From positions 1-34,192 of the forward strand of contig NZ_QWEO01000032.1 in assembly GCF_009936035.1 (NCBI RefSeq): 34,192 nt of DNA. Direction: 5' to 3'. How positions within the stretch are numbered: the first letter of the stretch is position 1; each line of letters begins with the position of its first letter. The DNA comes from Neglectibacter sp. X58. GTDB taxonomy: Bacteria; Bacillota; Clostridia; Oscillospirales; Acutalibacteraceae. This document shows positions 1 through 34,192 of this stretch, in pieces. Under the pieces are notes generated by a model. It was not told the DNA's origin. It worked only from the letters and a program-made list of their open reading frames with translations, and did not search any database. Made by a program: the position numbers and the translations under genes.

Positions 1-138
1 TTTGCAGGGCACATCTTCCAAAAGCGGAGCTTCTTCAAAATCCGTCAACTTGGTATCAGGGTTTGTCACCTTCTTTTGGCAAAGGATGGTACAACGGTCT
101 TTCCACATCCGTTCAAGGGCTTTTCTCTGTGCGTTCAC
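1..138 (-). CDS. Phage head-tail adaptor/head closure protein (partial)
   Basis: This is the first 46 codons of a gene cut by the left window edge. It starts at GTG 138-136 behind a GGAGGG ribosome site and overlaps the stop of the preceding connector gene in a GTGA arrangement, so the two are translationally coupled. The N-terminus (VNAQRKALERMWKDRCTI, then TNPDTKLTDFEEAPLL) resembles small head closure proteins of siphophages, of the SPP1 gp16 type, which plug the portal and join head to tail. That assignment rests on sequence style and on gene order after the connector; the domain itself is not complete here. Confidence 0.55.
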   Translation of the reverse strand, partial: MNAQRKALERMWKDRCTILCQKKVTNPDTKLTDFEEAPLLEDVPCK

Positions 139-524
139 CAAACCACCCTCCTATACCGGATAAATTCACGGTTTCGCCCATTTATCAGGTAGTTGATCAG
201 CGTGTCTAAGCGCTGTTCCGGGGTAGTGTTGCCCTCCCCAATGGCAAAAACCGTGTTGGTGTCCCCTTCCTGGATTTGCTTGACCGCCGCTTCCAGGTCG
301 AAGCCCTCTAACTGCCCAAGGTTTTTCTTTAGGCTCAGGTATTGCCCCAAGACCATTTCCACGGCCAATTTTTTCAAGCCCTCGGGAATTGTATTTAGAT
401 TGGTTTCATTCTTGACACGCTCCACCACGGAATCCAAGACAAAATCAATCAGCGGATCAGCCTCCGCCCCCGTTACGCCAAAAGCATTTAACAGGGAAAT
501 AACATCTTCACGCAACGGGTTCAC
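135..524 (-). CDS. Phage head-tail connector protein
   Basis: A small, mostly helical acidic protein of up to 129 residues lying directly after the capsid and a small accessory gene. This is the usual place for gp6/gp15-type head-tail connector proteins, which form a ring under the portal. The opening NPLREDVISLLNAFGVTGAE and the helical body fit that family. The GTG at 524 abuts the ribosome site AAAGGCGGG, so TTG at 515 (spacing about 8 nt) may be the true start. The gene ends in a GTGA overlap with the next gene. Confidence 0.6.
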   Translation of the reverse strand: MNPLREDVISLLNAFGVTGAEADPLIDFVLDSVVERVKNETNLNTIPEGLKKLAVEMVLGQYLSLKKNLGQLEGFDLEAAVKQIQEGDTNTVFAIGEGNTTPEQRLDTLINYLINGRNREFIRYRRVVW

Positions 525-533
525 CCGCCTTTC

Positions 534-851
534 TTACTTGGCTTTGCGCCCACGGCGGGAATTCACACCCATTTTCGGAACTTCTTCGGGTTCAGGCGTG
601 GGGGAATCCCCATCCGGTTCGCTCGGTGCCCCATCAGGGGCGGGATCGTCCGCAGGGGGTGTAATCCCATCCGGTTCACTCGGGGGCGGTTCCTGGGGCA
701 TCTGCTGACCCTCTACCGTGTAGCCCAAACTTTCCAGATATTTGGCATCTTCCGGGTTATCCACATGGGCCACGCCTTTAGTAAAACGGACAATACAGCG
801 CCCATCATGCCAAACCGCCCCAAACTTCTGTTTTCCAGAAATAGTAAACAT
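534..851 (-). CDS. Small phage protein with Pro/Glu-rich tail, function unknown
   Basis: A 105-residue protein whose first 45 residues (MFTISGKQKFGAVWHDGRC...) look folded. Residues about 50-92 are low-complexity Pro/Asp/Glu/Ser with repeated PSEPDG units. The end is basic (NSRRGRKAK). The start is ATG 851 behind GGGGAGG. It sits 15 nt after the major capsid gene and before the head-tail connector, a spot that often holds head decoration or assembly factors. The N-terminal part resembles short structural-module proteins with a 'sites and positions' style beta fold, but I do not recognise a named family. Function is left open. Confidence 0.6.
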   Translation of the reverse strand: MFTISGKQKFGAVWHDGRCIVRFTKGVAHVDNPEDAKYLESLGYTVEGQQMPQEPPPSEPDGITPPADDPAPDGAPSEPDGDSPTPEPEEVPKMGVNSRRGRKAK

Positions 852-866
852 CTTGCGTTCCTCCCC

Positions 867-1847
867 TTATTCCGTGGCGGTTGCGCCGCTGTCCTTCAGG
901 CCGGTAATAGTGCCGTGCATAAAAGCAGGGCCGTGATCAAGGCCGATTTCCCCGTAAATCTGCTTGCGGTCAGAAGCGCCCACTTTCGCCAAGTCCTCCA
1001 GGAACAATGTACCCTTGCCGGGAACATCCTGGAATACCGGAGCGCACACAGAAACATCAAATACACCCAAAGTGCCGGGCTTCATGAAGGGGTTGTAGCA
1101 GATACCCATTTCAAAGAAGTCTGTTTCCAGCTTCTGAATGTTCATGCCGCCCACATTCCGGGGGGCCGGGGCGTTATAGGACAACTGCTTTTCATACAGG
1201 CTGGTGATCCTCTGCTTCTGTTCAGAACCGCAGAAAAGAACCATGTTGCCGAAAAAGGCCCCGGCATCCGCCATGGCCTTGAACAACTGTTTCAGCAGAT
1301 CAACAGTCAGCTCAGCGCCGCCAGCGTCAATGTGGGTGCCGGTGGAACAAAGTTCCAGCATACCACGGGTCTTGTTCGCCACATTGGCGGCAGTAGCTTC
1401 AGCATAAATGCCGTTGATGAAAGTGTGTTCCACATCACGGGCAATCTTTTCCAGGCGGCGGGCAATCTGCCAATCCAGTTCCGAAGTGGGGTTTGCCGCC
1501 TGTCCCGCCGTATTCAGGCCGGACAGCTTGCCCCGGTTGGCCTGTTTGGCGTAGGTGATGGAAATAGTTTCATGGAAAATCTGCGTGACGTTGTATTTCT
1601 GTTCACGCACAATCGCCGTGGCCTCGGGGGCCGTTTCGGAAGCCGTTTCAGAAATACCCGGCTGGGCGGGTTCGGGGAATTCGTACAACTGGCCGGTAGG
1701 GAACCGGTCATTGTCGGTTTTGCGCCCACCGGACAAGCCGCCGATCATGGACAGAAACGGGGTACGGGTAGGGGAAGCGGTAAACAGTTCCCCGGCGAAG
1801 TTGGGCAGATTAAAAGTGTTGCCAGTGCCATTTACAGAGTTAGGCAT
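867..1847 (-). CDS. Major capsid protein, SU10 family
   Basis: A 326-residue protein that forms the phage head shell. The start MPNSVNGTGNTFNLPNFAGELFTA, the central segment with helix IARRLEKIARDVEHTFINGI (about residues 128-147), and the C-terminal GEIGLDHGPAFMHGTITGL match the SU10-type major capsid proteins, an HK97-fold family. The length is normal and no break is seen. The order portal, MuF protein, scaffold, capsid, connector is the standard siphophage head module, which supports the call. A ribosome site AAAGGATG precedes ATG 1847. Confidence 0.85.
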   Translation of the reverse strand: MPNSVNGTGNTFNLPNFAGELFTASPTRTPFLSMIGGLSGGRKTDNDRFPTGQLYEFPEPAQPGISETASETAPEATAIVREQKYNVTQIFHETISITYAKQANRGKLSGLNTAGQAANPTSELDWQIARRLEKIARDVEHTFINGIYAEATAANVANKTRGMLELCSTGTHIDAGGAELTVDLLKQLFKAMADAGAFFGNMVLFCGSEQKQRITSLYEKQLSYNAPAPRNVGGMNIQKLETDFFEMGICYNPFMKPGTLGVFDVSVCAPVFQDVPGKGTLFLEDLAKVGASDRKQIYGEIGLDHGPAFMHGTITGLKDSGATATE

Positions 1848-1881
1848 AAATCAAACATCCTTTCTTTAATAGAATTTAATT

Positions 1882-2526
1882 TTAGAATAGTTCAACACCA
1901 TCTGCGGCGGCTTCCCGCTTGATAGCTACAGCCAGGGCGGCATTTCCGGCCTTCCGGGCATCAGTCAAGCGGGTTTCATATGCGCCAGCTTTGGTGCTGG
2001 GGTTTACCGTGCCGCCCCCAGCAGGGGAAGCGCCGGAAACTGTTGGAGTGGTAGAGGTATCAGCAGTCTTGAACAGAAAACTTGTGCCTTCCGTCTTTGC
2101 CAGCTTGGAAATTTCATCCGACAGCCCCCGGATAGTACCATCATCGGCAAGATCGGCCTTTTCCAGAAAAGCGGCCAACAGCGGGGTAACGGTGGCGGGA
2201 TTGATAGCCCCTGCCTGAATCAAGGCTTCTTTTACGGCATTGTCAACCTTGATTTTCTTGATCTCGGCGGCGTGGTCTTTGTCCTTTTGGGCATTGTCCG
2301 CCTGAAGCTGGGCAATCTGTCCCTGAAGGGTGGCGGCATCGGCCCCGGATTTCTTCAGGGTTTCCAACTGCCCATCCCGTTCAGTGATCGTGGCCTTGGC
2401 CGTTTTCAATTCCTCATTTACCTCATTGAAGCGGGTCTTGGTCACAAAGGAACCGTTCAGGCCCTCCATAACCTTGTTTGCCTGTTCTTCAGTCAGGCCC
2501 ATTTCCATCAGTTTTTCCTTTGTCAT
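1882..2526 (-). CDS. Phage scaffolding protein (GP20-like)
   Basis: A 214-residue protein starting at ATG 2526 behind AAGGAAGG; the open frame runs further upstream, but that part covers a terminator and a leader. The N-terminus MTKEKLMEMGLTEEQANKVM, a long charged coiled coil at about residues 30-105, then an Ala-rich helical part and a Gly/Thr/Pro linker before a helical C-terminus are typical of minor structural GP20-type scaffolds. Scaffolds guide capsid assembly and are then removed. The capsid gene follows at once, as expected. An intrinsic terminator lies just upstream (2631-2654), so expression may depend on read-through or a local promoter. Confidence 0.8.
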   Translation of the reverse strand: MTKEKLMEMGLTEEQANKVMEGLNGSFVTKTRFNEVNEELKTAKATITERDGQLETLKKSGADAATLQGQIAQLQADNAQKDKDHAAEIKKIKVDNAVKEALIQAGAINPATVTPLLAAFLEKADLADDGTIRGLSDEISKLAKTEGTSFLFKTADTSTTPTVSGASPAGGGTVNPSTKAGAYETRLTDARKAGNAALAVAIKREAAADGVELF

Positions 2527-2585
2527 AGCTGATACCTTCCTTTCAAAATCCTTTTTTACCGTGGGTAAGGAACCACGAATTTGAA

Positions 2586-2628
2586 CCGTTCTGTTTACCG
2601 CCGAAACAGTTCTAAGCGGCGAAACGGT
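2586..2628 (-). other. Structured leader of the scaffold gene
   Basis: Several short self-complementary blocks (accgtt/aacggt, ctgttt/aaacag, ccgcc/ggcgg) overlap between the terminator and the scaffold ribosome site. They could form alternative hairpins in the mRNA. Only the complementarity is seen; a regulatory role is inference. Confidence 0.3.
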
Positions 2629-2630
2629 AT

Positions 2631-2654
2631 GAAAAAACCGCCTTAGTAGGCGGT
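2631..2654 (-). terminator. Intrinsic terminator before the scaffold gene
   Basis: On the minus strand, ACCGCC-TACTAA-GGCGGT forms a 6-bp GC-rich hairpin followed by TTTTTT. It lies directly after the 54-residue ORF that follows the MuF gene and before the scaffold gene, so it can split the late transcript or set head-gene dosage. Confidence 0.6.
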
Positions 2655-2661
2655 TCAATCA

Positions 2662-2826
2662 TCAGTATAGGTTTTTTTCATCCATTTCAGGTGGCCGGTA
2701 TGGGGTTCCCTTGTCCAAGCAATCCTGAATAATGGCTTCTATTTCCGCTTCCTCAACACCCATTAAGGCATACAGAGGAAAATTTTCATTGAACTGGTTA
2801 AGGTATTGTTCAATTAGTTCAATCAT
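2662..2826 (-). CDS. 54-residue acidic protein after the MuF-peptidase gene, possible immunity protein
   Basis: A short gene starting at ATG 2826 behind AAAGGTGTGA. The protein is strongly acidic (MIELIEQYLNQFNENFPLYA...), with two predicted helices and a C-terminal PYRPPEMDEKNLY tail. It follows the MuF-metallopeptidase gene by 13 nt and precedes a terminator, so the two form one unit within the late operon. Small proteins like this often follow phage minor head genes. Its place directly after a toxin-like domain also suits an immunity protein. No family is recognised with certainty. Confidence 0.6.
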   Translation of the reverse strand: MIELIEQYLNQFNENFPLYALMGVEEAEIEAIIQDCLDKGTPYRPPEMDEKNLY

Positions 2827-2839
2827 GGTATCACACCTT

Positions 2840-4717
2840 TCAAGGCTGACTTGCAATCACCTTCAACATATCCTCATACATAGCATAAGATTTGGGAAGG
2901 TATTTTTTGATTGTTGCCAAACTTTCAGGGTTAGTCATTGTTGCAGAAGTCATTTCGGCAAACGCTTCAGTTGCAAGCCCCCACTCAACCCCATTAGAAG
3001 TTCGGTTTGTCCAGTAAGAACCGGCCCCATGTCCAATACCACAAGCAATCTTTCCACGGGTAGCCCCTTCTAATATATCAGAAAGATCACCATATTGCAA
3101 CGGGGTCAGTGATTTCACTTCAGCTTGAACAGTGGAATAAGCATAAGACTTTCTTACTTTGAATCCACCATAGGCCGTGTAATAATCCGCCGTAGATTGT
3201 GCCATCCAGCCTTTTTGAACAAAATATTGAAGGTCGGTTTGATGGGCCTTCATATCGGAAAGAACTGATTTAACCCAATCATCGACTTCAGCTTTAATAG
3301 TTTTAGGGAACGCTCCATCCATATAAGTTGACGAAAAATGCCATTGCCCATTAGCGTTTCCAAGGTGGGCGGTCAACCCGTCAATAGCGTGGCCGCTTTC
3401 ATGGAAGGTAGTTGCATAGGGGGCGCTCCATGAACGGCCTTTAGCATCCGATCCAATATTTAGATAAATATTATTACCTGAACAGTATGCCCCGCCCTTA
3501 TGGTTTGCATCGGCAACCTTGATTTGGCCTTCATATTTTTCCCACACAGTCTGAAGGTCAGGGTTTGCGCAGGCATCCACACGATCCCTTAGTTGATCAT
3601 AATGGTCTTTTCCAAATTTCTTACCAAATTCGGAATTGTAATCCCGGATCACTTTCGCAACAGTTACCGGGGTCAACCCGCTTTTCGATCCTCCACCGAG
3701 AAAAGCCTGTTCCCATTGGCAATAAGTCATGTTGGCCGGGACAAAGAATTTTTCCCCATTATCCTTCCGGGCAATGCGTTCAAAATCCCCATCATCAAAG
3801 TGTGGGCAAGTTGTTCCCCTGCAACTGGGGTGAAAGGGCGGAACAGTTACCCCCGGTTCATATTGGGATATGGGGATAACTTTTCCATCCAAATCACGGC
3901 ATATCTCACAGGTAAGGCGATCCAAGGTTTCAAGAATTTCAATTTCTTCAACGTCTAAATCTTTGTAGGTTTCCAAAGCTGAAACGGCGTTGAAGTAGGT
4001 TGTTTCCGTATGTACCAGCCGCCCGGCCTTGTATCTGGAAACACCAAACTTGTGTTTTACGGCATCCGTTATGGTCTGGGAACTGTCCCCCCGAAGAAGG
4101 CCCTGAGTTAAGGCGGTTTGAATTCCAGTGGTCAAATTGGCCTTATGCTCCCAGCACCTATCCCGAAAGGTTTTCTTGTCCCCCGTCCAGGGCCTTGAAA
4201 GCAGAGTTTCCAGCTTCCTTTGATCCAAGGCGGTGATATCCCATCCCATGCCCAGCCCCTTTTGCAGTTCATAGGCAGAATGGGTGTAGCCATTAGACAG
4301 AATCCCCTTTAGAAGATTGTCCACGCTATCAAGCTGATTTCCGTACAGAAGTTCAATCTGCTGTTGGATTTGTAATTGAATGGCTTCCAGCCGCCCAATA
4401 TGAAACCGGGTGGAAGCATTTTCTAGCTTTCTGATCCACTCAGGGGAAAGATTGGCCTTTTGCGCCGCCTGAATGTATTGATTCACACTCCACTTGAATT
4501 CCTCCAACTGGCCGGTAGTCAATAAGCGTTTGGCTTCAAAAAGGCTAACCCCATTGTTGGCGGCGAAGCGCTCATACCAGCTTTCTATCTCAGTCCTAAC
4601 AGATTGTTCAGTTTCTTGATAGATTCTTTCCAGGTCAGAAATACATCTATTGGCCTGAATATGGGCGGCGTTTTCCAGAATGGAAAAGCGGCCCCGCCAA
4701 TATTCTGAATTTTTCAC
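2840..4717 (-). CDS. MuF-type phage head protein with C-terminal HExxH metallopeptidase domain
   Basis: A 625-residue protein starting at GTG 4717 behind GGAGGG. Residues 1 to about 310 are a minor head (Mu gpF / SPP1 gp7-like) domain ending in its signature, here with C270, C273, HPSC at 296-299 and C304, which resembles a metal-binding knot. After a Gly/Ser linker (about 341-347), residues 350-625 form a separate domain with HESGH at 439-443 (the HExxH zinc peptidase motif) and a likely third ligand at E584 or E588 in TEAFAE. Plain MuF head proteins are often about half this length. Phage MuF fusions to toxin domains are a known class in Firmicutes prophages. The domain is probably carried in the capsid and delivered with the DNA. 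Substrate unknown. Confidence 0.8.
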   Translation of the reverse strand: MKNSEYWRGRFSILENAAHIQANRCISDLERIYQETEQSVRTEIESWYERFAANNGVSLFEAKRLLTTGQLEEFKWSVNQYIQAAQKANLSPEWIRKLENASTRFHIGRLEAIQLQIQQQIELLYGNQLDSVDNLLKGILSNGYTHSAYELQKGLGMGWDITALDQRKLETLLSRPWTGDKKTFRDRCWEHKANLTTGIQTALTQGLLRGDSSQTITDAVKHKFGVSRYKAGRLVHTETTYFNAVSALETYKDLDVEEIEILETLDRLTCEICRDLDGKVIPISQYEPGVTVPPFHPSCRGTTCPHFDDGDFERIARKDNGEKFFVPANMTYCQWEQAFLGGGSKSGLTPVTVAKVIRDYNSEFGKKFGKDHYDQLRDRVDACANPDLQTVWEKYEGQIKVADANHKGGAYCSGNNIYLNIGSDAKGRSWSAPYATTFHESGHAIDGLTAHLGNANGQWHFSSTYMDGAFPKTIKAEVDDWVKSVLSDMKAHQTDLQYFVQKGWMAQSTADYYTAYGGFKVRKSYAYSTVQAEVKSLTPLQYGDLSDILEGATRGKIACGIGHGAGSYWTNRTSNGVEWGLATEAFAEMTSATMTNPESLATIKKYLPKSYAMYEDMLKVIASQP

Positions 4718-4742
4718 GGGGCCAGCCCTCCTATTGTGTTAT

Positions 4743-4817
4743 TGGTGACGTGTACGGGAATCGAACCCATGATCCCGCCGTGAAAGGGCGGTGTCTTAAC
4801 CTCTTGACCAACACGCC
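4743..4817 (-). tRNA. tRNA-Glu (anticodon TTC)
   Basis: A complete 75-nt cloverleaf on the minus strand. The acceptor GGCGTGT pairs with ACACGTC (one G-T), the anticodon stem is CCGCC/GGCGG with loop CTTTCAC and anticodon TTC (plus strand 4782-4784), the T loop is TTCGATT, and CCA is encoded. It lies between the portal and MuF genes inside the late operon, so it is phage-borne. Confidence 0.93.
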
Positions 4818-4823
4818 ATATAA

Positions 4824-4891
4824 TACCGGGGGCCGGAATTGCACCGGCCAAGGCCAGGAGTGAAAACCTTGAACCTATATATTTCCCCGGC
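4824..4891 (-). ncRNA. D-armless tRNA-like sequence next to tRNA-Glu
   Basis: A 68-nt stretch 6 nt upstream of the tRNA gene. Acceptor arms GCCGGGG/CCCCGGT pair over 7 bp (one G-T). A perfect T arm is present (GCCGG, loop TGCAATT, CCGGC). An imperfect anticodon arm has loop TTTTCAC and again reads TTC. Only about 12 nt separate the acceptor and anticodon stems, so no D arm can form. It may be a decayed tRNA or a processed tRNA mimic. Confidence 0.5.
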
Positions 4892-4915
4892 ATAGGAAAA
4901 GGCGGAAATTTCCCC

Positions 4916-6403
4916 TTAATCCCCGCCCTGATCCCCATTGGAATCACTGGAAGCGGCTTTTGGCTTGAGTGGGAAAGCGCCCATATAATCAGCCATAGCT
5001 TCTTCCTTCTCTTTTTTAAGGCGTTCCATTTCTGCTTTAGCATCCTTTGTCCAAGGGTGCTGTTCAACAATCGTTTCCGTGGAAATGATACCAGTGGAAG
5101 CCTGACAGTTAGCAATAGCCTCAGTTTCATTGATTAGAATGTCACGGTTGAAAATAACTGTAACTTCTTCCTGTTCAAAATCCCCGGCCCCTTTGGTTTT
5201 CAAATCCTGATTCACAAACCACAAGAGTTGTTCAAAAGCGGCCTGGAACTCGGTTTCCATCCCGTTTGTGTCCAAATCAATATCAGAATACATTGATTGA
5301 ATATTCATCTGATTTGGATTGCCGGACAAGCGATCGTCTTTGGCATCATAGCCTTTGGCGTTTTCGATCAGGGCCTTTTTGAACAATTCCAAGATTGCCT
5401 TATAATTATCAGCATTGACCACAACGGCCAAACTTTCAAGCCCGCCATTTTCCCGAACCTTCACCACACCAAAGGTCGCAAGGTTACGGCGGAATTCCCC
5501 AAGGTTTTCACCATCATAATCCCGCAAGATTAGAATAGTATTCCGGGGGTTTTCCTCCATGTTGTTCTCAAAATCAGATAACAGGGCGTTAATCCCATCC
5601 TGTAACGATTTTACCCGGTGAATCAGGGGGATTTCCTTTTTGTTGTACTTGAAAGCAATCAGTGGAAGCCGATCCCAATTATAACCCTCCACCTTTTCAC
5701 CCGTTTTAACCGTGATATATGGGGTATAGTCCCCCAATTCCACATCCGGGATCAGCGTGGAACCCTCCAACATATACCGGTAAACCCCATCAGGTTTGAA
5801 AAGTTCAACCCGCTTAACAATCTTCTTTGTAAAGCCATCCCACACTTCCTGCAAATACAATCGGGCGGCGGCATCCAAAATAGTATGATCATCATCCGCC
5901 CAGAAAGGCAACACCTGATAGGCGGGAAAGCGCCTGAAGGACAGCTCACCCTTTTCATCGTAATGGATGAACAACCAGCCTTTACCGCCGTTCAGGGCAT
6001 CTTCTACTACATATTTCAGGGTACGGCGGAAAGCGGCGTTAAACCGCTTGTTCAGAATATCAACATAATTTTTGTTGTCACAGCTAAAAGAAAAGGGCTT
6101 ACCAACAAAGTAATTGGTTTTCTGATCCACCATCTTTGCATACTGGTTATCAATCACCTGGGCATTGGGGAGATTCTCCACCACGATCAACTTTCCATCG
6201 GGGCCAATGGCGGTTCTTTTCCGATTCAAAATGTCATGTTCCCCGTTGTAATAGGCTTCCCCACAGATTTGCTCTTCCCTCTCAGGGGATTTTTCCCAAG
6301 CCACAATTTCACGGGCAAAGAATTCAAGTTCAGTCAGCCCTACGGAAGCCCCCGCCTTAATCAAGCGGTTGATCCGGGCGGTTTCAGTTTCCATGAAAAG
6401 CAT
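4916..6403 (-). CDS. Phage portal protein (SPP1 gp6-like)
   Basis: A 495-residue protein from ATG 6403 behind AAGGGTGA; an in-frame extension to 6499 has no ribosome site and covers a hairpin. The portal forms the dodecameric ring through which DNA is packed and ejected. The opening segment with the EEQICGEAYYNGEHDIL region, the YFVGKPFSF segment (about residues 98-106), the long central helix and the acidic C-terminus match gram-positive phage portals of the SPP1 type. It follows the terminase large subunit and precedes the MuF head protein, the standard order. Confidence 0.88.
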   Translation of the reverse strand: MLFMETETARINRLIKAGASVGLTELEFFAREIVAWEKSPEREEQICGEAYYNGEHDILNRKRTAIGPDGKLIVVENLPNAQVIDNQYAKMVDQKTNYFVGKPFSFSCDNKNYVDILNKRFNAAFRRTLKYVVEDALNGGKGWLFIHYDEKGELSFRRFPAYQVLPFWADDDHTILDAAARLYLQEVWDGFTKKIVKRVELFKPDGVYRYMLEGSTLIPDVELGDYTPYITVKTGEKVEGYNWDRLPLIAFKYNKKEIPLIHRVKSLQDGINALLSDFENNMEENPRNTILILRDYDGENLGEFRRNLATFGVVKVRENGGLESLAVVVNADNYKAILELFKKALIENAKGYDAKDDRLSGNPNQMNIQSMYSDIDLDTNGMETEFQAAFEQLLWFVNQDLKTKGAGDFEQEEVTVIFNRDILINETEAIANCQASTGIISTETIVEQHPWTKDAKAEMERLKKEKEEAMADYMGAFPLKPKAASSDSNGDQGGD

Positions 6404-6438
6404 ACAATCACCCTTTTTATTGCATAATATACGCACAA

Positions 6439-6474
6439 ATCGCACAAGCCCCGTGAAATGCGGCGTTGTGCGAT
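6439..6474. other. Hairpin between terminase and portal
   Basis: A perfect 9-bp inverted repeat, atcgcacaa and ttgtgcgat, with an 18-nt loop that can itself pair in part. It fills the 88-nt gap between terminase and portal and has no T run, so it is not a plain terminator. It may be an mRNA processing or stability element. Confidence 0.45.
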
Positions 6475-6491
6475 CTCTTGTTACTAGCCTG

Positions 6492-7742
6492 TTAATCAAA
6501 GCTGAAAGTTGGCCCTATCAGGATATCTTCAAGGGCATACCTCATAGCATCCATAAGGTGGTTAAAATCGTCAATGGGAATGTTCAACCGCTTGCCGGTC
6601 TTAGTGTCGGTGTCCCATGTGTAATTACTGATTTCAGTAATGAAATTCACACACCTTGGATGGATAATGATATGATAATCTTGAATATGGTCTATTCCAT
6701 TGTTCACACTGTCTTTGCCCTTGCGTGATTCACGGATATGGGATATCCCCAAATCATAAAGCCTATCAATACTTTTAGGCTCTGCACAGTCCGCCCTAAT
6801 GCGTTCTTTGGCATATCCAGCTTGCTTCAAGGCTTCGGCAATCTTTTCATTACTCATACCGGTTTTATAGATTTCATCAAAAACCCATATGGCTTTGGTA
6901 GACTTATCCACCATCCCACAAAAGAGGGCGGCGGGGTCATTGGTATAGCCAAAGTCCAGGCCAAAGGCCGACTTGATCCCCGGTATCTTTTTTACGGCAT
7001 CCAGGGAGAAAGCCTTTTCCTCCCAATTCTCAAAGATCAGCCCTTCCACAATGCCCCAATCGCCTAAACCGGCTACACGATATCGGCGGGGGTTGTTTTG
7101 CTTCATCGTTTCAAAAACCTTGATATCTGCATCATCCAGCCATTCATTGCACAAATAGTTGGTGGTCAAGGCCAGGGTTTCAGAATCAGGGTTATCAAAG
7201 AACCGGGCTTTCAACCAGTGGTGTTCATTCCAGGGGTTGAAGGTCAAAGTGAATTGTTTGAACAGGCCGGTTTCTGGGGGGATAGCGCCCCGGATAGATT
7301 CATCAAGCATATTGAAATCATCCTCATTGGTGATTTCATAGGCTTCTTCTATCCAGCACCAGCACAAGTAACCGTGTTCAACCGTGATTGAAGTGACTTT
7401 TAAGGGATCGTCCAGGCCACGGAAATAAATCTTCTGCCCGGTGGGCTTATAGGTCATTTCCAGGGGGCTTTCTTTGATCTCCCAAAAGGCATCAACCCCA
7501 AACCGGTGAATTGCCCATTTCAGTTCCGTAAAACAGGAATCTTTCAGAGTGCGGAACACCTTGCGAACTACCAGGGTATTTGCGCCGGGGTATTCCATCA
7601 TGCGTTTTATGATATTCAGGGCCGTGGTTTTACTCTTTTTACTCCCCCGGCTCCCCTTGCACACCCTGTAACGGCCTTTGAAATGCCAGAACTTATTATA
7701 GCCGCCCCCCACAGTTTCCAGCATGGAAAGTGTCTTTTTCAT
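6492..7742 (-). CDS. Phage terminase large subunit
   Basis: A 416-residue packaging motor with ATPase and nuclease domains. The start is ATG 7742, preceded by GGAG; the upstream ATG at 7772 has no ribosome site. The Walker A-like loop KGSRGSKKSKTT spans 29-40, with Walker B CWCWIEEAYE (E132/E133) and a coupling motif TFNP (167-170). The C-terminal RNase H-like nuclease has GLDFGYTNDP (D263), ADCAEP (D318) and an acidic DDFNHLMDAM cluster near 391-400. The length is normal for the Terminase_3 group. It sits between the small subunit and portal genes. Confidence 0.92.
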   Translation of the reverse strand: MKKTLSMLETVGGGYNKFWHFKGRYRVCKGSRGSKKSKTTALNIIKRMMEYPGANTLVVRKVFRTLKDSCFTELKWAIHRFGVDAFWEIKESPLEMTYKPTGQKIYFRGLDDPLKVTSITVEHGYLCWCWIEEAYEITNEDDFNMLDESIRGAIPPETGLFKQFTLTFNPWNEHHWLKARFFDNPDSETLALTTNYLCNEWLDDADIKVFETMKQNNPRRYRVAGLGDWGIVEGLIFENWEEKAFSLDAVKKIPGIKSAFGLDFGYTNDPAALFCGMVDKSTKAIWVFDEIYKTGMSNEKIAEALKQAGYAKERIRADCAEPKSIDRLYDLGISHIRESRKGKDSVNNGIDHIQDYHIIIHPRCVNFITEISNYTWDTDTKTGKRLNIPIDDFNHLMDAMRYALEDILIGPTFSFD

Positions 7743-7806
7743 CGTCCAATATCTCCAAACCCTTGATTTCATGGGCTTTTAGGGGCCTATTGTTACTTAT
7801 CTGTTT

Positions 7807-8226
7807 CTAATCATCCGGTATATCGTCATGAATGACAATCGGAACAGCCCCATCAATGCCCACCCGGTCAGTGAACAGGCCAAAGCGCTTGCCGATCAAT
7901 TCAGCCGCTTTCAACCGCTCTTTGGCTCCAACCTCTTTGGGGGTCAAAGTCTGCACACCGTCCCCGCATAACAGGGGAACTTCTTCAGTATGCTTTCCCC
8001 GCATCACGGAAGTTAGGTATTCCAGAACTTCAGTGGCATCAGCGATCTTTTCAGAATGAAGGGCGGCAAGCTGGGCTTCAATGTAGGCTTTCAAGTCAGG
8101 TTTCGCCAAGTTTTCAGAACCGATATTTTTAGCGGTCTTGGGAGAATACCCCGCCTTGATTGCCGCATCCGTGGCGTTTCCACTGATTAGGTATTCATCA
8201 CAAAATTTCTGTTGTCGTGGGGTCAA
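7807..8226 (-). CDS. Phage terminase small subunit
   Basis: A 139-residue protein that recognises the packaging site and recruits the large subunit. The N-terminus LTPRQQKFCDEYLISGNATDAAIKAGYSPKTAKNIGS is the typical helix-turn-helix of the Terminase_2 family, followed by a helical oligomerisation region. The best start is TTG 8226, placed 8 nt after AAAGGTGG. The GTG at 8235 overlaps the ribosome site, and the longer open frame to 8286 has none. The large subunit follows after 64 nt. Confidence 0.88.
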   Translation of the reverse strand: MTPRQQKFCDEYLISGNATDAAIKAGYSPKTAKNIGSENLAKPDLKAYIEAQLAALHSEKIADATEVLEYLTSVMRGKHTEEVPLLCGDGVQTLTPKEVGAKERLKAAELIGKRFGLFTDRVGIDGAVPIVIHDDIPDD

Positions 8227-8324
8227 GGTATTCACCACCTTTTTGAAGCATAAATTAAAAATGCGCCCCGGTTTCCCTTGGCGCATTTTTCACGCTATCA
8301 GTATAGCACATATCAACACGCCAT

Positions 8325-8774
8325 TCAAGGACATGACAGGACATCTTCATTAGCTTCTGCAAAGGCAACTAAAGCGGCCCCGTGAACCCTTGTCACTTGC
8401 CGGGTTGAAAAGTTAATTTCAAAAGCAACCTTTTCTAATGGCTTCCCTTGCAGATACCGGCCAATCAAGATATTTCTTTGGTCAAGATCATCAAGCCGTC
8501 CGATCCGCTCATATGTATCTTTTTTCCAGTTATCAAAGTCAACTATATCCTGCTGAATTTCCCGTTCAAGTTCATCAATCCGGGCAAAAGTTTCCGCTAA
8601 AGTATCAACTGGGCCGGAAGTCTGAACCTTATCCGGCTTCAGTTCATAACTTTGACTTGTCAACCCTGCCCGAAGGGTGGCAATCGTAGATTTCAGCCTT
8701 GCGATCAGGCGGTCAGTCTGTTGAACCTTGTTCAGATACCGCTTGGCCGCTTGGATAAGTTCTTTTTCGGTCAT
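8325..8774 (-). CDS. Phage late-gene regulator, DUF1492-type sigma-like HTH protein
   Basis: A 149-residue protein from ATG 8774. Residues 1-100 are helical and charged; the C-terminal part (RNILIGRYLQGKPLEKVAFE then FSTRQVTRVHGAAL) is a sigma-70 region 4-like helix-turn-helix. This fits DUF1492/ArpU-like phage proteins that switch on the packaging and structural genes. It is the last gene before the terminases, the normal place for a late activator. A 9-bp hairpin (8787-8814) and the 108-bp element A lie just upstream, so its own expression may be controlled there. Confidence 0.72.
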   Translation of the reverse strand: MTEKELIQAAKRYLNKVQQTDRLIARLKSTIATLRAGLTSQSYELKPDKVQTSGPVDTLAETFARIDELEREIQQDIVDFDNWKKDTYERIGRLDDLDQRNILIGRYLQGKPLEKVAFEINFSTRQVTRVHGAALVAFAEANEDVLSCP

Positions 8775-8786
8775 TGGATAACATCC

Positions 8787-8814
8787 CTTTCTTACATCTT
8801 AGCCGGTAAGAAAG
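8787..8814. other. Hairpin in the leader of the late regulator
   Basis: Inverted repeat ctttcttac / gtaagaaag, 9 bp with a 10-nt loop. On the minus-strand mRNA it reaches into the AAAGGG ribosome site of the regulator gene, so it could mask translation initiation. The role is inferred. Confidence 0.4.
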
Positions 8815-8840
8815 CCCCGAATATCAATAGTTTCAAGGGT

Positions 8841-8948
8841 TTGGATAGGATGGATAAGATAAAAGGCCCTATTCTCTATATATTATATTCTATATATTTT
8901 TTATTTTTATTTTATAAAGAATACTTACATCTTATCCATCCTATCCAA
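8841..8948. repeat. Element A: 20-bp inverted arms around a 68-nt AT-rich core
   Basis: The left arm TTGGATAGGATGGATAAGAT (8841-8860) is perfectly complementary to the right arm (8929-8948). The 68-nt core is almost all A and T. Each arm is two tandem copies of a TGGATARGA-like 9-mer, and more copies sit at 8984-8993 and 9005-9014. Element B at 17970-18077 has the same arm and core lengths. Possible roles: replication origin with iterons, a long operator, or a structured RNA. Confidence 0.8.
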
Positions 8949-8983
8949 AACCCCATAAACCCACTAATATCAAGGCTTCCCAC

Positions 8984-9014
8984 CGGATAAGATATTGATT
9001 TTTTATCTTATCCG
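8984..9014. repeat. Secondary inverted repeat beside element A
   Basis: cggataagat (8984-8993) and atcttatccg (9005-9014) form a 10-bp inverted repeat of the same motif that builds the arms of element A. This suggests several binding sites for one protein across 8841-9014. Confidence 0.6.
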
Positions 9015-9037
9015 CATCATATCCAGCGCCCCAACTC

Positions 9038-9598
9038 CTACCGCTGAAGAATATGGGAAGCGATCATATCAGCGTGGTGCGTCCACAGCACATTAGGGAA
9101 CCGGCAAATTGCGGCGGTGTAATGGCTCCACTGTTCCTGATCATCAAAAGCGCCCATGTGCCAGCGAATACAGGCAACTTCTTCTTCCGTCAACTGCATC
9201 CACGGGGCCAGTATCAAAACCGATTTATCACCATGCCCGGTGTAAAGCTGATCCCGCCCATCCCGGTGTTGCCAACCATACTTCACCACGGTTTTTGTTC
9301 TTTCGGTGATAACCGGTTCATAGGCTTCCAATTTGCACAGGTCATGGAACAGGCCCACAACCACCGGGGAACCGGGCCGCTCCCATTCCAGTTGGTTCCG
9401 TTGTGTCAGAACCATCAGGGTTTCCGCCACGGCCAAACTATGGGCATACAAGCCGCCAGCTTCAGCCCCATGGAATTTGGTGGACGCTGGAAGGTCAAAA
9501 AATCCGGCTTTTTTCAAAAATTCCTTGAAATTTTCCGAAATTCCCACCCCGTTTGCTGTCAAAAGGTCGAAACAATCTTGAATTTTACTTGATTTCAT
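9038..9598 (-). CDS. HD-domain phosphohydrolase-like phage protein
   Basis: A 186-residue protein from ATG 9598 behind GTGGAGG. It has the HD-superfamily metal site: H53 in YAHSLAVAETL, HDLCK with H85/D86, and later His residues at 122 (GHGDKS) and 147 (RWHMGAF). Such phage proteins are related to metal-dependent phosphohydrolases acting on nucleotides or nucleic acids; the substrate cannot be read here. It overlaps the upstream methyltransferase by 14 nt, so the two are translated together at the end of the early operon, just before the element A region. Confidence 0.75.
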   Translation of the reverse strand: MKSSKIQDCFDLLTANGVGISENFKEFLKKAGFFDLPASTKFHGAEAGGLYAHSLAVAETLMVLTQRNQLEWERPGSPVVVGLFHDLCKLEAYEPVITERTKTVVKYGWQHRDGRDQLYTGHGDKSVLILAPWMQLTEEEVACIRWHMGAFDDQEQWSHYTAAICRFPNVLWTHHADMIASHILQR

Positions 9599-10229
9599 CG
9601 GTTTTTTCCTCCACTTCATCCAGCCGGTCACAGCAGATTTGAAAGTAACCGGGATCAATTTCATATCCTATGTAGTGCCGCCCGGTGATCACGGCGGCAA
9701 CAGCGGTGGTTCCACTCCCAAGAAACGGATCGCAGATTATTTGGCCCGGTTCGCTGAACATTTCAATTAGCTGTTGAACTAATTCCGTGGGCTTTTGCGT
9801 TGGGTGGTATCGCTTATCTTTGCTATCCGTGATAAACCCCTGTTGTTTGAACACGATCCGCTTCACGGGCTTTTTGAACGTGGTGTAAATCAATTCCCCA
9901 TCAGCAAAGGGATTTTGAAAGGCCACATCCCCTTTCTTATCCCAAAATATCCAGCAGTTGGACGGTGGGAGTAAATGCCCAAAGTAGTTGCCGCCAAAGA
10001 TTATCAGGTTCCGGGCAACTCTGAACATTTCATTGAACAATTCAGGGGGGGGGATCATGCCATCCCAACCCCCGGCATAGCGCCGGTTCTTTGCGGCCCC
10101 AAAACCGTTGGTTCCCTTATCCGCTTTCTTCCCATAAGGCGGATCGGTCAGAATCAGATCAATGGATTTATCAGGAAGGGATTTCAGGCCCACCAAACAA
10201 TCCTGATTAAATATGGTATCAAGTTCCAC
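9585..10229 (-). CDS. Site-specific DNA methyltransferase (beta-type order, DPPY)
   Basis: A 214-residue enzyme that probably methylates adenine N6 or cytosine N4 using S-adenosylmethionine. Motif IV DPPY is at 29-32 and precedes the SAM-binding motif DPFLGSGTT at 167-175, the beta-class order seen in N6-adenine and N4-cytosine methylases. There is no restriction gene beside it, so it is likely an orphan phage methylase that protects phage DNA. GTG 10229 lies 8 nt after AAGCGGGG; the earlier GTG at 10238 overlaps that site. A run of nine C encodes PPP at residues 60-62. Confidence 0.85.
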   Translation of the reverse strand: MELDTIFNQDCLVGLKSLPDKSIDLILTDPPYGKKADKGTNGFGAAKNRRYAGGWDGMIPPPELFNEMFRVARNLIIFGGNYFGHLLPPSNCWIFWDKKGDVAFQNPFADGELIYTTFKKPVKRIVFKQQGFITDSKDKRYHPTQKPTELVQQLIEMFSEPGQIICDPFLGSGTTAVAAVITGRHYIGYEIDPGYFQICCDRLDEVEEKTDEIK

Positions 10230-10410
10230 GGGTTTCACCCCGCTTTCTCAATGCCCATTCATACTCTTTTTTCAAATCATGCACAGATTCATTGATCAGA
10301 TTCCAACACTCACAGGCCAGAAATGCCGCCATCTGTACTTTGTCCGCATCAGGCGCATCAGGAATATACTTTTCCACCATAGCCGAAACCCGTTGTTCTA
10401 AATCTCTCAC
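10219..10410 (-). CDS. Small phage early protein, unknown function
   Basis: A 63-residue, mostly helical protein (MRDLEQRVSAMVEKYIPDAP... ending KRGETRGT). GTG 10410 lies 8 nt after GGGAGGG. It overlaps the 68-residue gene before it and the methyltransferase after it, so it belongs to the tightly packed early operon. There is no recognisable motif apart from a Cys pair (ACEC) in the middle. Confidence 0.6.
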   Translation of the reverse strand: MRDLEQRVSAMVEKYIPDAPDADKVQMAAFLACECWNLINESVHDLKKEYEWALRKRGETRGT

Positions 10411-10613
10411 CGGTAAACCCTCCCTGTCTTGCGGTCTTTCAGTTCAATCCTGTTCAGCAGATCAAAACCCGCCGCATCAATTACATACTTCAGAACCCGA
10501 ACCAAAGCGCTAACCCGCTGTTGCTGTTCTGTTTCTTCCCGGATCACGGGCTTCAACCCCTCATAGGCCGTGGGGTCTGCGTAACCCTCCCCGTTCTGCC
10601 ACGGTTTAGGCAT
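10407..10613 (-). CDS. Small phage early protein, unknown function
   Basis: A 68-residue protein starting at ATG 10613 (MPKPWQNGEGYADPTAYEGL...), placed 8 nt after AAGG. The N-terminus is Pro/Gly-rich; the rest is helical with a basic end (KDRKTGRVYR). Short proteins with the 'PTAYEGLKPVIREE' style are frequent in early operons of clostridial siphophages, but their role is not known to me. It overlaps both neighbours by a few bases. Confidence 0.6.
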   Translation of the reverse strand: MPKPWQNGEGYADPTAYEGLKPVIREETEQQQRVSALVRVLKYVIDAAGFDLLNRIELKDRKTGRVYR

Positions 10614-10947
10614 CCGAATCACCTTCTTCCTTGTACCATGCTTCTATGTCACAGCCAATTTCCTTCAGCTTGTGACGGGCCAGCCAAGCCCCATCTTCCG
10701 CCCCCATTTGGTAATGTTGCCGTAGCTTTACAGTTTCCGTGTAGAACATTTCCCAAGCCTTTTTCAGCCGCTTGGGGCCAAAACCAAATTGGGTATGTAG
10801 CGCCCACAAGATGGAACTTTCCTTGTCCATATCGAAGCGTCGGTCATTCTCCACAATCTGCCGCCTGATTTCTTGATCCATGGCTTTCTGTTCAGCCTTG
10901 TTCAGTTGAACCCCAAAGATTGTTTTTCCAGACTTCTTGAAATACAT
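10606..10947 (-). CDS. Phage early protein, unknown function
   Basis: A 113-residue, helix-rich, charged protein (MYFKKSGKTIFGVQLNKAEQ...). ATG 10947 sits behind GGGAGGG. The central segment ILWALHTQFGFGPKRLKKAW, followed by a Tyr/Trp-containing helix, recalls small phage proteins encoded near methyltransferases, but there are no catalytic motifs. The gene lies 3 nt after the MazG-like gene and overlaps the next small gene, so it is part of the same operon. Confidence 0.6.
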   Translation of the reverse strand: MYFKKSGKTIFGVQLNKAEQKAMDQEIRRQIVENDRRFDMDKESSILWALHTQFGFGPKRLKKAWEMFYTETVKLRQHYQMGAEDGAWLARHKLKEIGCDIEAWYKEEGDSDA

Positions 10948-10950
10948 TGT

Positions 10951-11247
10951 TCAACCCTCCCGGTCAGCTTTTTCCAGACGATCCAACCAGCGGGTCAATT
11001 TTTCATTTTCCGCCTGTTCCGTGTTCACCAAAGAAGGGAACGCATCAACCAAAACATTCAGGCAATTCCGCACATCGGCGGTTTCCTCCAAAAGAGAATC
11101 CACAGCTTGGCAATAGCCAACCGGCGTGGGGTTCTCAGCCCGGATCACACGGGCCAGCTTCAAGGCCGCTTTGGATAGTTCAGCGGCTTCTTCCGCAAGC
11201 TGTTCCAGCGTGGCCGGAAGGCCGATTTTGGAAACAATCAGGTTCAC
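10951..11247 (-). CDS. MazG-like nucleotide pyrophosphohydrolase
   Basis: A 98-residue all-helical protein. The metal-binding signature EEAAEL (in LEQLAEEAAELSKAALKLAR, about residues 14-33) and a second acidic helix EETADVRN fit the MazG/dUTPase all-alpha NTP pyrophosphatase group (EExxE plus ExxD). Phage members probably alter the nucleotide pool during replication. GTG 11247 lies 8 nt after AAAGGTGG; the two GTG codons at 11259 and 11256 overlap the ribosome site. Confidence 0.75.
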   Translation of the reverse strand: MNLIVSKIGLPATLEQLAEEAAELSKAALKLARVIRAENPTPVGYCQAVDSLLEETADVRNCLNVLVDAFPSLVNTEQAENEKLTRWLDRLEKADREG

Positions 11248-11263
11248 GATTTTCACCACCTTT

Positions 11264-11845
11264 TCAGTTAAACCATTTAATCACTGGATCACCGGTGAAT
11301 CCTTTTTCCCATATATACCACGCATAAGCAATAGCATTTTCAACATGGGTGAAATCTCCGTTTTTGGCACATGATAGCCGGGAACGAGATATGTAGACGG
11401 TTCGGGGCGGGGTCTTGGCGAACAACTTACCCCGGCGCTTCCCCTCCAAAAACTGCACCTTCAGGAACATGGCAACTTTTCCACCGGGCCGGACGGTTTC
11501 AAGCGCCCGTTCCACAAATTCCAATCCCGCCGAATAAGGGGGATTTGTGATAATATCCCCCTCAAAATCCGGGAAGGTTTCTGTCAGGAAATCCATGGGT
11601 TCAGAATCACCAAACCCCCGGTAAATCAAATCAGTGGAAATAACTTCATGCCCATGGGCCTGAAGCACCTTGGAAATATGCCCTTCCCCGCAAGCCGGTT
11701 CCCATATCACCGGGGCAAAAGTTTCCAGCGCCAACAGCATTTCCACAGCTTGGGGATCAGTGGCGTAATAGTCATGTTCTGCCCGTTCATCCGGGGTATG
11801 GTTTGAACTCCCAATGGGCTTGAACACCTTCCTTGATCCGGCCAT
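11264..11845 (-). CDS. DNA N6-adenine methyltransferase-like protein (NPPY)
   Basis: A 193-residue protein with a SAM-binding motif I EPACGEGHIS (about 49-58) followed by motif IV TNPPYS (about 99-104), the gamma-type order of N6-adenine methylases. The fold continues to the end without a clear target-recognition domain. ATG 11845 is 2 nt after the primase stop, with GGTGG as ribosome site. It is the second methylase in this early operon. Specificity cannot be told from the sequence. Confidence 0.8.
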   Translation of the reverse strand: MAGSRKVFKPIGSSNHTPDERAEHDYYATDPQAVEMLLALETFAPVIWEPACGEGHISKVLQAHGHEVISTDLIYRGFGDSEPMDFLTETFPDFEGDIITNPPYSAGLEFVERALETVRPGGKVAMFLKVQFLEGKRRGKLFAKTPPRTVYISRSRLSCAKNGDFTHVENAIAYAWYIWEKGFTGDPVIKWFN

Positions 11846-11847
11846 AC

Positions 11848-13737
11848 TCAACCACCATCCTTCACAAAAACACTTGTTTTCTCTTTCTTTACCCACAGTT
11901 GCTTAGTTTTGAATCCACAGCGCTTGCAGACTTGCCGGGAAAACTCAATAGCTGAAAGAGCTTGGAAGTTATTGGCTATGCAGTATTCCTTATAGCGCCG
12001 GTAAACCGTCTTTGTGGCTTCATTGGCGATCCAATCAGCCCCCACTTCATTGATAAACCCAATAATGGGGTTATTGTTTTCTTCATATTCGTCAAGCTGT
12101 CCCTGAACCCGGCTTGAAGTGGTGAACTGATTATTGATCAACACTCGCTTCAGGGCCGCAAGGCCAAGCTGGATCAGGTATTCCATGGGTTCCTGTTCAC
12201 AAAGTTCATCCTTGATAAATGGCCGAAAATCAGCATCGTTGGGGGTAAACTTAGCATCAAAAGGAACAATGGTAAGGCGGCGCTGAACGGCCCCGGTTTT
12301 GTCTTTGATCCGGGGAATGACATTGGCAGAAAACAGGAACTTGGCATAGTTGATAAATTCAAAGGGGTCTTTTCCTTTGCGCTCCACATTCACCTGATCC
12401 CCTGTCACCAACTTTTTGAAAATTGACGCATTGGCAATAAATTCATCCCCAATATCATCACCTATGTTGGCAAGTTTTCCAAACAGTTCAGCGGTCTTGA
12501 ATCTGTCCCCAAGTTCCTTCAAATCAAGGGAAGCAATATTTTCATTCCCCATCATGTTTTTGACCATGTGAAGGAAGGTGCTTTTGCCGTTGCTTTTATC
12601 CCCAATCAGAATGAAGGCTTTCCCCAACTCATTCCGCCTATACAGGCAATAGCCCACCATTTCTTCCAACAGCGCCCGGACTTCAGAATCATCACAGGCC
12701 AGCCGGTCAAGGGTATGATCCAGAAGGTCAGAATGGGCGGCGGGGTTGTAGGGCCAAGGAATTTTGTTGGTGATAACCACAGCCGGGGTGAAATCTCTGA
12801 AGGTGCCATCCACGATGTTATAAAGGCCGTTGCTGAAGGCGATCACAGCGGGGTTGGTGGTCTTGATTTCATCTTCAATCATGATTTCAAGATAGGCTAA
12901 TACCTCTGATCTTTGCGCCCGTTTCAGGCCGGGGATCAGCTTGATCATTTGGGCTTCAATTTGGGAATCCCCGGTAACATAAATACCATTCCGGTATATG
13001 TGAAGGCGGTTATTGATTTTGACAATGTGGTTATTGTTTTTTAGATAAGTAGCGAACTTGTCAAACAGGAATGTACTACCATTGAAGAAGGATGTTTTCT
13101 TGAAGGCATCATCCCGCAAGATAACTTCCAATTCCCGGTCAGACAAGGGGTCTGCCAAAACATACCGGTTAATCAGCCTGATACATTCGCGGGCTTCTTC
13201 CTTGGTGAAATCCTCGCTTTGCAGGGTCAGAATGTAGGTATAAAGCGCCGTATTCCGTCCGTCACCTTTACCCATTTTCAAAAAATCCTGATTGCATTTC
13301 ACCGGGGTCAGCCACAAAGGAAGTTCCTGAATTTTATCTTCCGGGGTGTCATAGATAATAGGCCGCTCAACCCCTTTGAATTTTAGAATTGCATAGCTGT
13401 TATTCCTGCCCACTTTGGCATCCGTGGTGATCCCAAGGGCAAGGGTTTTCTTTGTCCAGCTTTTTTCAACCAGCCCTTCAGGATTTTTGAAGATGAAGTG
13501 TTTCCCCCGTGTGGTTTGATACACCCGGCATTTCAATTCAAAATCCTGAACAATCTGAAACAGAAGATCAGAAGTTTCAGCATCGTCCACATCAATCAGA
13601 ATAGCTTCAGCCCCAAGAATACCGGCGTATTCGTCAAGGTCTGCCACATCTTCAAGAGTGTTCAGCCGTTTCCGGCCCTTGAATTTCTCCAAACACTGTT
13701 TATCTTTGGTGGGCACATAGCCCCTGAAAATTTGCAT
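11848..13737 (-). CDS. Phage primase/helicase (PrimPol-like N-terminus, D5/SF3 helicase)
   Basis: A 629-residue protein combining priming and unwinding for phage replication. The N-terminal PrimPol-like part has the acidic motif LIDVDD (48-52) and a later GKHFIF. A linker contains RNTALYTYIL (161-170). The C-terminal superfamily 3 helicase has Walker A GDKSNGKST (379-387) and a Walker B-like segment NIGDDIGDEF. This is the P4/D5 family layout at normal length. The ATG lies 9 nt after an 11-nt G run (13747-13757) that serves as, or replaces, the ribosome site. Confidence 0.87.
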   Translation of the reverse strand: MQIFRGYVPTKDKQCLEKFKGRKRLNTLEDVADLDEYAGILGAEAILIDVDDAETSDLLFQIVQDFELKCRVYQTTRGKHFIFKNPEGLVEKSWTKKTLALGITTDAKVGRNNSYAILKFKGVERPIIYDTPEDKIQELPLWLTPVKCNQDFLKMGKGDGRNTALYTYILTLQSEDFTKEEARECIRLINRYVLADPLSDRELEVILRDDAFKKTSFFNGSTFLFDKFATYLKNNNHIVKINNRLHIYRNGIYVTGDSQIEAQMIKLIPGLKRAQRSEVLAYLEIMIEDEIKTTNPAVIAFSNGLYNIVDGTFRDFTPAVVITNKIPWPYNPAAHSDLLDHTLDRLACDDSEVRALLEEMVGYCLYRRNELGKAFILIGDKSNGKSTFLHMVKNMMGNENIASLDLKELGDRFKTAELFGKLANIGDDIGDEFIANASIFKKLVTGDQVNVERKGKDPFEFINYAKFLFSANVIPRIKDKTGAVQRRLTIVPFDAKFTPNDADFRPFIKDELCEQEPMEYLIQLGLAALKRVLINNQFTTSSRVQGQLDEYEENNNPIIGFINEVGADWIANEATKTVYRRYKEYCIANNFQALSAIEFSRQVCKRCGFKTKQLWVKKEKTSVFVKDGG

Positions 13738-13786
13738 GAATCAGCGCCCCCCCCCCCGGCCATCTTTTGAAGGTTAATTTTCAATT

Positions 13787-15400
13787 TCATCTTTTCACCC
13801 CGTAATCTTCTAAACGCTTCCAAGCCAAATCAATATAATATTGCCTGTCCAGTTCATCAGGAATGGGCATAGTGGAAACATTGGAATTGATAATGAAACA
13901 ATGCTGGGGGGTGTTAGCGAATTTTTCAGGGTTCTTTTTTCGGCCCCTAACAACCTTGCCCGAAACCTTGTAAATACCGCCTTTTCGGTGGTCTTTGGAC
14001 GCAAACACCCGGAAGGTTTTATCTTTCTGAACTTCCCCACCACGGAATCGAATCACTTTTTTGGAACGCCCTTTTTCATCTCTGATCCGTTCTTCCACAA
14101 TGGTTGGGGCATACAGGGCATAAAGATATTTAGAACTTACTTTCACCACTTTCTGAAAGTCTCGCAAGCTGGTACACGCCCCAACAGTTTCTTCCGGGGG
14201 TACATCATTAGTGAAATATTCCACAATGGCCCGGTTCACAATGGGAAGATCATAATCCAGATCAGACAGCTTTTTTACATAGGCCCCCTTCGCTTTTACG
14301 GCTCCCGTTTCACGATCAATCAAGAAGTAATTGTTCACATCTTTTTGGAAAATATGGCCCATGAAAATATCAAAGTCCATTCTCATTCCGGTTCTTTGTT
14401 CCCATTCCCAAACCACATCATCAATGGTGTCAAAGTCTTGTTCATAGTTATTAGGCTTGATTATGATACCATCGGTATTGTTTTGGATTAGTCGGCAACA
14501 GTTGGCGGCTTCAAGATGTTCAATCAAATCCAATAGCAAAAGTTGTCCGTTAATACAAATGGTGTTATTGCTCATAGGATCATAAAGGGACGATCCCGGT
14601 TCTTTCATTTGCCCTGAAATGGCGTTATCCATAATTTTGAAAGGCTGACGGGCTTTCTTGTCCCCTTTCCGTTTGAACTCTATATTGCTATCATGGATAA
14701 ATTCAAAATTTTCAGGATTATCCATCACTCTATACCCAATTTTGAATTGCTTTTGGAGAGAAGGGTAATAGGCAGTAACATCAACCACCATGAAAATCCC
14801 TGAATCATGGTGCTTACGAATAGCCCCATGTCCACCTCCCCAAGCAAACGTATGGGGAACACCCGCAACCATCACATTTTCTTGCGTTTTTTTGTAATCA
14901 TGATTGATCGGGTTTTTATACCAATTCGCAACAAATTTGTATTTATTCAATCGCACACAATCCAAAATAGGAAATTCAAATTCATCATCAAAAGTTTTAC
15001 CTTTACGGTTGCCGCCCAAAATCGTTGCCGCAAGCTGGGCTTTGGTCTTTCCTATGCAGTTACTTCCAAGATGAAAATGATTGACAAAGAACATGGTGGT
15101 ATTAAATTCCTCAATGCTCCTAATCCAAACTTCGATTGTTTCTTCAACATCATGGCGGCAATATTTGATAGTTTCGGCCAATTCTTCTTTCGTTAAAGGG
15201 CGGTCAATGTCAAAAGGAACGCTTGTTTCCTTGATGGAATGGCCCATGAAGGCTTCCAGCGCCTTCAGGCTGATTGGCGGGTTAGGCATCACATCATAGT
15301 TGATCAGGGGGTAGTTGCGGAACAGACTTGAAAACCTGTAACCGGGCTTGTCCTGCAAAATGATCCAGTCATTGATTTCCTTGGGGTTGAAACCGCACAT
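13787..15400 (-). CDS. Family B DNA polymerase, N-terminus probably lost
   Basis: A 537-residue open frame from the first ATG. It has Exo III YCRHD (80-84), motif A DVTAYYPSL (207-215), a motif B-like region near KIMDNAISGQM, and motif C NTDG (308-311), so it is a phage family B replicative polymerase. Conserved coding continues upstream in the same frame to a TGA at 15602-15604, including an Exo II-like segment GFNSRNYDQYILKGI. No ATG, GTG or TTG occurs in those 67 codons, and Exo I (an FDIE-type motif) is not found. The gene therefore appears truncated or frameshifted at its 5' end, and activity is doubtful. Confidence 0.75.
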   Translation of the reverse strand: MCGFNPKEINDWIILQDKPGYRFSSLFRNYPLINYDVMPNPPISLKALEAFMGHSIKETSVPFDIDRPLTKEELAETIKYCRHDVEETIEVWIRSIEEFNTTMFFVNHFHLGSNCIGKTKAQLAATILGGNRKGKTFDDEFEFPILDCVRLNKYKFVANWYKNPINHDYKKTQENVMVAGVPHTFAWGGGHGAIRKHHDSGIFMVVDVTAYYPSLQKQFKIGYRVMDNPENFEFIHDSNIEFKRKGDKKARQPFKIMDNAISGQMKEPGSSLYDPMSNNTICINGQLLLLDLIEHLEAANCCRLIQNNTDGIIIKPNNYEQDFDTIDDVVWEWEQRTGMRMDFDIFMGHIFQKDVNNYFLIDRETGAVKAKGAYVKKLSDLDYDLPIVNRAIVEYFTNDVPPEETVGACTSLRDFQKVVKVSSKYLYALYAPTIVEERIRDEKGRSKKVIRFRGGEVQKDKTFRVFASKDHRKGGIYKVSGKVVRGRKKNPEKFANTPQHCFIINSNVSTMPIPDELDRQYYIDLAWKRLEDYGVKR

Positions 15401-15749
15401 AATCCCTTTCAGAATGTATTGGTCATAGTTGCGGCTATTGAACCCGGCCCAAATTTCCTTTTTATGTTCATTATAGAAGTGTTCCAGTTTGGCTTTATCA
15501 TTGACAATTACAGTTTCTTTACATTGTTTAGTGGATATTGCCCGGAATTTGGAGAAGAACGGACAGTGGTAATTGATTTCGCAGAAATCCCAATCCTTGG
15601 TTCAACCGAACCCGGATATAAGAAACATTCCCTTCAGTGTGATCACCTGGAAGATTGCCGTCATACAGGTGGCCGGGAGATAAACTGTCCGCTCTTCATC
15701 CAATGTCCAGACATTTAACCGTGAAGGCCGTGGTACTGTTGCCGCAGTA

Positions 15750-15947
15750 TCACGGCTTTTCTTCAACCTTGCAGGCATTGGAAGCAAGGTTAAACGTCCC
15801 CGGCACCATTTCCAAGATCAACTTGGGTGCTTCCCCGGCGCGGTGTTGATAGGTCACAACTGAAAGCATATTGGAAACGTCCTGCCCATCCACAATTACT
15901 TCCGTAGCTATGCCGCCAACGTGTCTGATTTCAACGTTTGCAAGCAT
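15750..15947 (-). CDS. Small phage early protein, unknown function
   Basis: A 65-residue protein from ATG 15947 behind GTGAGGTGAAA. It looks beta-rich (MLANVEIRHVGGIATEVIVDGQDVSNMLSVV...), with the length and style of the short proteins found near the start of leftward early operons. A run of ten C (minus strand) lies between the preceding gene and this one. No family recognised. Confidence 0.6.
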   Translation of the reverse strand: MLANVEIRHVGGIATEVIVDGQDVSNMLSVVTYQHRAGEAPKLILEMVPGTFNLASNACKVEEKP

Positions 15948-15990
15948 CGGTTTCACCTCACTTTCATTTTGGTATGTGGTGGGGGGGGGG

Positions 15991-16257
15991 TTACGGCATC
16001 GGGATAAACCCGATAATCCGTTCATAGGCTTCTTGTGCCTGCCGGATCACACTCCAAGCATCTTGGCGGATTGCATTCACATCCGGCATCTGATCTTCAG
16101 GTCTAGCAAGATCGACCACAGGCCACATGATAGGATCAGGGACTTCAGAAGCATTGGCTTCAATCAGGTGGTTCAGAATGGCGGTGAAGGCTTCCTTGCG
16201 GCTATCCGTGGTGCAAACCATAACGGCGTTGTCATTATCCCAAATGTGATACATCAT
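15991..16257 (-). CDS. Small phage early protein, unknown function
   Basis: An 88-residue protein, ATG 16257 (or 16254) behind AAAGGAA. The N-terminal half is mixed alpha/beta (MMYHIWDNDNAVMVCTTDSR...); the C-terminal half is a long helix. It is the second gene of the early operon. No catalytic or metal-binding pattern is visible and I recognise no family. Its stop codon touches the G10 tract at 15981-15990. Confidence 0.6.
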   Translation of the reverse strand: MMYHIWDNDNAVMVCTTDSRKEAFTAILNHLIEANASEVPDPIMWPVVDLARPEDQMPDVNAIRQDAWSVIRQAQEAYERIIGFIPMP

Positions 16258-16337
16258 TTTTCTTATTCCTTTCTGCCCTGCCATCATCAGCACCGGTGGG
16301 GCGGTTCCGGTGGACGGGCCTTCCGGCCCGTTTCGGC

Positions 16338-16511
16338 TTAGTGGTTAATCAGCGTGAAATCATCCACGATCACGGCATCCGCCTTGTAATGCTCGTTGTA
16401 AGCGTTCTTGAAAATGCTTGCATTGGGGAAATCGTTGAACGCTCCGGCTATGTACTTGACTTGGGCCTTCCGTTCCTCGTCCCAATGGGTAGCTACTACG
16501 AAATACTTCAT
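16338..16511 (-). CDS. First gene of the leftward early operon, unknown function
   Basis: A 57-residue protein from ATG 16511 behind a very good AGGAGG site. The mixed alpha/beta sequence (MKYFVVATHWDEERKAQVKY...) ends VIVDDFTLINH. It lies about 60 nt downstream of the early promoter, where phages usually place control proteins, but there is no helix-turn-helix motif and no similarity I can name. Confidence 0.65.
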   Translation of the reverse strand: MKYFVVATHWDEERKAQVKYIAGAFNDFPNASIFKNAYNEHYKADAVIVDDFTLINH

Positions 16512-16573
16512 GTTGTGTTCCTCCTGTATTTGAATTTTGTGTTTGGGTTTGTGTTCTGTGTGTCTGTATACAC

Positions 16574-16602
16574 ATAATAGCACACCACCGCGTGTGTGTC
16601 AA
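16574..16602 (-). promoter_or_regulatory. Leftward early promoter (PL-like) with operator
   Basis: On the minus strand, TTGACA (16602-16597), a 17-nt spacer and TATTAT (16579-16574), a near-perfect sigma-A promoter. The spacer holds the near-palindrome cacacgcggtggtgtg, shared in form with the promoter on the other strand. It is a likely operator for the repressor at 16689. Confidence 0.85.
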
Positions 16603-16634
16603 CACTTTTTTTGAAAAAAATTTACTTTTTTGTG

Positions 16635-16663
16635 TTGACATACACACGGCGGTGTAGTATTAT
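16635..16663 (+). promoter_or_regulatory. Rightward repressor promoter with operator
   Basis: TTGACA (16635-16640), 17-nt spacer, TATTAT (16658-16663). The spacer contains tacacacggcggtgta, a near-palindrome resembling that in the leftward promoter. The two -35 boxes are 32 nt apart, so one protein can bind both and control the lysogeny switch. Confidence 0.85.
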
Positions 16664-16688
16664 AAGTAACAGAAGGGGGTGAATAGCC

Positions 16689-17171
16689 TTGAACTCAAGG
16701 ATTCTGCAAGTACGCAAATATTTGAATCTGTCCCAAAAGGAATTTGGTAATTCTTTGGGTGTAAGCCGTGATGTTATTGCCAATTATGAAAATGGCCGGG
16801 TAATCCCTCCAAATTCCATAATTAAACTTCTTTGTTCTGTCCATTCCATAAATCAGGAGTGGCTTGAAACAGGCCAAGGGGAAATGCTGGATCGAGTGAA
16901 CAGAAAAAGCGATCTGGAAATTCTATTGGAAACTCTTTCCACTAACGATAGGGACGGATATAAAAAGCGGTTAGTGTCCGTTATGGCCCGGTTAAAGCCT
17001 GAAGATTGGGAAGTGTTGGAACGGATTGCCCGTGAAATGCTCCAAACTGAACCAACCACCCCGCCTGATCCAGCGGCGGAAATGGCTGATCTGAAACAAC
17101 GGGTGGAAGCCTTAGAAAAAGAAGAAGCCGAAACTCCGGCCCCGGCTCCCATCCGTACCCATTCCCATTGA
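16689..17171 (+). CDS. Phage repressor, XRE-family HTH
   Basis: A 160-residue protein. Residues 1-60 form a Cro/CI-type helix-turn-helix (LSQKEFGNSLGVSRDVIANY at about 14-33), followed by a helical region and a Pro/Glu-rich tail ending RTHSH. There is no LexA-like peptidase domain, so it would not self-cleave and induction must come from another factor, perhaps the antirepressor downstream. The start is TTG 16689, about 8 nt after AAGGGGG. The promoter at 16635 and the divergent early promoter both carry the likely operators. Confidence 0.85.
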   Translation: MNSRILQVRKYLNLSQKEFGNSLGVSRDVIANYENGRVIPPNSIIKLLCSVHSINQEWLETGQGEMLDRVNRKSDLEILLETLSTNDRDGYKKRLVSVMARLKPEDWEVLERIAREMLQTEPTTPPDPAAEMADLKQRVEALEKEEAETPAPAPIRTHSH

Positions 17172-17196
17172 TCTTCATTTACTATGAAAACTGAAA

Positions 17197-17224
17197 ACCG
17201 GCCCCCTAATTGTTGGGGGCCGGT
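17197..17224. terminator. Hairpin after the repressor gene
   Basis: accggccccc / gggggccggt, a perfect 10-bp stem with an 8-nt loop, 25 nt after the repressor stop. It lacks a strong T run on the plus strand, so it may be a weak terminator or an RNA-stabilising element. Confidence 0.5.
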
Positions 17225-17255
17225 CATAGAAAGGTGGTTGGTATGGATAAAAAAT

Positions 17256-17284
17256 AAAGGGGGTGGCAAAACACCACCCCCTTT
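17256..17284. terminator. Hairpin before the antirepressor gene
   Basis: aaagggggtgg / ccacccccttt, a perfect 11-bp stem with a 7-nt loop. On the minus strand it is followed by TATTTTTTA, so it can stop leftward transcripts. On the plus strand it ends 17 nt before the antirepressor start, next to its AAAGGAAG ribosome site. Confidence 0.55.
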
Positions 17285-17301
17285 ACAGAAAGGAAGATCA
17301 T

Positions 17302-17913
17302 ATGAACGAACTGCAAGTTTTCAGCTATGAAGAAACCCAAGTCAGAACCATCCACATTGACGGTGAACCGTGGTTTGTGGGAAAAGACGTGGCGGCGGCT
17401 CTTGGATATGGTGACACCGATCAAGCCATCAGAAACCATGTTGATGATGAAGATAAGCTAACCCGTAATTTCAACGGGTCAGGTCAGAACCGGGCTATGA
17501 CGGTAATCAACGAATCCGGCGTATATGCCCTGATCTTTGGCTCCAAGCTGGATAGCGCCAAACGATTCAAACATTGGGTGACAAAGGAAGTTTTGCCTTC
17601 CATCCGTAAAACCGGGGCTTACAGCGTTCCCAAAAGGGTGATCCCGCTCATGGCAAAACAGACAGTAGCCAAAGCCCAAGAAACACGGGAAGAAATGAAA
17701 GCCCTTGGCGAAAATCCAACAAAAATCCTGAAAACTGTTAAGGAAATATACAATAAGGCCGGGTATAATCCTCCTGAATTGGTACTTGATCCCCAAACAA
17801 TGACAATGGAAGATTGGGAAGATATGCTTGACTTTGCATATACTCACAAGGGTGAAGTTACCACCTATGAAGATTACCTTGCCTATCTTCTTATTCCCCG
17901 GCTGGAATCCTGA
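17302..17913 (+). CDS. Phage antirepressor with BRO-N domain
   Basis: A 203-residue protein from ATG 17302 behind AAAGGAAG. Residues about 1-110 are a BRO-N domain: VFSYEETQVRTIHIDGEPWFVGKDVAAALGYG, then an ESGVYALIFGSKLDSAKRFK segment and VTKEVLPSIRKTGAY. The remainder is helical. BRO-N proteins bind DNA and act as antirepressors in many prophages. It lies downstream of the repressor, after two hairpins, so it is probably controlled separately. Element B follows. Confidence 0.83.
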   Translation: MNELQVFSYEETQVRTIHIDGEPWFVGKDVAAALGYGDTDQAIRNHVDDEDKLTRNFNGSGQNRAMTVINESGVYALIFGSKLDSAKRFKHWVTKEVLPSIRKTGAYSVPKRVIPLMAKQTVAKAQETREEMKALGENPTKILKTVKEIYNKAGYNPPELVLDPQTMTMEDWEDMLDFAYTHKGEVTTYEDYLAYLLIPRLES

Positions 17914-17969
17914 TCTTATCCAATCTGTTCCGTTGAAAATCCTTGATATACCGGGCTTTTCAAGGGTTT

Positions 17970-18077
17970 TTGGATAAGATGGAACAGATCTTTTTCCTAT
18001 TCCGTATATTATATATATTATATATTATTTTTATTATTTTTTAGAAATAATACTTACATCTGTTCCATCTTATCCAA
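17970..18077. repeat. Element B: 20-bp inverted arms around a 68-nt AT-rich core
   Basis: The left arm TTGGATAAGATGGAACAGAT (17970-17989) is perfectly complementary to the right arm (18058-18077), with a 68-nt core between. Compared with element A, arm positions 8, 15 and 16 differ and each is compensated in the partner arm. The cores share a cctattc block at the left and aatacttac at the right end. Further motif copies flank it: atctgttccg at 17923-17932 and cggaacagat at 18112-18121. No gene fits in the gap 17914-18299. Confidence 0.82.
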
Positions 18078-18128
18078 AGGGCTAAAAGCCTTGGAAATAC
18101 TGGATTTTTTACGGAACAGATCATGGAA

Positions 18129-18150
18129 CACATCTTAGGCACATCTTAGA
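18129..18150. repeat. Tandem 11-bp repeats upstream of the integrase
   Basis: cacatcttagg and cacatcttaga lie end to end. Short direct repeats beside an integrase gene are typical of arm-type integrase binding sites, but no core site can be assigned here. Confidence 0.45.
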
Positions 18151-18156
18151 CAAAAC

Positions 18157-18197
18157 AAAAAAAAAGCCGCCCCCGGTGTTCCAGCACCGGAAGCGGC
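18157..18197 (-). terminator. Leftward intrinsic terminator upstream of the integrase
   Basis: On the minus strand, gccgc..ccggtg/caccgg..gcggc form a stem with one 2-nt internal loop, followed by nine T. It faces away from the integrase and would shield element B and the control region from leftward transcription. Confidence 0.7.
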
Positions 18198-18222
18198 AAG
18201 GGAAATCATGGGACAGGCCCAC

Positions 18223-18295
18223 AATAGCCCCGGACAAGGCTATTATAACACCTGCCCTTGGGTTTCTGCAAGCATTTTCAGAAAGGACAGGTGTT
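18223..18295 (+). promoter_or_regulatory. Structured integrase leader
   Basis: aatagcc/ggctatt (18223-18229, 18238-18244) form one hairpin. aacacctg (18247-18254) pairs with caggtgtt (18288-18295), directly followed by TTTTT and the ATG at 18300. The second pairing covers part of the AAAGGACAGG ribosome site and looks like a terminator, so integrase expression may be switched here. Confidence 0.4.
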
Positions 18296-18299
18296 TTTT

Positions 18300-19319
18300 A
18301 TGAGATTGCCCAACGGCTATGGTTCAGTTGTAAAGCTATCAGGTAAGCGCCGCCGCCCGTATATGGTCAGGGGCGGGGTGTATGGGTATGACGATAGGGG
18401 TTATCCCCAATATGACGTTGTGGGTTACGCCGAAACACGGGAACAGGGGTTGACCATGTTAGCGGAATACAACCGCAACCCTTGGGACGTGGACAAGGCC
18501 AAGATCACCCTGAAGGAACTGTTTGAACTTTGGAAAGAGAAAAAGGCCCCCAAGCTGGGAACTTCCAACCGGCAATCCCTTTGTTCAGCGTTCAATCATT
18601 GTTCAAAGTTGCTGAACAAGCCATATAAAGTGATCCGGGCTTATGAAATGCAGGAAACTATTGACGGTTGCGGCAAGGGGTACAGTACACAGGCGGCAAT
18701 CAAAAACCTTTGGGGGCATCTTGACCGGTTCGCCTTGGAACTAGACGTGATCAACCGCTGTTACTCCGAACTGTTGACTTCCGATCCGGTGCCGCCCACG
18801 TCCAAACAGCCCTTCACGGATCAGGAAGTGGAAACGGTTTGGGGGCATCAGGCGGAACCTTGGGTGGATAGCGTGTTGGTGTTCCTCTATTCCGGTTGGA
18901 GAATTTCAGAATTGTTGAACCTGAAGAAATCCGCCGTTGACTTGGAAGCCGGAACCATGACAGGCGGAACCAAAACCAAGGCCGGGAAAAACAGGGTGGT
19001 TCCTATTCATTCCAAGATCAGGCCCTTTGTGGAAGCCCGTATGGAACAGCCGGGGGAATACCTGTTCAGCTATGCCGGGAAGAAGTGTTCAGAAAGCCAA
19101 TACCGGGCATTGTGGGCCGGGTTTATGTCTGAATGGGGCATGGAGCACACCCCGCACGAAACCCGCCACACATTCAGAACCCGCCTTGGATCAGCCGGGG
19201 CAGATCAGAAGTGTTGTGATTTACTTATGGGACATACCTCCAAAGATACCGGCAATAGAACCTATAACCACAAAACCCTTGAAGAACTGCGGTTCAGCAT
19301 TGAACTAATAACAAAATAG
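18300..19319 (+). CDS. int: Phage integrase, tyrosine recombinase
   Basis: A 339-residue enzyme that inserts and excises the prophage. The catalytic set is complete: R201 (YSGWRISELL), a Lys near 225-230, H286 and R289 (HETRH), H312 (MGHTS) and Y322 (RTYNH). The N-terminal arm-binding part opens MRLPNGYGSVVKLSGKRRRP and is followed by a SAM-like core-binding domain (about 65-160). ATG 18300 follows AAAGGACAGG; the upstream in-frame ATG at 18258 has none. It is the last prophage gene at the right end and ends just before a strong terminator. Confidence 0.93.
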   Translation: MRLPNGYGSVVKLSGKRRRPYMVRGGVYGYDDRGYPQYDVVGYAETREQGLTMLAEYNRNPWDVDKAKITLKELFELWKEKKAPKLGTSNRQSLCSAFNHCSKLLNKPYKVIRAYEMQETIDGCGKGYSTQAAIKNLWGHLDRFALELDVINRCYSELLTSDPVPPTSKQPFTDQEVETVWGHQAEPWVDSVLVFLYSGWRISELLNLKKSAVDLEAGTMTGGTKTKAGKNRVVPIHSKIRPFVEARMEQPGEYLFSYAGKKCSESQYRALWAGFMSEWGMEHTPHETRHTFRTRLGSAGADQKCCDLLMGHTSKDTGNRTYNHKTLEELRFSIELITK

Positions 19320-19325
19320 TAACAA

Positions 19326-19367
19326 AAAAGCCGGGAACCCCTGAAAAATCAAGGGTTCCCGGCTTTT
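19326..19367. terminator. Bidirectional terminator after the integrase
   Basis: aaaagccgggaaccc and gggttcccggctttt form a perfect 15-bp stem with a 12-nt loop. A and T runs on both sides let it work in both directions. The prophage-chromosome junction probably lies just beyond, in 19368-19412. Confidence 0.85.
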
Positions 19368-19412
19368 GTACGGTTATTATAGCACAGGCACAGCGGTATT
19401 GCAAGCCTTATG

Positions 19413-19440
19413 CAAAAAAGCCCAGGCTCTGGCCCGGGCT
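19413..19440 (-). terminator. acpP terminator
   Basis: On the minus strand, AGCCCGGGC-CAGA-GCCTGGGCT (one G-T pair) is followed by TTTTTT, 18 nt after the acpP stop. Confidence 0.8.
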
Positions 19441-19457
19441 GCAGGTTATGCGTATTT

Positions 19458-19685
19458 TTAGGAATGGGACTCGATGTACTCCACCAGGCTGCCCACAGTC
19501 TTGATGTTTTCCACCTCGCCATCCGGGATTTCCACCTCAAACTCGTCCTCAATGGACATGAGCAAATCCACCACGTCCAGGGAATCGGCTCCCAGGTCGT
19601 CCTGCAAAGTGGTTTCCGTGGTGATGTTGTCCTCTTCCACGTCAAACTGCTCACTGAGAATCGTCTTGATTTTTTCCAGTACCAT
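19458..19685 (-). CDS. acpP: Acyl carrier protein
   Basis: A 75-residue acidic four-helix protein. S35 in LGADSLDVVDLL is the site that receives phosphopantetheine. It carries growing acyl chains in fatty acid synthesis. ATG 19685 lies behind AGGAGG. It stands alone here, with its own terminator, divergent from the aro operon; other fatty acid genes are not in the window. It is the first chromosomal gene beside the prophage and is intact, so integration did not damage it. Confidence 0.95.
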   Translation of the reverse strand: MVLEKIKTILSEQFDVEEDNITTETTLQDDLGADSLDVVDLLMSIEDEFEVEIPDGEVENIKTVGSLVEYIESHS

Positions 19686-19751
19686 ACTGTTTACCTCCTG
19701 AAAAATTGATGATATACAAAAATTTGTTTCCGGCCGGGTGCCCGGCAGATA

Positions 19752-19781
19752 TGGACAAAACCGGCCCGAATATGATACAAT
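19752..19781 (+). promoter_or_regulatory. Promoter of aroE-aroK
   Basis: TGGACA (19752-19757), an 18-nt spacer and TACAAT (19776-19781), about 120 nt before the aroE start. It is the best sigma-A match in the acpP-aroE gap. Confidence 0.6.
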
Positions 19782-19902
19782 CCATACGCGCGGGCACGCA
19801 TCCATCTCCTACATTGTATTGACTGCGCCCCGCTTTGTCAACCTTACAGAGAAAATTTTTTGCCTTTCCATAAAAAAATTTCCCAGAAAAGAGGAAAAAT
19901 CC

Positions 19903-20787
19903 ATGGATGTACAAAAAGCGGCCGTCATCGGCCACCCCATCGGCCACACTATGTCCCCCTTTATCCATAAGCGCCTGTTTGCCCTGTCGGGCATCCCCCT
20001 GGAATACCAGGTGCTGGACGTGCCGGATTTGGCGGAAGCCCTGCCGCGGCTTCGGGGCCTCCACTGCTTTAATATCACCATCCCCCACAAAAGCGCCATC
20101 CTGCCTTTTTTGGACGAGGTGGATCCGGCAGCCAAAGCTTTTGGCTCTGTGAATACGGTGCAGGTCAGGGACGGAAAACTGATAGGATACACCACCGACG
20201 GGGCCGGGTGCCGGAAGGCCCTGGAAAACCATGGCCTGTCCTTTTCCGGCAGCCTGCTGCTGCTGGGAAACGGGGGCGCGGCCCGGGCCATTGCCTTTGA
20301 AGCGGCCCAAAGCGTGCAGGATTTTGCCATCACCATCGCCCACCGTCCCGCCGCCCGGGAGAAAGCGGACGCCCTAGCCCGGGAGCTTGCCGCCTTTGCC
20401 CGCAGGCGGGGGGATAAAGGCTTCCTTGTCAGAACAGAAACCTATGAGGAGCTTAGGCTGGACGCCTCCCAAAGCTTTGACCTTCTCATAAACTGCACCA
20501 GCGTAGGCATGGTTCCCCGCGCCGGGGAAAGCCCTGTGCCGGAAGGGGTGGCGGCCCGGTGCAGGGCTGTGTTCGACGCGGTGTATAACCCCGGGCGCAC
20601 CCAGCTTCTGCGGTTTGCGGAAAAGGCGGGGGCCAAGGCTGTGGGCGGCATGGAAATGCTGGTATACCAGGCGGTGCAGGCCCATGAAATCTGGTATGGA
20701 ACCCGGTTTTGCCCGGAGGATATAGAGGCCCTGTGCCGGGACGCTGCAGCGGAAATGGAAAAAACCTTTGGGAGGAATGAAGCATGA
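19903..20787 (+). CDS. aroE: Shikimate dehydrogenase
   Basis: A 294-residue enzyme reducing 3-dehydroshikimate to shikimate with NADPH. The substrate site shows GHPIGHTMSPFIH (10-22), NITIPHK with catalytic K63, SVNTV with N84, and D99 in YTTDGAG (an Asn-to-Thr change relative to the usual NTDG). The nucleotide-binding loop is LLGNGGAARA (120-129). ATG 19903 follows AAGAGG; the open frame upstream covers the promoter. Its stop overlaps aroK in ATGA, so the two are translated together. Confidence 0.93.
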   Translation: MDVQKAAVIGHPIGHTMSPFIHKRLFALSGIPLEYQVLDVPDLAEALPRLRGLHCFNITIPHKSAILPFLDEVDPAAKAFGSVNTVQVRDGKLIGYTTDGAGCRKALENHGLSFSGSLLLLGNGGAARAIAFEAAQSVQDFAITIAHRPAAREKADALARELAAFARRRGDKGFLVRTETYEELRLDASQSFDLLINCTSVGMVPRAGESPVPEGVAARCRAVFDAVYNPGRTQLLRFAEKAGAKAVGGMEMLVYQAVQAHEIWYGTRFCPEDIEALCRDAAAEMEKTFGRNEA

Positions 20788-21290
20788 CCGGCAACATCGT
20801 GCTCTGCGGCTTTATGGGCTGCGGCAAAACCAGCGTGGGCAGGCGGGCGGCAAAGCTTTTGGGCCGGGAGCTGTGCGACCTGGACAAATACATCGAGCAG
20901 CGGGAAGGCCTGTCCATCACAGAAATTTTTGCCCGTTTCGGAGAGCAGGGCTTCCGGCAGCGGGAGGCCCGGGCCGTAGAGGAGGTGTCCCGGCAGGCGG
21001 GGCTGGTGGTGGCAAGCGGCGGGGGCACTGTGCTGTTCCCCCATAACGTAGAGCTTTTCCACCAGAACGGGGCTGTCATCCTCTTTTTAGACGTGCCCCT
21101 GCCCGCCCTGCAGGAACGGCTGAAAAATGACAAAAGGCGGCCTCTGCTGCAAAAGCCCAACCGCCGGCAGGTCATTGAGGAGCTTTTCTATCAGCGCGCC
21201 CCTTTGTACCGGGCAGCGGCAGACATTACCGTAGACGCGGGCGCGCCCCCTGTGGTGGTGGCAAGGCGCATTGTAAACCTGGGGCTGTGA
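20784..21290 (+). CDS. aroK: Shikimate kinase
   Basis: A 168-residue kinase making shikimate 3-phosphate with ATP. The P-loop is GFMGCGKTS (9-17). D32/D34 in DLDKYIE bind magnesium and substrate, R58 lies in GEQGFRQRE, SGGG spans 78-81, and the lid arginines are in KRRPLL. It is of normal length. ATG overlaps the aroE stop. The membrane-protein gene starts 7 nt after its stop. Confidence 0.94.
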   Translation: MTGNIVLCGFMGCGKTSVGRRAAKLLGRELCDLDKYIEQREGLSITEIFARFGEQGFRQREARAVEEVSRQAGLVVASGGGTVLFPHNVELFHQNGAVILFLDVPLPALQERLKNDKRRPLLQKPNRRQVIEELFYQRAPLYRAAADITVDAGAPPVVVARRIVNLGL

Positions 21291-21297
21291 GGCGCAT

Positions 21298-22143
21298 ATG
21301 AGGAAAAGATGGATGCGGGGCCTTCTGTGCTGCCTGCTGCTCGCCATGCTCCTGCCCCTTCCCGCCCGGGCGGATATTGGCCCCAAGCCCAGCACCACTG
21401 TCACCATCAGCGGCATTTCCGGGGAAAAGGCATATGCCACCCTGCTTTCCGGCGAAAGCCCCTGGGGGCCTTACCAGGCCTGGGACGGGTACAGCAGGAA
21501 CGAGCGCCTTACAGAGGAGGAGTATGAAATCTGGCAGAAATTCGCCCGCTATGAAGATCCGGACGGCTTTTATTTCCTGCAGGAATACTGGTACTGCACA
21601 GACGCCCAGGGCTTCACCTGGGGGTACCATCCCCCGGATGTCTTCAAAATATTGCTTTATTTTCCGGAAACAGGCGCTTTCCTCACAAGCGGCGTTTTAG
21701 AGCGCTATGCCTTTGAAAGCTATTTCCACTGCGCTGTTTCCGGCGGCGGGATGCAGGTGCGGGCTTCCTACGATTACAGCCGGGGCCTGTCCCGGGCGGC
21801 CCTGCGGGCGGCCCTCACCATCCTGCTGGAAGCGGGGCTGGCCCTCTTGTTCGGATACCGGGAAAACAGGCAGCTTCTCCTCTTTGCCGGCACAAACCTC
21901 ATCACCCAGGGGCTGCTGTACATTTCCCTGTACCTCATCACTTACTGGAAAGGCCCCTGGGCCTTCTGGTTCTGGTTCGCGGTGCTGGAGCTGGCCGTGT
22001 TCACCCTGGAGGCTGCGGTATATTCCCTCCTTATCGGCAGGTGCAGCAGGGAGCGCCAGCCCCCCGGCCGGGCCTGCCGGTATGCCCTTGTGGCAAACCT
22101 CCTTTCCTGCGGCCTTGGCATGGCCCTTTCCAGGCTGCCCTAA
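21298..22143 (+). CDS. Membrane protein with signal peptide, unknown function
   Basis: A 281-residue protein. Residues 1-26 are a signal peptide (KR then LLCCLLLAMLLPLPARA). Residues about 27-160 are predicted outside the cell and contain many Tyr and Trp. From about 168 there are four hydrophobic segments (LTILLEAGLALLFGY, LLLFAGTNLITQGLLYISLY, FWFWFAVLELAVFTLEAAVY, YALVANLLSCGLGMALS). The opening DIGPKPSTTVTI and a 'YATLLS' segment recall an uncharacterised Firmicutes family. It sits 7 nt after aroK in the aro operon and before the attenuator. No transport or catalytic motif seen. Confidence 0.7.
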   Translation: MRKRWMRGLLCCLLLAMLLPLPARADIGPKPSTTVTISGISGEKAYATLLSGESPWGPYQAWDGYSRNERLTEEEYEIWQKFARYEDPDGFYFLQEYWYCTDAQGFTWGYHPPDVFKILLYFPETGAFLTSGVLERYAFESYFHCAVSGGGMQVRASYDYSRGLSRAALRAALTILLEAGLALLFGYRENRQLLLFAGTNLITQGLLYISLYLITYWKGPWAFWFWFAVLELAVFTLEAAVYSLLIGRCSRERQPPGRACRYALVANLLSCGLGMALSRLP

Positions 22144-22220
22144 ACGCCCTTGAAAGGCAGTATGTACCGCTTTTCACTCTTTTGAACCGCGCTGCCCATA
22201 CAGCCCCCTGCAAAAAATTC

Positions 22221-22249
22221 TTGACAACAGCGCTTTGCAGTAGTAAAAT
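22221..22249 (+). promoter_or_regulatory. Promoter of the aroF operon
   Basis: TTGACA (22221-22226), 17-nt spacer, TAAAAT (22244-22249). It is a consensus-quality sigma-A promoter inside the 402-nt gap before aroF and 40 nt upstream of the leader peptide start. Confidence 0.85.
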
Positions 22250-22288
22250 TTAAGAGCAACAAACGCTATAAACGGAAGGAAAACCGCT

Positions 22289-22402
22289 ATGAAGCCCATG
22301 CTCACAAAACGATTTAGCCTCTATGCTTACAGCCTGCGATTTACTGCGCGGGCTTTTCGTGCGTGTGCAAAGCTGGGCGGCTGCTTTCCGCCCTGCGCTT
22401 AA
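22289..22402 (+). CDS. Phe/Tyr leader peptide of the aroF attenuator
   Basis: A 37-codon ORF (ATG 22289, TAA 22400-22402) behind GGAAGGA. It contains Phe at positions 9, 18, 23 and 33 and Tyr at 12 and 14, dense in the RFSLYAYSLRF segment. That is a high aromatic content just before a terminator and the first enzyme of aromatic synthesis. It has the layout of trpL and pheL-type leaders, in which ribosome stalling at starved codons controls termination. The peptide is probably non-functional in itself. The assignment is inference from layout and codon content. Confidence 0.7.
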   Translation: MKPMLTKRFSLYAYSLRFTARAFRACAKLGGCFPPCA

Positions 22403-22471
22403 AAATCCCGGGCTTCACTTGCCGGGGCCTGGGAAGGAATCCGGCGCGGGGAATACAGCGGAAATTTTACG

Positions 22472-22499
22472 GCAGGGCCCAAAGCGGCCCTGCTTTTTT
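22472..22499 (+). terminator. Attenuator terminator before aroF
   Basis: GCAGGGCC (22472-22479) pairs with GGCCCTGC (22486-22493), then TTTTTT. The 5' arm can instead pair with GCCCTGC at 22390-22396, which lies near the end of the leader ORF and would be covered by a ribosome reaching the stop. A ribosome stalled at the early Phe/Tyr codons would leave it free as an antiterminator. Confidence 0.8.
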
Positions 22500-22545
22500 G
22501 TTTGCGGCGCGCTTTGGCCTGCAAACTTAGGAAGGGGAAAATGAC

Positions 22546-23559
22546 ATGATTATCGTATTAAAACCAAACCAGGGGCAGGAGCTGGTGGAGTCCTTCATCC
22601 GCCGCCTCACCCAAAACTATGACGTGCAGGTGAACACCTGGGTGGGCACCCACAGCACTGTGCTGGGCCTTATCGGCGACACCACCGCCATAGACGACGA
22701 ATATATCGCCGCCCAGGACGTGGTGGAGGCTGTCCGCCGGGTGCAGGAGCCTTATAAAAAGGCAAACCGGAAGTTCCACCCGGACGATACGGCAGTCACC
22801 CTGCCCGGGGGCCGGAAAATCGGCGGGGGCGGCCTGGCGCTTATCGCAGGCCCCTGCTCTGTGGAGAGCCGGGAGCAGATTATCAGCGTGGCGAAAAGCG
22901 TGGGGCAGTCCGGGGCGCAGTTTTTGCGGGGCGGCGCCTTCAAGCCCCGCACCAGCCCCTATGCTTTCCAGGGCATGAAAGCCCAGGGCCTGGAACTTCT
23001 GCGGGAAGCCAAAAAGGAAACGGGCCTGCCCATTGTCACAGAGATTATGAGCATCGAGCACCTGCCCCTGTTTGAGGATGTGGACGTCATCCAGGTGGGG
23101 GCGCGGAACATGCAGAATTTCGAGCTTTTAAAGCAGCTTGGAAAGCTCCACAAGCCCATCCTCCTGAAGCGGGGCCTTGCAAACACCATTGAGGAGCTTT
23201 TAATGAGCGCGGAATACATTATGGCGGAGGGCAACGAGCAGGTCATTCTGTGCGAGCGGGGCATCCGCACCTATGAGACCATTACCCGCAACACCCTGGA
23301 CATCTCCGCCGTGCCTGTCTTAAAGCGGCTGTCCCATCTGCCTGTGGTGGTAGATCCCAGCCATGCCTCAGGGCTTAACTGGCTCATCGAGCCTTTGGCT
23401 GTGGCAGCCGCCGCCATCGGGGCCGACGGCCTGATTATCGAGGTGCATAACGACCCCAGCCATGCCCTGTGCGACGGCGCCCAGTCCATCACCCCGGCCC
23501 AGTTTGAAAAGCTTGCCCGGAAGGTGACAAAAGTTTCCCAGATGGTGGAAACCTTATGA
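22546..23559 (+). CDS. aroF: 3-deoxy-7-phosphoheptulonate (DAHP) synthase
   Basis: A 337-residue type I beta enzyme joining phosphoenolpyruvate and erythrose 4-phosphate, the first step of aromatic synthesis. Residues 1-75 are the small N-terminal ferredoxin-like domain used for feedback control. The barrel shows AGPCSVES (101-108, metal ligand C104), KPRTSPYAFQG (133-143), QVGARNMQN (183-191), DPSH (270-273) and EVHND (299-303). ATG 22546 lies behind AGGAAGGGG. Its own promoter and attenuator make it the control point of the downstream operon. Its stop overlaps tyrA in ATGA. Confidence 0.94.
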   Translation: MIIVLKPNQGQELVESFIRRLTQNYDVQVNTWVGTHSTVLGLIGDTTAIDDEYIAAQDVVEAVRRVQEPYKKANRKFHPDDTAVTLPGGRKIGGGGLALIAGPCSVESREQIISVAKSVGQSGAQFLRGGAFKPRTSPYAFQGMKAQGLELLREAKKETGLPIVTEIMSIEHLPLFEDVDVIQVGARNMQNFELLKQLGKLHKPILLKRGLANTIEELLMSAEYIMAEGNEQVILCERGIRTYETITRNTLDISAVPVLKRLSHLPVVVDPSHASGLNWLIEPLAVAAAAIGADGLIIEVHNDPSHALCDGAQSITPAQFEKLARKVTKVSQMVETL

Positions 23560-24395
23560 GCGCTGGCAAGGACATTGTAGTGGTGGGCCTGGGGCTTATC
23601 GGCGGATCCATTGCCAAAGCCCTGAAGCAGCGCACCAGCCACCGGGTTTACGGCATAGACAGGGATGAAGGCGCTTTGCTGGACGCCTGCTCCTGCGGGG
23701 CCATAGACGGCAAAGCAGGGCCTGCGGAGCTTGCCCGGGCAGACGTGGTGTACCTGTGCGTATACCCCCAGGGGGCCTTGGCCTTTATGGAGGCCCATGG
23801 AAGCGCCCTGAAGGAAAACTGCATTGTCACAGACGCCTGCGGCATAAAAGCCGCGGTGTGCGCGGGCATGGAGAAGCTGGCCCATAAGGGCAGATACGTT
23901 TTCGTAGCCGGGCACCCCATGGCGGGCAAGGAGAAAAGCGGCTTTGCCGCAAGCGATCCCAGCATCTTTATGGGCGCTTCCTATCTCATCGCCCCCTGCG
24001 CCGCCCCGGAATGGGCGGTGGGGGAGGTGGAGGCTTTAGCCCTCTCCATGGGCTTCGGGCAGATTGTCCGCACCACCCCGGAGCACCACGACAGGATGAT
24101 AGCCTACACCTCCCAGGTGCCCCACGTGCTGGCCTGCGCCTATGTGCTCAGCCCCCGGTGCAAAGACCACAGGGGCTTTTCCGCCGGCAGCTACCGGGAC
24201 GTTTCCCGGGTGGCAGATATTAACCACGCCCTGTGGACAAGGCTTTTCCTGGACAACCGGGAACCCCTCACAGAAGAGCTTGACCAGCTTATAGGCGACC
24301 TGAGCCGCTTGCGGCAGGCCATCGCGGCAGGGGAGGAGGAGCCTCTGCAGGCCCTCCTGCGCAAAGCCGGGGACGCAAAGCGAGAGAACGGCTGA
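23556..24395 (+). CDS. tyrA: Prephenate dehydrogenase
   Basis: A 279-residue enzyme that turns prephenate into 4-hydroxyphenylpyruvate for tyrosine. The NAD site is VVGLGLIGGS (9-18) with D35 at the end of the second strand, which favours NAD. The catalytic region is GHPMAGKEKSG (119-129), and EHHDRMIAYTSQVPH (176-190) completes the active site. There is no C-terminal ACT domain, so tyrosine feedback through such a domain is not expected. ATG overlaps the aroF stop. Confidence 0.93.
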   Translation: MSAGKDIVVVGLGLIGGSIAKALKQRTSHRVYGIDRDEGALLDACSCGAIDGKAGPAELARADVVYLCVYPQGALAFMEAHGSALKENCIVTDACGIKAAVCAGMEKLAHKGRYVFVAGHPMAGKEKSGFAASDPSIFMGASYLIAPCAAPEWAVGEVEALALSMGFGQIVRTTPEHHDRMIAYTSQVPHVLACAYVLSPRCKDHRGFSAGSYRDVSRVADINHALWTRLFLDNREPLTEELDQLIGDLSRLRQAIAAGEEEPLQALLRKAGDAKRENG

Positions 24396-24401
24396 CCGTC
24401 C

Positions 24402-24488
24402 CCCGGACGGCGCGCTTCCTCCCCCTGCGGGGCAAGAAGCGCGGGGGCAAGCCCCCTAAAACCGGCCGCGCCGGTTTTGCCGTCCGGG
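24402..24488. repeat. Three-way-junction inverted repeat after tyrA
   Basis: Outer arms cccggacggc (24402-24411) and gccgtccggg (24479-24488) enclose two hairpins: gcgctt/aagcgc (24412-24442) and aaaaccggc/gccggtttt (24458-24478). The whole 87-nt unit folds into a three-way junction. It sits between tyrA and aroB and may be a dispersed intergenic repeat or an mRNA processing site. Confidence 0.6.
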
Positions 24489-24539
24489 CAAAGGTGAGGC
24501 AACTGCCCAGAGACAAATCCAAAAGGAGTGAAAAGCCAC

Positions 24540-25586
24540 ATGACTATAGACGTGCGGACAGACAGGCCCTACCGGGTCACCATAGAGCCGGGAGTCCTGG
24601 GCCGGATTGGGGAAATTGCCGCCCGGCACAAAAAGCCCGGCACAAAGGCCATGATCGTCAGCGAAACAAACGTGTTCCCCCTGTACGGGGAGCGGGCGAA
24701 GGCCTCCCTGGAGCAGGCGGGCTTTCAGGTGTCTGCCTTCGTGTTCCCCGCCGGGGAGGAGCACAAGCAGATAAGCACCATCTGTGACATGTACAAGGCC
24801 CTGTCGGAAGCGGGCTTCACCCGCACAGACTTCATCGTTACCCTGGGCGGCGGCGTCACCGGGGATATGGGAGGCTTTGCCGCCGCCACCTTCCTGCGGG
24901 GCATAGACTTTTTCCAGGTGCCCACCTCCCTTTTGTCCATGGTGGACGCAAGCGTGGGGGGCAAAACCGGGGTAGACCTGCCCTTCGGCAAAAACCTGGT
25001 GGGGGCCTTCCACCAGCCCATGGCTGTGGCGGCAGATACGGAAGCCCTGCGCACTCTGCCGGACTATTTTTTCCGGGACGGCATGGGAGAGCTTATCAAG
25101 CACGGCTGCATTGCGGATAAACAGCTTTTTGCGGATTTGCAGGCAGGCGCGGCCCTTCACAGCCTGGAGGAGGTTATCGGCCGTTCCGTTGCCATCAAGC
25201 GGGATTTTGTGGAAGCCGATACCCGGGACACAGGCCGGCGCATGATTTTAAATTTCGGCCACACCTTCGGCCACGCCCTGGAAAAGCTCCACAACTTTAA
25301 AGGCCTGGCCCATGGGGAAGCAGTGGGCGTCGGCATGGTGATGGCCTGCCGGGCCGGGGAAAGCCTGGGTGTCACACAGCCGGGCACAGCGGAACAGGTG
25401 CGGGCAGTCCTTGCCCAGTATGGCCTGCCCACTGAGGATGCCTTCACAGCGGAGCAGGTGGTGGAGGCCACAGCCCTGGACAAAAAAAGCGACGGGGACA
25501 CCCTGCGGCTCATCCTGCTTACGGAAATAGGGAAAAGCGTCATCTATCCCATCACCCGCAAGGCGCTTTTGGAGGCGCTGGTATGA
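24540..25586 (+). CDS. aroB: 3-dehydroquinate synthase
   Basis: A 348-residue enzyme cyclising DAHP to 3-dehydroquinate, using NAD and a divalent metal. The NAD-binding segment GGGVTGDMGGFAAATFLRG spans 103-121. Further motifs are VDASVGGKTGVD (135-146) and K151 N152. Metal ligands are E184 in GMGELIKHG, a His of NFGHTFGHALE (241 or 245) and H258 in AHGEAV. ATG 24540 is 11 nt after AAGGAG; the in-frame GTG at 24528 overlaps that site. The stop overlaps a small upstream extension of aroA. Confidence 0.95.
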   Translation: MTIDVRTDRPYRVTIEPGVLGRIGEIAARHKKPGTKAMIVSETNVFPLYGERAKASLEQAGFQVSAFVFPAGEEHKQISTICDMYKALSEAGFTRTDFIVTLGGGVTGDMGGFAAATFLRGIDFFQVPTSLLSMVDASVGGKTGVDLPFGKNLVGAFHQPMAVAADTEALRTLPDYFFRDGMGELIKHGCIADKQLFADLQAGAALHSLEEVIGRSVAIKRDFVEADTRDTGRRMILNFGHTFGHALEKLHNFKGLAHGEAVGVGMVMACRAGESLGVTQPGTAEQVRAVLAQYGLPTEDAFTAEQVVEATALDKKSDGDTLRLILLTEIGKSVIYPITRKALLEALV

Positions 25587-25600
25587 AAGGGGGAAAAGCC

Positions 25601-26905
25601 ATGTACCAGGTTGTATACGGCCCCGGGTTTTCCGGGGGCAGCGTGGTGATGCCCCCCAGCAAGAGCGCTGCCCACAGGGCGCTGCTCTGTGCCGGGCTTT
25701 CCGGAGGACGGTGCCTGCTTTCCAATATGGCTGTCAGCGAGGATATCGCCGCCACCATGGAGGCCTTAAAGGCCTTGGGCTGCGCCGTAGGGCACAACCC
25801 TTCCGCAAAAACCATGTTGGTGGAAAAAACGTCCCCCTGCCCTAAGGAAGGGGAAATCCATTGCCGGGAGTCCGGCGGGCTTTTGCGGTTTATCATCCCC
25901 ATCGCCGCCGCCCTGGGGGGCCGCTGGCGCTTTACAGGCAGCGGAAGGCTTCCCCAGCGGCCCTTGGGGGTATATGGGGATTTGCTCCCCGCCCACGGGG
26001 TGTCTTTTGCCACAGAGGGAGGCCTGCCCCTGGAAATAGAGGGGCAGCTTGCCCCGGGCCTTTTCGAGCTGCCCGGGGACATCAGCTCCCAGTTTGTCAC
26101 AGGCCTGCTCTTTGCCCTGCCCCTGCTTCCCGGGGACAGCGAAATCCGCCTCACCTCCCCCCTGGAGTCTGTAGGCTATGTGGACATGACCTTGGCGGTG
26201 CTCCAGGACTTCGGGGTGAAAACCGAGAAAACAGAACAGGGCTGGCGCGTCCCCGGCAGGCAGCAGTACCTCCCCCGGGACTACCATGTGGAGGGGGACT
26301 GGTCCCAGGCCGCCTTCTTCCTCAATATGGCGGCCCTGTCCCCCCAGGGCGCCCAGGTGCGCATAGGGGGCCTTTCCCCCCATTCCCTTCAGGGGGACAT
26401 GGCCTGCGTGGAAGTGTTCGGCTCCTTTGGCCTTCACACCCATTGGGAGGAGGGCTGGCTCATCGCTCAAAACCTGCACCCGGAAAAGCCTTTCGGGGGC
26501 CTTACAGGCCAAAGGGTAGACATGGCCCAGATTACAGACATGGCCCCGGCCCTGTCCGTCTGCGCCGCCTTAAGCGGCGGGGAAACCCGGCTGGTAAACG
26601 CGGGCCGCCTGCGCTTAAAAGAAAGCGACCGCCTTGCCGCCATGGAGGAGGCTGTCAACGCCCTGGGGGGCCGCGCCAAGGCAGAGGAGGACGCGCTTAT
26701 CATCCAGGGGGTCCAGCGCCTTGCAGGTGGCACAGCCCAGGGCCATAACGATCACCGGGTGCTGATGGCCTTTGCCGGGGCGGGCCTTCGCAGCAGCGCC
26801 CCTGTGCAGGTGACAGACGCCTGGGCCGTGCGGAAAACGTACCCGGATTTTTACGATGATTTTGCAAAGTTGGGAGGGAACGCCCATGTCGTCCAGTTGG
26901 GGTGA
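25601..26905 (+). CDS. aroA: 5-enolpyruvylshikimate-3-phosphate synthase
   Basis: A 434-residue enzyme adding enolpyruvate to shikimate 3-phosphate. Motifs: PPSKSAAHRALL (18-29; K21, S22, R26), SGGLLRFIIP (91-100), RLPQRPL, SSQFVTGLLFALP, ESDRLAAM, DHRVLMAF and the C-terminal TDAWAVRKTYPDFYDDF. In place of the usual NAGT loop it has ESGGLLRF, which points to a non-class-I form. ATG 25601 lies behind AAAGGGGG; the ATG at 25583, overlapping the aroB stop, is less likely. The end overlaps aroC by 20 nt. Confidence 0.94.
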   Translation: MYQVVYGPGFSGGSVVMPPSKSAAHRALLCAGLSGGRCLLSNMAVSEDIAATMEALKALGCAVGHNPSAKTMLVEKTSPCPKEGEIHCRESGGLLRFIIPIAAALGGRWRFTGSGRLPQRPLGVYGDLLPAHGVSFATEGGLPLEIEGQLAPGLFELPGDISSQFVTGLLFALPLLPGDSEIRLTSPLESVGYVDMTLAVLQDFGVKTEKTEQGWRVPGRQQYLPRDYHVEGDWSQAAFFLNMAALSPQGAQVRIGGLSPHSLQGDMACVEVFGSFGLHTHWEEGWLIAQNLHPEKPFGGLTGQRVDMAQITDMAPALSVCAALSGGETRLVNAGRLRLKESDRLAAMEEAVNALGGRAKAEEDALIIQGVQRLAGGTAQGHNDHRVLMAFAGAGLRSSAPVQVTDAWAVRKTYPDFYDDFAKLGGNAHVVQLG

Positions 26906-27977
26906 AAGAATCAGAATCAGCATTTTCGGGGGCAGCCACACCCAGGCCATCGGGGTGAACATCGACGGCCTGCCCGCCGGGGAGGAAATCAGCCTGGAGG
27001 GGCTGCTGGCCCAGATGGCCCGCCGGGCGCCGGGGCAGGATCCCACCGCCACCACCCGCAAGGAGCCGGATGCCCCGGAAATCCTCTGCGGCCTCTTAAA
27101 CGGCGTAACCACAGGGGCGCCCCTGTGCGCCGTCATCCAAAACACCAGCCAGCGGTCTAAAGACTACGAAAACCTCCGCCTGCGCCCCCGCCCCGGCCAC
27201 GCGGATTTCACAGCCTCTGTGCGCTATAAAGGCTTTCACGATATCCGGGGCGGTGGGCATTTTTCCGGCAGGCTCACAGCGCCCCTGGTGTTGGCAGGGG
27301 CTGTGGCCCGGCAGATTCTGGCCCGGCGGGGCATTCTGGCAGGCTCCCATGTGCAGATGATAGCCGGGGTTACGGACACGCCCTTTGACCCGGTGGAGGT
27401 GCCGGGAAAGCTTTTAAAGCGCTTAAATGGGGATTATTTCCCGGTCATTGATGCCGCCGCCAAAGAAGCCATGCGGGCAAAAATTGAGGAAGCCCGCATG
27501 AGCCAGGACAGCGTGGGGGGCGTGGTGGAGTGCGCCGTCACAGGCCTGCCTGCCGGGGCGGGGAACCCCATGTTCGGCGGGGCGGAAAACCTGTTTTCCT
27601 CCATTCTGTTCGGCATCCCGGCTGTAAAAGGGGTGGAGTTTGGGGCGGGCTTCTCCGCCGCGTCCCTGCGGGGCAGCGAAAATAACGATCCCTTTTATTA
27701 TGACAGCTACGGCAGGGTGAGAACCAGCCAAAACAATGCCGGCGGGATTTTAGGCGGCATCACCACAGGCATGCCCCTCATCTTCCGGGCGGCCTTCAAG
27801 CCCACCCCCTCTATCGCCCAGGAGCAGGACACCGTAAACCTGCAAACCCATGAAAACGAAAAGCTGGCGGTCACCGGGCGGCATGATCCCTGCATTGTGC
27901 CCCGGGCCGCCCCTGTGGTGGAAGCGGCGGCCTGCCTTGCCTCCCTGGAGCTTTTAGCCCAAAGCGGCCTGCTGTAG
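26886..27977 (+). CDS. aroC: Chorismate synthase
   Basis: A 363-residue, FMN-dependent enzyme that makes chorismate from EPSP. Motifs: FGGSHTQAIGVNIDGLPAG near the N-terminus (the family usually has GESH, so Glu is replaced by Gly), RPGHADFTASVRY, RGGGHFSGRLTAPL, SQDSVGGVVEC, GIPAVKGVEFG, and GRHDPCIVPRA near the end. ATG 26886 lies behind GGGAGGG inside the end of aroA, so the two are coupled. It ends the dense part of the operon; a GC-rich repeat block follows. Confidence 0.94.
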   Translation: MSSSWGERIRISIFGGSHTQAIGVNIDGLPAGEEISLEGLLAQMARRAPGQDPTATTRKEPDAPEILCGLLNGVTTGAPLCAVIQNTSQRSKDYENLRLRPRPGHADFTASVRYKGFHDIRGGGHFSGRLTAPLVLAGAVARQILARRGILAGSHVQMIAGVTDTPFDPVEVPGKLLKRLNGDYFPVIDAAAKEAMRAKIEEARMSQDSVGGVVECAVTGLPAGAGNPMFGGAENLFSSILFGIPAVKGVEFGAGFSAASLRGSENNDPFYYDSYGRVRTSQNNAGGILGGITTGMPLIFRAAFKPTPSIAQEQDTVNLQTHENEKLAVTGRHDPCIVPRAAPVVEAAACLASLELLAQSGLL

Positions 27978-27985
27978 CCAGCGCT

Positions 27986-28121
27986 CCCGCCGGGGCCGAA
28001 GCAGCATAGCTGCTTCGCGCCCTTCGGGACGCGGCCCTTTCTTCCAAGGAAGAAAGGCCCCGCCCCGGCGGGAAGTGATGCGCCCCGGCGGAAAGATCCT
28101 GCGCCCCGGCGGGAAACTCTT
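27986..28121. repeat. GC-rich branched repeat block between aroC and pheA
   Basis: Outer arms cccgccggggc (27986-27996) and gccccggcggg (28062-28072) enclose further hairpins (cgaagca/tgcttcg, ctttctt/aagaaag). The right arm is then repeated: units starting cgccccggcgg occur at 28061, 28081 and 28102, a 20-21 bp period. This may be a dispersed chromosomal repeat or an RNA processing element. No gene is seen. Confidence 0.6.
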
Positions 28122-28178
28122 AAAAACACAAAGAAAGGAGCGGTGCAGGGCACAAGCCTGTACCGCGTGACAATACAT

Positions 28179-29330
28179 ATGGAAAAAGACGGATATCAGG
28201 AAAAGCTTTTAGAAATCCGGGGGGAAATAGACGCCATAGACGAAAAACTCCTCCCCCTGTTTTTGCAGCGGATGAACTGCTCCGAGCGGGTGGCGGAAAT
28301 CAAGCGGGGGGCAGGCATCCCCGTATATGCCCCTAAGCGGGAGCAGGAAATTTTAGACCGGGTGGCGGAAAAGGCCGGGGCATACGGGCCTAGCGCCAAG
28401 GCACTGTACAGCGCCATGATGGCAGTCAGCCGTGCCAGGCAGCACCAGCTTCTGGAAGGCGGGGAGGAACTGCGCAGGCTGGAGAAAACAGCCCGCCGCA
28501 CCCTGCCCGCTCCCAGCCGGGTGGTGTGCCAGGGGGTGGAAGGGGCCTATTCCCACAAGGCGGCAAACATGCTGTATCCCCAGGCGCCCATCGCCTTTGT
28601 GCCGGACTTCCGGCAGGTGTTCGCGGCGGTGGAGGAAGAGCCGGAGTCCCTGGGGGTGCTGCCGGTGGAGAACTCTGCCGCGGGCAGCGTTACCGCTGTC
28701 TACGACCTGATTTTGCAGTACCGCTTTTATATTGTAGGCGCTGTGGACGTGAAGGTGGAGCACTGCCTGGCCGCCGCCGGGGAAGGCCCTGTCCGCCGGG
28801 TGGTGTCACACCCCCAGGGGCTTTCCCAGTGCGGGGAGTATATCAAGGCTCACGGCCTGGAGACGGTGGAATATTCCAACACAGCCGCAGCGGCCCAGTT
28901 TGTGGCCCAGGAGCGCCCTGCTGGCACTGCCGCCATCTGCTCGGAGGAAGCGGCGGAGAAATACGGCCTGAAAATCCTGGAGCGGGGCATCCAGAACGAG
29001 AAAAACAATACCACCCGCTTTGTGGTCATCTCCAAGGAACCCCTGCTTCCCGAGGATGCCACGAAAATCAGCCTGTGCTTCTCCCTGCCCCACACCACAG
29101 GATCTTTGTATAATGTGCTGGAACGCTTTGCGGTGTGCGGCCTGAACCTGACGAAGATAGAGTCCCGGCCCATTCCCGGCTCTGCCTTTGAGTATGATTT
29201 TTATCTGGACTTCACCGGCTGCCTCCACCACCCCCAGACCCTCGCCCTCATCTGCGCCCTGCACGACGAGCTGCCCCGGTTTTCCTTCCTGGGAAACTAT
29301 GACGAGCGGCAGGCAGCGGGAGAGGCATGA
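28179..29330 (+). CDS. pheA: Bifunctional chorismate mutase / prephenate dehydratase
   Basis: A 383-residue enzyme taking chorismate to phenylpyruvate. Residues 1-91 form an AroQ chorismate mutase: R14, R31, K42, R54 and Q88 match the known active-site pattern. Residues about 115-285 form the prephenate dehydratase with the NNTTRF motif (276-281). Residues 296-375 are an ACT domain with IESRP (327-331), which binds phenylalanine for feedback inhibition. ATG 28179 begins right at the mutase fold but has no ribosome site. GTG 28143 lies only 2 nt after AAAGGAG. The start is unsure. Confidence 0.92.
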   Translation: MEKDGYQEKLLEIRGEIDAIDEKLLPLFLQRMNCSERVAEIKRGAGIPVYAPKREQEILDRVAEKAGAYGPSAKALYSAMMAVSRARQHQLLEGGEELRRLEKTARRTLPAPSRVVCQGVEGAYSHKAANMLYPQAPIAFVPDFRQVFAAVEEEPESLGVLPVENSAAGSVTAVYDLILQYRFYIVGAVDVKVEHCLAAAGEGPVRRVVSHPQGLSQCGEYIKAHGLETVEYSNTAAAAQFVAQERPAGTAAICSEEAAEKYGLKILERGIQNEKNNTTRFVVISKEPLLPEDATKISLCFSLPHTTGSLYNVLERFAVCGLNLTKIESRPIPGSAFEYDFYLDFTGCLHHPQTLALICALHDELPRFSFLGNYDERQAAGEA

Positions 29331-29360
29331 CAGGAATATTTCAGTGGTAACAAAACGGTT

Positions 29361-29388
29361 AAAAAGCGGCAGAAATTCCTGCTTTTTC
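29361..29388 (+). terminator. Probable terminator after pheA
   Basis: GCAG/CTGC hairpin flanked by AAAAA and TTTTT, about 30 nt after the pheA stop. The stem is short, so this is a moderate call. Confidence 0.5.
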
Positions 29389-29461
29389 GCCGGATTTTAC
29401 CTGTATTCACAGTTTGTTCATAAAAACTTACACATACATACTATGAAAAGGGATGGTTTAT

Positions 29462-29968
29462 TTGAGCATTATGCTGCAAAAAGTGGAAAGCCAGGAGCAG
29501 ATTGATACCCTGTGCCGGATAGCGGACAGGGTGTGGCACCTGACCTATGACGCACTGCTGCCCCAGGGCCAGGTGGATTACATGCTGGACAAGTTCCAGT
29601 CTGACCATGCGGTGAAGGAGCAGATGGCGCACCAAAATTACCAGTATTACCTGATGTGCTGCAATGGCGAAAGCGCCGGGTTTGTCGGCTTTGCCCCCCG
29701 GTATGAAGGGCGGGAGGAGATGTTTTTAAGCAAGGTATACCTGCTGCCGGAATACCGGGGCCAGGGAGCTGTGGGCAAGGCCCTGGCCTTTGTGGAGGAG
29801 CAGGCCCGAAAGGAAGGGCTGCCCGCTATCCGCCTTACAGTAAACAAAGAGAATACCCATGCCTTTGAGGTATACCGCCACTATGGCTTCCAGGTGGCGG
29901 ACAAGGTGGAAACAGACATTGGCGGCGGCTATGTGATGGACGATTTCATCATGGTAAAGACGCTGTAA
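29462..29968 (+). CDS. GNAT-family N-acetyltransferase
   Basis: A protein of about 168 residues that transfers an acetyl group from acetyl-CoA; the acceptor is unknown. The CoA-binding motif A is clear: VYLLPEYRGQGAVGKAL, with the RGQGAVG pyrophosphate loop. It is followed by the NKENTHAFEVYRHYGFQ region typical of motif B, and a C-terminal strand YVMDDFIMVK. TTG 29462 is 8 nt after AAAAGGG; ATG 29453 abuts that site and ATG 29471 is far from it. It stands alone between the aro operon and the cortex hydrolase. Confidence 0.85.
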   Translation: MSIMLQKVESQEQIDTLCRIADRVWHLTYDALLPQGQVDYMLDKFQSDHAVKEQMAHQNYQYYLMCCNGESAGFVGFAPRYEGREEMFLSKVYLLPEYRGQGAVGKALAFVEEQARKEGLPAIRLTVNKENTHAFEVYRHYGFQVADKVETDIGGGYVMDDFIMVKTL

Positions 29969-30089
29969 CAGGCGCTTGGGGAAAAGCTGGCGCTTGTTGG
30001 GCGAACCAGCGGGAAGAAAGGGGAGGAGGGCGGTTCCTGCCGGGAAATAAGCGGCAAAAGGCCGGGAAATAGCTTTTAAGATTACACAT

Positions 30090-30122
30090 TTGACATTTTT
30101 TGGGGCGGCGCTTCGGTATAAT
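30090..30122 (+). promoter_or_regulatory. Possible promoter of the cortex hydrolase gene
   Basis: TTGACA (30090-30095) and a perfect TATAAT (30117-30122) lie 21 nt apart. The spacing is too long for an ideal sigma-A promoter. The -10 box alone is convincing; a sporulation sigma factor may use this region instead. Confidence 0.35.
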
Positions 30123-30237
30123 GGCGGGTAGACCCGGCCGAGGGGCGCGCCAAAAAAATTTGGCGGGGCTGCATAGAACTGGCAGAATCTGCCAATACCC
30201 AGGTCGGGCAAACTTTTCCAAAAGGAGGTTCGATCGT

Positions 30238-30924
30238 TTGAAGAAGCTATTTCCTTCCCTTTTGCTGGCGGCCTTGATCCTTTGGCCCCTGGGAGGCGGC
30301 CTGCACGCCTCTGCCGCAGGGCTTACCGACCACATTACGGTGAAAAGCTATGACCCCAATGTGGACTACCTGGCGGCTATAAACCGGGCCTTAAAGGACG
30401 GCGGGACATATGCCATGCAGGTGGGGGCCATCTATGAGCAGCAGCGGAACCTGAAGATTTCCAGCTTGAAGCTGCCCCAGAAGCAGACCAGCTATTTCTC
30501 CACCTACACCACAGCGGCGGAAATCCTGGCGGCTATTGAGGCGGACAGCAAGCCTAAGTATACGGAAGAGGACTTGGATCTGCTGGCCCGGATTATCAAT
30601 GCCGAGGCAGGCTGCACCTGGATTCCCGACTGGGTGCAGAGGTGCGTGGGCAGTGTGGTGCTTAACCGGGTGAAAAGCCCCCTTTTCCCCAACACCATCC
30701 GGGGGGTTATCTATCAGCCAGGGCAGTATCCTCCTGCTTATAACGGCATGATAAACCGCAAGCCTGACGCCCGCACCATTGCAAACGCCAAATACCTGCT
30801 GGAGAACGGCAGCATAACCCCGGCAAACGTGACAGGCCAAAACGGCGTCATTACCGGCAGCGGCCTGTATAAAAGCTATTACGACAGCATTTTAGGCACC
30901 ACCATCTATTTCTGTTATACGTGA
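30238..30924 (+). CDS. SleB-like spore cortex-lytic / cell wall hydrolase
   Basis: A 228-residue secreted protein. TTG 30238 lies 9 nt after AAAGGAGG and is followed by a signal peptide (KKLFPSLLLAALILWPLGGG, cut near ASA-AG). Residues about 112-228 match the hydrolase_2/SleB catalytic fold: LLARIINAEAG with catalytic E123, then a GSVVLNRV helix and the GQYPPAYNG segment. Such enzymes cut muramic-lactam glycan in the spore cortex during germination, or act on the cell wall in sporulation. It has no N-terminal peptidoglycan-binding repeat, unlike classic SleB. It suggests a spore-forming host. Confidence 0.83.
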   Translation: MKKLFPSLLLAALILWPLGGGLHASAAGLTDHITVKSYDPNVDYLAAINRALKDGGTYAMQVGAIYEQQRNLKISSLKLPQKQTSYFSTYTTAAEILAAIEADSKPKYTEEDLDLLARIINAEAGCTWIPDWVQRCVGSVVLNRVKSPLFPNTIRGVIYQPGQYPPAYNGMINRKPDARTIANAKYLLENGSITPANVTGQNGVITGSGLYKSYYDSILGTTIYFCYT

Positions 30925-30940
30925 TTTCCCGGCGCCCCAT

Positions 30941-30964
30941 GCCCCTGTGGCAGGGGCGCTTTTT
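30941..30964 (+). terminator. Terminator after the cortex hydrolase gene
   Basis: gcccctg/caggggc, a 7-bp stem with a 3-nt loop, then GCTTTTT, 17 nt after the stop codon. Confidence 0.75.
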
Positions 30965-30996
30965 GCCTGGAGCGGCTTTGCCTCCGGCGCAAGGCC

Positions 30997-31042
30997 GTGG
31001 GACGCTGTCCCACACCCTGCAAACCTTTTTGAAAAAAGGTTT
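30997..31042. repeat. Two tight hairpins in the intergenic block
   Basis: gtgggac/gtcccac (30997-31013) and aaaccttttt/aaaaaggttt (31021-31042) are perfect and adjacent. The rest of 30925-31258 holds only AT-rich sequence and another hairpin around ttgggggcaaagccccaa. No gene is seen there. This looks like a dispersed chromosomal repeat. Confidence 0.5.
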
Positions 31043-31258
31043 GATCTAAAAACCAAGTTTTTGTGAATTGAAAAATTTTGATTGTGCATTTCACCGGAGG
31101 ACGTAAAGCAATAAAGTACAAAAAAATTTAATAAAATTAGGGCCAGCCTTTCCCGCAGGGAGCGGTTCCCTTTTTAAGGGGTTGGGGGCAAAGCCCCAAG
31201 GCTTTAGGCCGGAGGCATAAAAAGCGCGATTTCGGCGCTCCAAGAAGGGCATTTTCCA

Positions 31259-31288
31259 TTGACAAAGGCGGCCCAAATGCAGTATAAT
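31259..31288 (+). promoter_or_regulatory. greA promoter
   Basis: TTGACA (31259-31264), 18-nt spacer, perfect TATAAT (31283-31288). It gives a leader of about 190 nt before greA. Confidence 0.88.
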
Positions 31289-31319
31289 ATAGACCATTGT
31301 GATGTACCGCAGGCCCCGC

Positions 31320-31351
31320 TTTTTTCCTCCCCCGCCTGGGGGAGGAAAAAA
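31320..31351 (+). other. Perfect 14-bp hairpin in the greA leader
   Basis: ttttttcctccccc (31320-31333), loop gcct, gggggaggaaaaaa (31338-31351). It lies about 25 nt after the expected transcription start. There is no T run after it on the plus strand, so it is not a plain terminator there. Its 3' arm contains GGAGG and would be masked when folded. Confidence 0.6.
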
Positions 31352-31483
31352 TATACGGAAAACCCGGTGCAGTTTCTATGCTGGAAAGCAGGCCAGTGTG
31401 AAAAATATGAAGAAAGGAACGGTGCCGGGCGCAGAAAGCGGGTTTCCCTTTTTGCGGGCGTCCTGCGCCGTATGGCGGTTGAC

Positions 31484-33500
<2,017 letters not shown>

Positions 33501-33553
33501 GTAAGCCTTTATAAGTCTGTATGCGTGAGCTGGTAAGAGCAGATAAGAGGTCA

Positions 33554-33636
33554 TACGCCAGCAGATTACGCCAATTCACGCCTAACTTACTCCAAAATGT
33601 GTTCGGAACTTATGCGATTTTCCGCAAGTTCACGCC
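33554..33636. repeat. Short repeats downstream of lysS
   Basis: tacgcca (33554), ttacgcca (33566), ttcacgcc (33575-33582) and ttcacgcc (33629-33636) recur within about 80 bp. This is the pattern of integrase arm-type sites at the end of an integrated element. Inference only. Confidence 0.4.
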
Positions 33637-33658
33637 ACTTCACAGGTGTTCTTACTTA

Positions 33659-33690
33659 CCCCACTGAGATTCGCTCTCGGTGGGGTTTTT
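33659..33690 (+). terminator. Intrinsic terminator downstream of lysS
   Basis: ccccactgaga / tctcggtgggg, 11 bp with one G-T pair and a 5-nt loop, followed by TTTTT. Confidence 0.88.
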
Positions 33691-33696
33691 CTTTTG

Positions 33697-33737
33697 CTCC
33701 CGTTTTACTTCGAGGGAAGTAAGGCGGGAGTTTTTTT
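33697..33737 (+). terminator. Second intrinsic terminator
   Basis: ctcccgttttacttc / gaagtaaggcgggag, a 15-bp stem with two G-T pairs and a 4-nt loop, followed by TTTTTTT. The two terminators in series insulate lysS from the mobile region. Confidence 0.88.
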
Positions 33738-33802
33738 GCTGCCCGAAAAATTTTTTTCAAAAGGGGGTTAAAAAATGAGCCTTTTCGTTGCTGTTGTGGG
33801 GT

Positions 33803-33837
33803 GTGAGGCAAAACACCTCACGAGTTCTTTGAAAACT
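33803..33837 (+). promoter_or_regulatory. Hairpin plus boxA-like sequence
   Basis: gtgagg/cctcac (33803-33821) forms a hairpin; next to it, gttctttgaaaact (33824-33837) resembles the boxA antitermination site of Firmicutes rRNA operons. A short ORF starting at 33775 runs through it but reads into the intron. It is probably a leader of the mobile region rather than a gene. Confidence 0.4.
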
Positions 33838-33894
33838 GAATACACATTCATCAGGTTGTTCCTGAGCGGAGGGGAAACCCTCAGCCGTATGAAA

Positions 33895-34192
33895 GTGCGC
33901 CATGATCCTCCTGCCCCTACGGGTAAATGCGGAAAGCAAGGAGGGAGAGCGAAGCCGAACTGTTCTGAAATATCCGGTTGCTACGGATAAGGCGATGAAA
34001 CGCATCAGGGTTAATGATACTTCCCTACGGGGCTGGCGGAGAACCCGGCAGAGGTGAGATTCCTATGGACTCGGTTAGCAGCCGAGCGCCTGATGACTTC
34101 CCATTGTGCTTGGGGCGTCGAGGACAAATAAAGCACATTACATAGCTGCCAAAAGCGGCTATGAATCTAAGAGAAAGGAGGTAAGCCGAATG
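33895..34192 (+). mobile_element. 5' part of a group II intron
   Basis: The sequence begins gtgcgcc at 33895, the usual GUGYG 5' end. It continues with a structured GC-rich domain I-like region containing ggcgatgaaacgc, the gttaatgat block and a gagattcctatggactcggt segment. It closes with gagaaaggaggtaag just before ATG 34190-34192, as in the lead-in to the reverse transcriptase/maturase of such introns. The protein and 3' end lie outside the window. The exact 5' boundary is uncertain. Confidence 0.72.

What the first reader, a model, noticed from the sequence alone, without database searches (positions are those of the whole stretch)
8841..18077. Twin 108-bp inverted-repeat elements with compensated arm changes
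Elements A (8841-8948) and B (17970-18077) share the same layout: perfect 20-bp inverted arms, a core of exactly 68 nt that is very AT-rich, a cctattc block at the core's left and aatacttac at its right. The arms differ at three positions (8, 15, 16) and each difference is matched in the opposite arm. That shows selection for pairing or for symmetric protein binding. They lie in the same orientation 9.1 kb apart. I know no named family with this design.
Basis: seen in the sequence. Interest (0 to 1): 0.85.

Follow-up and report, generated by a model that had tools for sequence, protein, structure and literature searches.

The report
Twin phage replication origins
Two matching DNA elements in a bacterial prophage look like a pair of replication start sites read by the phage's own DNA-unwinding protein through short repeats, and related phages often carry the same pair spelled in a different repeat 'word'.

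Summary
Each arm is two tandem 9-bp repeats (iterons); more copies lie outside the arms. The prophage encodes a D5-type primase-helicase whose best solved relative is SaPI5 Rep. Relatives keep the layout but spell the iteron differently: 30 of 42 loci have a strict element just upstream of an arpU-like gene, and 15 of 19 phages carry at least two copies of their A-site iteron upstream of int, against 20 of 332 foreign combinations. The annotated replication origin of Streptococcus phage Sfi21 has the same design. Iteron type tracks the last ~20 residues (winged-helix wing) of the helicase. Best reading: two PICI/Sfi21-type origins flanking the replication module, read by one initiator. The matched arm changes reflect inverted protein sites, not RNA pairing. 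The origin type is known; the twin placement recalls SPP1 oriL/oriR, but with an unrelated initiator. Origin activity itself was not tested.

The parts
8841..8948 (-). Element A: putative replication origin, between an arpU-like gene (8325-8774) and an HD-domain-like gene (9038-9664); strand given is that of arpU and of the replication genes
8843..8860 (+). A, inner tandem iterons GGATAGGAT + GGATAAGAT
8861..8928 (.). A, 68-nt AT-rich core (putative unwinding region)
8929..8946 (-). A, inner tandem iterons GGATAAGAT + GGATAGGAT (inverted)
8985..9024 (.). A, outer iterons: GGATAAGAT 8985-8993 (+), 9005-9013 (-), GGATATGAT 9016-9024 (-, one mismatch)
8776..8804 (.). A, weak outer iterons on the arpU side: GGATAACAT 8776-8784 (+), GGCTAAGAT 8796-8804 (-), one mismatch each
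17970..18077 (-). Element B: second putative replication origin, between a Bro-N antirepressor-like gene (17263-17913) and the integrase gene (18258-19319); core in the same orientation as A
17972..17989 (+). B, inner tandem iterons GGATAAGAT + GGAACAGAT
17990..18057 (.). B, 68-nt AT-rich core
18058..18075 (-). B, inner tandem iterons GGAACAGAT + GGATAAGAT (inverted)
17913..17931 (-). B, outer iterons GGATAAGAT 17913-17921 and GGAACAGAT 17923-17931
18113..18133 (+). B, outer iterons GGAACAGAT 18113-18121 and GGAACACAT 18125-18133 (one mismatch)
11848..13737 (-). D5-type primase-helicase, putative initiator (D5_N, DUF5906, Pox_D5; TIGR01613; relative of SaPI5 Rep)
11860..11913 (-). Codons 609-626 of the helicase: predicted beta-hairpin (wing) of the C-terminal winged helix, the segment that tracks iteron spelling
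13787..15400 (-). Phage DNA polymerase (phrog_1252) of the replication module between A and B
8325..8774 (-). arpU-like late regulator gene next to A (phrog_36)
18258..19319 (+). Tyrosine integrase next to B

Best explanation
A and B are two origins of DNA replication of the prophage. Shown by sequence: each is a 68-nt AT-rich core flanked by inverted pairs of tandem 9-bp iterons, with further iterons outside; relatives keep this layout with other spellings; the two sites of one phage usually share a spelling; the spelling follows the C-terminal wing of the phage's D5-type primase-helicase. Inferred: this helicase binds the iterons on both sides of the core through its C-terminal domain, melts the core and loads itself, as reported for SaPI Rep and proposed for Cch2, and starts theta replication after induction. 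One site lies beside the late/packaging genes and one beside int, so the replication module sits between them; the second may be a late origin or a fork-stalling site, as proposed for SPP1 oriR. The matched arm differences are drift of sites that one protein must read on both sides of the core.
For: Layout and outer iterons. Strict element within 450 bp upstream of arpU in 30 of 42 loci (window included; only exact copies removed); in the rest of those loci (658 kb) 5 elements, 4 of them on the int side and one an A-side element just outside the 450-bp limit. A-site iteron at least twice within 1.5 kb upstream of int in 15 of 19 phages, against 20 of 332 foreign combinations. A separate genome has a prophage with both sites and the same iterons, L070. 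The annotated origin of phage Sfi21 (record 34487-34784) holds 18-bp arms of two tandem 8-mers around a 71-nt core, 89% AT. A site directly 3' of the helicase gene in phi31 (L155), PI-Sepi-HH2 (L039), L076, L080 and L081, and iterons around an AT-rich stretch, without a strict element, in Wanderer (L038). Helicase relative of SaPI5 Rep by sequence (E 1.8e-48) and fold (E 5.4e-29). Iteron distance follows helicase residues 600-629 given the core (r 0.29, p 0.0003, 27 loci) and 608-629 given the core (r 0.27, p 0.0003, 45 loci); of 61 windows of 20 residues the strongest is 601-620. L046 and L047: 16 helicase differences, 11 of them at 610-627, and different iterons; L042 and L032: ArpU 11% and TerL 5% apart, wholly different iterons. 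Passages of PMC7581432 and PMC6092414 describe this mechanism and layout for SaPI/PICI.
Against: No replication or binding measurement. A is about 2.9 kb from the helicase gene, not directly 3' of it as in PICIs. 12 of 42 loci lack a strict element upstream of arpU; 66 of 125 helicase loci, many cut short and some overlapping, have a strict element anywhere, 10 of them two or more. L034 and L036 show one copy of their own iteron near int, L043 one copy plus an element, L108 an element near int but no A iteron. Javan621 has repeats 3' of its primase but no strict element. Mantel correlations are modest; the core keeps a weaker association in the larger set (r 0.14, p 0.013); ArpU correlates given the tail in one subset of 19 (r 0.26, p 0.03), not in the subset of 17. 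Sfi21 has one site of its iteron, not two. B mixes two spellings.
Confidence: 0.86

Rival explanations
1. Only one of the two sites is an active origin; the other is a fork-stalling, incompatibility or partition site that binds the same initiator, as proposed for SPP1 oriR in the switch to concatemers.
For: SPP1 precedent (passages of PMC6316719). In the distant relatives with a strict element directly 3' of the helicase gene one site was seen, and Sfi21 has one, so a second is not obligatory. B mixes two iteron spellings while A is uniform.
Against: Both sites keep the full design, core included, also in other phages (L070, L009, L017, L117, L124; element lists).
Confidence: 0.35
2. The elements are operators or promoters: a phage regulator binds the repeats to control arpU/late genes (A) and int (B).
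For: A is next to arpU and B next to int in many phages. ArpU distance correlates with iteron distance in one subset. One weak promoter-like match in each element.
Against: Promoter-like matches are at the shuffle level (1 found, means 1.0 and 1.2). The cores keep one genomic orientation in 7 of 8 phages compared, although int and arpU point opposite ways (L017 is the exception). L042 and L032 have close ArpU proteins but unrelated iterons. In Sfi21, phi31, L039, L076 and L080/L081 the same design stands 3' of the helicase gene, not at int or arpU.
Confidence: 0.08
3. A structured RNA: 20-bp stem with a 68-nt AU-rich loop, kept by compensatory changes.
For: Both strands fold well.
Against: Iterons recur outside the arms in both orientations; whole iteron spellings are replaced between phages with core length varying from 58 to 159 nt among strict A-site elements; no Rfam match at A or B.
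Confidence: 0.03
4. A mobile repeat (MITE-like) or a recombination/attachment site copied twice.
For: Two copies in one prophage with inverted arms.
Against: Positions are conserved between phages while sequence is not; exact DNA was not found in 299 other genomes of the family and a 361-base query around A found nothing in the phage collection.
Confidence: 0.02

Closest known systems
PICI/SaPI replication origin (SaPI5 Rep, PDB 7ola)
   Same: [quoted passage not shown] related D5-type primase-helicase; C-terminal domain reported to read the iterons (passages of PMC6092414 and PMC7581432)
   Different: Here in full-size tailed phages, two sites per genome, neither directly 3' of the helicase gene
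Streptococcus phage Sfi21 origin (302-bp non-coding region)
   Same: Arms of two tandem iterons inverted around a 71-nt AT-rich core, 3' of a primase/helicase gene
   Different: One site of its iteron; other spelling
Lactococcus phage phi31, region 3' of pri31
   Same: 13-bp arms with GGAACA repeats around 68 nt of 85% AT
   Different: One site seen in a 12-kb partial record; that phi31 has a mapped origin is recalled, not read here
SPP1 oriL/oriR
   Same: Two similar origins about 13 kb apart, repeats plus AT-rich unwinding element, one initiator for both (passages of PMC6316719)
   Different: Initiator gp38 with loader gp39 and DnaB-type helicase gp40 instead of a D5-type helicase
SCCmec Cch2 and its putative origin
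   Same: D5-type helicase that binds short repeats through its C-terminal domain (passages of PMC7581432)
   Different: Single site beside cch2; replication in vivo not shown there

Membership tests
[quoted passage not shown]
PICI/SaPI-type replication origin | Related primase-helicase (Rep) in the same element | tested here: met
PICI/SaPI-type replication origin | Directly 3' of rep | tested here: not met
   A about 2.9 kb downstream and B about 4.2 kb upstream of the helicase gene. So: works like, not filed as, a PICI origin
PICI/SaPI-type replication origin | Iterons read by the Rep C-terminal domain | tested here: inconclusive
   Indirect: wing and iteron covary
PICI/SaPI-type replication origin | Supports autonomous replication | not testable with these tools
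   needs an experiment
PICI as a whole element | Satellite without its own portal, scaffold and large terminase genes (recalled definition) | tested here: not met
   terminase subunits, portal and scaffold genes present
SPP1-type twin origins | Two like origins read by one initiator | tested here: inconclusive
   Two like sites shown; shared initiator inferred
SPP1-type twin origins | gp38/gp39/gp40-type proteins | not tested
   No search with SPP1 proteins was run
Known structured RNA (Rfam) | Match to a curated covariance model | tested here: not met
   No match at A or B at gathering thresholds

The most novel reading that the evidence does not exclude
A widespread lineage of tailed phages of Clostridia runs on two self-loading-helicase origins whose iterons change together at both sites and with about 20 residues of the initiator's wing: a private replication code that lets co-resident sister prophages fire separately. 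B, half in its own spelling (GGATAAGAT) and half in that of the sister prophage in the same genome (GGAACAGAT, contigs C143 and C168), would be an origin caught in transition or readable by both initiators.
Probability: 0.2. Interest if true: 0.8.

Novelty: new variant of a known kind. Interest (0 to 1): 0.56.

Why it matters
[quoted passage not shown] it is common in tailed phages, often in two copies. That ties phages and satellites to one initiation system. The pairs of close phages with different iterons and nearly identical helicases (L046/L047) point at a small protein segment that may set origin specificity, so initiator-origin co-evolution, compatibility of co-resident prophages and satellite hijacking become directly testable. 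It also gives a way to find origins in many uncultured phages by layout instead of sequence.

Tried and rejected
Exact-sequence searches led nowhere: a 361-base query around A had no match in the phage collection, and the right-arm pattern was found in 1 of 300 family genomes, the window's own. Layout plus gene neighbourhood worked instead. GC skew gave no clear inflection tied to A or B. Promoter/terminator scans were at shuffle level for promoters. The first Mantel test used iterons set by hand; it was repeated with automatic ones (34 automatic rows, 5 dropped as duplicates or non-iteron arms, 2 without usable helicase, 27 used) and with a larger set (58 loci, 45 after removing near-copies; a few automatic iterons such as L112 and L107 are doubtful and were kept). 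In one search, 3 of 22 phages (L112, L134, L119) were dropped because no arpU hit gave an A site. An ArpU-binding reading was considered and set low (see rivals). A chimeric-contig reading was considered: contig C168 ends in 77 bases identical to window 15444-15520, probably an assembly overlap with a sister prophage, so A and B could come from two prophages; B holding GGATAAGAT as A does, and C143 and C168 holding the GGAACA type, speak for A and B belonging together, but this is not proven.
Full report
What is there. Both elements exist exactly as described. Read closely, each 20-bp arm is TT plus two tandem 9-mers: GGATAGGAT GGATAAGAT in A, GGATAAGAT GGAACAGAT in B. More 9-mers lie outside the arms: around A at 8985 (+), 9005 (-) and, with a mismatch, 9016, 8796 and 8776; around B at 17913 (-), 17923 (-), 18113 (+) and, with a mismatch, 18125. 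So the letters that differ between A and B also occur in copies that are not arm partners. The detector used later finds these two elements in the window and none in 40 dinucleotide shuffles.

Setting. Positions 1 to about 19.3 kb are a prophage; the genes further right read by eye as shikimate-pathway genes (translations, not searched). Its replication module lies between A and B: a D5-type primase-helicase (11848-13737, minus strand; D5_N, DUF5906, Pox_D5, TIGR01613), a DNA polymerase (phrog_1252) and methylase genes. A lies between an HD-domain-like gene and an arpU-like gene that precedes the terminase genes; B lies between a Bro-N gene and the integrase gene.

Relatives keep the layout, not the letters. 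The exact arm pattern is in 1 of 300 family genomes, the window's own. But loci fetched through the polymerase and helicase repeatedly show inverted pairs of tandem iterons around an AT-rich core, spelled GGAACAGAT, TGTAACAGAT, GGTAACAG, TGTTACKGAT, GGTTCAAGAT, TGTTCAAGAT, AAGTCAAGAT, CTTCAACAT and others. Of 125 loci with a helicase hit, many of them short and some overlapping, 66 have a strict element and 10 have two or more. Of 42 loci with an arpU-like gene and enough upstream sequence (exact copies removed, window included), 30 have a strict element within 450 bp upstream of it; elsewhere in 658 kb of those loci there are 5, four of them on the int side (W, L009, L017, L025) and one an A-side element just outside the limit (L030). 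21 of the 30 have perfect arms, and core lengths run from 58 to 159 nt.

Two sites per phage. For 22 phages the integrase region could be read (20, the window, L070). In 19 an arpU hit also gave the A site. The automatically chosen A-site iteron occurs at least twice in the 1.5 kb upstream of int in 15 of 19, against 20 of 332 combinations with iterons of other phages. Below two: L043 (one copy, but an element is there), L034, L036 and L108 (no A iteron found, yet an element near int). A phage with both elements in a separate genome is L070 (G471). In 7 of 8 phages compared the two cores have the same genomic orientation, although int and arpU point opposite ways; L017 is inverted.

Anchor in a known origin. 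The GenBank record of Streptococcus phage Sfi21 annotates an 'origin of replication, 302 bp non-coding region, phage inhibitory sequence' 3' of a putative primase gene. It holds 18-bp perfect arms, each of two tandem TTAGTTAC, around a 71-nt core of 89% AT. Sfi21 has its iteron cluster once. In phi31 (L155), PI-Sepi-HH2 (L039), L076 and L080/L081 an element stands directly 3' of the helicase/primase gene; Wanderer (L038) has iterons and an AT-rich stretch there without a strict element, and Javan621 (L154) only repeats. L072, L074 and L078 have none by the strict detector.

Who reads the iterons. The helicase matches SaPI5 Rep in sequence (7ola, E 1.8e-48) and fold (E 5.4e-29). In the model its C-terminus is a helix (window residues 596-607) followed by a beta-hairpin (609-616 and 619-626), a winged helix (model numbering is one lower). 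Iteron distance correlates with distance in residues 600-629 given the helicase core (r 0.29, p 0.0003, 27 loci), while the core given the tail does not. In 45 loci residues 608-629 given the core give r 0.27, p 0.0003; the core given the wing keeps r 0.14, p 0.013; the strongest of 61 windows along the protein is 601-620. L046 and L047 differ at 16 alignment positions of the helicase, 11 of them at 610-627, and have iterons GGAACAGAT and GTTACGGAT. L042 and L032 have ArpU proteins 11% and TerL proteins 5% apart but wholly different iterons; their helicases differ at 28 positions, 12 at 609-629 and 8 at 563-596. ArpU also correlates given the tail in the subset of 19 (r 0.26, p 0.03) but not in the subset of 17, so it is disfavoured rather than excluded.

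Mechanism. [quoted passage not shown] A legend in PMC6092414 says of E. [quoted passage not shown] I infer the same for A and B: initiator bound on both sides, core melted, helicase self-loaded. Twin origins with one initiator are known in SPP1, about 13 kb apart, where stalling at oriR is proposed to trigger concatemer synthesis (passages of PMC6316719). Whether A and B are both active is open.

Sister prophage. The same genome holds a related prophage in pieces: C143 (2436-4760 is 81% identical to window 10641-8360, ArpU 85% identical, A-type site 4174-4280 of pure GGAACAGAT), C168 (B-type site 841-950) and C109 (integrase 94% identical at DNA level). Only one helicase and one polymerase of this type are found in the assembly, and C168 ends in 77 bases identical to window 15444-15520, so the sister's replication genes may be collapsed into the window contig. 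B's mixture of GGATAAGAT and GGAACAGAT is the basis of the boldest reading.

Novelty. The origin type is known; its duplication around the replication module in tailed phages with a D5-type initiator, with iterons matched within and turned over between phages, was not found in the open-access library by the searches, most of whose hits were seen as listings only; subscription papers, including the original Sfi21 and SaPI origin papers, were not read.

Noticed in passing
window 16272-16338 (-); L070 5962-6028 (+): Hammerhead ribozyme type II (Rfam RF02276, 43.5 bits) upstream of the replication genes; a second one (44.5 bits) between the int-side element and the polymerase gene in the G471 prophage L070, but none at gathering threshold in L009, L017, L045, L091.
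   Followed up: partly
G000 contigs C143 (L196), C168 (L037), C109: Fragments of a sister prophage in the same genome with GGAACA-type iterons at both kinds of site; C168 shares exactly 77 end bases with window 15444-15520, which looks like an assembly overlap.
   Followed up: partly
L196 78-2670: A large-serine-recombinase-like ORF and a MATE-like transporter ORF (read by eye) abut the phage part of C143, and the latter's frame runs into a phage gene; another mobile element seems to have joined the sister prophage there.
   Followed up: no
window 34011-34068 (+): pemK RNA motif (Rfam RF02913, 68.2 bits) in the host DNA beyond the prophage.
   Followed up: no
window 4743-4817 (-): tRNA-Glu (TTC) gene inside the prophage next to the Mu-F-like gene; L045 also has tRNA matches at 19222-19293 and 19449-19531.
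   Followed up: no
window 15400-15600 (-): The polymerase frame stays open for 67 codons upstream of the first listed start, and similarly (29-85 codons) in 8 relatives, while the PHROG match starts at profile position 122 of 663: start or N-terminal part unclear.
   Followed up: partly
window 19326-19367: Near-perfect 19-bp inverted repeat with a 4-nt loop just after int, terminator-like, near the prophage end.
   Followed up: no
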